Shown piece by piece: positions 1-56,485 of a stretch of DNA of 56,485 bases. Source of the stretch: Chitinophaga pinensis (GTDB lineage Bacteria; Bacteroidota; Bacteroidia; UBA4408); assembly GCA_945872355.1 (NCBI GenBank), contig CAMBZU010000001.1, positions 80,676 to 137,160 on the forward strand, written 5' to 3'. The stretch's first letter is position 1. Each line of letters starts with the position of its first letter. Under the pieces are notes generated by a model that saw nothing but the letters and a program-made list of their open reading frames with translations, was not told the origin of the DNA and searched no databases. Position numbers and translations under genes: made by a program.

Positions 1-255
1 ATTCCATATTTTACTTGGATTATTTTATTGAAGTTAAAATCAAATTTTGATTTATTGTTGGCATTACTTTTTGGGGTTTTATTTCTTTCCAGTTTATTTT
101 CACTAATCCAAGTTTTATATTATTTTATAAAACCGGCTGATAAATACATAAATTTTTCAGATCGTATTATCGGCGAAACATCTATTGGTGCTTTATTAAG
201 TGCCCTCTTTAAAATTCCGATTAATACTTATATTAAAAGTAATGGCAAAAAATAA
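1..255 (+). CDS. Membrane protein, 5' truncated by window edge
   Basis: The frame is open from base 1 to a TAA at 253-255, so the gene begins upstream of the window; a TTG at 28 is only an internal codon candidate. About 84 residues are visible. They form two strongly hydrophobic stretches (one at the window edge, one rich in Leu/Phe at about residues 18-42) followed by a polar tail ending in Lys-Lys. This suggests an inner-membrane protein with a cytoplasmic C terminus. The next gene starts inside its last codons (ATG at 242), which indicates translational coupling. I do not recognise the family. Confidence 0.55.
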   Translation: MPYFTWIILLKLKSNFDLLLALLFGVLFLSSLFSLIQVLYYFIKPADKYINFSDRIIGETSIGALLSALFKIPINTYIKSNGKK

Positions 256-436
256 TAAATTCAGAAATAAAATTCGTGACGAGGAATTTGAAACAGAGTC
301 CAAATTACAGCGAAATTTAGATGGTTTTGGTTTAAAATTAATTAAAACTGTAGGTGTAGCAGGCGTTATTATTGGCCTTGCAATTTTAGTAGCCTTTTGG
401 TGGTGGGTAATTAAGCTACTTTATAAAGTTGGTTAA
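242..436 (+). CDS. Small single-pass membrane protein, unknown function
   Basis: A 64-residue protein starting at ATG 242. A GTG at 200 in the same frame is possible but would overlap far more of the preceding gene. The first 30 residues are charged and polar. One transmembrane helix follows at about residues 34-60, containing a Trp-Trp-Trp cluster, and the tail is short and basic. It overlaps the upstream gene by 14 bases and the next gene starts two bases after its stop, so it sits in a tight operon. No family is recognised. Confidence 0.55.
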   Translation: MAKNNKFRNKIRDEEFETESKLQRNLDGFGLKLIKTVGVAGVIIGLAILVAFWWWVIKLLYKVG

Positions 437-438
437 TT

Positions 439-1329
439 ATGTTTTCATTTCATAAAAATCACACGCAATTAGAATGCCTAATTAATAATTATCTCATAAC
501 ACCCAATGAATTAGGTGTAAATTTAGTTTATAATGAAATATTAAATTATGTAAATAGTGGCGGGGCAATAAAAATAAATGCTGGATTTATTTCAAACTTA
601 AAAGAACCATTTAAATCATTATTGCAAATAAATTTAAAAAACGTAACAACAGTTGCAATTGATTTCCCCATTTATTTTAAATCTAAAATAGAAACAAAAA
701 AAACTATCATGGTTTGTGCCATGGATTCTTTGCCACCAATTCCTACAAGCATTTTTTGGAACGATAAAAATTTTGACTTCAATAAAAATATTGGATTTTG
801 GGCACCATTTAGTTTAATAGATAATTGGCAAGCGCCCGTTGGTTCAATGAAAACAAATATTCCGTTTTTTAGAGTATTGTTAGAAGAATACAACTTATAT
901 ATTACTGATGTTTATAAAGTTTTTTTTAGAATTGAAAAAAATGGACACTTAATAAATAGTAATGCTATTGCAGAATACACAGAAATAAAAAACCAAGAAG
1001 GCACAAACCTACATGGTTATATACTATCTAATGAAATTGAAATTATAAAACCAGATGCCATTATAACCCTTGGTAATTCAGCCAGAAATAAATTACTACA
1101 CATGAATTATTTAATTAATAATAAGGAACAACATCCAAAAGGTTGGAGCAATGAGCCGCAAATATATAAGTGGGAAAACGCTATTCCTATTATTGCAATA
1201 CCACATATATCAGGTGCTGCAAATGGAGCAAAATCTGCTATTTTAAATAATTCAAATTATTCAAGTATAACTGGGAATTATCAAAATGAGCGACTAGCAA
1301 AAATAATTAAACTAAAAATTAATGAATAA
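439..1329 (+). CDS. Possible uracil-DNA-glycosylase-like protein
   Basis: A 296-residue soluble protein with no signal peptide. Two stretches recall the uracil-DNA glycosylase fold: a central strand-helix segment (IKPDAIITLGNSARNKLL, about residues 210-227), like the UDG pattern of a strand followed by LGxxA, and a later hydrophobic strand ending in PHISG (about residue 255), at the place of the UDG His-Pro-Ser loop. The N-terminal third has a strand running into an AMDSLPP loop where UDGs carry the active-site motif, but a canonical GxxPG loop is absent. The assignment rests on shape only. It overlaps the next gene by 8 bases. Confidence 0.4.
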   Translation: MFSFHKNHTQLECLINNYLITPNELGVNLVYNEILNYVNSGGAIKINAGFISNLKEPFKSLLQINLKNVTTVAIDFPIYFKSKIETKKTIMVCAMDSLPPIPTSIFWNDKNFDFNKNIGFWAPFSLIDNWQAPVGSMKTNIPFFRVLLEEYNLYITDVYKVFFRIEKNGHLINSNAIAEYTEIKNQEGTNLHGYILSNEIEIIKPDAIITLGNSARNKLLHMNYLINNKEQHPKGWSNEPQIYKWENAIPIIAIPHISGAANGAKSAILNNSNYSSITGNYQNERLAKIIKLKINE

Positions 1330-2143
1330 AAACTCAAATAATTTAATGTTAAAACTTTTACTTTGTTTTATTCTTACTTTAGGCATTAGTACTTTTTGTA
1401 ACGCTCAAGTATTAAATATAGATCGCGAAAATGAAACAGATACCATATTCCGCAAATTTAAAGCCTTTTGCGCATTTAGTTTTTCAAATGAAAAACAGAA
1501 AAGGAAACTGATAGATTTTACGAATACAAATGAAGCAGACTATTTTTTAAAAAATAATTATTTATTTATTTTTTTAAGTCAAGTAGATTTAGCGTTTAAC
1601 GGACCAATAGTTAATGAGAATAACGGATTTTTTCAACTTAGATTTAGAGATAATGATAAAAGGAGAGTGAGTCCGGATATTTTTACACAATATCAATGGA
1701 ACGGCATACAAGGCATGGAGTATAGAGCCTTGGCCGGTATAAATGCAAGATTTAAATGGTTAGAAAAAAGCAAGTCAGATTTATATACCAGCGTAGGGGT
1801 TTTTTATGAAAACGAAAAATGGAATCCATTTTTAGGTTCCTTTGGATATAAAACTGATTCGTTATACATTGTGTATAGAAATATGTTGCGTTTAAATTTA
1901 ACTGCAAAATTTGCTTTAAAATTAGGCAAATCAATCGATTATGTTGGGTCGACCTTTTTACAATTTCCTTTAAATAATAATTTTACAAATCCGAGATGGG
2001 TTTTTGATTCAAATCTTTTTTTTGCAATCAATAAATATTTAAGCTTTAAAATTCACTTTGATTACAACTTAGATAATTTTCGTCCACTGCCAATTGATAC
2101 CTATTATTATTCGTTAACTACAGGAATACAAATAAAAATATAA
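1322..2143 (+). CDS. Outer-membrane beta-barrel protein (DUF481-like)
   Basis: A 273-residue protein with a clear signal peptide (residues 1 to about 28, cleavage after CNA). The mature part is rich in alternating aromatic and polar strands: a conserved-looking block around SPDIFTQYQWNGIQGMEYR, then LYTSVGVFYENEKW, ending in a terminal strand TTGIQIKI. This pattern fits the DUF481/YdiY-type outer-membrane barrels common in Bacteroidota. It is the last gene of the 5' overlapping run. A structural or porin-like role is likely, but the substrate is unknown. Confidence 0.55.
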   Translation: MNKNSNNLMLKLLLCFILTLGISTFCNAQVLNIDRENETDTIFRKFKAFCAFSFSNEKQKRKLIDFTNTNEADYFLKNNYLFIFLSQVDLAFNGPIVNENNGFFQLRFRDNDKRRVSPDIFTQYQWNGIQGMEYRALAGINARFKWLEKSKSDLYTSVGVFYENEKWNPFLGSFGYKTDSLYIVYRNMLRLNLTAKFALKLGKSIDYVGSTFLQFPLNNNFTNPRWVFDSNLFFAINKYLSFKIHFDYNLDNFRPLPIDTYYYSLTTGIQIKI

Positions 2144-2256
2144 TAATATTAAATGGCTATGAAACCGAGCTAAGCGCTAACAATTAAAAAAACAAGAAGC
2201 AGAGCTTCGCGTTTACCGAGGAACCTTTCTTATTTATATTTTTCTTTTATTAATGC

Positions 2257-2264
2257 TAAATTTG
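2257..2264 (+). promoter_or_regulatory. Bacteroidota -7 element (TAAATTTG)
   Basis: TAAATTTG is an exact match to TAnnTTTG, 70 bases before the nuclease ATG at 2334. The expected TTG-type -33 element is poor (TTAT about 20 bases upstream), so this is a candidate only. Confidence 0.35.
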
Positions 2265-2333
2265 TTGTTCAAACTCAAATGTTTTAATCTTGTATAATTT
2301 TATTGGTTTAAAGGAGTAAGGCAACTAATTAGT

Positions 2334-3358
2334 ATGGTAAAATCAAAAAAAAATAGCATAGTAATTTCAGAAAAAAGCTTGTTAAAAGAGTTGTCTCAAC
2401 TTATTGAGCAAAGTCAACAGCAATTTGTATCGCTAGCCAACAGTAACCTTACTATACTTTTTTGGCATATTGGTAACTCTATTAACAAAAACATACTACA
2501 AAACAAACGTGCCGATTATGGCAAGCAGATTCTCGTTACGTTGTCACGAGAATTGACCAACAAATATGGTAGAAATTTTGAAGAAAAAAATTTACGCAGA
2601 ATGCTTCAGTTTGCCGAACAGTTTACTAATAACTCAATTGTCGTTACACTGTCACGACAATTAAGTTGGTCGCATTTTTTAGCACTTATTCCGCTCAAAA
2701 CCATTGAAGCCAAGCTGTTTTATGCTCAAGTAGCGTCTAAACATACATTAGGCGTGAGAGATTTACGCAAACAAATTGAAACCAAAGCTTTTGAACGTAC
2801 CTCTATTGCTAATTTACAAGCCATACCCACTAATTCAAACACCTACAATACATTTAAAGACCCTTATTTCTTAGATTTTTTGGGGCTTCAAAACACCTAT
2901 TTAGAAAAGATTTAGAAGAATCCATATTAAGGGATTTGGAGGCTTTTATATTAGAATTAGGTACAGGTTTCGCCTTTGTGGAAAGGCAAAAACGAATGAT
3001 AATAGATGGCGAAGATTTTCGTTTAGACTTACTCTTTTACCATCGTAATTTAAAACGATTAGTTGCTATTGAACTTAAATTAGGAAAATTTGAAGCCAAG
3101 CATAAAGGGCAAATGGAGTTGTACTTAAAGTGGTTGGATAAATATGAGAAAAATGAAGGGGAATTATCCCCAGTAGGATTAATTCTTTGTGCTGAAAGCA
3201 GTAGAGAACAAGTGGAATTATTGGAAATGAACAAAGACGGAATAATGGTAGCCGAATATTGGACGGAGCTACCACCAAAAAAAGAATTAGAACAAAAAAT
3301 ACACGCAATTTTAGCCGAAGCTAAAGAGAGAATTGAAAGAAAAAAATTAATGGAATAA
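2334..3358 (+). pseudogene. YhcG/DUF1016 PD-(D/E)XK nuclease, split by one-base frameshift
   Basis: Two adjacent frames together make one full-length YhcG-family protein. The 5' part (2334-2915, 193 codons) carries the N-terminal helical domain (FWHIGNSINK, YGKQILVTLSREL, FEEKNLRRMLQFAEQF, LSWSHFLALIPL) and stops just after a DPYFLDFLGLQNTYLEK block. The 3' frame resumes at GAT 2909 as DLEESILRDLEAFILELG and carries the nuclease core (RLDLLFYH and VAIELKLGKF supply the Asp and Glu-x-Lys, then HKGQMELYLKWLDKYE). Adding one A to the A4 run at 2905-2908 restores a continuous frame. The family is a predicted DNA nuclease often found near restriction or mobile genes. The break may be a true mutation, recoding or a sequence error. 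Confidence 0.85.
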
Positions 3359-3455
3359 AAACCTGTTTTGTAAAATGACCTTTTCAACTGAAATATTCAA
3401 ATAGAGGTGATTAAAAGTTAGAGATCAAGCAGCAAGCCATTTTGCGGCTTCTTTG

Positions 3456-5894
3456 TTAAAGCCCTATGCTCACTCTAACTCCAGAACTCATCTTTGTTTG
3501 GGCACTGTAGGCTGTTACAAATTCTACCCTGGCAAAAAGTCTTTGTATCCCAAAACCTATTTCCATGTAATTGTTTATGTTGTCATTTTTTAGGTAATGA
3601 ACAGAAATAATTTCTTGTAAGTGTAATAGTTTTAAAGCGGGTATTTTATTGAATAAAAAACCTTCTAAATTATAAATTGCATGCGCTTGCAAGAAATAAA
3701 TATCGCTGCTAAATGCATAATAATCGAGCAGCATGAAGTTGCCCGTTGCTAAATTAGAAAATATTGTTTTATTGCCATTAAAGTGCATAAAATCCATAAA
3801 ATAAACCGGTTTGTTCAACAGCGTTTTTCCAGCTGAAAGCTCATAAGTTAACTCTCCAAATAATTTTAATGAAATTGTTTGTGTTAAGTTGATGGTTGCT
3901 CTATCAAAATAGCTTTGTTTGCTTGAATTGCTTGTATAGCCTATGGTGTAGGCTAATTTTAATGTTGGATATTTACTGTCTAAAATTACTTTTGCATTAG
4001 GTTTGCTTAGGTATTGTTGCTTAAATTTAATAGTAACTTCAGGTTTGATTTTAAAAAAATGATGCGCTTTAAATGCAGGTGTATTGCTGCTAATATCAAT
4101 TGGATTATTAGATAAAAATATGCGCTTGTCACTATTCACTAAAGTATAATTGCTATGATTAATAGCAGCTGAGCGATAAGCATAATCGGCAAGTATGTTC
4201 ACATAAATACCATTACTAACTTCACTTGAGTGTTTGAGGCTTAAAAAATCTGATTGATATACTTTTAAATAATTTCTTTCGTCGAGTAAAGTATAACTGG
4301 TATTTAAAAGATCACTGATTGATGCCGGCTGATATTGCTCGAAAATACTACCGGCACGTATGGTGAAGGAGGCGAATTTAAGGGGCTTGTATTGCCGATG
4401 AAATGATAAATCTCCATAGTATGTTTTGTTGGCAAAGCCATATCCAATTGATCCCGAAAAGGTATTTTTTCTTGATTTTTCGAGTCCCTCTGTATAGGTT
4501 ACTCTGCTGCCTATGGTAAGCCCTTGAACGGTGTTAAACAACACTGTAGAAATTGGTGAATTGATGCGGAATGATTTTTTTTTATAGGTATTTGAAAACT
4601 GATAACCACCTATTAAATTGATAAAACGAAATTTATTATTTACCCTGTCAATAGAGTCTTTATATGGTTTTGATTCTTTAATTATGGTTATACTGTCTCT
4701 CCAAACGTAATCTCTTTTCTCAACAGCCGTAAGCGGCACTGGCCTATAGCTATTCCAATAAGCGGTATCTTTATTATTGGCTCCTTCATTAATTTCGAGT
4801 AGTTGATTATTGAAGAAATGAGGAGGAAATTCAGGGTTTAAAATATAATTTGAGTTCATACTTACATAATTGCCACTGCCTTTAAAACCTAATATATCAA
4901 AGGTAAAGGTGTAATTATTACTGAAGGGCATCCATACTTCATTTGTTACTGGCAAATAAACCTGATCGATGTATAGCGTGTCAACAAAATCGATTTGCGC
5001 ATCTTTTGTAAGGTATAAATTGGTGCTATGAATGCGCCAACTGTCTTCCATAATATAGATTATTCCTGCAAAAGCTGGATCATTTTTTCTTTTAGGCATT
5101 ACCTGAATTTTATTGATAAGCTTTCCTTGCTCGAAAAAAGTACCTATTAATTTGTAACGATAGGTAAGCAAGGCGTTGTTCGAAATTGGTGATATAAAAC
5201 CTCTTGCACCAAGGCCTACCACATCCATCACATTCTCATAAAAATTAAAAAACATATCACTGGCTTGGTTAAAACTAAAGGCTTGATTATTTCCGCTCAC
5301 AAGCGAAGAAATCATTGTTTCTTTAATTTTGTTGGGCTGTTTAAAGTTGTATTTTGAAACAGATTCTGACATGTAAATTATTCCCGAAGTAGTATCCCAA
5401 CTTGCATTCATGGTAACTTTTAAACCCATTACTCTATTTGGTTTTTTCTTTAGCTTTTGTAAGCCTTTAATGTAAACATCGCACGAAAAGGATTCTACCT
5501 GCTCTTTATAAAATTTTCTTTTTTTAATTGCATTTCGAATGACTGCGTAAGCGGGATCTTCTGCATCAGCATTCACGGTAAGTTCGCGAATTAAAATGGT
5601 TTCTTCTTTTAAATTAAAATTAATTTCTTGGTCCTTATTTTTAACTTCAATTTCTTTTGTAAGTGCTGCATATCCAATGCTTTTAACCGTTATGGTATAT
5701 TTGCCAGGAGCCAAGGGAAGGGTATAAAAACCACTCTCATTGCTTGTTGTACCTATGGTTGAGCCTGCTACAAAAATGCTAGCAAAAGGGATGGCTTCAT
5801 ATTTTTTATCGGTTATTTTTCCGCTTACATTAAAAGCAAACAGCGCATTATAAGATAGCAACAATAGTAAAGTAAAAAGTAAATTTTTAATCAT
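3456..5894 (-). CDS. DUF5686 outer-membrane protein with carboxypeptidase-like regulatory domain
   Basis: An 812-residue protein. Signal peptide at residues 1 to about 20, then a carboxypeptidase-like regulatory (Ig-like) domain at about 22-105 with the usual VSGKITDKK start and GKYTITVKSIGY strand. A long DUF5686 region follows (DPAYAVIRNAIKKRKFY near 113), and the C-terminal half is beta-barrel-like, ending in an aromatic/hydrophobic strand. DUF5686 proteins are Bacteroidota outer-membrane proteins without an assigned biochemical role. It is monocistronic in appearance; its 3' end is 98 bases from the nuclease gene on the other strand. Confidence 0.8.
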   Translation of the reverse strand: MIKNLLFTLLLLLSYNALFAFNVSGKITDKKYEAIPFASIFVAGSTIGTTSNESGFYTLPLAPGKYTITVKSIGYAALTKEIEVKNKDQEINFNLKEETILIRELTVNADAEDPAYAVIRNAIKKRKFYKEQVESFSCDVYIKGLQKLKKKPNRVMGLKVTMNASWDTTSGIIYMSESVSKYNFKQPNKIKETMISSLVSGNNQAFSFNQASDMFFNFYENVMDVVGLGARGFISPISNNALLTYRYKLIGTFFEQGKLINKIQVMPKRKNDPAFAGIIYIMEDSWRIHSTNLYLTKDAQIDFVDTLYIDQVYLPVTNEVWMPFSNNYTFTFDILGFKGSGNYVSMNSNYILNPEFPPHFFNNQLLEINEGANNKDTAYWNSYRPVPLTAVEKRDYVWRDSITIIKESKPYKDSIDRVNNKFRFINLIGGYQFSNTYKKKSFRINSPISTVLFNTVQGLTIGSRVTYTEGLEKSRKNTFSGSIGYGFANKTYYGDLSFHRQYKPLKFASFTIRAGSIFEQYQPASISDLLNTSYTLLDERNYLKVYQSDFLSLKHSSEVSNGIYVNILADYAYRSAAINHSNYTLVNSDKRIFLSNNPIDISSNTPAFKAHHFFKIKPEVTIKFKQQYLSKPNAKVILDSKYPTLKLAYTIGYTSNSSKQSYFDRATINLTQTISLKLFGELTYELSAGKTLLNKPVYFMDFMHFNGNKTIFSNLATGNFMLLDYYAFSSDIYFLQAHAIYNLEGFLFNKIPALKLLHLQEIISVHYLKNDNINNYMEIGFGIQRLFARVEFVTAYSAQTKMSSGVRVSIGL

Positions 5895-5973
5895 ATTTTA
5901 AAACCGTTTGGCATATGAACAATATATGCTTTATAAAGTTACAGTTAATTTATTTAATACCAATTTACACTAT

Positions 5974-6014
5974 TAAAAAAACAAAAAGCCGATTTGAAAT
6001 TCATCAAACCGGCT
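5974..6014 (-). terminator. Intrinsic terminator of glnN
   Basis: Read on the minus strand, a 10-bp stem (AGCCGGTTTG pairing with CAAATCGGCT through one G-U pair, loop of 8) is followed by a T-rich run of about 12 bases. It lies 20 bases after the glnN stop codon. Confidence 0.8.
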
Positions 6015-6034
6015 ATTCATAAACCTTTTATTGG

Positions 6035-8224
6035 TTATTTTGTAAAGAGCAATTCTCTGTATTTTGGTAAAGTCCAATAGGTATCATCAATCAATAATTC
6101 TAATTTATCAACCTCGTATCTTATGGCTTCAAAATGTGGTCTTACTTTGTGACAGTATGCCATTGCTTGATCTTTAGCATGTTGTAAATTATTTGCTTTT
6201 TTACGCTCATCAATCATTTTATCAACATGCGTTGTAATGTTTGCCACATGTGCCGAAATGGTTTTAATCATCTCTAATTGCACACCTGCTACAGTTTGAA
6301 ATTCTTTACCAGTAAATAAATCTTTCATCCCTCTGGCATTATCTACTAGCACTTTTTGATAGCGCAGTGCAACTGGTACAATATGGTTGATAGCTAAATC
6401 GCCAATAACGCGTGACTCAATTTGGATTTTTTTAGTGTAAGTTTCCAAATAGATTTCGTGGCGTGCTTCCATTTCGCGCTCATTCATGATGTTGTGCGCA
6501 ATGTATAACTTCTTGGTTTTTTTCGATACCAAGGCATCAAGTGCTTCGGGAGTAGTTTTAATATTGCTTAATCCTCTTTTTGCTGCTTCTTTCACCCACT
6601 CATCGCCATAGCCATTGCCTTCGAAACGAATGCTTTTTGATGATACAATATAACTGCGTAACACTTTAAAAATAGCTTCATCTTTACTTGAGCCCTTTGC
6701 AATTAAAGTATCCACTTCTTTTTTAAACTGCGTTAATTGCTCTGCCATAATCGTGTTTATAGCTGTCATTGCTAATGAACAGTTTGCTGAAGAACCCACA
6801 GCTCTAAACTCAAATTTATTACCAGTAAAAGCGAAAGGAGAGGTGCGATTTCTGTCGGTATTATCTAATAAAATTTCTGGAATTTTGCCAATGCCTAATT
6901 TTAAATCTGTTTTTTCGTCGGGCGACATTTTACCTGATTTAACCTTCTCTTCCAACTCATCTAATATTTGTGATAATTGACTTCCAATAAATACTGATAC
7001 AATTGCAGGCGGAGCTTCGTTTGCTCCTAAGCGATGGTCATTACTTGCCGATGCAATAGATGCTCTAATGAAATCTGCATTTTCGTGAACGGCTTTTATA
7101 ATATTGATAAAGAAAGTAAGGAACTGTAAATTGGTTTTAGGGTTTTTTCCTGGCGATAACAAATTAACACCTGTGTTGGTGCTTAAACTCCAATTATTAT
7201 GCTTTCCAGATCCATTTACACCTGCAAAAGGTTTTTCGTGTAGCAGTACTTTAAAATGATGACGTTCGGCAACTTTCGCCATAATGTCCATCAACAATTG
7301 ATTGTGATCAACCGCCAAATTACATTCTTCAAAAATGGGTGCACATTCAAATTGATTTGGTGCAACTTCATTATGACGCGTTTTAACTGGGATGCCCAAC
7401 ATTAAACATTCTGCTTCCATATCGCGCATATAATTTAATACACGCTCCGGAATACTTCCAAAATAATGATCTTCTAATTGTTGTCCTTTAGCAGGTGCAT
7501 GACCAAATAAGGTTCTGCCTGTCATATTTAAATCGGGGCGTGCATTATGCAAGGCTGTATCAATAAGAAAATATTCTTGTTCCCAACCTAATGTAGCTAT
7601 TACTTTAGTTACATTTTTATCAAAATATTGACATACATCAACCGATGCTTTATCAACCGCGTGTAAAGCTTTTAATAAAGGTGTTTTATAATCTAATGCT
7701 TCGCCTGTGTATGATACAAATATGGTTGGAATGCAAAGTGTTTTGCCAATAATAAAGGCCGGAGATGTTGGATCCCAAGCAGTGTATCCTCTTGCTTCAA
7801 ATGTATTTCTGATGCCCCCATTTGGAAAACTAGAAGCATCTGGTTCTTGTTGTACCAATTGCCCTGCTTCAAAACTTTCAATGGCATTGCCACTGCTATC
7901 TGGTTCAAAAAAGGCGTCATGTTTTTCGGCAGTTGCGCCTGTGAGTGGTTGAAACCAATGCGTATAATGTGTGGCCGCTTTGCTCATAGCCCAAGCTTTC
8001 ATACCTGTTGCAACCATGCCAGCCATTTTACGATCAATTGTAGTGCCAAGCTCCATAGCACTTACAACACTTTCGTAGGCTTCTTTAGGCATAAAGTCGC
8101 GCATTGCTTTTTTGTTAAATACCCTGGTGCCAAATATCTCAGAACTCTTATCATAAGAAACTAAAGGTGCAACAGGCACCCGTTGTAACACTTCTTCAAA
8201 TGCTTTAAATCTTAAAGTAGACAT
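6035..8224 (-). CDS. glnN: Type III glutamine synthetase
   Basis: 729 residues from ATG 8224, the normal size for GSIII. It catalyses ATP-dependent amidation of glutamate in the cytoplasm, the main ammonium-assimilation step. Seen in order: the GSIII N-terminal region (RVFNKKAMRDFMPKEAYESV, HYTHWFQPLTGATAEKHDAF), the catalytic barrel with metal/substrate motifs (GWEQEYFLID, RHNEVAPNQFECAPIF, HEKPFAGVNGSGKHNNWSLS, NDHRLGANEAPPAIVS) and the GSIII-type C-terminal helical region (ESRVIGDLAINHIVPVALRY). An upstream in-frame ATG at 8257 would add 11 residues, but it falls inside the predicted -7 promoter element, so 8224 is preferred. Confidence 0.95.
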   Translation of the reverse strand: MSTLRFKAFEEVLQRVPVAPLVSYDKSSEIFGTRVFNKKAMRDFMPKEAYESVVSAMELGTTIDRKMAGMVATGMKAWAMSKAATHYTHWFQPLTGATAEKHDAFFEPDSSGNAIESFEAGQLVQQEPDASSFPNGGIRNTFEARGYTAWDPTSPAFIIGKTLCIPTIFVSYTGEALDYKTPLLKALHAVDKASVDVCQYFDKNVTKVIATLGWEQEYFLIDTALHNARPDLNMTGRTLFGHAPAKGQQLEDHYFGSIPERVLNYMRDMEAECLMLGIPVKTRHNEVAPNQFECAPIFEECNLAVDHNQLLMDIMAKVAERHHFKVLLHEKPFAGVNGSGKHNNWSLSTNTGVNLLSPGKNPKTNLQFLTFFINIIKAVHENADFIRASIASASNDHRLGANEAPPAIVSVFIGSQLSQILDELEEKVKSGKMSPDEKTDLKLGIGKIPEILLDNTDRNRTSPFAFTGNKFEFRAVGSSANCSLAMTAINTIMAEQLTQFKKEVDTLIAKGSSKDEAIFKVLRSYIVSSKSIRFEGNGYGDEWVKEAAKRGLSNIKTTPEALDALVSKKTKKLYIAHNIMNEREMEARHEIYLETYTKKIQIESRVIGDLAINHIVPVALRYQKVLVDNARGMKDLFTGKEFQTVAGVQLEMIKTISAHVANITTHVDKMIDERKKANNLQHAKDQAMAYCHKVRPHFEAIRYEVDKLELLIDDTYWTLPKYRELLFTK

Positions 8225-8254
8225 GGAAATAGATTTAGATATTAATTTTCGACA

Positions 8255-8287
8255 CAAAAGTAGAAAAAATATCTATTTTTACAAAAG
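8255..8287 (-). promoter_or_regulatory. glnN promoter (Bacteroidota type)
   Basis: On the minus strand CTTTTG (8287-8282), 19 bases, then TACTTTTG (8262-8255). The second is an exact match to TAnnTTTG and the spacing suits the -33/-7 arrangement. Transcription would begin near 8248, about 25 bases before ATG 8224. This excludes the upstream ATG at 8257. Confidence 0.7.
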
Positions 8288-8309
8288 ACCCCCCTAAAAA
8301 AAGGGGGGT
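8288..8309 (-). terminator. GC-rich hairpin between subtilase gene and glnN
   Basis: A7-bp perfect stem ACCCCCC/GGGGGGT with an 8-base loop. On the minus strand it is followed by TCTTTTG. It sits immediately upstream of the glnN -33 element and about 170 bases after the subtilase stop, so it may end the subtilase transcript and insulate the glnN promoter. The T tract is short, so a regulatory role is not excluded. Confidence 0.5.
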
Positions 8310-8370
8310 ATCTTAAAAAAAAGTATAATTATTTAAAAAGCGCGATAAAAAAGGAGGTATTGAATACTTA

Positions 8371-8421
8371 TACCAATGTGATTTATAAATTATGCCAATA
8401 ATTTAAAATCTTACATTGGTA
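8371..8421. repeat. 51-bp palindromic intergenic repeat, copy 1
   Basis: Begins TACCAATGTGATTTATAAA and ends TTACATTGGTA. The two arms pair almost end to end (about 23 bp each) around a GCCA loop. It matches the copy at 43790-43840 at all but one base and the copy at 23592-23642 closely. It lies after the subtilase 3' end. Confidence 0.8.
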
Positions 8422-8480
8422 TTAAAGCGGTATAAATGGAGATGCTCTTGTAAATTTAATGGAAATATTATTTATTAAAT

Positions 8481-10172
8481 TTATTCATGTATTAACTTAA
8501 GTGTCTGTTTTTCTTGTTTGGTAATAATTTGCATGAAATACATTCCTCGAGCTATTCCTGAAGGCATTTGGAAATTTATATCGTTATAGCTGCGTGATTC
8601 GCACCAGTGTTTTTTGGAGGCGATTTCTTTACCCATCATATCAAATATTTGAATTTCAATAAACTGTGTATCGGCTGCATAGTAGCGCATTCTAATAAAA
8701 TCTTTAAAGGGATTTGGAGCAATGTATTCTATTTTGCTAGTGGCAGGAAATTCTAATTTCTTGCCTGTAACCAAATAATAAGCTTGAGCAAAGTCAGGTA
8801 TTCCATAGCCTTTAATAGAGTCGGGATTGCTATATTGATCACAACTTTCTTTTATTTTTTGAATTACTTGGGCTGCATTTAAATTGGGAACAGCTTCCCA
8901 AAAACTTGCGCACATACCTGCCATGAGCGGACTTGCAAAAGAGGTTCCATTACCCGTTACAAAAACACCAGGTTGATATTGACCTACAGTTGCGACACCT
9001 TGCGCTGCAACATCAGGTTTTATTCTACCATCTGCACTGTATCCTCTTGAGCTAAAGTCGGCAATTATTTCATTAGCATCAACTGCACCCACAGCTAATA
9101 TATTATTTGCATCAGCAGGCACTGCAATATGAAACCAAGGATCGTTACCGCTATTGCCAGCACTGTTACAAACTATGATTCCTTTTGAAGCAGCAATTTC
9201 AGCACCTTGACTTGCCATTGCTGTGTTTCCGTTAAGGTCGGCAAATGTGTGATTTTGAGCTGGATTGTCGAAAGTAGTATAACCTAACGATGAATTAATA
9301 ACATCGGCACCAACACTATCCGCAAATTCGGCTGCACAAACCCAATTAAATTCTTCAACAATATATTCAGAAGGTGCATCTTCACTTCTTAGCAACCAAT
9401 ATTTTGCTTTTGGCGCTGTGCCAATTAGCTGCCCTGCCGAGTTTCCACCAATAGTTGATAGCACATAAGTTCCATGGTAGTGATCATCATACACATTTGG
9501 ATCGTTAGCAACAAAATCCCAAGTACCTAGTATTTGATTATTGATAAATAAACTATCAAAGGTTTCGCACTGATCGGCAATTAAGAAACCTGCATCAATT
9601 ACAGCGATAACTTTACCATTTCCTGTAAAGCCAGCAAGATGTATTATGTCACCTCCAAGCATAGTTACTTGGCTCAGCGAAGGCCCGTAATCAAAAGAAT
9701 TAATATTACTATGTTGATTATTTAGTTTTTTAAAAACTGGCACTTGTTCAAAATGATCTTCAGTTTCAAGTTTTGGCCCAATGTTACTATTAATAGGCTT
9801 TTTTACTGCTTCAGTACTCAGCACAAATGCTAGGCTTTGAATATTTTGAATAATGGTAGAATCTGTACAATAAATTGAAATTGCATTAAGCCAACGCGAC
9901 CTATTTAAAACCTGAGCACCTAGCGCGCTTACTTGATTTACATAGGTTGAATTTACAGGAAAGTCTTGTAAAGATAATGATATACTTTGATTGGTGCGCC
10001 TATCAATTGCCCTTTGAGATAAAAATTGATTTGGCGTGTTTACATTAAATATTGTATTGTTTTTATCTGCAAATTTTACAACATAAATGGAAGGGGCAGT
10101 TTGCGCAATACTTGTTGCAACCAAAACTTTTAAAAGAAATAAAAAAAGTATATATTTTTTCACAATGGACAT
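8481..10172 (-). CDS. Secreted S8 (subtilisin-like) serine protease with T9SS sorting domain
   Basis: 563 residues. Signal peptide at about 1-24, an inhibitor-like propeptide region, then a subtilase catalytic domain with the triad visible: Asp193 (AVIDAGF), His233 (HYHGTYV) and Ser411 (GNGTSFASP), with Asn340 (NSAGN) for the oxyanion hole. The C-terminal ~85 residues (IAPNPFKDFIRMRYY onward, ending in MYFMQIITKQEKQTLKLI) are a type A T9SS sorting domain, so the enzyme is expected to cross the outer membrane and be anchored or released at the surface. It follows the histidine kinase gene by 45 bases but has its own candidate promoter. Confidence 0.9.
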   Translation of the reverse strand: MSIVKKYILFLFLLKVLVATSIAQTAPSIYVVKFADKNNTIFNVNTPNQFLSQRAIDRRTNQSISLSLQDFPVNSTYVNQVSALGAQVLNRSRWLNAISIYCTDSTIIQNIQSLAFVLSTEAVKKPINSNIGPKLETEDHFEQVPVFKKLNNQHSNINSFDYGPSLSQVTMLGGDIIHLAGFTGNGKVIAVIDAGFLIADQCETFDSLFINNQILGTWDFVANDPNVYDDHYHGTYVLSTIGGNSAGQLIGTAPKAKYWLLRSEDAPSEYIVEEFNWVCAAEFADSVGADVINSSLGYTTFDNPAQNHTFADLNGNTAMASQGAEIAASKGIIVCNSAGNSGNDPWFHIAVPADANNILAVGAVDANEIIADFSSRGYSADGRIKPDVAAQGVATVGQYQPGVFVTGNGTSFASPLMAGMCASFWEAVPNLNAAQVIQKIKESCDQYSNPDSIKGYGIPDFAQAYYLVTGKKLEFPATSKIEYIAPNPFKDFIRMRYYAADTQFIEIQIFDMMGKEIASKKHWCESRSYNDINFQMPSGIARGMYFMQIITKQEKQTLKLIHE

Positions 10173-10183
10173 TTATAATTAAA

Positions 10184-10191
10184 CAAAGTTA
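10184..10191 (-). promoter_or_regulatory. -7 element (TAACTTTG) before the subtilase gene
   Basis: TAACTTTG on the minus strand is an exact TAnnTTTG match 12 bases upstream of the ATG at 10172. The -33 region (TTCGAT, about 20 bases upstream) is weak and overlaps the 3' end of the kinase gene region. Confidence 0.45.
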
Positions 10192-10217
10192 ACTGATTGA
10201 AGTTTTAGATCGAAGGA

Positions 10218-13200
10218 TTAATTTTTTTGCAATTTAAAGTCGAGTTTATATACGGTTCCAGGAAGGTTCAACTTTGCAATATTACCGTCTAATTGGTCAG
10301 TCAATATTTTAATAAGTTCAAGACCCAAGGTAGATTTATTTGTGTTATTAGGTTCGCCTTCATATCCTTTACCATTATCGCCAATTACTAGTTCAAATTG
10401 ATTGAATCCATTTTCAACAAGCGTAATGGTTATTATACCTTTTTCTACATCTGAAAAAGCATACTTTAAGGAGTTAGAAACAATTTCATTGAGTAAAAGA
10501 CCTAAAGGAACCAGGGTGTTTAAGTTGAAGTATTCAATTTGCAAATCGGTTTTAAGTTCAATTTCTTTATCAATATTATAGGTTTGAACCAAATCTTGTA
10601 TTAATAAAACAATATAATCATTGAAGTTAATTTTTTTGAAGTCGTTTGATTTATATAACTTTTCATGAATCAGGGCAATCGTTCTAATTCTATTTTTACA
10701 TTCTTCAAATATACTAAGGGCTTTCTCGTCTTCTACGTATGACGATTGAATATTAATTAAGCTATTTATTACTTGTAAATTATTCTTTACCCTGTGATGA
10801 ATTTCCTTTAGTAATATTTCTTTTTCTTCACTTTGTTTTTGAATTTCATAAGTTCTTTCAGATATAACCTTTTCGAGCTTTTCGAGGTCGTTTTTTGCTT
10901 TTGCTTGACGAAGTTTATTGATAAGATAATATGCATAACTCAGTAAAATTAAAGCACTGATAATGAACCAAAATTTAAGATAAAAAGGGGATTTTATTTC
11001 AAGAGGAAATTCAACTATTTTACTTACTACATTGCTTTTGTTTAAAGCTTTAACTTTAAATATATAATTGCCTGGTGCTAAATTTGAATAGGAGGCTGAT
11101 GTAGTTTGCACCCAAGGACTCCAATCGGTATCATATCCATCGAGTTTAAATGAGAATTTCATCTTTGCAGGAGCGGCAGGATTAATTGAACCATAAGCAA
11201 ATGAAATTCGTTCAGTATTATTATCTATTTTAGGATTATTGGGTAGCCTGTACCAATAATTAAGATATTCTTTTTGGGGATCATTATAATCTTTAAAGTT
11301 GACTTTAAATGACTCAATTTGTACTTTATTTGAGGTGTTAATTTGTTGGATTTCTAGGTTAGGGCTATATTTTATTACTCCTTTAATTGTGCCAAAATAA
11401 AGGTTTCCATAGCTATCAATACAAGCAGAACGAGAATTGCATTCAACACCTTTAAATCCTTCATTAAAACCATAGTTTTTGATTTGCAGTATTGAACCAT
11501 CAGCATTAAAGCTCACCTTATCAACACCCTTGTTTGTCCCTACCCATATATTGCCTTGTTCATCGCAAATTACAGAATATATAGTGCCAGAGGCAAATCC
11601 ATCGTTTACACCAAAATTACTAAACTTTTTACCGTCCCACATAGAAATACATTTGTCTGTTCCGAACCAAACTCTACCTATTTTATCTTTGGCCATAGCG
11701 CCAATAAAGTAATTGCAAAGACTTTCCTTATTGCTGTGCGGTATGAAATTTACTGGAGTAGCAATGTAAATACCTTCACCGGTGCCAATTAAAAGGTCAT
11801 TGTCTGTTTCACAAATGCTATAAATATTTATAGTGTGACCCTCTTGTAAGTTTGATACATTTTTAAGTTTACCATTTTTATAAAGAAATAAGCCTTGTCC
11901 AAATGTTCCTATCCAAATGTCACCATTTTTATCTTCGTATAATGCACTTGCTTTTATTCTTGGCTCATCAGGAATGCCTGGTAAAATAGAAAATTTATTT
12001 CCATCAAAAACTCTCAGCCCTCTTGCGCCTGCAAAAAGCACTTTTTTATTTTTAAGCAAACAAATTGCCCTGATGTTAAATTTTTTGAATAGTGGATGAT
12101 CCTTATAACTAATAACTTTTTTGCCATCAAACTTAAATAAACCATTGATGTGAGTGCCAATCCAAATATTACCGGCCGAATCGGGCTGCATTGAAAATAC
12201 TTCCCCATCATTTAAGCCTTCGAGGTTTTCGAAATAGGTGAATGAACGATCTTTAAACTTTATTAAACCACTGCCTCTTGATCCCAGCCAAATACATCCT
12301 GTATTATCCTGACAAACAGAAATGATTCTATTATTTGGCAGTCCACATTCTTCTTTATAATGAAAGTATCCATTTGCTTCTTCACAAGCAACACCTGATT
12401 CAAAAGTAGTTAGCCATCTTCTGTTCAAATGATCAATATAAACACCAAAGTATTTATCCTCAACTAACTTAGGTAAGGTTGAAGTTATATCAATAGCGTT
12501 ATTTAAGGTGCCATTTTTATTTACCTTTTGTAATAGTAATTTATCAGCACCCAAGAGCATATTTAATTGATTGTACTTATCAATATCAAGTGAGCGAATA
12601 TTTTCTTTGATTGCATTTTGGGGGCTTACAATAAAATTATTTTTAATTGTATGCAAACCAGAGGTTGATGAAAGCCAAATGTTTCCGAAATTATCCTGCA
12701 AAATATCAGTAACAACAAGTTTCTCTTTTTGTGTTTGCTTAATCTTATTAAATTTATTGTTTTCTAAATAACATAATCCATCGCCAGTGCCAACATAAAC
12801 AGTTCCGTTTTTACTAATTAAAACACATGATGTGTAGTTGTCTGGCAAACCTTTGGTGTGGTCATATACAGTAAATACTTCCCCATCAAATTTAGTAATG
12901 CCTCCCCAGGTTGAGCTAATCCAAAGGTTACCCTTATGGTCTTCTTTTATATCTGTAATAATTTGACCAGCCAACCCATTTTCTGTTTCATACGTAGTGA
13001 ATTCTTTGCCATCAAAACGGCATAAACCACCTCCAGAAGTACCTGCCCAAATATATCCTCTTGAGTCTTGAAAAATGCAATTTACCTCGCTTTGCGATAA
13101 ACCATCTTCGAGAGAAAAAGTTCTGAAATTATATTGTTGTGCCTGAAGCGTATTGCAGCCAAAAGAAAAAATAAAAACGAAGCATACTAAAATTCGCAAA

Positions 13201-13235
13201 CTAAAAAAACGGTTAAAAAGGCAGTGTAATTTCAA
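10218..13235 (-). CDS. Two-component-propeller sensor histidine kinase
   Basis: 1005 residues. A signal peptide is followed by about 14 two-component-regulator propeller repeats (recurring NIWIGT/WLGS...GLCRFDG units; about residues 35-630), a Y_Y_Y Ig-like domain ([15 protein letters not shown], near 690) and one transmembrane helix at about 750-770. A coiled linker leads to a HisKA_2-type dimerisation domain with the phospho-accepting His in [14 protein letters not shown] (near 810) and a HATPase domain ([31 protein letters not shown]). It senses an extracytoplasmic ligand and autophosphorylates. No response-regulator gene is adjacent, so the partner is elsewhere. It differs from SusR-type hybrids because it has no receiver or AraC domain. 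Confidence 0.9.
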
Positions 13236-13246
13236 AATTTATTATT

Positions 13247-13609
13247 CTAATTGTTTTCTATTCTTTTAACTACCATGTAAAAATCGTTGTCGAGCGCCAA
13301 ATAGCCGTATTCATAGCAAAAAAGGTAAGTATTTCCTGTTTTGGTGTTATAGATATGGGTATAATAGTTGAAATTGAATCCTTTTTCTTTTAGCTTTCTT
13401 CCCGTAGTTTTGGCTTTACCCTCTTCGTTACTTGCTATTTCTTCCATAATTCTTCTGTTTTTGCGCAAAATATTATTGATATTTCGCATCACAGAATTGT
13501 TGTCGCTGTTAACTTTATTATTAAAATTATTGCGACATTGGTCGTTACAAAACTTTTTATCAGCTCTGCCAACCAATTTTTCTCCACAATCGCTACAAAA
13601 ACGTTCCAT
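13247..13609 (-). CDS. Zinc-ribbon hypothetical protein
   Basis: 120 residues from ATG 13609; a longer frame reaches 13648 but adds residues without homology-like character. The N terminus (RFCSDCGEKLVGRADKKFC, then CR) holds a CxxC and a CxxxC pair that can bind one zinc, as in small treble-clef/ribbon proteins. A basic helix follows at about 45-70, and the C-terminal half is aromatic (FNFNYYTHIYNTKTG, FCYEYGYLAL). It is probably nucleic-acid-binding by inference. It is transcribed divergently from tig. Confidence 0.6.
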   Translation of the reverse strand: MERFCSDCGEKLVGRADKKFCNDQCRNNFNNKVNSDNNSVMRNINNILRKNRRIMEEIASNEEGKAKTTGRKLKEKGFNFNYYTHIYNTKTGNTYLFCYEYGYLALDNDFYMVVKRIENN

Positions 13610-13662
13610 GCAGGTTATATATAGATTAACAATATCAACATTGTACAATTATAATAAAATTG

Positions 13663-13676
13663 GTTCAATATTGAAC
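13663..13676. promoter_or_regulatory. 14-bp perfect palindrome between divergent genes
   Basis: GTTCAATATTGAAC is a perfect palindrome in the 150-bp gap between the zinc-ribbon gene and tig. A second palindrome, ATTGTACAAT, lies at 13640-13649. This is an operator-like arrangement; no regulator can be named. Confidence 0.35.
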
Positions 13677-13727
13677 ATTTGATTTAAAGAATTCTTTTTT
13701 TTTAGAAAACTCAGCATTAAAAAATAC

Positions 13728-13735
13728 TATATTTA
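13728..13735 (+). promoter_or_regulatory. Candidate tig -7 element (TATATTTA)
   Basis: Seven of eight positions match TAnnTTTG, 24 bases before the tig ATG; a TTTAG about 22 bases further upstream could act as -33. Weak. Confidence 0.3.
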
Positions 13736-13759
13736 CAACCCAATTTTTTACAAAATAAA

Positions 13760-15100
13760 ATGAATATTACACAAGAAAAAGTTAGCCATTTAAGTTCTTT
13801 TCTAAAAGTAAAATTAAGCCCAGTAGATTATCAACAAAGGGTTGATGTGCAGTTGAAGGAATTGCAGCGTAAGGCAAGCATGCCTGGTTTTAGACCTGGG
13901 AAAGTTCCTGTTGGAATGGTTAAAAAAATGTATGGTAAATCAGTTTTGGCCGAAGAGGTAAATAAAGTGCTTAATAATTCGGTGAGTGAATATATTTCAA
14001 GTAACAAGATAGAGATTATTGGACAACCTATTCCTGCGTTAGATAAAAATGAGAAGTTGGATTGGGACAATCAGCAAGAGTTTGAATTTACGTTTGAATT
14101 AGGTCATGCACCTGAGTTTAGTGTTGAAATTGAACAAGAGTCTTTTGAATATAAAATGATTAAGGTAGAAGATGCCTTAATAGATAAAGAAATTGAAGAC
14201 ATGCAGCGCAGGTATGGTAAGGTTAATCATCCAGATCATGTAGAGAAAAATGATTTAGTTTTTGGCGACTTTGTGGAGTTAGATCATGAAGGTAATGAAC
14301 AAGTAGATGGCATTAAAAAAACATCAACAATTGCTACCGATAAAGTCAAAAATGAACAGGCACTTGCTTCCTTAATAGGCTCAAGTAAAGGAGATCATTT
14401 AGTGATGGATCCTCACAATTTGTCAGAAAATGCTACAGATTTATCTGCTATGCTTGGTATTACGGCAGCCCAAGCAGCATCATTAAGCAGTAGTTTTAAA
14501 TTTACAATTACCAATATTAGTAGGGTATCACCAGCTGAGCTTAACGAAGAGTTATACAATAAAGTATATGGCGATAGTGTTAGTTCTATTGAAGCATTTA
14601 GAGCTAAAATTAAAGGTGAAATGTCAAGTATGTTTAATGCTGATAGCGATAAGTATTTTTTAACCAGCGTTGTAGCAGGCTTGGTAAAGAAGTATGATAT
14701 TCAATTACCTGAAGATTTCTTAAAAAGATGGTTGTTATTTGTAAATGAGAAAGAAATTAATGCGACTCAAATTGAGAAAGAATTTCCAATTTATGCAGAG
14801 CGTTTAAGAACCCAAATGGTAATTAATAAAATTATCAAACAAAATGGCATTGAAGTTAAAGAGCAGGATATACGTAACTTTGTGAAAGATTTAGTAGCTA
14901 AACAATTTGCTTCTTACAATGGTACAGAAATGGAAGAAAATGATCTTGAAGATACCGTAAGTAGAGTGCTTAAAAACGAAAAAGAGTATAACAGGATTGT
15001 AGAAAAAATGTACGACGATAAATTATTAGAATTGTTAAAATCAAAGCTAAAACTTAACTTTACCGAAGTTTCATTCGAAGATTTTTATCAACAGCAGTAA
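13760..15100 (+). CDS. tig: Trigger factor
   Basis: 446 residues. This ribosome-associated chaperone binds nascent chains at the tunnel exit. The N-terminal ribosome-binding domain has the signature GFRPGKVPVGMVKKMYG (about 40-56). A diverged middle (PPIase-like) domain and a helical C-terminal chaperone domain (KEINATQIEKEFPIYAERLRTQMVINKI) follow. The divergent centre is usual for Bacteroidota trigger factors. It starts the tig-clpP-clpX order, a conserved arrangement linking nascent-chain folding to the Clp protease; the gap to clpP is 36 bases with no terminator. Confidence 0.93.
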   Translation: MNITQEKVSHLSSFLKVKLSPVDYQQRVDVQLKELQRKASMPGFRPGKVPVGMVKKMYGKSVLAEEVNKVLNNSVSEYISSNKIEIIGQPIPALDKNEKLDWDNQQEFEFTFELGHAPEFSVEIEQESFEYKMIKVEDALIDKEIEDMQRRYGKVNHPDHVEKNDLVFGDFVELDHEGNEQVDGIKKTSTIATDKVKNEQALASLIGSSKGDHLVMDPHNLSENATDLSAMLGITAAQAASLSSSFKFTITNISRVSPAELNEELYNKVYGDSVSSIEAFRAKIKGEMSSMFNADSDKYFLTSVVAGLVKKYDIQLPEDFLKRWLLFVNEKEINATQIEKEFPIYAERLRTQMVINKIIKQNGIEVKEQDIRNFVKDLVAKQFASYNGTEMEENDLEDTVSRVLKNEKEYNRIVEKMYDDKLLELLKSKLKLNFTEVSFEDFYQQQ

Positions 15101-15136
15101 ATTTACTTTTATTATAAACCATAAAAAACAAACAAT

Positions 15137-15817
15137 ATGTTTTCATCAGATGAGTTTAAAAAGTTTGCCATCAAAGAACGTGGCATAAGCAGTGCATCTT
15201 TGCATAGCTATAGTTCTATTTACAACGATTATATATCACCAACCATTATTGAAGAACGCCAAATGAATGTAGCCTCCATGGATGTATTCTCGCGTTTAAT
15301 GATGGATAGAATTATTTTCTTAGGTGTTGGAATAAATGATTATGTGGCTAATATTATTCAGGCCCAATTATTATTTTTAGAGTCGGTTGATTCAAAAAAA
15401 GACATTCAAATTTATTTAAATTCGCCAGGAGGTTCTGTTTATGCGGGTTTAGGTATTTATGATACCATGCAATATATTAATTGTGATGTTGCTACAATTT
15501 GTACTGGCATGGCTGCATCTATGGGCGCAGTTTTGTTATGTGCAGGTGCAGCAGGTAAACGCACAGCTTTAAAACATGCACGCGTTATGATACATCAGCC
15601 TATGGGTGGCGCGCAAGGCCAAGCATCAGATATTGAAATTACAGCGCGTGAAATTCAAAAATTAAAGAAAGAGTTATACGACATCATAGCAAATCACAGT
15701 GGAAAAGATTATGAAACTGTATGGAAAGATAGTGATAGAGATTACTGGATGACCTCTCAAGAAGCCAAGGAGTACGGTATGATTGATGAGGTGTTGGTGC
15801 GTAATACAACAAAATAA
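15137..15817 (+). CDS. clpP: ATP-dependent Clp protease proteolytic subunit
   Basis: 226 residues. This serine protease forms the tetradecameric degradation chamber that docks ClpX. The catalytic triad is at the expected spacing: Ser128 in GMAASMGAVLL, His153 in MIHQPMGG and Asp202 in DRDYWM. The handle-region residues (QASDIEI) and the C-terminal EYGMIDEVL are present. The N-terminal ~30 residues are a longer leader than in E. coli ClpP and may be processed. It is cotranscribed with tig; a strong terminator follows its stop codon. Confidence 0.95.
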   Translation: MFSSDEFKKFAIKERGISSASLHSYSSIYNDYISPTIIEERQMNVASMDVFSRLMMDRIIFLGVGINDYVANIIQAQLLFLESVDSKKDIQIYLNSPGGSVYAGLGIYDTMQYINCDVATICTGMAASMGAVLLCAGAAGKRTALKHARVMIHQPMGGAQGQASDIEITAREIQKLKKELYDIIANHSGKDYETVWKDSDRDYWMTSQEAKEYGMIDEVLVRNTTK

Positions 15818-15823
15818 TTTTAC

Positions 15824-15858
15824 AAGAAAGGTATGATTTATTCATGCCTTTCTTTTTT
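15824..15858 (+). terminator. Intrinsic terminator between clpP and clpX
   Basis: A 12-bp stem (AAGAAAGGTATG with CATGCCTTTCTT, one G-U pair), 7-base loop and a T run. It starts 6 bases after the clpP stop, so clpX is likely read through partially or from its own promoter in 15859-15932. Confidence 0.85.
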
Positions 15859-15932
15859 ATTGCCAAAAAATTGACCTGGCAAGGTGCTAGGAATTAACAA
15901 CAGATAGTGGGGGTAATGATTGTTATAAAGCT

Positions 15933-17165
15933 ATGGATAAAACTGCAATAAAATGCTCTTTTTGCGGAAGAGATAAAAAAGAAGTTTCGATATTGATTGC
16001 TGGTATCAATGGCCACATATGCAACTTTTGCATAGAGCAGGCGCATGGTATTGTTGCTGAGGAAGGCAAAGAGAAAGTATCAAAAGATCCTAAGAAATTA
16101 AATCTTTTAAAGCCAGCCGAAATAAAGGCGCATTTAGATGAGCATGTAATTGGTCAGGATGTTGCCAAGAAAATTTTAAGTGTTGCAGTATATAATCATT
16201 TTAAACGCGTTAGTCAAACACAAATTATAGGTGTTGATGATGTTGAAATAGAAAAATCTAATATCGTAATGGTTGGCGAAACAGGAACAGGGAAAACCCT
16301 TCTTGCTCGTTCAATTGCTAGAATTTTAAATGTACCCTTTTGTATTGCCGATGCTACAGTGCTTACTGAAGCTGGCTATGTGGGCGAAGATGTAGAGAGT
16401 ATATTAACTCGCTTACTTCAAAGCGCGGATTATGATGTAGCTGCTGCAGAGCGCGGCATTGTTTTTATTGATGAGGTAGATAAAATTGCACGCAAAAGTG
16501 ATAATCCTTCTATCACCCGAGATGTGAGTGGTGAAGGTGTGCAACAAGCACTTTTAAAGCTCTTGGAAGGCGCTCAGGTAAACGTTCCTCCGCAAGGCGG
16601 CAGAAAGCATCCTGAACAAAAAATGGTTTCAATAAACACAAAAAACATATTGTTTATTTGCGGAGGGGCTTTTGATGGAATTGATAAAAAGATAGCTAAA
16701 CGATTGCAAACACAAGTAATTGGATATAGTGTTAATAAAGACAAAGAAGAGATAGATAAAAGCAATTATTTGCAATATATTTCACCGCAAGATTTACGCG
16801 CATTTGGTTTAATACCTGAATTAATTGGTAGATTACCAGTTGTTGCTTATTTGGAACCTTTAGACAGAGCTGCTTTACGCAGAATATTGACAGAGCCTAA
16901 AAATGCAATTATTAAACAATATATGAAGTTGTTTGACATGGATGGTATAAAATTAAGCTTCGATAAATCTGCGCTTGAAATGATTACCGATAAAGCCATT
17001 GAATTTAAATTAGGCGCCCGTGGTTTACGTTCTATTTGCGAATCCATTATGACAGACGCTATGTTTGAAGCACCCACTTCAAATGAAAAAGAACTCAAAA
17101 TTACCAACCGTTATGTGCTTGATAAACTTAAAAAGAGCAATTTTAATAAGTTGAAAGTAGCATAA
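15933..17165 (+). CDS. clpX: ATP-dependent Clp protease ATP-binding subunit ClpX
   Basis: 410 residues. This AAA+ unfoldase recognises and feeds substrates to ClpP. The N-terminal zinc-binding domain has Cys8, Cys11, Cys30 and Cys33. Walker A is GETGTGKT, Walker B is [10 protein letters not shown], the RKHPEQK pore-loop region and the C-terminal sensor-2 block ([11 protein letters not shown]) follow. Length and order are canonical. It is separated from clpP by a terminator, which suggests different expression levels of the two subunits. Confidence 0.96.
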
Positions 17166-17206
17166 GTAAAGTAATTTAGCCTAGGGTTTTTGTTTGTGAA
17201 TTTAAC

Positions 17207-17225
17207 TTTATAAATCACATTGGTA
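17207..17225 (-). repeat. Half copy of the 51-bp palindromic repeat
   Basis: Reverse complement is TACCAATGTGATTTATAAA, an exact match to the left arm of the repeat at 8371. It lies between the convergent 3' ends of clpX and the propeller gene; the other arm is missing. Confidence 0.7.
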
Positions 17226-17338
17226 TAATTTGCCCTCAAGTTAACTCCACTAACCCTCATAGGCACCAGTAGTTAAAGTGCCTCAATCCGCTGCTTTGCG
17301 CAATATTTAGCGCAGTTTAAAGCATGGTGAAACCCTAT

Positions 17339-20020
17339 TTATTTTTGAATAATAAAGCTTTTAACCTGTGTTCCGTTTTCACCTTGCATCTTCACAAAAT
17401 ATTTACCAGGAGCCACATTTAAAGTCACATTGGTAAGGGTAGCGGCTAACTTTAGTTGAGCCACTATTCTTCCCGTAATATCAAATACTTCTGTAGTGAT
17501 ATTATTGTTGAAATCTATATTCGAAATGGTAAAATTACCATCATTAATACTTGGGTAAAGTGCAATATTATTAAGGCTTTTGGCAGTTGATTTTACATTT
17601 GACACTACCGATAAATCTGCTTGCCAAATCCCTCTTCCAAAAGTGGATAAATAAATTTTATTGGCTGCTTCATTGATTTCGATATCACTAATAATCACAT
17701 TTGGCAAATCAACACTAATGTTTACCCATGTATTTTGTGTTTCATCTAACTGATATACGCCAATATCGCAGGCCGCTATTAAGCTATTTCCATTTGATAA
17801 ACTCTTTATACAATTAACGGGCAAATTAGGTAAATTATAGCTAATATTTTGCCATGAGGCTCCTCCATTTGTTGTTTTAAATACTTTATTTCCCGCACTA
17901 AATCCAGCTATGGTAACATAAGCAATATTTGAATTGGTTGCGTTCACTTCTACAGAGGTAAAATAAAGTGAATCGGGCAAACCAGCTGTAACATCATTCC
18001 AATTATTTCCTCCGTTGTTTGTGTTGTATAATGCACCATTAATACTGTATTCGTAACGCACTCTTTTGGCTGCATAAATTACATTGCTATTTGTTTTTGC
18101 AACAGCTAAAGCCGATATTTCATTATTGGCTATACCATTGGTAGGGAAACTAGAAATTGGCGTCCATGAATCACCATTGTCGATGCTTTTCATTACATTT
18201 TCATAACCAATATACATGGTGCCCAGTTGATTGTAATCTGCAGTTATTGGGGTAGTCCACTCTGCTAATTCGCTGTTTACATTTGGGTATATTCCGTTAT
18301 AAGAAAAACCGTTGTCGTATGATTTTGCAAAGTTTCCATATTGGCTTGACGCGATATGTGTATTGTCATCAATAGGGTCAAAAATATTATCCATTCCATC
18401 GCCTCCATAAGTGGTATGCCAAGCCGACCCATCATAATAAAAAGTAGCATTGTCTTGCGCACCAGCCATAATTTTCCCAGCTGTATTTTTACTTGAAGAT
18501 ACACGATAAAAAGATGAAACTTGCATGCCATTATTGAGGTTGGTCCATAGTGTTGGCCAAGGATTTCCGTTGTTGGCATCGTTCCATGTGTGCGTTGCAA
18601 TAGATTGCGTGCGATATATTCCACCATCACTGCTTATAAAAGCATTGCCTGTAGTAGGTTGAAAATCTATAAAATGAATATCACCATGTAAGGTAGGTCC
18701 GTAATTTAATGTCCAATGACTTGCTGGGTCAAAATTTTGTCCGCCATCAAAAGAGCCCCAAACATTAATTCCGCCGGTATACAACTTATTTTCATCATTA
18801 GGGTCAATGGCAAAAGCTAAATCGTAAACACCTTGTCCTCCGGTATCAAAACCATCGTCATAGCCTAAAATATTTAATGCTGCTGGTATAAACTGCCAAT
18901 TTAGGCCAGCATTAATTGATTTATACATTCCATAATATCCCGAATAAATATCCACAGCTAAAGCATAAACATAATTAGGATTTGACGGCGCTACTTCAAT
19001 TCTTATACGTTGCACATCGCCAGTAGCAGGTATGCCAGTATTCAGCATGGTCCAGGTAAGTCCAAAATCAGTAGATTTATAAATTGCTGCATTTCCTTGG
19101 TTAGCATTGGCAACCCAACCAGAAGCTGCATAAAGCACATTTGGATTGTTAGGATCTTGTGTTAAATCCCAAAATAAAGAATCAAGTGTTTTGGTCCATG
19201 TTGCGCCTGCGTTGTTGCTTATGTACATGCCGCTTGTACCACAAGCAACCAATTTATTGCTGTTGTTTTGATTTACAATTGTTTTTCTAATTAAAGAAGC
19301 ATCGCCATCAGTTAATTGAAAGCTCAGTGCTGTGGGCGCCCATGTTTGACCACCATTGGTAGTTTTGTAAACACCTAAACCATAATGGGTATTTCTTTTA
19401 CGCCCATTTAATTGAAGGCTAATTCCAATGTATTCAAAATCACAAACTGAGATATACATTGTATTTGTATTGTTTGGATCAATGGCAATGTCACTTATTC
19501 TTGTGATGGGCAAATCATCGGTTAAAGGCAGCCAGCTGGCTCCGTTATTGGTAGTTTTCCAAACTCCACCTTGCGCCACGCCAACATAGTAGGTTGAAGG
19601 TGAATTAGGGTCAAAAGCAATACAATTTATTCTGCCAATGCCATTTTCCATATAGCCGGTAAGGTTGTTTGGCAATACGTTTGGTCCTGCTGGTAGCCAA
19701 GTTAAATTTCTTTCGCCATTGCTTGCTTTAAGCACCTCTTTTTCCTGAGCTAATCTTGTTACTTCGTTAATGAAAACTTCAGGATTAACGGGTTCACCAT
19801 TGCTATTTGTATGCAATTGGGTTTCCATTTCCCAACGTTTAAAATATTTCCAACCTTTTTCTTCATTGAGATTTCTATTGCTTTTCCAATGGTTAAATTG
19901 CAACTGCATTTCTTTGAAACTTAAGGGTCTGTTGGGTTGCGCTTGCAAAAAGTTTTGAGCATTGCCGTTTTTTACAGTTAAAAATAAAAGCGTAAGGCAA
20001 AATAGATTAAATAATTTCAT
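17339..20020 (-). CDS. Secreted Asp-box beta-propeller protein with T9SS sorting domain
   Basis: 893 residues. Signal peptide 1-21 (cleavage after GNAQ), then a long series of sialidase/Vps10-like propeller blades at about 100-800, recognised by repeated Asp-box-like units such as GGVWKTTNNGASW, VYKTTNGGQTW and MYKSINAGLNW. The C-terminal ~75 residues (IALYPSINDGNFTI through GKYFVKMQGENGTQVKSFIIQ) are a T9SS type A sorting domain. Such proteins are surface or secreted; sialidase catalytic residues are not evident, so binding or structural roles are as likely as hydrolysis. It is similar in design to the protein at 48063. Confidence 0.85.
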   Translation of the reverse strand: MKLFNLFCLTLLFLTVKNGNAQNFLQAQPNRPLSFKEMQLQFNHWKSNRNLNEEKGWKYFKRWEMETQLHTNSNGEPVNPEVFINEVTRLAQEKEVLKASNGERNLTWLPAGPNVLPNNLTGYMENGIGRINCIAFDPNSPSTYYVGVAQGGVWKTTNNGASWLPLTDDLPITRISDIAIDPNNTNTMYISVCDFEYIGISLQLNGRKRNTHYGLGVYKTTNGGQTWAPTALSFQLTDGDASLIRKTIVNQNNSNKLVACGTSGMYISNNAGATWTKTLDSLFWDLTQDPNNPNVLYAASGWVANANQGNAAIYKSTDFGLTWTMLNTGIPATGDVQRIRIEVAPSNPNYVYALAVDIYSGYYGMYKSINAGLNWQFIPAALNILGYDDGFDTGGQGVYDLAFAIDPNDENKLYTGGINVWGSFDGGQNFDPASHWTLNYGPTLHGDIHFIDFQPTTGNAFISSDGGIYRTQSIATHTWNDANNGNPWPTLWTNLNNGMQVSSFYRVSSSKNTAGKIMAGAQDNATFYYDGSAWHTTYGGDGMDNIFDPIDDNTHIASSQYGNFAKSYDNGFSYNGIYPNVNSELAEWTTPITADYNQLGTMYIGYENVMKSIDNGDSWTPISSFPTNGIANNEISALAVAKTNSNVIYAAKRVRYEYSINGALYNTNNGGNNWNDVTAGLPDSLYFTSVEVNATNSNIAYVTIAGFSAGNKVFKTTNGGASWQNISYNLPNLPVNCIKSLSNGNSLIAACDIGVYQLDETQNTWVNISVDLPNVIISDIEINEAANKIYLSTFGRGIWQADLSVVSNVKSTAKSLNNIALYPSINDGNFTISNIDFNNNITTEVFDITGRIVAQLKLAATLTNVTLNVAPGKYFVKMQGENGTQVKSFIIQK

Positions 20021-20187
20021 TGAAAATAATACTAATTTAACATTTAAAATTTATGAAGTTAAAGGTAAGAAATTTAAATTATTATCAGCAAATTTTGAAA
20101 TAAAAAGCACTCATTTCCTTCAAAAGTAAATTGCAAAATAAATAACAATATTTATATTATTTTCCTACCAGTTAATACAGAATTGCT

Positions 20188-20195
20188 TACATTTG
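20188..20195 (+). promoter_or_regulatory. -7 element (TACATTTG) before the metal-handling cluster
   Basis: An exact TAnnTTTG match that ends 7 bases before the ATG at 20203, which would give a nearly leaderless mRNA. No good -33 element is seen. Confidence 0.45.
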
Positions 20196-20202
20196 TATTA
20201 GC

Positions 20203-20598
20203 ATGAAAAAACTTTCACTCCTTTTATTAGCAACTATTTATTTTATTTGCGCTTCAGGTGTTTTTGTGCATGCGCATTTTTGTGCTGATGAACTGTCATC
20301 AATTAGTTATTTTGAATTAAATGATGGCCATCAATGTGGCTGTGGAGATGAAGAGGCAGATGCAAATTGCTGTAAAGATGTTTTTCATTTTTATAAAGTT
20401 GATGCTCATCAAGATGCCAATTTTGTAAAGGCCTCTGATGTTTTTTCATTTAATTTGATTTCGTTAAATTGCTTTACAATTATTTTTAAAAACCTTGTTT
20501 CTAGAACAAAAAATCTTGTATTTAATTCGCATGCTCCACCACCATTTTTATATGGTAAGGCAAGTAAACTCATTGTGAATAGTGTATTTAGAATATGA
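20203..20598 (+). CDS. HYC_CC_PP family protein
   Basis: 131 residues with an N-terminal hydrophobic signal/anchor (about 4-22). It has the family's landmarks in order: a His-Tyr/Phe-Cys element (HAHFC), a Cys-rich centre (CGCGDEE...CCKD) and a terminal Pro-Pro element (HAPPP). HYC_CC_PP proteins are Bacteroidota envelope proteins usually found beside metal-transport genes. Here it opens a four-gene run with two CxxC HMA proteins and an outer-membrane barrel, so a copper or other soft-metal role is inferred. Confidence 0.75.
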   Translation: MKKLSLLLLATIYFICASGVFVHAHFCADELSSISYFELNDGHQCGCGDEEADANCCKDVFHFYKVDAHQDANFVKASDVFSFNLISLNCFTIIFKNLVSRTKNLVFNSHAPPPFLYGKASKLIVNSVFRI

Positions 20599-20688
20599 TT
20601 AAATGCTTAAGGTTCTATAGCTTTTAATTTAATATTATTATTTACTAGGCTTGTCTTATCTTAAAGACCTGCCACAACAATTTAAACA

Positions 20689-21024
20689 ATGAAAAATATC
20701 ATCATCATAACAAGTATATTATTAATATCCTTATTTACAATAAACGCTTATGCAGGAGGCGGACAAACTGAGAAGTTTAAAGTTTGGGGTAACTGCGGCA
20801 TGTGCAAGAAAACCATCGAAAAATCTTTAAAAATAGACGGTGTAAAAAAGGCAAGTTGGGATGTAAATACAAAAGAAATTACTGTAAGTTTCGATCCAAA
20901 GAAAACCGATTTAAAAGCAATAAAAAGTGCTATTTGTGCTGCAGGGTATGACAATGAAGGTTGTAAAGGTAATGACGAAGCTTACAATAAGTTGCATGCT
21001 TGTTGTAAATACGACAGGAAATAA
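20689..21024 (+). CDS. Periplasmic heavy-metal-associated (HMA) domain protein
   Basis: 111 residues. Signal peptide 1 to about 22 (ending NAYA), then one HMA ferredoxin-like domain at about 28-95 with the metal-binding GNCGMCKKTIEKSL motif (CxxC). The C terminus adds extra cysteines (GCKGNDEAYNKLHACCKY), which could extend metal binding. Unlike CopZ it is exported, which suggests periplasmic metal chaperoning or sensing. Confidence 0.85.
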   Translation: MKNIIIITSILLISLFTINAYAGGGQTEKFKVWGNCGMCKKTIEKSLKIDGVKKASWDVNTKEITVSFDPKKTDLKAIKSAICAAGYDNEGCKGNDEAYNKLHACCKYDRK

Positions 21025-21046
21025 ATTGCAATTGTATTTTCAAAAT

Positions 21047-21075
21047 AGTGTCTGGTATTAAAAGTGCCAGACACT
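21047..21075 (+). other. Hairpin between the two HMA genes
   Basis: A 9-bp perfect stem AGTGTCTGG/CCAGACACT with an 11-base loop, 22 bases after the HMA stop and 24 bases before ATG 21100. The T tract is poor (TCTATTG), so it is more likely an attenuator or mRNA-processing hairpin than a full terminator. Confidence 0.55.
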
Positions 21076-21099
21076 TCTATTGATTCAATATTAAATAAC

Positions 21100-21621
21100 A
21101 TGAGAAAATTATTGCTAATACTGCTGCTATGCAGTAAAATGAGCTATGCTCAATTTATAAAAGCCGATTTAGTTGCAAGTGGATTAACCTGTTCGATGTG
21201 CAATTTAGCCACACAAAAGCAACTGCAAACATTAAACTTTGTAGACAGTATTGTTCCCGATTTAGAAACAAATACTTTTTATATCTACTTTAATCAACAA
21301 CATGAAATTGATTTTGGCCTCATTAAAAAGAAAGTTGAAGATGCTGGTTTTTTTGTTGCAGCATTAACAGTGCTATACAAACAGAGTAGCGCTTATCGTT
21401 ACAACAATTCTATTTTATTTTTAGAAAATTCAGTTTTGTTTATTGATAAATATGAAGAGAATAAAGCGCAGCAAGTTTTCAAGTTTATTGATGAAGGATT
21501 TTTGACTGCTAAGGAATTTAAAAAGTTTCGAAAACAAAAGCAGGAGCTGCTTTTGTTAAGTGATGCTATAGCTTTGGAAATAGGAACAAACAAAAAGATT
21601 TACTATGTGGTGGGTCAATAA
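21100..21621 (+). CDS. Exported HMA-like protein with C-terminal extension
   Basis: 173 residues from ATG 21100. A GTG 36 bases upstream lies inside the preceding hairpin loop and is disfavoured. Signal peptide about 1-18 (ending SYAQ), then a HMA-like fold with CSMC in the metal loop (SGLTCSMCNLATQKQL) at about residues 24-90. A helical, Lys/Glu-rich C-terminal extension follows, of which I recognise nothing. Its stop overlaps the start of the barrel gene by 17 bases, which suggests coupled translation. Confidence 0.7.
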   Translation: MRKLLLILLLCSKMSYAQFIKADLVASGLTCSMCNLATQKQLQTLNFVDSIVPDLETNTFYIYFNQQHEIDFGLIKKKVEDAGFFVAALTVLYKQSSAYRYNNSILFLENSVLFIDKYEENKAQQVFKFIDEGFLTAKEFKKFRKQKQELLLLSDAIALEIGTNKKIYYVVGQ

Positions 21622-22459
21622 ATTTAGGCTGATAAGCATTTTGTTTTTTGTGCTCATTAACTGCTATAATTGCAGCGCGCAAGAGCTATTTGTTATTTCT
21701 GAACCAGCCAGCAATATGCCTTCAAAGGCTATTTCATTTAGACTTACAGATAAATTGATGAATGGAAATCGTTTTTCAATTGCTGGTCATCATGATAAAA
21801 CATTGATGCAAAGATTTGTTCCTGAAGTAATGATTGGATTGAACAAAAAGCTGATGTTTCATTTGAGCGCTTATGCGGCTAATTATTATCAAAACACTTT
21901 AAAATTAGAAGGTTTTAGCATGTATGCCAAGTATAGGTTTTTGTCAATTGATGATCTTCATAAGCATTTTAGGATGGCTGCTTTTTCGAGGGTCTCTGTG
22001 ATTGATCATGAACTTTACTACGGAGAGGTAAATTTAGAAGGTGATAATTCAGGTATTACTAATGGCTTTGTTGCAACGCAGTTAATTCATAAACTTGCAT
22101 TATCTGCCACTATTGGTCATGTTTATGTATTAGATAACATCAGCTATCAAAGACCTTATTTTTTGTCGGCACATTCATTGAATTACACTGCATCTGCTGG
22201 GTATTTGCTTTTGCCTTTTCATTACAAAAATTATAATCAACCTAATTTAAATGTTTATTTAGAAATGCAAGGAAGGAATAGTTTATCTGATTATAAAGCC
22301 AATATTTATGAGCTATTTCCTGCAGTGCAGCTGATTTTAAAAAGTTATATGCGAATTGATTTAGGCTATCGTGTTCAACTAAAAAGTAATGTTACACGCA
22401 ATGGAACTTCAGGATTTTTAATAAGATTTGAATATAATATTTTTAATGCTTTTCAATAG
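21605..22459 (+). CDS. Outer-membrane beta-barrel protein of the metal cluster
   Basis: 284 residues. A signal peptide (about 1-26, ending CSAQ) is followed by amphipathic strands with frequent Tyr/Phe, a YAKYRF strand, and a C-terminal strand ending FLIRFEYNIFNAF. No plug or TonB box is seen. Context with two HMA proteins and HYC_CC_PP suggests an outer-membrane component for metal handling. The family is not recognised by name. It converges with the OmpA-like gene, 22 bases away. Confidence 0.6.
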   Translation: MWWVNKFRLISILFFVLINCYNCSAQELFVISEPASNMPSKAISFRLTDKLMNGNRFSIAGHHDKTLMQRFVPEVMIGLNKKLMFHLSAYAANYYQNTLKLEGFSMYAKYRFLSIDDLHKHFRMAAFSRVSVIDHELYYGEVNLEGDNSGITNGFVATQLIHKLALSATIGHVYVLDNISYQRPYFLSAHSLNYTASAGYLLLPFHYKNYNQPNLNVYLEMQGRNSLSDYKANIYELFPAVQLILKSYMRIDLGYRVQLKSNVTRNGTSGFLIRFEYNIFNAFQ

Positions 22460-22481
22460 TTTAAAAATTTGTTTTAGGGAG

Positions 22482-23561
22482 CTATTTTTTAGTGCTTAAT
22501 ACAAATTCAACCCTTCGGTTTTGTTGCTTTCCTTCAAGGGTATTGTTGCTGGCAATTGGTTTTGAACTGCCATGGCCTTTGTAAATAATACGCTCGCTAT
22601 CGATCCCTTTCGCTATTAAATAGTCGGCCACGGCTTTGGCTCTTGCTGTTGATAAATCTCTATTTTGAATTTCATCTCCTGTATCATCTGTATGGCCAGC
22701 GATAGCAATAGTTGTTTGATTAAATTGATTGAGTTGATTTACGAGTAGGTCTAATTCAGCAAAGGAAGATTCGAGCAATTTACTTTCGTTGGTTTCGAAA
22801 AAAACATTTTTGAGCGTAATGCTTTCATTTAAGCGCGGTAAAGTATTTGATTTTACCGCTGTTGATGCAGTATCATTAATATTTTTTTCTGATTTTAGAA
22901 AAGTGTTACTTGCTAAGGGAAAAACGCTCACATCATCAATATAGTAATGGGCATATCCTTTAAATCGTTTTACATTTTTGTGATTGAAGTAGCCAAGTAT
23001 TAAAACTGTTTCGCCACCTTTTGCTTTGTATACTGCCGAAAATTTCATCCATTTTATTTTTTTTCGGAAGCCATGTTTTTTAATATTTTCGATGCTGGGC
23101 CGATTAGGAATTCCAATTCCGGTGATGCCCATACTAATTTTATCAGAAAATAAAACACCAAACTCTTTAACACTTCCTATGGACCTTTCGGCTTTGCTCA
23201 TATAATACTCTACCAAATATTCCTGATCTTTAATGAGTGTATCACTGAGTTTTGTTTCAAGATATTCGATAAATTTTTTTCTCACGCAAATACCGCCATA
23301 GCCATTTCCTGAATGGGGTTTTTGTCGGCCAAAAATATTACTTGGTGCACTCCCATGTCCTTTCCCTTTTTTGTTGTAGCTATCTCCAACGCCATTATCC
23401 ATAGGGCATTGCCAGGTTCTAGTGCAAGCTGCAGGATTTATTTTTCCTTTTTGCATGCGATGAATGTCTTCGAATCCACCATCGGGCACTAAGTTTTGTG
23501 CATTTGCCAAATGGCTAAAAATGATTACAAGTAGGGTGCAAAAAACGAAAGCTATTTTCAT
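22482..23561 (-). CDS. OmpA-family protein with N-terminal jelly-roll-like domain
   Basis: 359 residues. Signal peptide 1-21 (ending NAQ). The N-terminal ~200 residues begin LVPDGGFEDIH and include FGRQKPHSGNGYGGICV and YYIDDVSVFP, the layout of the Bacteroidota jelly-roll/CBM-like domain that precedes OmpA domains. A linker leads to a C-terminal OmpA domain (about 250-357) with the peptidoglycan-binding helix region: IAGHTDDTGD, LSTARAKAVADYL, YKGHGSSKPIASN and QNRRVEFVL. The protein likely links the outer membrane to peptidoglycan. Confidence 0.85.
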   Translation of the reverse strand: MKIAFVFCTLLVIIFSHLANAQNLVPDGGFEDIHRMQKGKINPAACTRTWQCPMDNGVGDSYNKKGKGHGSAPSNIFGRQKPHSGNGYGGICVRKKFIEYLETKLSDTLIKDQEYLVEYYMSKAERSIGSVKEFGVLFSDKISMGITGIGIPNRPSIENIKKHGFRKKIKWMKFSAVYKAKGGETVLILGYFNHKNVKRFKGYAHYYIDDVSVFPLASNTFLKSEKNINDTASTAVKSNTLPRLNESITLKNVFFETNESKLLESSFAELDLLVNQLNQFNQTTIAIAGHTDDTGDEIQNRDLSTARAKAVADYLIAKGIDSERIIYKGHGSSKPIASNNTLEGKQQNRRVEFVLSTKK

Positions 23562-23591
23562 ATCACAACATTAACGTTAAATTTTAAATAA

Positions 23592-23642
23592 TACTGATGT
23601 CATTTATAAATTACACCAATAATTTAAAATCTCACATTGGTA
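23592..23642. repeat. 51-bp palindromic intergenic repeat, copy 2
   Basis: Same length and layout as the 8371 copy (TACTGATGTCATTTATAAA ... CTCACATTGGTA), with a handful of differences, mostly in the left arm and loop. It lies just upstream of the OmpA-like gene start. Confidence 0.75.
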
Positions 23643-23690
23643 TTATGTGTTTTTAGAATTACAAATTTTACCTGCCATGCAAGCTGCAAT

Positions 23691-23775
23691 AAGGATTGCA
23701 ACGGAAATCTTTTTAGGAAAATCCTAAAAAATTGGAGTGTAAAGCCTGGCCTTTGCAAAGCAAAGGATTGCCCAA
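23691..23775 (+). repeat. Two-hairpin intergenic element, copy 1
   Basis: Conserved block AAGGATTGCAACGGAAATC, hairpin 1 (TTTTTAGGA/TCCTAAAAA, loop of 3), a second conserved block GGAGTGTAAAGCCTGG, hairpin 2 (CCTTTGC/GCAAAGG, loop of 3) and a GCCC end. The element at 54239 has the same blocks in the same order but different stem sequences. It lies between the OmpA-like gene and a TonB receptor, antisense to both. Confidence 0.65.
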
Positions 23776-23808
23776 ATTCAATCTTAACTCAATTATTAAA
23801 AGCTGATC

Positions 23809-26800
23809 TTATTTAATTTTAAAACTTACGCCTAAACCAATTGTTCTGCCTATTTGATAAGTTTCGGCATAGTAGGTTTGACCTTTATAAAATTGGGTTT
23901 TAGCTACTTTTGCATTTAATAAATTGCGCATTACGAACGAAAATTGCCAGTATTTACCTGCGTTTTGAGTGGTTTTAAAATTTAATAAAGGTACTGGAGA
24001 TTCATATACATCGGGCGTTGCAAATAATGAAATGCTATATAGTTTTTGACCTGATACATTGAATGACAATGAACTTTCGTGCCCTATTTTTTTATTTGAG
24101 TAGGTTAAAATAGCATTTACAATATAAGGCGCTTGCCCCTGAAATGGTCGGCTTTCTAGCGTATAAGTAGAGTCAACATTTTTTGAATTTTCAATTTCTT
24201 TTGTGGGAATATCAACCCTTGATTTAATTAATGTTAGATTGGTATTGAAATAGAAATCATGTAAGAAAGGGGAAATAAAATCTAAACTTTTTCTGAATTC
24301 GAATTCTACACCTAACACTTCTGCTTTATCAACATTTACAAAGCTTAATTCTGGAAGAGATGCTTTAGGGTTAAATGCTCTGATGATGGGATCTTTAAAG
24401 GTTTTATAATAAGCACTTACGGCTATAATTTCACCTGGGCGGGTATATAATTCATAACGAATGTCGAAATTATTGATTAGCGTTCTTTTGAGCCCCGGAT
24501 TACCTACATTGTAAAAACCATTTTTAGTATCAAATTGCTCAAATGGCGCTAACTCTCTCATGTTGGGACGCGCAAGTGTTTGGCTGAATGCCAGTCTAAG
24601 ATTTGCTTTTTCGCTTAAGGCGTAAACTGTATTAATGGACGGTAAAATATCTATCAGTTTTAATTTACCAGGATCGATAATACTATCGCCATTGAGGGAA
24701 TAGAAAATAGCATTTGTATCGCGACTTGCCACATTTATATTAGTACTTTCGATACGTGCTCCTACAATTACTTTTAAGTTTTTTATTGGAGAAAATACGG
24801 TCATAGCGTAGGCGGAAGCAATATCTTGTTGCCCTGAGTAAAAGTTTCTGTTGTTTACCTGATTGATGTAATGCCAGCCTGTGGAATATCTTGTTATTGC
24901 ACCTGTTGAATTCCTTAAAGTATCTGTAATTCCAAAATTATTTACATCAAGAAATGCATTTAAATCACCATTGTAATTGTTGAGCAATAATTTTTGAGAA
25001 GATAGAATACCAGAGTTATTCATTTGGAATCTGTATTCTTCAAAATTTCTGGAGGTTGAGCTGTAATAGGCACCCCATTTTATTTTGAAGCTTTGCGATT
25101 TATTAATATTTAAAGTGAAATCAATTTTGGCTTGTTGTTGCTTATCTTTTAAATCTCTATAAAAGTGGTATGGAAAAGCAAATTCGGCATTGTTCATATA
25201 ATAAGCGGTATCGAGGTATCTTACTAAATCGCCATTAGCACCAACCGAATCGGCACTGTCTTTAACAGTGGTGTAGGCAAAATAACGCAAATCTGGCTCG
25301 TATTGGCGTGTGTGGGTGTTACTGCCCGACCAGTCAATATCTAATCCATTTAAAACTTTAAAGCTGTGACTTCCATTTACAACAAGCGTCTTTAATTCTC
25401 TTTGTGTAAATTCTAATACATTGGTATTGAATTGTGCGCGCGAATCTGATACTTGCCCCTTAAAAGTTCCAGTTTGTTGACGGCTTACTTTTTCAGCATC
25501 ATTGCTGTATATACCGGTTATTCCGATGGTATGTTTTTTAGCAATTTTTACTGCTAGGTTTGCGAGGCCACCAAGTTGAGGATTATCAATACTTTTAGTT
25601 TCTTTTAGTTCTTGGTAACCAAATAGTTTATCAGCGTTTGTGTTAATAAAAGTATTTATTTCACCATCATTATAGTGTGTAAAATTTCTTTGATAATTGC
25701 CACCAATTGTCATCCCAATTTCAATATTTCTGATAACGTATCTTTGCCCTGCAGCAATACTATAGTTGTTATTGAGTGGTGTTTTATTGTAATTATTATT
25801 TAAACCAAATGCTTGTCTTAATTGATATCCCATACCACTTTCATTATTTGCTGCACCCGTTTTTTCGGCTATAAACACATTGCTAAATGCCTTTGCAGAG
25901 CTGTTGAATAATTGACGTTCTGGTTCAAAATCATCAGCTTTTTTGCGTGCCTTTAAGTATAAACTCGAGTTAAGCATGTCTCTTATCGAATCGTTCAAAA
26001 CCATTTCAGGCACTTTTCTGGTATCATCATCAACACCTCTCCAGTCGGTGCTTCCGCCTTGGTAAGTCAAGAAATCTTTATTTAATGAAGAAAGACTATT
26101 CATGGATTGCGAAACGTTCACAGTTAGATATGGCTTTTCGGGAAAACTTTTTGTACTAATATTTAAATTTCCACCAGCAAAATTACCAGGCTGGTCAGGA
26201 GTAAAAGTTTTTGTGGTTACAATATTGTCAATAAATGATGAAGGAATTAAATCTAAGCTAGATGCATTACGATATGGATCACTGCTTGGGATTGGTAAAC
26301 CATTTAACTGTGCAATGGAGTATCTATCGCCCAAGCCACGCATAACCATAAATTTTCCCTCTTCCACACTCGCGCCTGTCATTTGTTTCATAGATTCTGC
26401 TGCATTGTTGCTTCCTGTGCGCGCCATTTGTTGCGCAGAAATTCCATCTTGCACGGCAAAAGATTTTTTTTGAATAGATATTAAAGAGGCATCGGTATTT
26501 CTCTGCTGCACAGCTTCAATCACCACTTCTTTAATTGCTACGTTGTCCGATTCAAGTGTAAAATCAAGTGTAATATTTTCACCTTCTTTTACAGCCACAT
26601 TGTTTACAATAATTTTTCTATAACTTATAAAATTGCATACGATGGTATGATTGCCCGCTGGTAATTTTAAGTTGTAATTGCCACTTAAGTCGCTAGAAGT
26701 GGCCGTGTTTGTGCCATCAATTTTAACAACTGCTCCAATGATTTCTTCACCTGTTTGTTTGTCAATAATTTTTCCAGAAATATTGCCGGTTTGTGCGAAT

Positions 26801-26865
26801 ACTGTTGTGCCTAATTGGACTAAAATATAGGTAATCAAAAACTTTATTAAAGGATAATTTTTCAT
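23809..26865 (-). CDS. TonB-dependent outer-membrane receptor (first of two)
   Basis: 1018 residues. Signal peptide (about 1-24), carboxypeptidase-like regulatory domain at 28-115 (ISGKIIDKQTGEEIIGA ... YNLKLPAGNHTIVCNFISY), then a plug (about 130-240) with MVMRGLGDRYSIAQLNGLP, and a ~780-residue 22-strand-type barrel ending TIGLGVSFKIK. The C-terminal plug/barrel layout is that of Bacteroidota TonB receptors with no SusD partner. The upstream gene on the same strand encodes a secreted beta-helix protein, separated by a strong hairpin. The paralogous receptor at 32052 also sits in a cluster with a beta-helix gene. The ligand is unknown. Confidence 0.9.
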   Translation of the reverse strand: MKNYPLIKFLITYILVQLGTTVFAQTGNISGKIIDKQTGEEIIGAVVKIDGTNTATSSDLSGNYNLKLPAGNHTIVCNFISYRKIIVNNVAVKEGENITLDFTLESDNVAIKEVVIEAVQQRNTDASLISIQKKSFAVQDGISAQQMARTGSNNAAESMKQMTGASVEEGKFMVMRGLGDRYSIAQLNGLPIPSSDPYRNASSLDLIPSSFIDNIVTTKTFTPDQPGNFAGGNLNISTKSFPEKPYLTVNVSQSMNSLSSLNKDFLTYQGGSTDWRGVDDDTRKVPEMVLNDSIRDMLNSSLYLKARKKADDFEPERQLFNSSAKAFSNVFIAEKTGAANNESGMGYQLRQAFGLNNNYNKTPLNNNYSIAAGQRYVIRNIEIGMTIGGNYQRNFTHYNDGEINTFINTNADKLFGYQELKETKSIDNPQLGGLANLAVKIAKKHTIGITGIYSNDAEKVSRQQTGTFKGQVSDSRAQFNTNVLEFTQRELKTLVVNGSHSFKVLNGLDIDWSGSNTHTRQYEPDLRYFAYTTVKDSADSVGANGDLVRYLDTAYYMNNAEFAFPYHFYRDLKDKQQQAKIDFTLNINKSQSFKIKWGAYYSSTSRNFEEYRFQMNNSGILSSQKLLLNNYNGDLNAFLDVNNFGITDTLRNSTGAITRYSTGWHYINQVNNRNFYSGQQDIASAYAMTVFSPIKNLKVIVGARIESTNINVASRDTNAIFYSLNGDSIIDPGKLKLIDILPSINTVYALSEKANLRLAFSQTLARPNMRELAPFEQFDTKNGFYNVGNPGLKRTLINNFDIRYELYTRPGEIIAVSAYYKTFKDPIIRAFNPKASLPELSFVNVDKAEVLGVEFEFRKSLDFISPFLHDFYFNTNLTLIKSRVDIPTKEIENSKNVDSTYTLESRPFQGQAPYIVNAILTYSNKKIGHESSLSFNVSGQKLYSISLFATPDVYESPVPLLNFKTTQNAGKYWQFSFVMRNLLNAKVAKTQFYKGQTYYAETYQIGRTIGLGVSFKIK

Positions 26866-26900
26866 TTCAATTGTGGTTTTTTTAAGCAGCTCTTTTAAAC

Positions 26901-26936
26901 AGTAATAGCAGGAGGCTTAGGCCTCCTGCTATTACT
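26901..26936 (-). terminator. Strong 16-bp hairpin between beta-helix gene and TonB receptor
   Basis: A perfect 16-bp stem (26901-26916 with 26921-26936) and a 4-base loop, 18 bases after the beta-helix stop and 35 bases before the receptor ATG. On the minus strand it is followed by GTTTAAAAG, a weak U tract. It can act as a partial terminator or 3'-end stabiliser, giving more beta-helix mRNA than receptor mRNA. Confidence 0.7.
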
Positions 26937-26954
26937 ACTATGCATGGTATTTTA

Positions 26955-28631
26955 TTACTCAATAATTAACTTCTTGCTAAATTGTTGTGCTCCATCTGAA
27001 AAGCTGATGAAGTATAAACCTTTACTCAAGTCAGCAACATTTACAGTTTGAGGAGTGCCAGTTGATGGTTTGTTGTTTAACGTTTTAACAACTTGGCCTT
27101 GTGTATTTATAATTTGAACCAATACATTTTTTGTAGATTCATAAGCAAGGTTTACATTTCCTTGCGCAGGATTGGGGTAAAGCATTAAAGCATTAAGCAC
27201 ATTGTTGTATTCATTAATGCCAGTTACATTAACCAAATGGCCATTTTTTGCCAAACTCGACCAACCAGATAGCCACAACTCAGTTGAAGAGGTTGAGAAA
27301 GCACCTTTGTAATTTACAGTTGTAAAGAAAGGATCACCAGCAGGATAAGTATCTAAACTTGTAGCGTATGCTGCACCTGTGCCACTTGGTCGTGGGTCTA
27401 ACAAACCATCTTGGTTTCTGCTAATACCGTAAATAGCTGGGTTCGAAATTTGATTTTGGTTTGTAGTTAAGTGTGAAATAAGGGCTGCTGCAGTTGCATC
27501 ATCTGCATTTGCAGTAATTCTAATGATTCCATTTGAAGTGCCATCAATAACGGTTGTACTTCCAATATTATAGAAAAGATTGTTTTTGATAATTAAACTG
27601 CCCGCCAATAATTGAGCGTATGCATCGCTGGTGTTGCTTTGCTTGTCTTGCACTTCAATTCCTTTACCTTTCATTTCAGTTACAATGCTATTGGCAACAT
27701 AGCCTTTAGTGCCAGCGCGTAATAACCAAGCCACAGGGTTGCTTGCCCCAGCAGCTGGTCCAGAACCAATATGCGTTCCATTAAAAACGGTTGGGTTTGA
27801 AGCAGGTGTTGCATCATCTGGTGTACCTCCATCGCATTCCCAACCACAATCTGCAATATCTTCTCTTTGAATAGAAAACCAAAATTGACCTTTACCACTC
27901 CAGCTTTCATCCCAATCGTAGCAATCATCTTCTGTAAAAGCAACTGAAGCATATTTTAAATTTACAGTTCCTCCAAAAAATTCAATTCCATCATCAGAGT
28001 TTGCATAAATATCAATGTACTCTAAGGTTGTACCATTGCCTACAGCGCCTAATGATAACCCATTTAACTCACTACCAGTAGCAATTAGGCGACCACCATG
28101 GCGAATTGAAATATAACGTAACACACCTGAATTATCATTGTCAATATTTGTTCCAGCGGGCATTCCATAAATACCTCTTGGCTCTGTAGTAGGTATTCCT
28201 TCAATATTCACCTCTGTACTTCCATTTTTAATGGTGTAAGCTTTCCCTAATAAAACAATACCTCCCCACAGTGCATTATCCGTGGGACCTAAGTCTGATG
28301 GGTCTAACATATCATCAATTTCAGCAGTAAAGATGATTGGCTCTTGGGCGTTTCCGTTTGCATTTATTTTAGCACCACGGCAAATTACCAATGCCGATGG
28401 GTTTCCAACTTCAGCTCTTGGTGTAAATTTAATAACTGTTCCAGCTTCTATGTTTAAAAGTCCTCCATCTTCAAGATAAACAACGCCGTCTAAAACGTAA
28501 ACATTGTTTTTAGTCCAGTTGTAGGTTTGTCCCGCAGCCAAATCAGCATCAACTATATCAATAATGTTTTGTGATTGAACAGTTGCTATACCAAGCAATA
28601 AACTTGCAGCAATAGTGTAAATTTTTTTCAT
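26955..28631 (-). CDS. Secreted right-handed beta-helix protein with T9SS sorting domain
   Basis: 558 residues. Signal peptide 1-20 (ending VQSQ), then beta-helix repeats at about 35-440 with VYLEDGGLLNIEAGTVIKF, LVICRGAKINANG, NDNSGVLRYISIRHGG and EYIDIYANSDDGIEFFGGTV. The C-terminal ~75 residues (ALMLYPNPAQGNVNLAY ... GLYFISFSDGAQQFSKKLI) are a T9SS type A sorting domain. The plus-strand gene at 37862 is a clear paralogue (shared NSGIMRY/SIRHAG, DDGVELFGGTVNLKY and the DWDE/DYDV block). It pairs with the downstream TonB receptor. The Asp-rich loops may bind cations (inference). Confidence 0.85.
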   Translation of the reverse strand: MKKIYTIAASLLLGIATVQSQNIIDIVDADLAAGQTYNWTKNNVYVLDGVVYLEDGGLLNIEAGTVIKFTPRAEVGNPSALVICRGAKINANGNAQEPIIFTAEIDDMLDPSDLGPTDNALWGGIVLLGKAYTIKNGSTEVNIEGIPTTEPRGIYGMPAGTNIDNDNSGVLRYISIRHGGRLIATGSELNGLSLGAVGNGTTLEYIDIYANSDDGIEFFGGTVNLKYASVAFTEDDCYDWDESWSGKGQFWFSIQREDIADCGWECDGGTPDDATPASNPTVFNGTHIGSGPAAGASNPVAWLLRAGTKGYVANSIVTEMKGKGIEVQDKQSNTSDAYAQLLAGSLIIKNNLFYNIGSTTVIDGTSNGIIRITANADDATAAALISHLTTNQNQISNPAIYGISRNQDGLLDPRPSGTGAAYATSLDTYPAGDPFFTTVNYKGAFSTSSTELWLSGWSSLAKNGHLVNVTGINEYNNVLNALMLYPNPAQGNVNLAYESTKNVLVQIINTQGQVVKTLNNKPSTGTPQTVNVADLSKGLYFISFSDGAQQFSKKLIIE

Positions 28632-28653
28632 AGTCTTTTGTTTTTTGTTGGCA

Positions 28654-28661
28654 CAAAAGTA
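28654..28661 (-). promoter_or_regulatory. -7 element (TACTTTTG) of the beta-helix/TonB operon
   Basis: An exact TAnnTTTG match on the minus strand, 22 bases upstream of ATG 28631; the -33 region is weak (TTCAC). Confidence 0.5.
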
Positions 28662-28703
28662 TGCGGCATAAATTCCGTGAATATTACTGATTGATTAAAT
28701 GAA

Positions 28704-28742
28704 TGTTAAATGTTATTTTATTCAATTAACATTTGCTTAACA
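28704..28742. promoter_or_regulatory. Repeated TTAACA boxes upstream of the beta-helix gene
   Basis: TTAACA at 28726 and again at 28737 (11-base period), preceded by TGTTAA at 28704 and TGTTAT at 28711 in the opposite direction. The 11-base TTAACA-N5-TTAACA pattern resembles Pho-type boxes bound by OmpR-family regulators; a like pair precedes the paralogous beta-helix gene at 37716. It is in an AT-rich gap, so chance cannot be dismissed. Confidence 0.35.
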
Positions 28743-28770
28743 TTGGCATTGTAGTAAAAATAATGCGCTT

Positions 28771-29418
28771 TCAATATATACTTCTAATCACCTCAAAAGC
28801 TTCTGCATTTTTAACCCCAATTTGCGCGCCTCTTACTCTGCCTAAGCCATTTAGAAAATCATCTTCAAAATAAATCCTATGTTTTAAAGTTTGATACATT
28901 TTTAGGGCATTTATTTTCTTTGCCATATGCCTATCTTCCAATTTAAAAAAGCAAGTAGTTGAAAAATTTGCGGTGTCCCAGGGCAGGTCATATCCGTAGC
29001 AAGTTGTATGCTTAAAAGCCCTAACCCCCTCTGCGTAAATTACTTTGTGATCTTGATGCAGCGATTGGCTAGAAGGTATGAAAACAATTTCGGGGTTAAT
29101 ATTATTTCTAACCTCAATAAGGATTTCTAAAATTTCTTGCCTGTACGTGTTGAATTTTCTAATCGGAAATCTTTTAATGATTAAATTTTCGGTAAGAATT
29201 CCTAACTCTTTTGTAGCATTTAAGCACTCTTTGAACATGATGTTTTTATCGATACCATCGGGAACAGTATCTTCACCAATAGAGAAAGCAAGGTATGTGA
29301 TATGCATGCCTTGTTCAAGCAGCTTTACAATGGTTCCTCCACAACCCAATTCACCATCATCAACATGTGGTGCAACAATTAAAACACTCTTCAACAATTT
29401 GCTTTGCTTTACAAGCAC
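28771..29418 (-). CDS. PIG-L/LmbE family deacetylase
   Basis: 215 residues. These zinc-dependent N-acetylglucosaminyl deacetylases act on GlcNAc-type substrates. The metal motif PHVDDGELGCGG (AHxDD-type) is near residue 18 and the second metal-binding region LHQDHKVIY near 122. No ATG exists in frame: GTG 29418 is the longest start, and TTG 29397 would give an N terminus closer to the family norm. No signal peptide, so cytoplasmic. The substrate cannot be deduced; it is not adjacent to a glycosyltransferase. Confidence 0.8.
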   Translation of the reverse strand: MLVKQSKLLKSVLIVAPHVDDGELGCGGTIVKLLEQGMHITYLAFSIGEDTVPDGIDKNIMFKECLNATKELGILTENLIIKRFPIRKFNTYRQEILEILIEVRNNINPEIVFIPSSQSLHQDHKVIYAEGVRAFKHTTCYGYDLPWDTANFSTTCFFKLEDRHMAKKINALKMYQTLKHRIYFEDDFLNGLGRVRGAQIGVKNAEAFEVIRSIY

Positions 29419-29613
29419 AAAATTAGATAAACTAAAGTATGACTTTGTATTACTAGGTTAACAAATAGTAACTATTTAGCGCTGCTGCTATTTTAAAATA
29501 TTAATTTTTTGTGGCAATAAAATTATGCAAAGGTTAATTTATTGTTACATGCACAAATTTGGGAGAAAGATTTTGATTTAAATTAAATTTGATTGGTACT
29601 TGGTATTTCTTTA

Positions 29614-29660
29614 TCACAGCTCGATTTTAAAGCGCTTTAATCAATAAATTATAGCTGTGA
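29614..29660. promoter_or_regulatory. Nested palindromes upstream of the surface-protein operon
   Basis: Within the 349-base gene-free stretch 29419-29767, an inverted repeat TCACAGCT (29614-29621) and AGCTGTGA (29653-29660) encloses a perfect 14-bp palindrome TTAAAGCGCTTTAA (29627-29640). This is an operator-like design about 110-150 bases before the first gene of the operon. The rest of the gap is AT-rich and I see no convincing promoter in it. Confidence 0.45.
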
Positions 29661-29684
29661 AATTTACCGCTATAATGCTCATAG

Positions 29685-29703
29685 CTTTAACACAAAGTTA
29701 AAG
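29685..29703. promoter_or_regulatory. Inverted repeat CTTTAAC-N5-GTTAAAG
   Basis: A perfect 7-bp inverted repeat with a 5-base spacer, 65 bases before ATG 29768. It can also be read as a TTAACA-N5-TTAA direct repeat, because TTAA is itself symmetric, so it may be related to the boxes at 28726 and 37716. Confidence 0.35.
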
Positions 29704-29767
29704 ATCAGGAAACGTTGTTATCGGAGTATAAGCCTTTAATTTGTAACGTTATTAGAAGCATAAAAAA

Positions 29768-30883
29768 ATGAAAAAATTAGTTATTTTAATTATTGGGCTA
29801 TTGATTGTAAAATCAGACATTATACAAGCCCAAAATGGATTAGAAGGTTTAATAGTTGAAAAGTACTATAAGTCCAACGAAAACGACACAAGTGTGAATG
29901 ATGTTGGTGGTAAGCTCCCTGTAGGTTCAACAACATATAGGTTTTATTTAGATTTATTGCCGAATTATAAATTTCAGGCAGCATACGGTTTAACAGGTCA
30001 TGAATTGCGCATTGAAACAAGTACCTTGTTTTTTAACAATGAAGACAGGGGAGATATTTACCCGAGTTACTCCAAAGCAAATGCAAAAGATAATACTGTA
30101 ATGCTAGATTCATGGCTTTCGGTTGGTGCTGCTTGTGCTGGAAATTATGGTGTTTTAAAAACAGAAGATAGCGATAATGCAACAACGGTTGTAAATGCTG
30201 AAAGTCCACAAGTACTGCAAAATGATGATGCTAGTTGTGGCATTCCAATTAAAACGCAAGATGGATTGCAATTAGGCACACCAGGTGTTTTTGGTAGCAT
30301 TGGTATTGATAATGAAATTGGTGTTTTTGGCAGCCAAAACGATGGAACGAATGGCCCTGTATTTAGCACTTCAAATGGTTCATGGTATTGCTTAGGTGGT
30401 GCTATGGGAGCTGATTCTATTACAAATAAGGTTTTAATTGCGCAAATAACTACAAATGGTAGTTTAAGATATAAATTTAATGTACAAATTGGAACACCTG
30501 CAGGAGGCGTTCAACAATATGTTGCTGAAGCTTTTCCAGGAGATACAACTTCAGTTTTATTTCCTGCATTAAATGATTCAATTATTGTTTTAACATCATT
30601 GGTTGAAAATAGCATGATGAATAAAGATATGGGAATTGAAATATTTCCCAATCCAGTAAATGATTATATGGTTACAATTAAACCTAGGTATAACTCAATT
30701 GACCAATCATGCCTAATGTACATTTATGATAGTAGCGGTTTGCTCATCGACCAGCAGAAGTTATCAGGTTTGTCGAAAGACGGCTATAAGTATTCAGTGC
30801 AAGGGCTTCATTCGGGAATTTATCTCATCAAAGTTGAAGATGCTAATCATTCATATTCAAAAAAGTTAATCGTAAATCAGTAA
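29768..30883 (+). CDS. T9SS-secreted paralogue 1 of an unnamed surface domain
   Basis: 371 residues. Signal peptide 1-22 (ending IQAQ), then an unnamed ~240-residue domain beginning NGLEGLIVEKYYKSNENDT and including LPVGSTTYRFYLDL, ETSTLFFNNEDRG, NTVMLDSWLSVGAA, GVLKTED and NKVLIAQITTNG. The last ~80 residues (IEIFPNPVNDYMVTI ... GIYLIKVEDANHSYSKKLI) are a T9SS type A sorting domain. It has close paralogues at 30909, 35124 and the N terminus of 39612. First gene of the plus-strand operon; 25 bases separate it from the next. Confidence 0.8.
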   Translation: MKKLVILIIGLLIVKSDIIQAQNGLEGLIVEKYYKSNENDTSVNDVGGKLPVGSTTYRFYLDLLPNYKFQAAYGLTGHELRIETSTLFFNNEDRGDIYPSYSKANAKDNTVMLDSWLSVGAACAGNYGVLKTEDSDNATTVVNAESPQVLQNDDASCGIPIKTQDGLQLGTPGVFGSIGIDNEIGVFGSQNDGTNGPVFSTSNGSWYCLGGAMGADSITNKVLIAQITTNGSLRYKFNVQIGTPAGGVQQYVAEAFPGDTTSVLFPALNDSIIVLTSLVENSMMNKDMGIEIFPNPVNDYMVTIKPRYNSIDQSCLMYIYDSSGLLIDQQKLSGLSKDGYKYSVQGLHSGIYLIKVEDANHSYSKKLIVNQ

Positions 30884-30908
30884 ATAAATCAGAAAAAAAT
30901 TATATATC

Positions 30909-32009
30909 ATGAAAAAAAAGTTACTTATTCTGCCATTATTAATGAGTTGTTTCTTTGTAAATGCTCAAAACGGGTTAGAAGATATAATAGTAGAAAAATA
31001 CTACATATCTGAAGCTAATGATACCAATGCAAATAGTGTTGGTGGAAACTTGCCCATAGGTTCTGTTACTTACAGAATATATGTAGATATGTTGCCTGGT
31101 TATAATTTTCAGGCAGCCTTTGGTTTAACTAATCATGAATTAAGAATTGAAACAAGCACTCAGTTTTTTAATAATATGGATTATGGAAATACATCGCCAA
31201 CATTTTCAAAGAACAACTCGGCTAAAAATACTGTGATGCTTGATTCATGGTTATCAGTAGGATCAGCTTGTACTGGTTATTATGGCGTATTAAAATCAGA
31301 TGATGATGGTTTGAACAACAATGTAAATAGTTGCACAGGATGTAGCTCAAGTCCTATTTTGCAAAGCAATAATGCCGATGCAGGTATACCGCTATTAACG
31401 CAAGATGGTTTATTAGCGGGCACTCCGGCCTCTGTAACTGCAGTTGGAATTAGTTCAATTATTAATGTTTTTGGAAACACTAGTAATGGCAATTTGTTTT
31501 CGACCGACAATGGTTCTTGGGCTGCCTTGGGAGGCGCAACAGGTCCAGATGTTAACACCAACAGGGTATTAATAGCGCAATTAACAACTGATGGGATTTT
31601 AACTTTTAAATTAAATATTCAATTGGGTACACCAGGGGGAGGAACCGAACAATATGTAGCTGAAAATCCTACAGGCGCTGAAATTCAATCAGCAGCTTTA
31701 CTTTATGATTCTGGGAATATTACTAACCTACAAGATTTAACTTCTGCAGGAACAGTTTATAAAATATTTCCCAACCCCGTAAGAGACAATGTTACACTGG
31801 AGCTTAGGAATAAAAATATTGACAAAAAGCAAACACTTCAATACAATATTTATAGTATGGAAGGCAAAGCTGTTAAATCAAACTCAATTTCATTAAACAA
31901 CAATTTTCATACTGAATCAATTGATTTAAGCATGCTTGAAAAGGGTATTTATTTTATTCAAATTAATATCAATGGCGCAGTTTCTACCAAGAAATTAATC
32001 AAGCTGTAA
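30909..32009 (+). CDS. T9SS-secreted paralogue 2 of the same surface domain
   Basis: 366 residues. Signal peptide 1-19 (ending VNAQ), then the same domain as its upstream neighbour (NGLEDIIVEKYYISEANDT, LPIGSVTYRIYVDMLPGY, ETSTQFFNNMDYG, NTVMLDSWLSVGSA, NRVLIAQLTTDG, and a YVAENPTGAEI end). An insertion with four cysteines (NSCTGCSS and others) distinguishes it from paralogue 1. The C terminus (YKIFPNPVRDNVTLEL ... KGIYFIQININGAVSTKKLI) is a T9SS sorting domain. It is a tandem duplication product judging by position and similarity. Confidence 0.8.
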   Translation: MKKKLLILPLLMSCFFVNAQNGLEDIIVEKYYISEANDTNANSVGGNLPIGSVTYRIYVDMLPGYNFQAAFGLTNHELRIETSTQFFNNMDYGNTSPTFSKNNSAKNTVMLDSWLSVGSACTGYYGVLKSDDDGLNNNVNSCTGCSSSPILQSNNADAGIPLLTQDGLLAGTPASVTAVGISSIINVFGNTSNGNLFSTDNGSWAALGGATGPDVNTNRVLIAQLTTDGILTFKLNIQLGTPGGGTEQYVAENPTGAEIQSAALLYDSGNITNLQDLTSAGTVYKIFPNPVRDNVTLELRNKNIDKKQTLQYNIYSMEGKAVKSNSISLNNNFHTESIDLSMLEKGIYFIQININGAVSTKKLIKL

Positions 32010-32051
32010 ATTAAATTAAAACTAGGGCATATTTCGGTAAATTTTATTTTT

Positions 32052-35000
32052 ATGATGAGGTGTTGTATTGTTTTATTATTTGTAGTAGTTAGCTTTACTA
32101 ACTCCTTTGCACAAGGCGTGTTGAGAGGAAAAGTAACTGATGAAAATGGAGAACCAGTTATTGGCGGTTTAGTGCTCTTGAAATCAAATAAACTGATTGC
32201 TTCCTCTACAGATTTAGATGGTAATTATAATTTGAAAATACCTGATAATACCGCTCAAGTTGTTGTTATTACTTATATCGGATACCTAAGTATAGAGGAA
32301 ACAATTACTTTGAAAAATGGTGAAATTGTAATTAGGAATTTCGATATGAAGCCAAGTACTAAAGAGATAAAGGAACTTGTAGTTGAAGGCAGAGCCAACA
32401 GAGCGAAAGATAATTACATGGAGAAAATGAAAATTAACTCGGCAACAACCATTGATTTTATTTCGGCTGAAACCATTAAAAAGACAGGAGATGCTAACGT
32501 TGCAGCTGCTGTAGCACGTGTTTCAGGTGTAGCAACAAATGGTGCATTTATTACTGTGAGAGGGATTGGCGATAGGTATGTTAAAACACTCATCAATGGC
32601 CTTGTTATTCCCACTTTAGACCCACTTACAAATAATATTAAACTTGACTTATTTCCTGCAAGTTTGTTAGATAATTTATTTATTACCAAAACCGCAAGTC
32701 CTGAATTGCCAGGTGATTTTAGTGGGGCATTAATTTCATTGCAAACTAAAGATTTCCCTGATAAATTAATTGTAAATGTTGAAAGCTCGGCTGGCTATAA
32801 CAATCAAACTGCCTTTAAGGAAATTCTTTCAACACAAAGAAGTTCTACAGAATGGCTTGGATATGATAATGATTTAAGAGATGTTGACCATTTGGCTTAT
32901 AGAGAAGTTAAGGATGAGATTTCAATTTATGATCAGATGTTAGTTTTAGGCTTAAAAGATTATTATTATTCAATGGGTATAGACGAGAATACACCATTTA
33001 CTGAAGATTATTTTAAGCTTGGATTAGTGCAATTAGGCTTTTTAGAGAAAGGTAAATTCGATGATGCAGAAGCATTTTTAGCAGCAAAGAATAAATTTTC
33101 TGAAAATAATGTAAATAGAAATAATGCTTTCCGAACCATTAATGGTGATGCAGTTAAATTTGGGCAATCATTACCTAATAATTGGGATACAAAAAACAGA
33201 GTAGCTCCGTTAAACTTTTCGCAAAGCTTTAGTATTGGAAATCAAGTATTGTTGTTTAAAAGACCTTTGGGAATACTTGCAGGATTCCGTTATTCAAGTG
33301 CAGTTCAGAGTGATCCCAATTCAAAATTAAGTCGTATTGGGGGTATCATTAATGATAATGTTAATTATAGTTTAAGTACAACTCAAAATTCCACCAAGGA
33401 AACCAATGGTTTGAATGGGCTCATCCAATTAGCCTACAAGTTACACGATAATCACAGTTTTTCTTTATTGTTTATGCCTAATTTTTTGGGTGTAAATAAT
33501 GTTAGAAATTTTGTAGACACGATCAATTCACTGGCAAATATTGTCGCTAAAGATCAGTTTTATGAACAAAGGAAACAGTTGGTTTATCAAGCTAAATCAC
33601 AACATTATTTCCCAGCAATTAAATGCAAGGTAGAATTTAATGGCTCATATACATTTGGAAAGAGTGTTGCGCCCGATTTTAAAAGCCTTCAATACACTAT
33701 TTCGCCTCTTAATAATTTAAATGGAATTGGAGGCGCAGATGCACCTGTTAGAAGATTTTACAGGTATTTAGATGATGACTTATTAGATTCCAAGTTGAAA
33801 GTAGAAATTCCATTTTTTGAAAAATCTGGGTTAAGCAGAAAACTTAAGTTCGGAGGTTCGTATTTGCAAAGCAATAGAGATACTAGACAATATGAATATT
33901 TTTTAGGTGGAGGTCCGTTTGGAGCTGACGGTTTTGCAAATGAAGATGTAAACGGTTATTTCTCAAACAGTGAATATGGATTTAATACTTACACCAACCA
34001 ATCAGGCCTTGAGGAAGTTACCATAAATAAATATTTTAGAAGAGTTGCATTAGATTCATATCATACCATTGGCCACAATAAAATTTATGCAGGATTTATG
34101 ATGTTAGATTTTGCTATTGTAAATAAATTAAGGATTTCTGGTGGATTAAGAGTTGAAAAGACGGATACTTATACCGATGTTTTTAAATTTGATTCCTTAG
34201 GCTATTCAGCAAACGATCAACGAAGATTGCAGCGCGAGGATCTTTATATTGTAAATCCAGGTGTGATTGACCAAACTAATTTTTTACCTAGCATTAATTT
34301 AATTTATAAAGTTAAAAATGATGAACAGGCTCCTATCAATCTAAGGGCTAATTACAGCAAAACAATAGCTAGACCAAGTATTAGGGAGCTAAGTGAAACT
34401 TTAATTTTTGATTATGAATTCAGAACATTTGTTTTTGGAAACTCATCCTTAAAAGTAGTTGAAATTGATAATTACGATTTACGACTAGAATCTTATTTTA
34501 GTAATGGTGATAATATATCTGTAAGCTTATTTTATAAAAACTTTAAAAATCATATTGAGTTTGTACAAACTACCCAAGGCTTTAGTTGGCAGAATGCGAG
34601 TTCATCAAATGTACAGGGAATTGAATTGGATGGAAGAAAAAAGATAGTTAAAGGACTTGATTTTACAGCCAACATTACTTTTGCGAAATCAATCACAACT
34701 GTTGTGCTTAATACCCTGTTTGTTAAAGATGGGATTAAAGTTTATGCGCCAGAAGATACTATAACAAGAAAAATGGCTGGACAAGCTCCTTATGTGTTGA
34801 ATGGTATTTTAAGTTATTCGCTCGATAGTATTGGTTTGTCTTTTGCAGTGAGCTACAATATGCAGGGCCCCAGATTATCAATAGTTTCTGCACAACCTGA
34901 TTTTATTCCAGATGTATATGAGTTACCAAGGCATTTACTTGATTTTAAAGTGTCGAAAACCATTGGAAAGTACTTTGTAGTAAGTGCTACTGTGAAAGAT

Positions 35001-35114
35001 ATTTTCAATGCACCCATTAGAAGATCTTACATTTTATCTGACGAATCTAATATTGATTTTGATAGTTACAGGTATGGAACCAATTATTTACTTTCTATTG
35101 CTTACAAATTATAA
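32052..35114 (+). CDS. TonB-dependent outer-membrane receptor (second of two)
   Basis: 1020 residues. Signal peptide about 1-21, carboxypeptidase-like domain at 25-110 (RGKVTDENGEPVIGGLVLL), plug (about 125-235) with TVRGIGDRYVKTLINGLVIP, and a long barrel ending NYLLSIAYKL. It is a paralogue of the minus-strand receptor at 23809 (same overall size and the same RGxGDRY plug motif). It lies between paralogues 2 and 3 of the surface-domain family, 42 bases after one and 9 bases before the other, so it is cotranscribed with them. Confidence 0.9.
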   Translation: MMRCCIVLLFVVVSFTNSFAQGVLRGKVTDENGEPVIGGLVLLKSNKLIASSTDLDGNYNLKIPDNTAQVVVITYIGYLSIEETITLKNGEIVIRNFDMKPSTKEIKELVVEGRANRAKDNYMEKMKINSATTIDFISAETIKKTGDANVAAAVARVSGVATNGAFITVRGIGDRYVKTLINGLVIPTLDPLTNNIKLDLFPASLLDNLFITKTASPELPGDFSGALISLQTKDFPDKLIVNVESSAGYNNQTAFKEILSTQRSSTEWLGYDNDLRDVDHLAYREVKDEISIYDQMLVLGLKDYYYSMGIDENTPFTEDYFKLGLVQLGFLEKGKFDDAEAFLAAKNKFSENNVNRNNAFRTINGDAVKFGQSLPNNWDTKNRVAPLNFSQSFSIGNQVLLFKRPLGILAGFRYSSAVQSDPNSKLSRIGGIINDNVNYSLSTTQNSTKETNGLNGLIQLAYKLHDNHSFSLLFMPNFLGVNNVRNFVDTINSLANIVAKDQFYEQRKQLVYQAKSQHYFPAIKCKVEFNGSYTFGKSVAPDFKSLQYTISPLNNLNGIGGADAPVRRFYRYLDDDLLDSKLKVEIPFFEKSGLSRKLKFGGSYLQSNRDTRQYEYFLGGGPFGADGFANEDVNGYFSNSEYGFNTYTNQSGLEEVTINKYFRRVALDSYHTIGHNKIYAGFMMLDFAIVNKLRISGGLRVEKTDTYTDVFKFDSLGYSANDQRRLQREDLYIVNPGVIDQTNFLPSINLIYKVKNDEQAPINLRANYSKTIARPSIRELSETLIFDYEFRTFVFGNSSLKVVEIDNYDLRLESYFSNGDNISVSLFYKNFKNHIEFVQTTQGFSWQNASSSNVQGIELDGRKKIVKGLDFTANITFAKSITTVVLNTLFVKDGIKVYAPEDTITRKMAGQAPYVLNGILSYSLDSIGLSFAVSYNMQGPRLSIVSAQPDFIPDVYELPRHLLDFKVSKTIGKYFVVSATVKDIFNAPIRRSYILSDESNIDFDSYRYGTNYLLSIAYKL

Positions 35115-35123
35115 TACAGCAGC

Positions 35124-36470
35124 ATGTTAAATTTTATTTCAAAAGCGCTTCTATTCATTATTGCACTTTTTATTCCTCAGTTTGTAACCGCACAAATTGA
35201 AAATGTAATTGTTGAAACATATTATATTGCTGATGTCAATGATGCTACTGATACAACTGGGGGAGGTGTTGAAGCTGGAACAAAAACCTTTAGGATTTAT
35301 GTGGATTTAAAAGAAGGTTCAAAATTAAAAAAAGTTTATGGCGATCAATATCATGCGCTTGTTTTTAAAAGCACAGAAAATTTCTTTAACAACAAAGTGG
35401 ATGGGCAAAGTTTTGCGAAAGACTTTAATAAAAATAGATTTAAAGAAAATACAGTTGCACTAGATACATGGCTTACCATTGGTCAAATTTCAAATTCAAG
35501 CACTAAGGTGTATTATGGTGTTTTAAAACAGCAAGACCGTGATGGCTCATTTATTGGCGGAACTACAAATAGTGATGGTGGAAGTGCTGCCTTGAGTGAA
35601 GGTTTATTGAACAATGTTAACAGCGAAATTGGTATTGCACTAACTACAGCTGATGGAATTGATACAATGAATCTTGTTCTAGCTAATTGGGCCAGCTATG
35701 GTATTTTAGATGCTGTAACTTCTTCAGATTCTACTATTTTCGGATCTATAGTTGCGGGCAAAGAATTTATTAGTAATAATGCAGGTATACAAAATTCTGG
35801 TGCAATTGGTGTAATTAGAAACGAAAATAAAGTACTTATTGCACAGCTCACCACAAAAGGCGAATTATCATTTGAAATCAACTTGGAGTTAGAAGAGCCC
35901 GATGGAATCAACACTAAAATAGTTAAGTATGTGGCACGAAAAGATACCTTACTTGCAGCCGAGAAATTGAGTCCATTTTTAAGATTCCCATTTTTATGTG
36001 GTTGCACAAATGCCAACTTTACCGAGTATAGTGATATCTATGCCTGTGATTTTGCCGATTCGTGTAAAACACAAGTTATATTGGGATGCATGGATACCAG
36101 TGCTTGCAATTATGATCCAAAAGCAAATTTTAATGTACAATCTTTATGCTGTTATCCTGGTTATTGCAATGATAGAAACTTGGCTATTGTTTGCCCCGAA
36201 ATAGAAACGGATTTATTAAAGTATTTCCTTTTTCCAAATCCTGCAAAAGATGCAATTAGTTTAAATATTTGGTTGCCAGAAGTGCCAACAGAAGTGCGCT
36301 ATAGCATTGAAAATATTTTTGGAGAAGCAACTCAAGCAGAAAATAATCTTGGGCAACTAACAGGAAATTCAACTGTGTCAATTGATATTACAGCGTTAAA
36401 GAATGGTATTTATTATATGAAAGTAAGCACCGGAGATAAAGCACAAAGGAAAGTATTTATAAAGAACTAA
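35124..36470 (+). CDS. T9SS-secreted paralogue 3 with Cys-rich insert
   Basis: 448 residues. Signal peptide about 1-23 (ending VTAQ), then the same domain in more diverged form (ENVIVETYYIADVNDATD, GTKTFRIYVDLKEGSK, STENFFNNKVDG, NTVALDTWLTIGQ, NKVLIAQLTTKGEL). Before the T9SS domain lies a ~75-residue Cys-rich segment including CGCTNANFTEY and GCMDTSACNYDPKANF, the latter a match to the common Bacteroidota GCxDxxACNYDPxAxxxDGSC-type repeat. The C terminus (FLFPNPAKDAISLNIW ... GIYYMKVSTGDKAQRKVFI) is a sorting domain. It starts 9 bases after the receptor stop. Confidence 0.78.
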   Translation: MLNFISKALLFIIALFIPQFVTAQIENVIVETYYIADVNDATDTTGGGVEAGTKTFRIYVDLKEGSKLKKVYGDQYHALVFKSTENFFNNKVDGQSFAKDFNKNRFKENTVALDTWLTIGQISNSSTKVYYGVLKQQDRDGSFIGGTTNSDGGSAALSEGLLNNVNSEIGIALTTADGIDTMNLVLANWASYGILDAVTSSDSTIFGSIVAGKEFISNNAGIQNSGAIGVIRNENKVLIAQLTTKGELSFEINLELEEPDGINTKIVKYVARKDTLLAAEKLSPFLRFPFLCGCTNANFTEYSDIYACDFADSCKTQVILGCMDTSACNYDPKANFNVQSLCCYPGYCNDRNLAIVCPEIETDLLKYFLFPNPAKDAISLNIWLPEVPTEVRYSIENIFGEATQAENNLGQLTGNSTVSIDITALKNGIYYMKVSTGDKAQRKVFIKN

Positions 36471-36476
36471 TTAGTG

Positions 36477-37244
36477 ATGAAAATTAATTTATTAAGCAAG
36501 AATAATTGCAAGCATTTCATTTTCAATTTATTTTATTTGTTATTATTTGCAGGTATTTTACAACTTCCATTTGGATGCAAAAAAGAAGAAGTTAAAACAA
36601 TTGAAATTCCCCAATATGATTCAATTGTTGATGTTGAAAACAATCATTATAAAGTTGTAAAAATTGGTAATCAATGGTGGATGACAGAGAATTTAAAAGT
36701 AAAATCATTCAATGATGGCACACCAATGCGTAATGCTGAGTCGGATATTATGTGGAAAGCAGCTGAATCGGCCTTTTGCATTTATAGAAATGATTTGAAT
36801 GCACCAGGCTTACTTTATAATTGGTTTGCAGTTAATGATACGCGTCAAATAGCACCCAAAGGATGGCATGTTGCTACAGAATCAGATTGGCAAATTTTAG
36901 AAACATATCTTGGAATGCCTTCAGTAGCTATTTCAAAAATTGGCTGGAGAGGAGCTAATGAAGGAAGCAAATTAAAAGCGGAAGGTAAAAAAGGTTGGTT
37001 AACAGAAACTGATTTTTGGCCCACTAACGAAAGCAGATTTTCGGCGCTTGCAGGGAGTTGTAGAAAGCAAGATGCAGTTTGGGGAGATCCTGGTTTGTTT
37101 CAAACAGGGTTTTGGTGGACTGCCACAGATTATAAAGAAGGAAAAGCATATTACAGATATCTTGATTGTAAAAGCAATCAAATTTTTAGGCACTACGATT
37201 ACAAAAACTGCGGGTATAGTGTACGCTGTGTTAAAAATGAGTAA
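36477..37244 (+). CDS. FISUMP-domain envelope protein, possible lipoprotein
   Basis: 255 residues from ATG 36477 (a GTG three bases earlier is possible). The N-terminal hydrophobic stretch ends in LPFGC, a weak lipobox that would make Cys about 34 the lipidated residue. The rest is a FISUMP (Fibrobacter succinogenes major paralogous) domain: YKVVKIGNQWWMTENLKVK, APGLLYNWFAVND, APKGWHVATESDWQILE, FSALAGSCR, FWWTATDY and GYSVRCVKNE. These are surface-associated proteins of unknown function in this phylum. It follows paralogue 3 by 6 bases, within the same operon. Confidence 0.85.
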   Translation: MKINLLSKNNCKHFIFNLFYLLLFAGILQLPFGCKKEEVKTIEIPQYDSIVDVENNHYKVVKIGNQWWMTENLKVKSFNDGTPMRNAESDIMWKAAESAFCIYRNDLNAPGLLYNWFAVNDTRQIAPKGWHVATESDWQILETYLGMPSVAISKIGWRGANEGSKLKAEGKKGWLTETDFWPTNESRFSALAGSCRKQDAVWGDPGLFQTGFWWTATDYKEGKAYYRYLDCKSNQIFRHYDYKNCGYSVRCVKNE

Positions 37245-37339
37245 TAATTTGTTTCTTCTAAAAAGAAATTTTCTAGCATAAACAATTCTAAAAATTCAAT
37301 ACTTAATTAAATTACTCATTAGTTGCGCGTAGTATAAAA

Positions 37340-37693
37340 ATGGATAAATTAAATTATTTTACAGCCCGTCAAAATGTAATTGGAAAAACCAGCAACCTAT
37401 TGGGAACACCATTGCGCGCGGCCATTCTTGAAGCTATTGCGATCGATAAAAGTTGCTTCGATAATGAGTTTTTATTAAAACATCAAGTAAGTTTAAATAT
37501 TTTAAAAAAGAATGTTAGAGCCCTTAATAAAGGAGGATTAATTATTCGATATGCTGTTGGTAGAAATAAGGCCAATATTTATAAAATTAATTGGGAGAGA
37601 TTAAAAGAATTCAAAGTGCTTTTCGATGAATTGTACTATGATATTAGGGTTTATCAAGACAAGGATATTACACTCGGAATTAAGAGGAGATAA
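37340..37693 (+). CDS. Winged-helix DNA-binding protein
   Basis: 117 residues, soluble. A helix-turn-helix/winged-helix pattern occupies about residues 20-85: GTPLRAAILEAIAIDKSCF (helix 1), EFLLKHQVSLNILKKNVRAL (helices 2 and 3) and a wing GLIIRYAVGRNKANIYKI. Closest in layout to ArsR/MarR-type regulators; there is no sensor domain or metal-binding Cys cluster. It sits between the FISUMP gene and the second beta-helix gene and is a candidate regulator of the surface locus (inference). Confidence 0.55.
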   Translation: MDKLNYFTARQNVIGKTSNLLGTPLRAAILEAIAIDKSCFDNEFLLKHQVSLNILKKNVRALNKGGLIIRYAVGRNKANIYKINWERLKEFKVLFDELYYDIRVYQDKDITLGIKRR

Positions 37694-37715
37694 TCCTAAA
37701 CATAATTTGCCACAT

Positions 37716-37732
37716 TTAACATTCTCTTAACC
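37716..37732 (+). promoter_or_regulatory. TTAACA-N5-TTAACC direct repeat
   Basis: Two boxes with an 11-base period, 130 bases before the second beta-helix gene, matching the pair at 28726 upstream of the paralogous gene. A weak -7-like CACTTTTG is at 37808-37815. Confidence 0.35.
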
Positions 37733-37861
37733 ATGAGGTGCTTTTATGGTTATGTTATTATAAAGATATCGTAACGCTAACAGCGCATTTTAATCAAGCT
37801 GATAATGCACTTTTGCTACGAGAAAAAACTAATCCTTAATTAATAATTAAAAATCAAAACA

Positions 37862-39574
37862 ATGACAAAAACAATGACCAAAATTTTAGCAATTGCTGCT
37901 ATTATTTCTGCTGCTGCAACTAACAGCAGTGCTCAAAACCAAAACAATCTTGGTGCAGATTGTGGATGCCCACCAGTGAACACAAGACCATTGGTTGACC
38001 TTTCAACATTAGCAACAGGTGGTGTTTTAAATGCAACAAACACTGTGTTAACTTGTAACAATAACTATTTAATTAAAGAGAAAATTTATGTGCCAGATGG
38101 TAAGTCAATAACTATCAATCCAGGAACTGTAATTTTAGGTCGCGATTTAAATGCACCAGGTGCAGGTGTTGCTTCAGCGCTTGTTATTGAAAGAGGTGGT
38201 CAAATTATTGCTGCAGGAACTGCAACTTGTCAAATAGTATTTACTGCTGCTGCTGATATTTTAACTGCTGCACCTGATAATGCTGCCGACAACATTTTAG
38301 GTAACTACACAAATGCTTCAGGTGCGCCAAATGGTGGTAAATGGGGTGGAGTTGCTATTTGTGGAAAAGCTACAAATAACTACAAAAACGCTGCTGATGC
38401 AACTGCTTTAGGTTTGCCTGCAAATAACAATTCAGGTCTTCAAATTGCTACTGAAGCTTCTGGTGTTGCTGCTATTGAAGGTATCTCTAATGCAGAGGCT
38501 GATATCAGAACATGGTTTGGTGGAACAGATGATAATGATAATTCAGGTATTATGCGTTATTGCTCAATTCGTCATGCTGGTGATATTATTGTTGCTGGAA
38601 ACGAGTTAAATTCATTAACCTTAGCATCTGTTGGTCGCGGAACAACTATTGATCATATAGAAATTGTTTCTGGTGCTGATGATGGTGTTGAACTTTTTGG
38701 AGGTACAGTTAATCTTAAGTATATCTCTATGATATTTGGTGATGATGATGGACTTGACTACGATGTTAACTGGAGAGGAAGTATTCAATTTCTTTTTAGT
38801 TTAAACAGACAAGGAACAGGTGAAACTTTAACTGATCATGGTATTGAAGCAGATGGTGATGATGGAAGCACTAACGTATTACAACGTTCTCATCCAAAAA
38901 TTTACAATGCTACATTTATTGGTAGTAATCAATCTATTTTAACAGGTGATAATACTGGTGATGGTGGTGCAATCTTTAAAGAAAGATCAGAAGGTGAATT
39001 GTACAACAGTATTTTTGCTAACTATAACAGAGGTATTATTATTGATAAAGTTAAAACATCAAGAGCTGGTGGTCCAAATAATGAGTCATACCATAACTGG
39101 CAAACTGGTTTTTCTACAAGCGGTACATTGTTAATTGGTTGCAATACTTTTGTTAACTGCGCTAATCCTTTAGTTATTGAAGATAATGCTGCTTATACTA
39201 ATTTAGTTGCTGCGCCAGATTTAGCTAAATTTTCAGCTGATGGAAACGTAAGTGTTGCTTCATTACCAGGTTTTGATTTCGCATATACTATGACTTACGC
39301 AACAAACGTAGTTACTGATAAATATGATGCAGTTCCTGAGCCATTAGTTGCTACTACATGTTCTTCTCCAGTTGACGGATTCTTTACACCAGCAGCTTTT
39401 AGAGGTGCATTTGAGGCAGGTAAAAAATCATGGTTATCTGATTGGGCTATCTTAAATATCATTAACGCAACCAGTGGAATTGTTCCTTGTCCTACAGACG
39501 TTAACAGCGATGGTACAACCAATAATGCAGATTTCTTGCAATTACTTGGTGAGTTCAACCAATCTTGCGATTAA
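37862..39574 (+). CDS. Secreted right-handed beta-helix protein with dockerin-like C terminus
   Basis: 570 residues. Signal peptide about 1-25 (ending SSAQ). Beta-helix repeats at about 60-500 with KIYVPDGKSITINPGTVIL, ALVIERGGQIIAAGT, NDNSGIMRYCSIRHAGD, DHIEIVSGADDGVELFGGTV and MIFGDDDGLDYDVNW. It is a paralogue of the minus-strand protein at 26955. The C terminus differs: instead of a T9SS domain it ends in a single EF-hand/dockerin-like unit DVNSDGTTNNADFLQLLGEF followed by NQSCD. Codon choice is more biased than in neighbours (many GGT, GCT, AAC), which suggests high expression. Confidence 0.82.
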   Translation: MTKTMTKILAIAAIISAAATNSSAQNQNNLGADCGCPPVNTRPLVDLSTLATGGVLNATNTVLTCNNNYLIKEKIYVPDGKSITINPGTVILGRDLNAPGAGVASALVIERGGQIIAAGTATCQIVFTAAADILTAAPDNAADNILGNYTNASGAPNGGKWGGVAICGKATNNYKNAADATALGLPANNNSGLQIATEASGVAAIEGISNAEADIRTWFGGTDDNDNSGIMRYCSIRHAGDIIVAGNELNSLTLASVGRGTTIDHIEIVSGADDGVELFGGTVNLKYISMIFGDDDGLDYDVNWRGSIQFLFSLNRQGTGETLTDHGIEADGDDGSTNVLQRSHPKIYNATFIGSNQSILTGDNTGDGGAIFKERSEGELYNSIFANYNRGIIIDKVKTSRAGGPNNESYHNWQTGFSTSGTLLIGCNTFVNCANPLVIEDNAAYTNLVAAPDLAKFSADGNVSVASLPGFDFAYTMTYATNVVTDKYDAVPEPLVATTCSSPVDGFFTPAAFRGAFEAGKKSWLSDWAILNIINATSGIVPCPTDVNSDGTTNNADFLQLLGEFNQSCD

Positions 39575-39611
39575 TAAATAGTAATAATCCATTCATTATA
39601 AAATTTAAAAT

Positions 39612-42600
39612 ATGAAAAAAATACTAATCATGCTAATGCTTGTTGCTATTGGAAGTTTTTCCTTTGCACAAGGATTAGATAATATAATCGTAGAAAAGTA
39701 CTACGTTTCTAATGCAAATGATGCATCAGGAAGCGCAGGTGCTTTGCCTGTAGGTTCTGTTACGTATAGATTCTTTGCTGATTTGGCAACAGGTTACAAA
39801 TTGCAAGCTGTATACGGTACTGCTGGCCATGACTTAAAGTTAGTGAGCTCAACTACTTTCTTTAATAATACTGATAGAGGTGCTTCTACACCTAATTGGA
39901 CTAAAGCACAAATTGCTGATAATACAGTGATGCTTGATTCTTATTTAACAATTGGTGCAGCTACAAATAACAACAATCCGGCTACTTCACAAGTAGGTAT
40001 CTTGAAAACAGAAGATAATGGTGTTGGTACTGTTGTAAATGCAAATGGTTTATTGTTAAACAACGATCCATCAATTGGTGCTTTATTAAACTCAAGAGAT
40101 GGTTTAACCAATGGTACATTGCAAGATGTTCAAATTGCTGCTGATGCAGCAACATTATTAGCAATCAATAATGTATTTGGTGATGTAAGTCAAGCAAGTG
40201 GTAGCTTTATTTTAAATAACGGTTCTATTGCTGCTATTTCTGCTGCAGGAACCGCTGGTATGTCGGGTCCAACTGCTACCAATAGAGTGTTTTTAGGTCA
40301 AATAACTACAACAGGAACTGTTCATTATGAATTGAATCTTCAAATCACTAATGATGCAGGTACTGTGGTAAAAAATTATGTGGCTTTAAATCCTACAGGT
40401 GCTGAGTTATCACTGCCAAGCTTAAAAGGCGACTTAGGTGTTGTTTTAGGCGGAGAGCCTACCTCTAATGGTTCTATCACATTTGGCTCTGTTAGTTCTA
40501 GCTCAATTCAAGTTAATTTGAGTGGAGGTAATGGTGCAAAAAGAATGTTGCTTGTTAAAGCTGGAAGTGCTGTATCGGTTAATCCTACTGATGCAACATC
40601 ATATACAGCTAATTCAGCTATAGCTTTAGGTGATCAATTAGGAACTGGTAATTGGGTAGTTTATAACGGTACAGGAACAGGTAATGTTGTTACAGTTACA
40701 GGTTTAACACCAAATACAACTTATCATTTCAGAGCAATTGAATACAATGGCGCTGCAGGTGGCGAAAACTATTTTACTACTACAACTGCTAATGCAAATC
40801 AATTAACAGCTTCTTTGGGTACTGTTTATAACTGGAATCAAACAGCTGCGGGATCTTTCAATTTTAATACGGCTGCAAATTGGACACCAGCAAGAACAAA
40901 TCCTTCACCTGATGATAGATTAATTATTGGTGCACCTGCTACATTAGCTACAATTTCAAATGTACCTGAACAAACTATTGCTACTTTACAAGTGCAAAAT
41001 AATTCAAATGTTACATTTTTTATAGATGGTGCAAGTGCATTAACAATCAATGGAAATGCTGCTACAACTGATGATTTTAGAGTAGATGCAGGTTCAACGT
41101 TAACAATTAACGGTGGTGTTGGATCATCAATTAAATTGAATAGTAACGGTGCAACAGGAAATATCTATGGTGCAATTGTATCAAATACGGGTACAAGTGT
41201 AACAGGATCTTTTACTGGTGCTGTTAGATTTAAAAGCGGTTCATCTTTCACTACTGGACTTGGTTTTATTAGCGCTCCATTTGGCGGTGTAACTGCAACT
41301 ACAAATTCTGTTTATTTTGAATCTGGTTCAAGCTACATACACAATGGCGGTGAAAATCCTTTTCAAAAATCTGCACCAACTAGTATTGTAGATTTTCAAA
41401 CAGGAAGTAACCAAACTTTTAATACATCAACTGGTTTTGAAGTAAATGGTAGAAGCTACAGAAATTTGACCATTGGTGCAATTGTTTCTCTACCATTAAC
41501 AAGTACTTTCAGTATGACATCGCTAACAGTTAATTCAGCTGCACAATTTACCATTTCGGGAACTGGAGCTTCAACAATTAACATCAGTGGAGGTATTACA
41601 AATAACTCAAACAATGCCCTTTCATTAACTGCAGGAACTGGTAACTTGAATTTCTTAAGTAGTGGTACAATAGGTGGTTCTGGAACTGGTGCTATTTCAT
41701 TATTTGGTACAGGTGCTGGTTATGTTAATGTTGCTACTGGTGTTGCTTTAACAGTTCAAAAAAGCTTGAACTTTGCTAATTTGAATTTAACTGGAACTTC
41801 TACTTACAAATTTAGCGCTGCTTCATTAACAGCTAATTTTACTGGTACTATTACAGGTACAGGTTCGTTTGTTTCTTTTGGAAATGATGCCAACTTTAAT
41901 TTTACAGGTACTGGAACTGTTGGAACATTGAAAACTAATTCTTTCATCAACAACCTTACAATTAACACACCAGCAACAACTTCAACACTTTTAAGTACAT
42001 TAAAGGTATTAGGTACAGTAACTATGACAGCTGGTACATTAAATAGTAATGGCTTCTTGCGTTTAAGTTCAAATGCAACTAGACAAGGTATTATTAGTGG
42101 TGCTGGTGCAGGAAATGTAACAGGAAATACAACTGTTGAAAGATATATGACATCATCATCATCAGCAAGCAAAACCAGATATATCTCTTGTCCGGTTTCT
42201 GGTTTAACTACCACAACTGCTTGGGGCGATGATTATGTGCTTCAAGGTTTATTTCCTTACACTTATGCAACCAATGTTGCTTTACCAACTGGAACAAATG
42301 CACCTACTGTGTGGACATACGATGAATCAAATACATTGCCTGTAACTCCATGGGAAAGTGCCGTTGGTCAATCAATATCAAATTCTTTGGTAGGATATTC
42401 TGCTACCTTGCATAATACATTAGCAAGAACTTTAGATGTTGTAGGCCCTGTAAACAATGGTTCTTTATCAAATGTTTTACCGGCAACTAATGGCGGATGG
42501 CATTTAATGGGAAATCCTTATCCTTCACCAATTAGATTTTCGCTTTTAAGAAATCTTCCTGGTCAGGTAGGATTGCAAAATGGATATTATGGATGGTCAG

Positions 42601-43475
42601 CTGCAAATAATGGTTACGGTTTTTATAACGGTGCTGCTCCAGGCTTAAGTACTTTTGGAATGACTGATACTATTTTTACATCTCAAGCTGTAGCAATTAC
42701 TACAAGTTTACCTGCAGGTGGTACTTTAATTACTGATAACACTATTAGACATGGTTCTAACGCACCATCTTTCAGTAGAGATGCGGTTGTTAAAAATATT
42801 GTTAAGTTAAATATCGAAAATCAAGATGGTGTTGATCAATTAGCAATAGGAACAGTTAATGGTGCTACTGAAAATTACAACCCTGAAATTGATATGGCTA
42901 AAATGATGGCTAACCCTAATGAAACTCACCCAGAATTAGGTATGGTTATCGACAACAGAATTCTTGCTATCAAGGCATTCGAAAATTTAATCCCTTCAAG
43001 AAGTATTCCATTGCATTTAATTGCTAAGGTTGATGGTATTTATACTTTCAGCGTGGCTGAGTTTTCAAATACTGAAAACAATTTGAATGCTTATTTGGTA
43101 GACGTTGATGCTAATAAAAAAATTAAATTAAAATCAGGTGCAAAATACAGTGTAGCTTTATCAAATTCTATTTACAACAATAGATTTTACTTAAACTACG
43201 AAAACAGTGAAGTAGCATTGTCTGATAGCCAAGTTAGTTTAAATGATGTTGACTTTTTTAATAACAATGAATCATTAAGTATTATCAACAACGGTGATGC
43301 TGCAGCTTCTGATGTTGTATTATACGATATGTCAGGTAAGCTATTGATGCAACAAGGTATTAATTTAAGCAAAGGAATTTCAACTGTTGAATTACCTTCT
43401 TTAGCGCAAGGAATTTACATGGTTAAAATTCAATCAAATAATTCATTAGTAACTAAGAAAATAATTATTAAATAA
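39612..43475 (+). CDS. Very large T9SS-secreted surface protein (paralogue 4 plus repeats)
   Basis: 1287 residues. Signal peptide 1-19 (ending SFAQ). Residues about 20-270 are the same domain as the proteins at 29768, 30909 and 35124 (LDNIIVEKYYVSNANDAS, SVTYRFFADLATGYK, NTVMLDSYLTIGAA, NRVFLGQITTTG). A fibronectin-III-like segment (VTVTGLTPNTTYHFRAIEYNG, near 365) follows. Then a Thr/Asn/Gly-rich beta-solenoid-like region (about 410-850) and a terminal module (TRYISCPVSG, WHLMGNPYPSPI) lead to a T9SS sorting domain (about 1215-1287). Size and composition suggest a filament or adhesin. Codon use is biased as in the preceding gene; the gap to it is 37 bases. Confidence 0.85.
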   Translation: MKKILIMLMLVAIGSFSFAQGLDNIIVEKYYVSNANDASGSAGALPVGSVTYRFFADLATGYKLQAVYGTAGHDLKLVSSTTFFNNTDRGASTPNWTKAQIADNTVMLDSYLTIGAATNNNNPATSQVGILKTEDNGVGTVVNANGLLLNNDPSIGALLNSRDGLTNGTLQDVQIAADAATLLAINNVFGDVSQASGSFILNNGSIAAISAAGTAGMSGPTATNRVFLGQITTTGTVHYELNLQITNDAGTVVKNYVALNPTGAELSLPSLKGDLGVVLGGEPTSNGSITFGSVSSSSIQVNLSGGNGAKRMLLVKAGSAVSVNPTDATSYTANSAIALGDQLGTGNWVVYNGTGTGNVVTVTGLTPNTTYHFRAIEYNGAAGGENYFTTTTANANQLTASLGTVYNWNQTAAGSFNFNTAANWTPARTNPSPDDRLIIGAPATLATISNVPEQTIATLQVQNNSNVTFFIDGASALTINGNAATTDDFRVDAGSTLTINGGVGSSIKLNSNGATGNIYGAIVSNTGTSVTGSFTGAVRFKSGSSFTTGLGFISAPFGGVTATTNSVYFESGSSYIHNGGENPFQKSAPTSIVDFQTGSNQTFNTSTGFEVNGRSYRNLTIGAIVSLPLTSTFSMTSLTVNSAAQFTISGTGASTINISGGITNNSNNALSLTAGTGNLNFLSSGTIGGSGTGAISLFGTGAGYVNVATGVALTVQKSLNFANLNLTGTSTYKFSAASLTANFTGTITGTGSFVSFGNDANFNFTGTGTVGTLKTNSFINNLTINTPATTSTLLSTLKVLGTVTMTAGTLNSNGFLRLSSNATRQGIISGAGAGNVTGNTTVERYMTSSSSASKTRYISCPVSGLTTTTAWGDDYVLQGLFPYTYATNVALPTGTNAPTVWTYDESNTLPVTPWESAVGQSISNSLVGYSATLHNTLARTLDVVGPVNNGSLSNVLPATNGGWHLMGNPYPSPIRFSLLRNLPGQVGLQNGYYGWSAANNGYGFYNGAAPGLSTFGMTDTIFTSQAVAITTSLPAGGTLITDNTIRHGSNAPSFSRDAVVKNIVKLNIENQDGVDQLAIGTVNGATENYNPEIDMAKMMANPNETHPELGMVIDNRILAIKAFENLIPSRSIPLHLIAKVDGIYTFSVAEFSNTENNLNAYLVDVDANKKIKLKSGAKYSVALSNSIYNNRFYLNYENSEVALSDSQVSLNDVDFFNNNESLSIINNGDAAASDVVLYDMSGKLLMQQGINLSKGISTVELPSLAQGIYMVKIQSNNSLVTKKIIIK

Positions 43476-43476
43476 A

Positions 43477-43686
43477 ATGAAAAATATGAAATTCAATTTA
43501 ACAACTTTGTTGTTTATTTTTATTGGTGTAGTTATTTTCTTGCCAGTAATGGGTCAACCTCCAGTAGGGCCTCCACCAAGTTCAACACCAATTGATGGTG
43601 GTTTAAGTTTAGTGGTTGCTGCTTGTGCAGGTTATGGCGCAAAGAAAATAAACGATAGAAGAAAAAGACAGAATAAAGTAAATTAA
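43477..43686 (+). CDS. Tiny PID-CTERM-type membrane protein
   Basis: 69 residues; the ATG is one base after the stop of the 1287-residue gene, so translation is probably coupled. It has a signal-like hydrophobic segment (about 8-26), a Pro-rich linker (GQPPVGPPPSSTP) and a C-terminal block PIDGGLSLVVAACAGYGAKK with a basic tail. That block matches the PID-CTERM sorting-signal layout: PID motif, hydrophobic helix, basic end. Such signals are thought to be handled by exosortase-like enzymes; none is in the window. It could also be a simple two-helix envelope peptide. Confidence 0.7.
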   Translation: MKNMKFNLTTLLFIFIGVVIFLPVMGQPPVGPPPSSTPIDGGLSLVVAACAGYGAKKINDRRKRQNKVN

Positions 43687-43710
43687 TTAGTTCTTCTAGT
43701 ATAATAATTA

Positions 43711-43745
43711 AGGGCTTACTTGCATTTGCAGGTAAGCCCTTTTAT
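43711..43745 (+). terminator. Intrinsic terminator ending the surface-protein operon
   Basis: A 13-bp stem (AGGGCTTACTTGC with GCAGGTAAGCCCT, one G-U pair), 4-base loop and a T-rich tail, 25 bases after the PID-CTERM gene. Confidence 0.88.
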
Positions 43746-43789
43746 ATTTATAAATTTTTAATTTATAACTCTTCTTTTAAATTGTATAA

Positions 43790-43840
43790 TACCAATGTGA
43801 TTTATAAATTATGCCAATAATTTAAAATCTTACATGGGTA
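43790..43840. repeat. 51-bp palindromic intergenic repeat, copy 3 (start of a composite element)
   Basis: Matches the 8371 copy except for one base near the right end (CATGGGTA instead of CATTGGTA). An inverted end (ATTTCACATCGGTA) closes a longer unit at 43912. The rest of the 624-base gap 43687-44310 holds the operon terminator before it, a transposase-like relic (43943-44098) and a heptamer array (44153-44306). Confidence 0.8.
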
Positions 43841-43942
43841 AATGCCGATCGGAAAAAGTTTGGGACAAATGCCGTGAAACAAATTTGAGCCATTACTTAT
43901 TTCACATCGGTATAATTCTTAATCTTCAATGAGTGCCGATAT

Positions 43943-44098
43943 TTAATCGGTAAATAAACTTCTTGGTTCTTTAATATTTTTAGGTGTAATAGACATTTTT
44001 ATGATATCGTTTAAGTAGCTTTTGTAATGATGCTTTGTCGAAACTAATTTATCAAATTCATAACGATTTATGTAATGAAGTAATTGAGCAAAACAGCC
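43943..44098 (-). pseudogene. Possible transposase N-terminal remnant
   Basis: A 51-codon open frame without a start codon reads GCFAQLLHYINRYEFDKLV followed by a basic, Tyr-rich stretch and ends LFTD. The first part resembles the N-terminal helix-rich domain of IS4-type transposases (FAQLL...EFDKLV). No other part of a transposase is present. It lies between a repeat and the heptamer array. Weak, by pattern only. Confidence 0.25.
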
Positions 44099-44152
44099 TT
44101 ATCCCAATTCAAATCTTAACAATTAAATTGCTAAAGCATCACTAGGAAGAGT

Positions 44153-44306
44153 AATCCACAATTCACATTTCAGAATTCACAATTCACAATCCATAATTCA
44201 CAATCCATAATCCATAATTCATAATTCACAATTCACAATTCACAATTCACAATTCAAAATTCAAAATCCACAATCCACAATCCACAATTCACAATTCACA
44301 ATTCAA
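44153..44306. repeat. Heptamer tandem array, 22 units of AATTCAC-type
   Basis: Exactly 22 contiguous 7-base units. The main unit is AATTCAC, with AATCCAC, AATCCAT, AATTCAT and AATTCAA variants and one ATTTCAG. The array stops 4 bases before the stop codon of the GT51 gene (44311), so it forms that gene's 3' untranslated region. Confidence 0.9.
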
Positions 44307-44310
44307 CAAT

Positions 44311-46302
44311 TTATTCCCTCTCTAGCAAAAGCTCTATTGGCGCTATTTCCAAAGAGTCAACAGCTAAACTATCTTTAATTAAAATAAGTTCTTTTGCTGG
44401 CCCAGTTAAGTTTATATCTGGTAACAAAGCTAGTTTTTGTTCTTCAGTAATAATTTCTTTTCGCAACAAATGATTGGCAATGATTCTATAAAAATCAGCT
44501 ACATGCGGTTTCAATTTTCCGCTTTCATCAAAGTTATATTTAAACCATTTCGGACGTGGTACAATCATCGCCAAATAAATGCTTTCTGCCAAAGTTAAAT
44601 CTGCAGCTTTTTTATTAAAGTAATAAGCCGATGCTTCGCCTGCACCATAAATGCCCGGGCCCCATTCAATAATGTTTAAATACACTTCATACATACGTTC
44701 TTTGCTGGCAATGTTGTTGCTTTCTATGAGCCAAACAATAAGTGCTTCTTCTACTTTACGCGCAATAGTTTTATTTCTTGTTAAAAAAACATTTTTAACT
44801 AATTGCATACTAATGGTGCTGCCGCCTCTTGCAAAACGACCTTTCTTGTAATTCTCCGCAATTGATTTTCTAAAAGCATTTTCATTAAAACCATTATGCC
44901 AATAAAAATTTCCATCTTCAGAAGTCATTAAAGCATTTTGCAAATAAGGACTTATGCTTGCAATAGGCGTGTAATTGGGATTTGAAGGCCCAACTAAAAA
45001 GCTTCTTACTGCATGTCCTCTTTCAAAAGCAGTGTATAAAAATTCTTCATTTAATTTATTTAATCGCGCCTCACCATAAGAAATAATTTTGAATTTATTT
45101 TTAGGCATACTGCATACAAACTGCACACTATCGGGCAATTTAGTATCCATAAAAAAGTGCATGTTAAAACCTAAATCTCCTTTGGTTTGTATGCCTTCTA
45201 TATTAGTAAATAGGCCTATCGGTAATGATTTAAAAAAGGCTTGAGAAGGCATTAATGGAATTTTAAAATCAACCCCCAACGTTTTTTTGGGGCTATGCTG
45301 ATAATGCACAAATGGCTTAATCAACATTTTATTTAGTTGAATGCTCGTGCTGCTATCAAGGCTCAATTCAGACACTCCAATATTAAATTTATAGTTTATT
45401 TCAGCATAAGCCAATTCAATATTTTTTGGTGAAATACGCCAATGGTTAATTGCACCTTTCTTAATCAATGCTTTACCCTCTAAAGATAATACATCGCTAT
45501 CATAATCGGTTTGATTTAAGGCGACTAATAAAGTGTCAAAACTGATAGAGAGATTTAAAAAACTTTTTAAAATTGGAAAACTACTTGAATCTTTTAAAGT
45601 AGCAGGATATAAACTAAAACTCAGCGTGCGCTCCGATTTATCTACCTGCCCATTTAAAATATAGTGGCTTTTGCCTTTGCTTTCAATGGTATTGATATTA
45701 CAATGAAATTGCCCATCAATAAAACGCAATGTATCTATACTTGTTTTAAAATAGGCCGTATCGCGTTGCAAGGCCATTGTGGTACTTAGCACTTGTACCT
45801 TTTGAGGAATCACATCAAAAATGGTTTTCACCAAATTATAGGTTAAATTGCCAATATCAATATTCCCTTTTGTTGTTTCAAGTGTATCGTTGTCTTCGTT
45901 TTTTTTACTTTTTAGCATAAAAGAAATATTGTCCTTTTTAGCTGTTTTAAATATCTTTATAGCAGTTGAGTCAATGAACACCTCATCAAGTCTAATATGC
46001 GCTAAAACAAGCGGTAATATCTTAATATGCGCTTCCAATGAAGCAATAGTTAGTAAAGTGTCTCCAGTGGGCGCACTCAAACAAATATTTTGCAATGAAA
46101 CGTTACTTAAGCCGCTAAAAGCAGCTTGTTGAATCACTAAAGTTCCTTTATATTTTTGATTAAACTTGTTCGTCACCTTGTCAATGGCCCAATGCAGCAT
46201 GGTGTTTCTTAACAAGAAAAATAAAATAATCAAAAACATTAAAAGTAAACCCAAAAATTTGAGTAGCTTTTTCTTATCTTTAAGCAAGGCAGGTATTTTC
46301 AA
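44311..46302 (-). CDS. AsmA-like protein with C-terminal GT51 transglycosylase domain
   Basis: 663 residues. One N-terminal transmembrane helix (about 14-30), then ~390 residues of AsmA-like repeats (FSGLSNVSLQNICLSAPTGDTLLTIASLEAHIKI would be the opening strands). The C-terminal ~240 residues are a peptidoglycan glycosyltransferase of family GT51: EDGNFYWHNGF with the catalytic Glu, GGSTISMQLVKN, RKVEEALIVWLIE and KERMYEVYLNIIEWG. There is no transpeptidase domain, so it polymerises lipid II only, like MtgA. The start is TTG 46302, since a stop codon directly precedes it in frame and no ATG occurs before residue 22. Confidence 0.82.
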   Translation of the reverse strand: MKIPALLKDKKKLLKFLGLLLMFLIILFFLLRNTMLHWAIDKVTNKFNQKYKGTLVIQQAAFSGLSNVSLQNICLSAPTGDTLLTIASLEAHIKILPLVLAHIRLDEVFIDSTAIKIFKTAKKDNISFMLKSKKNEDNDTLETTKGNIDIGNLTYNLVKTIFDVIPQKVQVLSTTMALQRDTAYFKTSIDTLRFIDGQFHCNINTIESKGKSHYILNGQVDKSERTLSFSLYPATLKDSSSFPILKSFLNLSISFDTLLVALNQTDYDSDVLSLEGKALIKKGAINHWRISPKNIELAYAEINYKFNIGVSELSLDSSTSIQLNKMLIKPFVHYQHSPKKTLGVDFKIPLMPSQAFFKSLPIGLFTNIEGIQTKGDLGFNMHFFMDTKLPDSVQFVCSMPKNKFKIISYGEARLNKLNEEFLYTAFERGHAVRSFLVGPSNPNYTPIASISPYLQNALMTSEDGNFYWHNGFNENAFRKSIAENYKKGRFARGGSTISMQLVKNVFLTRNKTIARKVEEALIVWLIESNNIASKERMYEVYLNIIEWGPGIYGAGEASAYYFNKKAADLTLAESIYLAMIVPRPKWFKYNFDESGKLKPHVADFYRIIANHLLRKEIITEEQKLALLPDINLTGPAKELILIKDSLAVDSLEIAPIELLLERE

Positions 46303-46348
46303 TTACCAAATTTGTTTCAATGAATAATTGATAACCATTAAATTTAAA

Positions 46349-47860
46349 TTAATGTTCGGGGCGCATTTGCGGGAAGAAAATTACATCTTGAATAGAATTT
46401 GAGTTGGTCATAATCATGGCCAATCGATCAATACCAATGCCTAAACCAGAGGTTGGAGGCATACCAAATTCAATGGCACGTAAAAAATCCTCATCAAGCA
46501 CCATGGCCTCTTCATCACCACGTTTACCTAATTCTAATTGCTCTTCAAAGCGCTTGCGTTGATCAATAGGGTCGTTTAATTCACTATAAGCATTGCAAAT
46601 TTCTTTACCATTGCAAATGGCTTCAAAGCGCTCTACCAAGCCTTTTTTACTGCGATGCTTTTTAGCTAATGGCGACATTTCCTCCGGATAATCAGTGATG
46701 AACGTAGGTTGTATCAATTGACCTTCACATTTCTCCCCAAAAATTTCATCAATAATTTTACCACGACCCATGCTAGCATCAACATGTATGCCAAGTGATT
46801 TGGCAGTTTCAGCCATGGTTTTTTCATCCATTTCACTAATGTCAATACCAGTAAAATGTTGAATAGCTTCGTACATGGTAAAACGTTTCCATGGGCGTTG
46901 GAAACTGATGGTATGTTCACCTACTTTTACTTCATTGGTGCCATGTAAATCAAGTGCTACTTTCTCTACCATGGTCTCCACCAAATTCATCATCCAGTTA
47001 TAATCTTTGTAAGCCACGTACAATTCCATTTGTGTAAACTCTGGATTGTGAAAACGACTCATGCCTTCATTGCGGAAATCTTTAGCAAATTCATACACAC
47101 CTTCAAAGCCGCCTACGATTAGTTTTTTAAGATACAGCTCATTCGCAATACGCAAATAAAGCGTCATATCTAATGTATTGTGATGTGTTTTAAACGGTCG
47201 GGCAGCTGCGCCACCATATATTGGTTGCAAAATGGGTGTTTCAACTTCTAAATAACCTTTGTTATTTAAGAAACTGCGCATTGAGTTGGTTAATTGTGTT
47301 CTTTTAATAAAAGCAAAACGTACTTCAGGATTTACAATTAAATCTAAATAACGCATGCGGTAGCGTTGTTCAGGATCTTTGAATGCATCAAAGGTATTGC
47401 CTTGCTCATCGGTTTTAACAATAGGCAATGGCTTTAATGATTTTGTTAGTAATGTTAATGATGATACATGTATGGTAGTTTCACCAGTTTGGGTTGTAAA
47501 CACATAACCCGTAACACCTATGATATCGCCAATATCTAATAACTTTTTGAAAACAGTATTGTAAAAAGTCTTGTCCTCATCTGGGCAAATTTCATCACGC
47601 TTAATGTAAATTTGAATACGGCCAGTACTATCTTGCAACTCAGCGAAAGAGGCATTTCCCATAATGCGTCTAGACATGATGCGCCCTGCTATGCTGATAT
47701 TTTTATAACTCAATTTATCACGTTCATAATTTTCATGAATATCGGCTGCATGTGTATTTACCTCAAAAGCCTCGGCAGGGTAGGGGTTAATTCCTAAATT
47801 TATGATTTCCTGTAAGGATTGTCGTCTGATATTTTCTTGTTCTGATAATTCAGTGCTCAT
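46349..47860 (-). CDS. lysS: Lysyl-tRNA synthetase, class II
   Basis: 503 residues from ATG 47860. It charges tRNA-Lys with lysine. An OB-fold anticodon-binding domain (about 45-160; SIAGRIMSRRIMGNASFAEL, IGVTGYVFTTQTGE) precedes the class II core with motif 1 (RTQLTNSMRSFLNNKGYLEVETP), motif 2 (FRNEGMSRFHNPEFTQME) and motif 3 (GLGIGIDRLAM). The family's typical ending LKFFP-like region (IQDVIFFPQMRPEH) is present. An upstream ATG at 47911 adds 17 residues without homology and lies upstream of the -7 element, so it is rejected. Confidence 0.96.
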   Translation of the reverse strand: MSTELSEQENIRRQSLQEIINLGINPYPAEAFEVNTHAADIHENYERDKLSYKNISIAGRIMSRRIMGNASFAELQDSTGRIQIYIKRDEICPDEDKTFYNTVFKKLLDIGDIIGVTGYVFTTQTGETTIHVSSLTLLTKSLKPLPIVKTDEQGNTFDAFKDPEQRYRMRYLDLIVNPEVRFAFIKRTQLTNSMRSFLNNKGYLEVETPILQPIYGGAAARPFKTHHNTLDMTLYLRIANELYLKKLIVGGFEGVYEFAKDFRNEGMSRFHNPEFTQMELYVAYKDYNWMMNLVETMVEKVALDLHGTNEVKVGEHTISFQRPWKRFTMYEAIQHFTGIDISEMDEKTMAETAKSLGIHVDASMGRGKIIDEIFGEKCEGQLIQPTFITDYPEEMSPLAKKHRSKKGLVERFEAICNGKEICNAYSELNDPIDQRKRFEEQLELGKRGDEEAMVLDEDFLRAIEFGMPPTSGLGIGIDRLAMIMTNSNSIQDVIFFPQMRPEH

Positions 47861-47880
47861 GATTGTTTTTTGCGTTTGCA

Positions 47881-47912
47881 CAAACCTACAGCAATTCGTT
47901 AAATTGTGCAAG
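47881..47912 (-). promoter_or_regulatory. lysS promoter (Bacteroidota type)
   Basis: On the minus strand CTTG (47912-47909), 20 bases, then TAGGTTTG (47888-47881), an exact TAnnTTTG. The distance to ATG 47860 is 20 bases, which supports that start. Confidence 0.7.
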
Positions 47913-48062
47913 TGTAATGTTTATATAAATTTTGCGACGCTTTATGAACTAATATAGTTTATGTATCATGAACTTATTTTTCATAAAAACACCTTTCAAT
48001 AGCGCTGCTCAATAACTCACAATGCATCTTAAAAATATAGTTTTGTTTTAAGATTAAAGCAC

Positions 48063-51000
48063 CTATTTAACTACGAGCTTTTTATTCAAAACTTTGTCGT
48101 TATTCACTACTTGCACCATGTAAACGCCGGCAGATAAAGTTGAAATATCAATCACATTATTTTGCTTGTTATTGCTGATTTTATTTTGCAACACTACTTT
48201 GCCTAAATGATCTGTTATGAGCATATCCCAAACTTCGTTTTTAACAGCTCCTTCAATTGCCAAAGTAAATTGGTTACTTGCAGGGTTGGGTGCAATGGTT
48301 AAATGTGGTGTGTCGAAAAGTTGCTCTTGTTTAATACTTGTTGTCGACTGAATATTAATATTGTCGAGATATAGTGCTTGCCCGTAATGGCCTTTATTAG
48401 TAAATGAAATAATAACATCAACAAGCGGATCTACCACAGCTAAATTGATTACTTCTGTTCTCCATTCTGTGCTAGTTGGTTCAAAACGAACAGCGGTAAT
48501 GGCAGGTGCAGTGGAAAGAATATCTCCACCCTTCAAATAAAGCTCAGTAAATGTTCCTCCGCAATCTGTGCTATAACTAACTTGTAAAGTATCAGAGTAA
48601 CTATTGTCATATTTTGCATAGGCGATATCAAAACTTAAAATTGGATTCTGAATGTTGCTTAAATCATATTTTGCGGTCCATATATCATCTTTTTTTCCTT
48701 GCACATCAATATAATAATTATCAAAAAACATACTCTTGCTACCATTGCCGTAGGCGCTTGTAAAGTCGCAGTATGACCAGTTTACAAAGTTTGCACCATC
48801 ATCATAATATTTCCAAGTTTGTGGCAATGCATTGTTTTCAAATGTTTCGGTAAAAGGCAAAGGATCTTGTCCTTGTGTGCTCACCACGCCTGTTTTGGTA
48901 ACAGTATAGCTCTGTCCGTTATAGGTTAAAATTAAAGTAGCATCAAATACACCACTTGCATTATATTGCACTGCAGGATATTTTAATATTGAATTTGATG
49001 GGCTTCCGCCAGGAAATGTCCATTGATAGGTGGCACCCGCAGGAACCACGCTATGATCAACAAAATGAATGCTATCACCCGGGCAATAATAAGTGGCATA
49101 GTCGGCACTGAAATCGGCTACCACGCTTGATGGCTCGTAAAAAGGGCTTTCCCAGATGCCAATACCTGCATTGGCCAACCTAATTTTTTCACCTTTATAA
49201 AATGGCAACATATTAATGGGGTGTGTAATTACAGGCAAACCTTGGCTAAAATCATCCCAATTGGGCATGCTATTATTTTTATAAAAAGCAGTGCCATTAT
49301 TCATTGCCAAATAAACACCACCATTGGTGCCTCTTTGGTGACACATGCTATAAATTTCTTTGCCATCTAAATTGCTATCAGTAATGTTTGTCCAATTTGC
49401 GCCAGCATCGGTTGTTTTATAAACTTTATTGCCATTGCTGCCATTGGTGTAGCCAAGCCACAATTCGTTTTCGTTACTGCTACTTAAACAAAAGAAAATA
49501 TTCCTTTTATTGCTTTGAGGAATTGTAACTGTAGTCCAAGTAATGCCATTGTCAATTGATTTTTTAAGTTGAGAAAAATTGCCTACCACTAATTGCGCAT
49601 AAAATACATTTGGATTTACGCTGCTTTGTTCAATCCACAATACCAAATTGCCAGCACCTGCGCCAATACTTGCAATTGGAGCAAAGCTTCCGCCGCCATC
49701 GGTGCTTTTATAAAACTGATTGTTTTTTCCCATGTAAGCAATGTTCCAATATCTATAATCGAATATGATACGAGAGCTTTCATTAAACCAATAACTTTCG
49801 TTAGGATCACTGGCCATGCTGAAAGAGCTGGCTACACCACTGGTAGTTGTAGGAATTACCACACCATTGATATCGCTAAAATAAGTTTTTCTTTCATTGC
49901 TGTAATTGACATAACCAGTGGGCGCTTCGCCACCGCCCAATTGTAAAAAGGTGCCTTGCGGATAGCCTTCATAATACGCTGCATTACCATTGTGATATCT
50001 ACCACCAACCATAATATCTTCATTCCAGCCTTGATCAAAGCCCCAAAAATCGCCACCCCAAATACCTTTGGTACGGCTGTCATGTGCAGCAAACCAAGAG
50101 GTTGAATAGTTGATTCCACCATCGCAGCTGAGCCATACTTCTTCGGTATTGTTGGGTGTTAATCTGTTGATTAATGTTTGCATATCGGGATGCACTTGTG
50201 GTATGTTACCTACATAACCACCAACCGCATTAATGGTTTGACTGCCATTGGTACTTTGCCATAAACTTAAACCACCAAATAAAATATTGTTTTCGTTGAG
50301 GTGTGATGCGATAATGGTTGTGTTGTAATAAATTTGATTATACGTATTGTTGTCGCCACCAAATGTCATAGGGTTTGGATGCGTATTAAAATCGTAAGGT
50401 GCACCAATAGTGCCATGCGGATTGGTCCATGTTTCGCCACCATCATTACTCACATAAATGCCAATAAAACCATGTGTTTGCAGGGCAGCAGTACTTTGAC
50501 TTTCGCCAACCAATAAGGCATAAATTTTATTCGGATTAGCAGCGGTAACAGCAATTTTAGTCCCTCTGCTATTAATTAAACCAGCATCAGCAGCTGGCAC
50601 GGTGAACCATCCATTTGGTTTAATTGTAAATGTATTGCCACCATCAGTTGATTTAAAAAAGTTTGAAATGCCTGTAGCATTAACATGTTGTGAAGCAAAA
50701 ACAATAGTTGGGTCATTCACTTTTAGCACCACACTTAAGCATTCTTCAGTCAATACTTCTGTCCAATTATTGCCATCATCAGTAGTTTTAAAAAGTCCTT
50801 CACTGGTTGCTGCAAAAATAATATTAGCTTGAGTTGGATGAAAAGCAATTTGATGAGTTTCAATATTTAAGGCTTGAAAGGAGGCTTGTCCAATGACATT
50901 CCAAGTAAGACCACCATCAATTGTTTTATATAATTCGTTGGCTGCACCAGCAATTACAATATCAGGATTTGTTGGATGGATTTGAATACTTCTAACAGTT

Positions 51001-51563
51001 GAAATTAAATAATTGGCACTTACATAAGTCCATTGTAATCCTTTATTAATGCTTTTGTAAATTCCTCCAGATTCGCCACCACAATAAAGCACTTGCGGAT
51101 TACTTATGGATTGATCTATACAATATACATTGGAATGCCAAGAGCGCGCTACATTAGTATCATTCACATTGTATTTTGCTTGTAAGTGTAATTCTGGGCC
51201 GGCAAAAGTCCAGTTAGCAGCGCGGTTTGTATTTGATTTTTTTTGTGCTTCAATGGCTCTTCTTTCTTGTGTGGTAGGAATTTTCACAAAACCATTTCCA
51301 TCAATATTATTTTTAACAGCGCTGCGCCATCTCTTATAAATGCCCACATAAATACTGCTTTCTTCACCTTCATCTTCGGGTTTGTTGTTGGCTTTAAAAG
51401 CGCTGTCTACTTTATAAACATTAGGGTTTTGAGCATACATCATTTTAACCCATTGTGGTAAATTGGGGTCGTTTTGATTGGGTTTGTAAGTATAGCTTTG
51501 TGAAAAAGTAAAGGTAGATAAAAGGCAAAGCCCTATGTTGAATGTAATTTTTTTGAAAAGCAT
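48063..51563 (-). CDS. Secreted Asp-box propeller/PKD protein with T9SS sorting domain
   Basis: 1166 residues. Signal peptide about 1-21 (ending TFSQ). Asp-box propeller blades at about 110-810 (GGIYKSINKGLQW, LYKTIDGGLTW, FKTTDDGNNW, KSIDNGITW), a PKD domain at about 825-905 (VVADFSADYATYYCPGDSI ... YQWTFPGGSPS), a choice-of-anchor/MAM-like jelly roll (TETFENNALPQTW, WTAKYDLSNIQNPILSFDIA, ALYLDNINI) and a T9SS domain (about 1090-1166; HLTIAPNPASNQFTL ... GVYMVQVVNNDKVLNKKLV). It resembles the 17339 protein but is larger. Weak AT-only hairpin 48026-48054 follows its stop. Confidence 0.85.
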   Translation of the reverse strand: MLFKKITFNIGLCLLSTFTFSQSYTYKPNQNDPNLPQWVKMMYAQNPNVYKVDSAFKANNKPEDEGEESSIYVGIYKRWRSAVKNNIDGNGFVKIPTTQERRAIEAQKKSNTNRAANWTFAGPELHLQAKYNVNDTNVARSWHSNVYCIDQSISNPQVLYCGGESGGIYKSINKGLQWTYVSANYLISTVRSIQIHPTNPDIVIAGAANELYKTIDGGLTWNVIGQASFQALNIETHQIAFHPTQANIIFAATSEGLFKTTDDGNNWTEVLTEECLSVVLKVNDPTIVFASQHVNATGISNFFKSTDGGNTFTIKPNGWFTVPAADAGLINSRGTKIAVTAANPNKIYALLVGESQSTAALQTHGFIGIYVSNDGGETWTNPHGTIGAPYDFNTHPNPMTFGGDNNTYNQIYYNTTIIASHLNENNILFGGLSLWQSTNGSQTINAVGGYVGNIPQVHPDMQTLINRLTPNNTEEVWLSCDGGINYSTSWFAAHDSRTKGIWGGDFWGFDQGWNEDIMVGGRYHNGNAAYYEGYPQGTFLQLGGGEAPTGYVNYSNERKTYFSDINGVVIPTTTSGVASSFSMASDPNESYWFNESSRIIFDYRYWNIAYMGKNNQFYKSTDGGGSFAPIASIGAGAGNLVLWIEQSSVNPNVFYAQLVVGNFSQLKKSIDNGITWTTVTIPQSNKRNIFFCLSSSNENELWLGYTNGSNGNKVYKTTDAGANWTNITDSNLDGKEIYSMCHQRGTNGGVYLAMNNGTAFYKNNSMPNWDDFSQGLPVITHPINMLPFYKGEKIRLANAGIGIWESPFYEPSSVVADFSADYATYYCPGDSIHFVDHSVVPAGATYQWTFPGGSPSNSILKYPAVQYNASGVFDATLILTYNGQSYTVTKTGVVSTQGQDPLPFTETFENNALPQTWKYYDDGANFVNWSYCDFTSAYGNGSKSMFFDNYYIDVQGKKDDIWTAKYDLSNIQNPILSFDIAYAKYDNSYSDTLQVSYSTDCGGTFTELYLKGGDILSTAPAITAVRFEPTSTEWRTEVINLAVVDPLVDVIISFTNKGHYGQALYLDNINIQSTTSIKQEQLFDTPHLTIAPNPASNQFTLAIEGAVKNEVWDMLITDHLGKVVLQNKISNNKQNNVIDISTLSAGVYMVQVVNNDKVLNKKLVVK

Positions 51564-51587
51564 AGTTTTATAATTTAGGGCTAAAAT

Positions 51588-51622
51588 AAAAAAAGATAAT
51601 GAATTGTGTAGATTATCTTTTT
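51588..51622. repeat. Hairpin at left edge of the RAYT island (28-bp direct repeat)
   Basis: An 11-bp stem AAAAAGATAAT/ATTATCTTTTT with an 11-base loop, 26 bases upstream of the T9SS gene start. Bases 51579-51606 are identical to 52771-52799 except for one extra T, so the island between them is bracketed by a direct repeat. The stretch 51623-51801 between this and the first REP-like repeat holds nothing I recognise. Confidence 0.7.
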
Positions 51623-51801
51623 CCTGAGCGTTTTTAATAGCCCTTAAAATTGCTTTATAGTTTATTTATATACTACTTTTATATTTTACTTCAGCTTAAT
51701 AACTATGGATGATTTTTTAAAGTTATTTGAAAAAATAAAAAGAATGCAATCATTATTACTTATTTGAAGTCTTGAATCATTTTTTGTACATTTAGTAAAA
51801 T

Positions 51802-51854
51802 CCGCACTCGCTCGCGTCCCGCGAGTGAGCCTACCATGCGGGCTCCGACCGCTT
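51802..51854 (-). repeat. REP-like GC-rich repeat, type A copy 1
   Basis: 53 bp, 52 identical to 52081-52133. On the minus strand it reads GGTCGGAGCCCGCATGGTA then a hairpin CACTCGC-GGGAC-GCGAGCGAGTG. The GC richness stands out in this AT-rich DNA. Confidence 0.85.
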
Positions 51855-51925
51855 AAATAAAAGCAAATCAAGGTACGCAGATCTTTAGATGACATTATAG
51901 TGAAGTAAACCAAGATGCTTTTTAT

Positions 51926-51978
51926 ACAGGCCAGCCGCCTAAAGGTATCATCACGCGAAGGAGGCGAGCGATGGCTTA
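51926..51978 (+). repeat. REP-like GC-rich repeat, type B copy 1
   Basis: 53 bp, about 44 identical to 52724-52776: ACAGGCCAGCCGCCTAAAGG, then the hairpin core CACGCGAAGGAGGCGAGCGA. The core aligns with the type A hairpin when A is read on the other strand. Confidence 0.75.
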
Positions 51979-51990
51979 GGATTGTTTGAA

Positions 51991-52025
51991 TAAAAAAATG
52001 GTCGGAGCTTGTGCTACCGACCATT
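51991..52025 (-). terminator. Intrinsic terminator downstream of the ilvE relic
   Basis: On the minus strand AATGGTCGGTAGC (one bulged base) pairs with GCTCCGACCATT across a 4-base loop, followed by TTTTTTT and ATTC. Strong terminator 20 bases after the relic stop codon. Confidence 0.85.
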
Positions 52026-52045
52026 CAATAAATGAATTCAATATT

Positions 52046-52078
52046 TTAAATCTTCGTCAACCAGCCAAACTGATCATC
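52046..52078 (-). pseudogene. Relic of the last ten codons of a second ilvE
   Basis: On the minus strand it encodes DDQFGWLTKI plus TAA. The functional ilvE at 52943 ends DDQFGWLTRI plus TAG. Within the aligned 39 bases seven differ, all at synonymous positions apart from a Lys/Arg exchange and the stop form. The type A repeat begins two bases upstream of the relic and nothing else of the gene remains. Confidence 0.75.
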
Positions 52079-52080
52079 TC

Positions 52081-52133
52081 CCGCACTCGCTCGCGTCCCG
52101 CGAGTGAGCGTACCATGCGGGCTCCGACCGCTT
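52081..52133 (-). repeat. REP-like GC-rich repeat, type A copy 2
   Basis: Second copy of the 51802 repeat, one base different. It lies between the ilvE relic and the 3' end of the transposase gene, 13 bases from the latter's stop codon. Confidence 0.85.
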
Positions 52134-52146
52134 CAAGAAAAACATT

Positions 52147-52679
52147 TTAAAGTTCACACATTCTTAAGGGACTATCTGGGCAAGCGCTGCTATATACATA
52201 AGTTGTAGCATCATTAACAATTCCTGCAATTACCGGATTTTCATGAATGTAATTTACTTTTTGCAGGATGACATTATTGCTGAAGAGTTCCGTAGGATGA
52301 TTGGTATATTGCCACAAATGGTACTCATCGTATTGGCTATTTTTATTTGCAAAATAATTAAACTGATATAATAACCAATCTCTTCTGCTTTCTTGAGGGT
52401 TGTTAATTATTTCCTAATGAGTTTTTTAGAGGTCACACTTTTAAATCTTCCTAAAAGTTCAGTTAAATGAAGCTCGTTATTCCTTCTTGCAATAATATGT
52501 ATATGGTTCGACATAATTACGTAAGCAAAAATTTCTAATCCTTCTTTTTCCTGACAATGCTTTAGGTTTTCAACTAAAATTTGTTTGTAGCATTCACGAT
52601 CAAATAAGTTAATCCAACCCACAATAGTAAGAGTTACAAAATACAAACAATCAGGATATGTTTTTTTGTTTTCTGACAT
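52147..52679 (-). pseudogene. REP-associated tyrosine transposase (IS200-like Y1_Tnp), one-base frameshift
   Basis: The first 90 codons (52679-52410) encode the Y1 transposase N-terminal half: YFVTLTIVGWINLFDRECY, IFAYVIMSNHIHIIARR with the HUH-type His-x-His, and LLGRFKSVTSKKLIRK. That frame ends in TAA at 52409. One added A in the T/A run at 52410-52412 restores a continuous frame to a TAA at 52147, coding for NNPQESRRDWLLYQF, YHLWQYTNHPTELF, QKVNYIHENPVIAGIV and YVYSSAC, the C-terminal half of the same family. Full length would be about 177 residues. Repeats A and B in opposite orientations flank it, as in REP/RAYT pairs. The break may be real decay or a sequence error. Confidence 0.85.
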
Positions 52680-52723
52680 GGTGTAAAGATAAATATTAGC
52701 CTAAACAAATCTAATTTTTTCAC

Positions 52724-52776
52724 ACAGGCCAGAGGCCTAAGGGTATTATCACTCGCAGGATGCGAGCGATGGCTAA
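52724..52776 (+). repeat. REP-like GC-rich repeat, type B copy 2
   Basis: ACAGGCCAGAGGCCTAAGGG, containing a small GGCC-AGA-GGCC hairpin, then the core CACTCGCAGGATGCGAGCGA. The core differs from the type A core at two loop-side bases. It is 45 bases upstream of the transposase start. Confidence 0.78.
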
Positions 52777-52780
52777 AATT

Positions 52781-52817
52781 AAAAAAAGATAATGAATTGG
52801 TATCATTATCTTTTTTT
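52781..52817. terminator. Bidirectional terminator between ilvE and the RAYT island
   Basis: A 15-bp perfect stem A7-GATAATGA / TCATTATC-T7 with a 7-base loop. In either direction a T7 run follows the GC-containing stem. It lies about 125 bases after the ilvE stop and matches the hairpin at 51588 in its left arm. Confidence 0.7.
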
Positions 52818-52830
52818 ACATATTAAATTA

Positions 52831-52901
52831 TACCAATACAACTTGAAATTAGTACAATAAGGCTTTGCCGCAATTGGACTAAATTGAGAGTGTAATCGGT
52901 A
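52831..52901. repeat. Diverged palindromic-end element
   Basis: Begins TACCAATACAACTT and ends GTGTAATCGGTA, so its ends are inverted relatives of each other and of the ends of 43790-43912. The middle shares TGCCG...AAATTGAG with that unit. Weak relationship to the 51-bp repeat. Confidence 0.4.
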
Positions 52902-52942
52902 TTAGTGCTTAATTTAAATCATACTTGTGTTTATTACAAATT

Positions 52943-53995
52943 CTAAATCCTAGTCAACCACCCAAATTGATCATCTTTTTCTCCGCGTTTGTAGGCAAAC
53001 AAATGCTCGTACATTTTATTGGCAAAAGTTCTTTCACTAATAGGTGGTAATTCCATAATTAAATCTTTATGTCCAATAGTGGCAATGTGTGCAATATTGG
53101 CTGCAGTACCAACACCAAAGGCTTCTTTAACTTTTCCAGATTTATATTTTTCTAATAGTTCGGTCACTGTAACTTCTCTTTCTTCTACTTTTACACCCCA
53201 ATCGCGGGCAATACGTAAAATGCTATCACGCGTAATGCCAGCCAGCATGCTGCTGTGCAACGCAGGCGTAACTAAAACATCATCAAACATAAACATCACA
53301 TTCATACTGCCCGATTCCTCAATCACTTCATTGTTTACAGCGTCGGTCCACAACAATTGATGATAACCATGTTGTGCAGCCAATTTACTTGGATACATGG
53401 CGCCACCATAGTTTCCTGCTGCTTTTGCATAACCTGTTCCACCTACAGCAGAACGACTATATTTAGTTTCTACCCAAACTTTTAATGGCTCTAAATAATA
53501 GGCGCCAGTGGGCATGGTCATGATTATCAATTTATAATTTTCCGAAGGTTTAACACCAATCGCAGTATCGCTCGAAAACATCACAGGGCGCAAATACAAT
53601 GCTTGTCCTTCTCCAGTAGGAATCCATGCTTTATCTAAATTTACCAATTGCATAATACCATCAACAAAAATTTCTCTTGGAATGGCAGGCATACACATGC
53701 GTTCACCAGAAATATTCATGCGGTTAAAGTTATCTTCCATACGAAAGAAAATAACTTCATCTGCACTGTTTTTAAACGCTTTCATACCTTCAAAAATAGC
53801 TTGGGCATGATGCAAAGCACTTAAGGATGGGCTTAAAGAAATATCACCAAAAGGTACAATTTCAGGCGTTTGCCATGCACCATCAACATAATCAGCCACC
53901 AACATGTGGTCCGAAAAAATTTTACCAAAGGGAAGGTTATTGAAATCGACATCTTGGAGTCGGCTTTGAGCAACTTTTGAAGTTTTAATTGACAT
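52943..53995 (-). CDS. ilvE: Branched-chain amino acid aminotransferase
   Basis: 350 residues. A PLP fold-type IV enzyme that transfers the amino group in the last step of Leu/Ile/Val synthesis and the first of their breakdown. The PLP-binding lysine is Lys191 in GGTGYAKAAGNYGGAMYP. Other landmarks: HHAQAIFEGMKAFK (61-75), LYLRPVMF, EESGSMNVMFMFDD, LLAGITRDSI-like region (SSMLAGITRDSILRIARDW) and FGVGTAANIAHI. The domain order is that of IlvE of the BCAT group II. The C terminus (DDQFGWLTRI) has a diverged duplicate 900 bases downstream. Confidence 0.95.
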   Translation of the reverse strand: MSIKTSKVAQSRLQDVDFNNLPFGKIFSDHMLVADYVDGAWQTPEIVPFGDISLSPSLSALHHAQAIFEGMKAFKNSADEVIFFRMEDNFNRMNISGERMCMPAIPREIFVDGIMQLVNLDKAWIPTGEGQALYLRPVMFSSDTAIGVKPSENYKLIIMTMPTGAYYLEPLKVWVETKYSRSAVGGTGYAKAAGNYGGAMYPSKLAAQHGYHQLLWTDAVNNEVIEESGSMNVMFMFDDVLVTPALHSSMLAGITRDSILRIARDWGVKVEEREVTVTELLEKYKSGKVKEAFGVGTAANIAHIATIGHKDLIMELPPISERTFANKMYEHLFAYKRGEKDDQFGWLTRI

Positions 53996-54018
53996 ATGTC
54001 TTTTTAAGATTGAGGGCT

Positions 54019-54026
54019 CAAACCTA
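54019..54026 (-). promoter_or_regulatory. -7 element (TAGGTTTG) before ilvE
   Basis: An exact TAnnTTTG on the minus strand, 23 bases upstream of ATG 53995; identical to the lysS -7 octamer. The -33 region is AT-rich without a clear TTG. Confidence 0.5.
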
Positions 54027-54172
54027 CATGAATTTTGTAAAAGTAAAAATGATATTAGTTATAATTTTAAAAATTACTTATTGTACATTGTACACACAGG
54101 CTTATAAAGATCAATGATGTTTGGCCAATTATTTTGTTATGCATGCCCAAAGGCCGCGTAAATCATTTTTTC

Positions 54173-54198
54173 ACCACAGAGACACAGAGATACCAGAG
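54173..54198. repeat. CACAGAG-type dispersed sequence
   Basis: ACCACAGAGACACAGAG followed by ATACCAGAG, a short repetitive tract of a type seen between genes in many unrelated bacteria. It lies in the 458-base gene-free stretch 53996-54453, together with the ilvE promoter and a two-hairpin element; I see no gene there. Confidence 0.45.
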
Positions 54199-54238
54199 AT
54201 TCAACTTGAATTTCCCATTTGTTTTTTTGATTTTGCGT

Positions 54239-54336
54239 GAAGGATAGCAGCGGAAATCCCTGCTGCGGTGTTATTGCGCTGCGCAGGATTGAAGCGAATA
54301 GCCTGGTGACAAGGCCAAAGCCTTGGCGCACGCCCC
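54239..54336 (+). repeat. Two-hairpin intergenic element, copy 2
   Basis: AAGGATAGCAGCGGAAATC, a first hairpin (CCTGC ... GCAGG, long loop with further pairing), GAAGCGAATAGCCTGG, a second hairpin (AAGGC-CAAA-GCCTT) and a GCCCC end. Same order of conserved blocks as 23691-23775, with different stem sequences. It lies 118 bases upstream of the M23 peptidase gene on the same strand. Confidence 0.65.
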
Positions 54337-54453
54337 AAACAACACACTAAAAGTGTTGGTGCAATGCTGCTTTCAAAGATTTTAACATTCCTTATTTAGG
54401 CGACTTGTGATTAAATATAATTTATAACGATATTCGCGGGCTATTTGCTTTTG

Positions 54454-55332
54454 ATGCCAGAAACAGAAAAGAAAAAAAGATTTGAAATTTTAAATCAGCT
54501 AAAAAATAAATACAGGCTGGTGATTATGAATGATGACACCTTTGAAGAAAAGGCTTCGTTTGTGCTGTCGCCACTTAGTGTATTTGTATTTGCTGTGAGC
54601 TCTGCTTTGTTTTTAATTATAGGCGTTACCTACTTAATAGCATTTACTTCGCTACGCGAATATATTCCGGGTTACGCTGATGTTGGTATGCGCAGAAACG
54701 TAGTAAAATTAACCTATAAAACCGATAGTTTGAGCAATGAGCTTGCTGCCAGAGATTTGTATTTAGAAAACCTAAAGGCTGTGTTAAGCGGAAATTTTAA
54801 AGATTCAATTTCTGCGAAATCAATTAAGGATACCACCAAAAAATTTGAGCGCATAGCTATTAAACCCTCTGAAGAAGATTTGGCCCTCAGAAAACAAATT
54901 GAAGATGAAGAAAAAAACTCCTTGCGTTTTACAGAAAAAAAATCAATGAAAGCAGGCATTAATTCCTTTTTCTTTTTTGTGCCCTTAAAAGGCATAGTTA
55001 CCAATAAATTTAAGGCAACGCCTGATCATTATGGTGTTGATATTGTGGCTCAGCGCAACGAAGCCATAAAGGCTGCTTTAGATGGTACCGTAACGATGTC
55101 GAATTGGACCCCAGAAACAGGTCATGTGATTCAATTGCAGCATGATGAAAATATTATTACAATCTACAAACACAATTCGGTATTGCTTAAAAAAGTTGGA
55201 GAACGAGTAAAGGCTGGTGAACCTATTGCTATTATTGGCGATTCGGGCGAGCAAAGTACAGGCCCACATTTGCATTTTGAACTATGGCACAAGGGTAAAG
55301 CAGTTGATCCACAAGAATACATGAGTTTTTAA
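54454..55332 (+). CDS. M23-family peptidoglycan endopeptidase-like protein
   Basis: 292 residues from ATG 54454 (a TTG at 54445 is less likely). One transmembrane helix at about 42-64, a periplasmic coiled region (about 80-150), then an M23/LysM-less lysostaphin-type domain at about 175-290. Zinc ligands are visible as His and Asp in HYGVDI and HLHFEL, and the core GDSGEQSTGPHLHFELW is intact. It is a membrane-anchored cell-wall endopeptidase or envelope regulator. The dxr gene follows almost directly. Confidence 0.9.
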   Translation: MPETEKKKRFEILNQLKNKYRLVIMNDDTFEEKASFVLSPLSVFVFAVSSALFLIIGVTYLIAFTSLREYIPGYADVGMRRNVVKLTYKTDSLSNELAARDLYLENLKAVLSGNFKDSISAKSIKDTTKKFERIAIKPSEEDLALRKQIEDEEKNSLRFTEKKSMKAGINSFFFFVPLKGIVTNKFKATPDHYGVDIVAQRNEAIKAALDGTVTMSNWTPETGHVIQLQHDENIITIYKHNSVLLKKVGERVKAGEPIAIIGDSGEQSTGPHLHFELWHKGKAVDPQEYMSF

Positions 55333-55343
55333 TTTTGAACACT

Positions 55344-56485
55344 TTGAAAAGAAAAGTAGCTATATTAGGTTCAACAGGTTCTATAGGAACACAAGCTATA
55401 GAAGTTATTATTGCGCAATCTGAACATTTTGAAGTGGAGCTTTTAGCTGCCCATAACAACGCTGAATTGCTTATTAAACAAGCTATTGCTGTGCAGCCAA
55501 ATGCGGTAGTCATTGGCAATGAACAAAAGTACCTTGAAGTTAAAGAAGCATTGCTGCCGCATGATATAAAAGTGTTTGCGGGCGCTGAAGCATTAGAGCA
55601 GGCTGTAGCTATGGATGGTATTGATGTTGTGCTCACTGCCATGGTTGGTTATGCAGGTTTAAAACCAACATTAGCAGCTATAAATGCGGGCAAACAAATT
55701 GCGTTGGCCAATAAAGAAACGCTTGTAGTGGCCGGTGAATTGGTAACAGCATTGGCACGCGAAAAGGGTGTAAATATTTATCCAGTCGACTCAGAGCATT
55801 CAGCTATTTTTCAATGTTTGGCTGGTGAGTTTGATTATACAGTTAACAATGGTACTGCCGTAGAAAAAATATATTTAACTGCTTCAGGTGGCCCTTTTAG
55901 AGGAAGAAAAAAAGAGTTTTTAAGCACTGTTAAAAAGGAACAGGCTTTAAAGCACCCCAATTGGGAAATGGGTGCAAAAATTACGATTGATTCTGCCTCA
56001 CTTATGAACAAAGGCTTAGAGGTAATTGAAGCCAAATGGTTGTTTGGATTAAAAGCTGAACAAATAGATGTAATAGTGCATCCTCAGTCGATTGTGCACA
56101 GCATTGTGCAGTTTATTGATGGCAGTATGAAAGCGCAGATGGGCTTACCCGATATGAAATTACCAATACAATATGCATTGGCTTATCCTTATCGTTTACA
56201 GGCAAGTTTCCCCCGTTTCGATTTTATGAATTACCCTTCTTTAACATTTGAAAAGCCTGATATAGAAACTTTTCGTAATCTTGCCATTGCATTTGAGGCC
56301 ATGCGCATTGGAGGTAATATGCCTTGTATAATTAATGCAGCCAATGAGGTAGTAGTGGAAAGTTTTTTAAAAGATAAAATTGGCTTTTTAGAAATGAGTG
56401 ATGTAATTGAAGCTTGTATGCAAAAAGTATCTTTTATTAAAACACCAACTATTGATGATTATGTAGCTACAGATATTGAAACAAG
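55344..56485 (+). CDS. dxr: 1-deoxy-D-xylulose 5-phosphate reductoisomerase (3' end beyond window)
   Basis: 380 codons are visible before the window ends, so only the last few residues are missing. It is the second enzyme of the MEP isoprenoid pathway and uses NADPH and a divalent metal. Landmarks: NADPH loop ILGSTGSIGTQ, LANKETLVVAGE, VDSEHSAIFQ, LTASGGPFRGR, NWEMGAKITIDSASLMNKGLE, HPQSIVHSIVQF and NAANEVVVESFL. There is no ATG start: TTG 55344 gives the family-typical MKRKVAIL, while TTG 55335 would add three residues. The gap to the M23 gene is 11 bases or fewer. Confidence 0.95.
   Translation, partial: MKRKVAILGSTGSIGTQAIEVIIAQSEHFEVELLAAHNNAELLIKQAIAVQPNAVVIGNEQKYLEVKEALLPHDIKVFAGAEALEQAVAMDGIDVVLTAMVGYAGLKPTLAAINAGKQIALANKETLVVAGELVTALAREKGVNIYPVDSEHSAIFQCLAGEFDYTVNNGTAVEKIYLTASGGPFRGRKKEFLSTVKKEQALKHPNWEMGAKITIDSASLMNKGLEVIEAKWLFGLKAEQIDVIVHPQSIVHSIVQFIDGSMKAQMGLPDMKLPIQYALAYPYRLQASFPRFDFMNYPSLTFEKPDIETFRNLAIAFEAMRIGGNMPCIINAANEVVVESFLKDKIGFLEMSDVIEACMQKVSFIKTPTIDDYVATDIET

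Follow-up and report, generated by a model that had tools for sequence, protein, structure and literature searches.

Two-hairpin REPs around a broken RAYT gene in Chitinophaga pinensis: probable remains of a Bacteroidota-type REP/RAYT system

Results

A RAYT pseudogene lies between two of four related repeats

We analysed a stretch of 56,485 nt from Chitinophaga pinensis (GCA_945872355.1, CAMBZU010000001.1), hereafter the window, in which a repeat-rich island occupies positions 51802-52776. The first-pass annotation of this DNA had placed four GC-rich repeats here, of type A at 51802 and 52081 and type B at 51926 and 52724, and these positions were borne out: the two A repeats are 85% identical over 86 nt and the two B repeats 84% identical over 58 nt. 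It had also regarded the two types as inverted relatives with a shared core, and indeed A1, B1, A2 and B2 can all be aligned in a single orientation over about 50 columns and thus form one family of about 50 nt, arranged on the plus strand as A1(-) B1(+) A2(-) B2(+). The features of the island are as follows.

51804-51853, minus strand: REP A1, bounding the mini unit on its outer side, downstream type (repeat comparison, alignment, covariance model)
51804-51975, minus strand: mini unit B1-A1 (172 bp), probably derived from the RAYT unit by internal deletion
51926-51975, plus strand: REP B1, with a decayed 3' hairpin, at the mini unit's upstream-type end (alignment, covariance model, folding)
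52036-52079, minus strand: copy (82%) of the 3' end of ilvE at 52933-52976, touching A2
52083-52132, minus strand: REP A2, downstream end of the RAYT unit (repeat comparison, alignment, covariance model)
52083-52773, minus strand: whole unit B2-RAYT-A2, 691 bp, with a second copy at G000:C14 28112-28803
52147-52406, minus strand: C-terminal part of the RAYT pseudogene, in another frame, with WQ and YIHENP motifs (translation; frame change set against the C14 copy)
52407-52679, minus strand: N-terminal part of the RAYT pseudogene, 90 aa, with the HUH motif NHIH (open reading frame, Y1_Tnp match)
52724-52773, plus strand: REP B2, upstream end of the RAYT unit (alignment, covariance model, two-hairpin fold as single-stranded DNA)

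A covariance model gave the four window repeats 60.8-74.5 bits, a score that is circular for these copies, with 11.3 bits for the next best place in the window; members of the family later turned up beside relatives of the gene in genomes outside the model. A chance origin of the four repeats, which we also considered, is ruled out by the repeat comparison, the model scores and this recurrence beside RAYT relatives elsewhere. The transposase had been described as bracketed by all four repeats; it does lie between repeats, namely A2 and B2, and only between those two.

The REP consists of two hairpins

Alignment of 66 distinct REPs from 17 genomes defined a 5' hairpin (GGCC-RGA-GGCC), a linker of mostly 9-10 nt containing TA, and a 3' hairpin (xTC-A-CTCGCx-RGA-xGCGAG-C-GAx). 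Changes on both sides of a pair occur at 9 of the 14 base pairs and are spread over both hairpins, so that the covariation supports the two-hairpin layout proposed for each repeat at first pass. Compensatory cells numbered 90, compared with about 19 in shuffles, and 92.6% of cells were paired, compared with at most 46% when the partners were slid; since this alignment was fitted to the structure, the compensatory counts lean towards it, and alignments made blind to the structure, of 13 and 26 copies, agree with it on fewer changes. The RGA loops are present in 57/66 and 58/66 REPs in the two hairpins, the linker TA in 58/66, and the A-C mismatch of the 3' stem is kept too (A in 62/66, C in 65/66). 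A GT[AG]G tag at the hairpin foot is not conserved among the 66 REPs, where GTA is found mainly in the window genome (G000) and its genus-mate G002 and ATA elsewhere. The GGGGWSAS motif of TIRtron TIRs is likewise absent from the REP consensus, and a search of Rfam brought no family close to threshold.

When folded as single-stranded DNA, B2 adopts exactly the two-hairpin structure, and none of 200 shuffles folded as well. B1 folds no better than shuffles (z -0.66) and has thus decayed, while A1 and A2 form the 3' hairpin and have a 5' arm able to pair otherwise. Because both hairpins carry RGA loops, the structure suggests that together they could serve as a bipartite binding site for the RAYT.

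The gene is a frameshifted RAYT with intact relatives that carry the same REP

The first-pass annotation had recognised a Y1-type transposase gene of the RAYT kind, and the 90-aa fragment does match Pfam Y1_Tnp (9e-08); what it had missed is that the gene is a pseudogene. Frame 1 ends after 90 aa and the remainder continues in another frame to about 52147, the result of a 1-nt deletion relative to the C14 copy, and hence the gene is broken, with its first 90 codons in one frame and the rest in another. Against NCBIfam REP_Tyr_transpos, intact relatives score 93-108 bits, over the cut-off of 80, and the window fragment alone scores 55.9 bits, below it; with the IS200 family model the scores were 22.9-26 bits, under its cut-off of 55. 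Sequence and fold comparisons, the latter with a structure model of moderate confidence, matched E. coli TnpAREP (4er8) and IS200/605 transposases.

Scanning with the 90-aa fragment, we found four intact Pontibacter RAYTs of 176 aa that are 63-70% identical to it over the first ~88 aa. These were reached by protein, and three further RAYTs, in G319 and G240 (61-62% identical) and in G204 (50%), were reached from the REP side. All seven have a REP in antisense upstream and a REP in sense downstream, and a model trained without Pontibacter still placed a REP on both sides of each Pontibacter RAYT, the upstream copy at L099, from Pontibacter mucosus, being weak. The REPtron-like reading of the first pass is thus supported by the Y1_Tnp match and by intact relatives, which pass REP_Tyr_transpos and have matching REPs in an identical arrangement. 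This arrangement also recurs, with weaker REP scores, around some RAYTs of about 50% identity; RAYTs below about 57% from the first scan are mostly without the present REP. Coevolution between REP and RAYT was weak over nine units, with a Mantel r of 0.20 (p 0.20) for upstream REPs and 0.59 (p 0.03) for downstream REPs.

With regard to motifs, the window protein has NHIH, WQ and YIHENP, with E at the variable place, and the Pontibacter proteins NHLH or NHMH and YIHQNP; the W of WQ is invariant and the Q varies (FWN, FWS, FWQ). By these motifs and by phylum, rather than by a tree, the window gene would belong to RAYT group 5 or TnpAREP subclass 2.6, the groups being those defined by Bertels et al. 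(2017), as given in PMC6006769.

REPs are dispersed at low copy number and partly occur without a close RAYT

The first covariance model was built from 13 copies and later rebuilds used more; E-values of these short-calibrated models are rough. Had the repeat been confined to the island, the REP reading would have fallen; the window genome has it at 13-16 places, with 16 from the first model at E<0.01 and 13-14 from the rebuilt ones under stricter settings. With the R3 model at E<=0.001 there are 13 copies in the window genome, 54, 17, 10 and 55 in the Pontibacter genomes and 32 in G240; levels in the window genome and Pontibacter are low compared with the usual >100. Among the 128 hits listed from outside the genus, close opposite-strand pairs had their 5' ends inside in 18 cases and outside in one.

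A further expectation, that relatives lacking a RAYT should lack the repeat, was borne out in part. The genus-mates G001 and G003 have no REP copies at the same R3 threshold, but G002 has 14 and no close RAYT. Since G002, like G000, is a draft assembly, this lack may be an assembly gap, and gene loss or such a gap is indistinguishable here from never having had a RAYT; the contig ends beside REPs in G002, inspected for a hidden RAYT, have flanks unlike the unit. Four other genomes (G242, G350, G372 and G056) also have REP matches with no RAYT match at 1e-25, and together with G002 they indicate that a detectable cognate gene is not required for REPs to be present. Across the class sample REPs occurred in 3/3 genomes with a close RAYT and in 10/392 others (Fisher p 3e-5), counts that ignore shared ancestry among 395 non-independent genomes drawn from a larger group and that come from a model trained on one of the three RAYT genomes. 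The order-level searches covered 8 family genomes only. Comparing G000 with G002, we found no common REP site within 1.5-kb flanks, which is compatible with turnover of the copies and is not proof of it.

The RAYT unit recurs with clean ends, and a mini unit lies beside it

The window unit (C1) aligns with the C14 copy over about 700 bp at 84%, and the similarity runs from REP outer edge to REP outer edge, to within ~10 bp, with unrelated flanking DNA. Both genes are broken, and differently so, the window gene by one frameshift and the C14 gene by two stops and a frameshift. Their dN/dS is 0.07-0.10 and their differences by codon position are 12/8/46, so that, with few replacements and mostly third-position changes, both genes appear to have been functional for most of their divergence. 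As both recognisable cognate copies are now broken, the family is probably no longer moving in the window genome.

A1-B1 has unit-like ends without the gene. Its A-side interior aligns with the C14 unit at a score of 34, where the best of 2000 shuffles reached 26, and the match covers 29 nt outside the REP, taking in the region of the gene's last codons. The B-side interior matches weakly (p 0.016 against C14, 0.32 against C1). Judged from these comparisons, the likeliest reading of A1-B1 is an internal-deletion derivative of a RAYT unit. The dead gene, the second A2-RAYT-B2 copy and this origin of A1-B1 are points absent from the first-pass annotation.

At least three further RAYT families, each with its own palindromes, are present in the window genome. 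One sister family comprises three units (C117, C8 and C3) that measure 670 bp from palindrome to palindrome. They align gap-free at 90-97% identity, and their flanks agree at only 41-51%; a fourth copy at C2 is internally deleted, and truncated copies occur at C3 and C2. These copies provide comparative evidence that whole RAYT units may have moved, short of observed transposition.

Discussion

In our judgement the island is quite probably what is left, in degenerate form, of a Bacteroidota-type REP/RAYT system, assigned by motif to group 5 or subclass 2.6. How such a system would work can be proposed by analogy. Since IS200/IS605 TnpA and E. coli TnpAREP are homologous to it, the HUH/Y1 enzyme would be expected to bind single-stranded DNA in which the REP has folded, probably at the replication fork, and, as deduced from those same enzymes, to cut beside the hairpins and rejoin the ends. 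Such cutting and joining could copy or move single REPs and REPINs (paired REPs), and in this lineage it could now and then act on a REP-RAYT-REP unit as a whole. Units that lose their interior by deletion would then become non-autonomous mini units, B1-A1 among them, which might be mobilised by an active RAYT elsewhere.

Three other explanations bear on different parts of this account. The repeats might be ordinary bidirectional terminators or RNA hairpins that are selected for transcript ending and stand beside a transposase by chance; they do lie at gene ends (downstream of ilvE), B2 folds well and there are further terminator-like hairpins nearby. We consider this highly improbable, since a 50-nt sequence including loops, linker TA and A-C mismatch is kept across genera beyond the needs of a stem, the REP flanks one type of RAYT in a fixed layout, close pairs favour one orientation by 18:1, and no regular T tract follows the copies. 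Instead of unit transposition, segmental duplication or homologous recombination could have produced both the mini unit and the two unit copies. REPs are themselves good recombination substrates, and some local rearrangement is suggested by two neighbours of the island, a 44-bp copy of the ilvE tail and a terminator-like repeat of 85% identity; yet the likeness between C1 and C14 stops at the outer REP edges, with unrelated flanks, and the sister family likewise has three 670-bp units in unrelated surroundings, which makes recombination a rather unlikely source of these copies.

The mini unit, for its part, could be a REPIN assembled from two single REPs instead of a deletion derivative. Gene-less REP pairs are common in relatives and the B-side interior match is weak, but the A-side interior beats every shuffle against the C14 unit, and A1 is of A type and B1 of B type, as in the full unit, so that we think this origin unlikely. 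We tentatively entertain a broader proposal, to which we give slightly less than an even chance: that Bacteroidota RAYTs of this type are still transposons, with bipartite-end recognition, movement of whole units and mini units arising by internal deletion. If true, this would lead directly from an IS-like ancestor to REPINs, against the published view that REPtrons are not mobile as units; in PMC3733652 and PMC6006769 REPtrons are described as not self-propagating, or mobility of class 2 genes as being without evidence.

Among known systems, the island resembles the group 5 or subclass 2.6 REPtrons of Bacteroidetes (PMC6006769) in phylum, in a length of 176 aa, in the NH[LIV]H and YIH[QN]NP motifs, and in flanking palindromes that have dispersed copies and no strict GT[AG]G tag. 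It differs from that account, in which the flanks are atypical and weak, by a conserved two-hairpin REP with RGA loops and by unit copies with matching ends. With the REPINs or BIMEs of E. coli and Pseudomonas and their TnpAREP it shares inverted REP pairs, an imperfect stem and an HUH/Y1 gene beside REPs, whereas the second (5') hairpin, TA in place of GTAG, tens rather than hundreds of copies and more than one copy of the RAYT unit in the window genome set it apart. Small Y1 transposases and hairpin ends are also found in IS200/IS605 elements (IS608, ISDra2), but the ends here are inverted REPs that also occur alone, and the protein falls under the IS200 cut-off and over that of REP_Tyr_transpos. 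TIRtrons (PMC3733652) likewise have a RAYT-like gene flanked by terminal palindromes that are inverted and also occur dispersed, but their TIR motif GGGGWSAS is missing here; 20 of the 26 described TIRYTs fall in subclass 2.1 (PMC6006769).

What appears to be new is a bipartite REP for a subclass recorded with 'atypical' ones, along with comparative evidence that points to whole-unit movement. A protein insertion has been noted for subclass 2.6, and a two-hairpin REP whose loops are of one type provides a clear hypothesis of what this insertion might bind. These points touch on two open questions: by what path insertion sequences gave rise to REPs, and whether RAYTs have been domesticated or retain mobility. 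The window genome contributes clean-ended unit copies and a probable deletion derivative beside its parent, and the relatives offer intact genes with REPs few enough to track.

Further observations concern the other RAYT families and the surroundings of the island. In the sister family (L067, L068, L069, L072) the upstream and downstream palindromes differ, and the truncated copies at C3 and C2 have a common breakpoint between ...TATGTC and GCAGTA. Other RAYT families have palindromes of their own, one shared by L066 (C71) and L062 (G003) and another by L070 (C91) and L061 (G002:C253); at L061 the different RAYT element has fragments of the present REP family on both sides, as might result from insertion into a copy or a REP pair. 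Downstream of ilvE, the corresponding regions of G002 and G003 have neither the unit nor the ilvE-tail copy and are too diverged to fix the junction. In the window the 82% ilvE-tail copy lies directly outside A2 and is followed by a terminator-like hairpin on the minus strand. A/T-rich terminator-like hairpins that are 85% identical lie on either side of the island, at 51583-51622 and 52776-52815, and 52848-52918 belongs to a further dispersed repeat, which recurs at L017 (4479-4533), L041, L043 and, in G002, L049.
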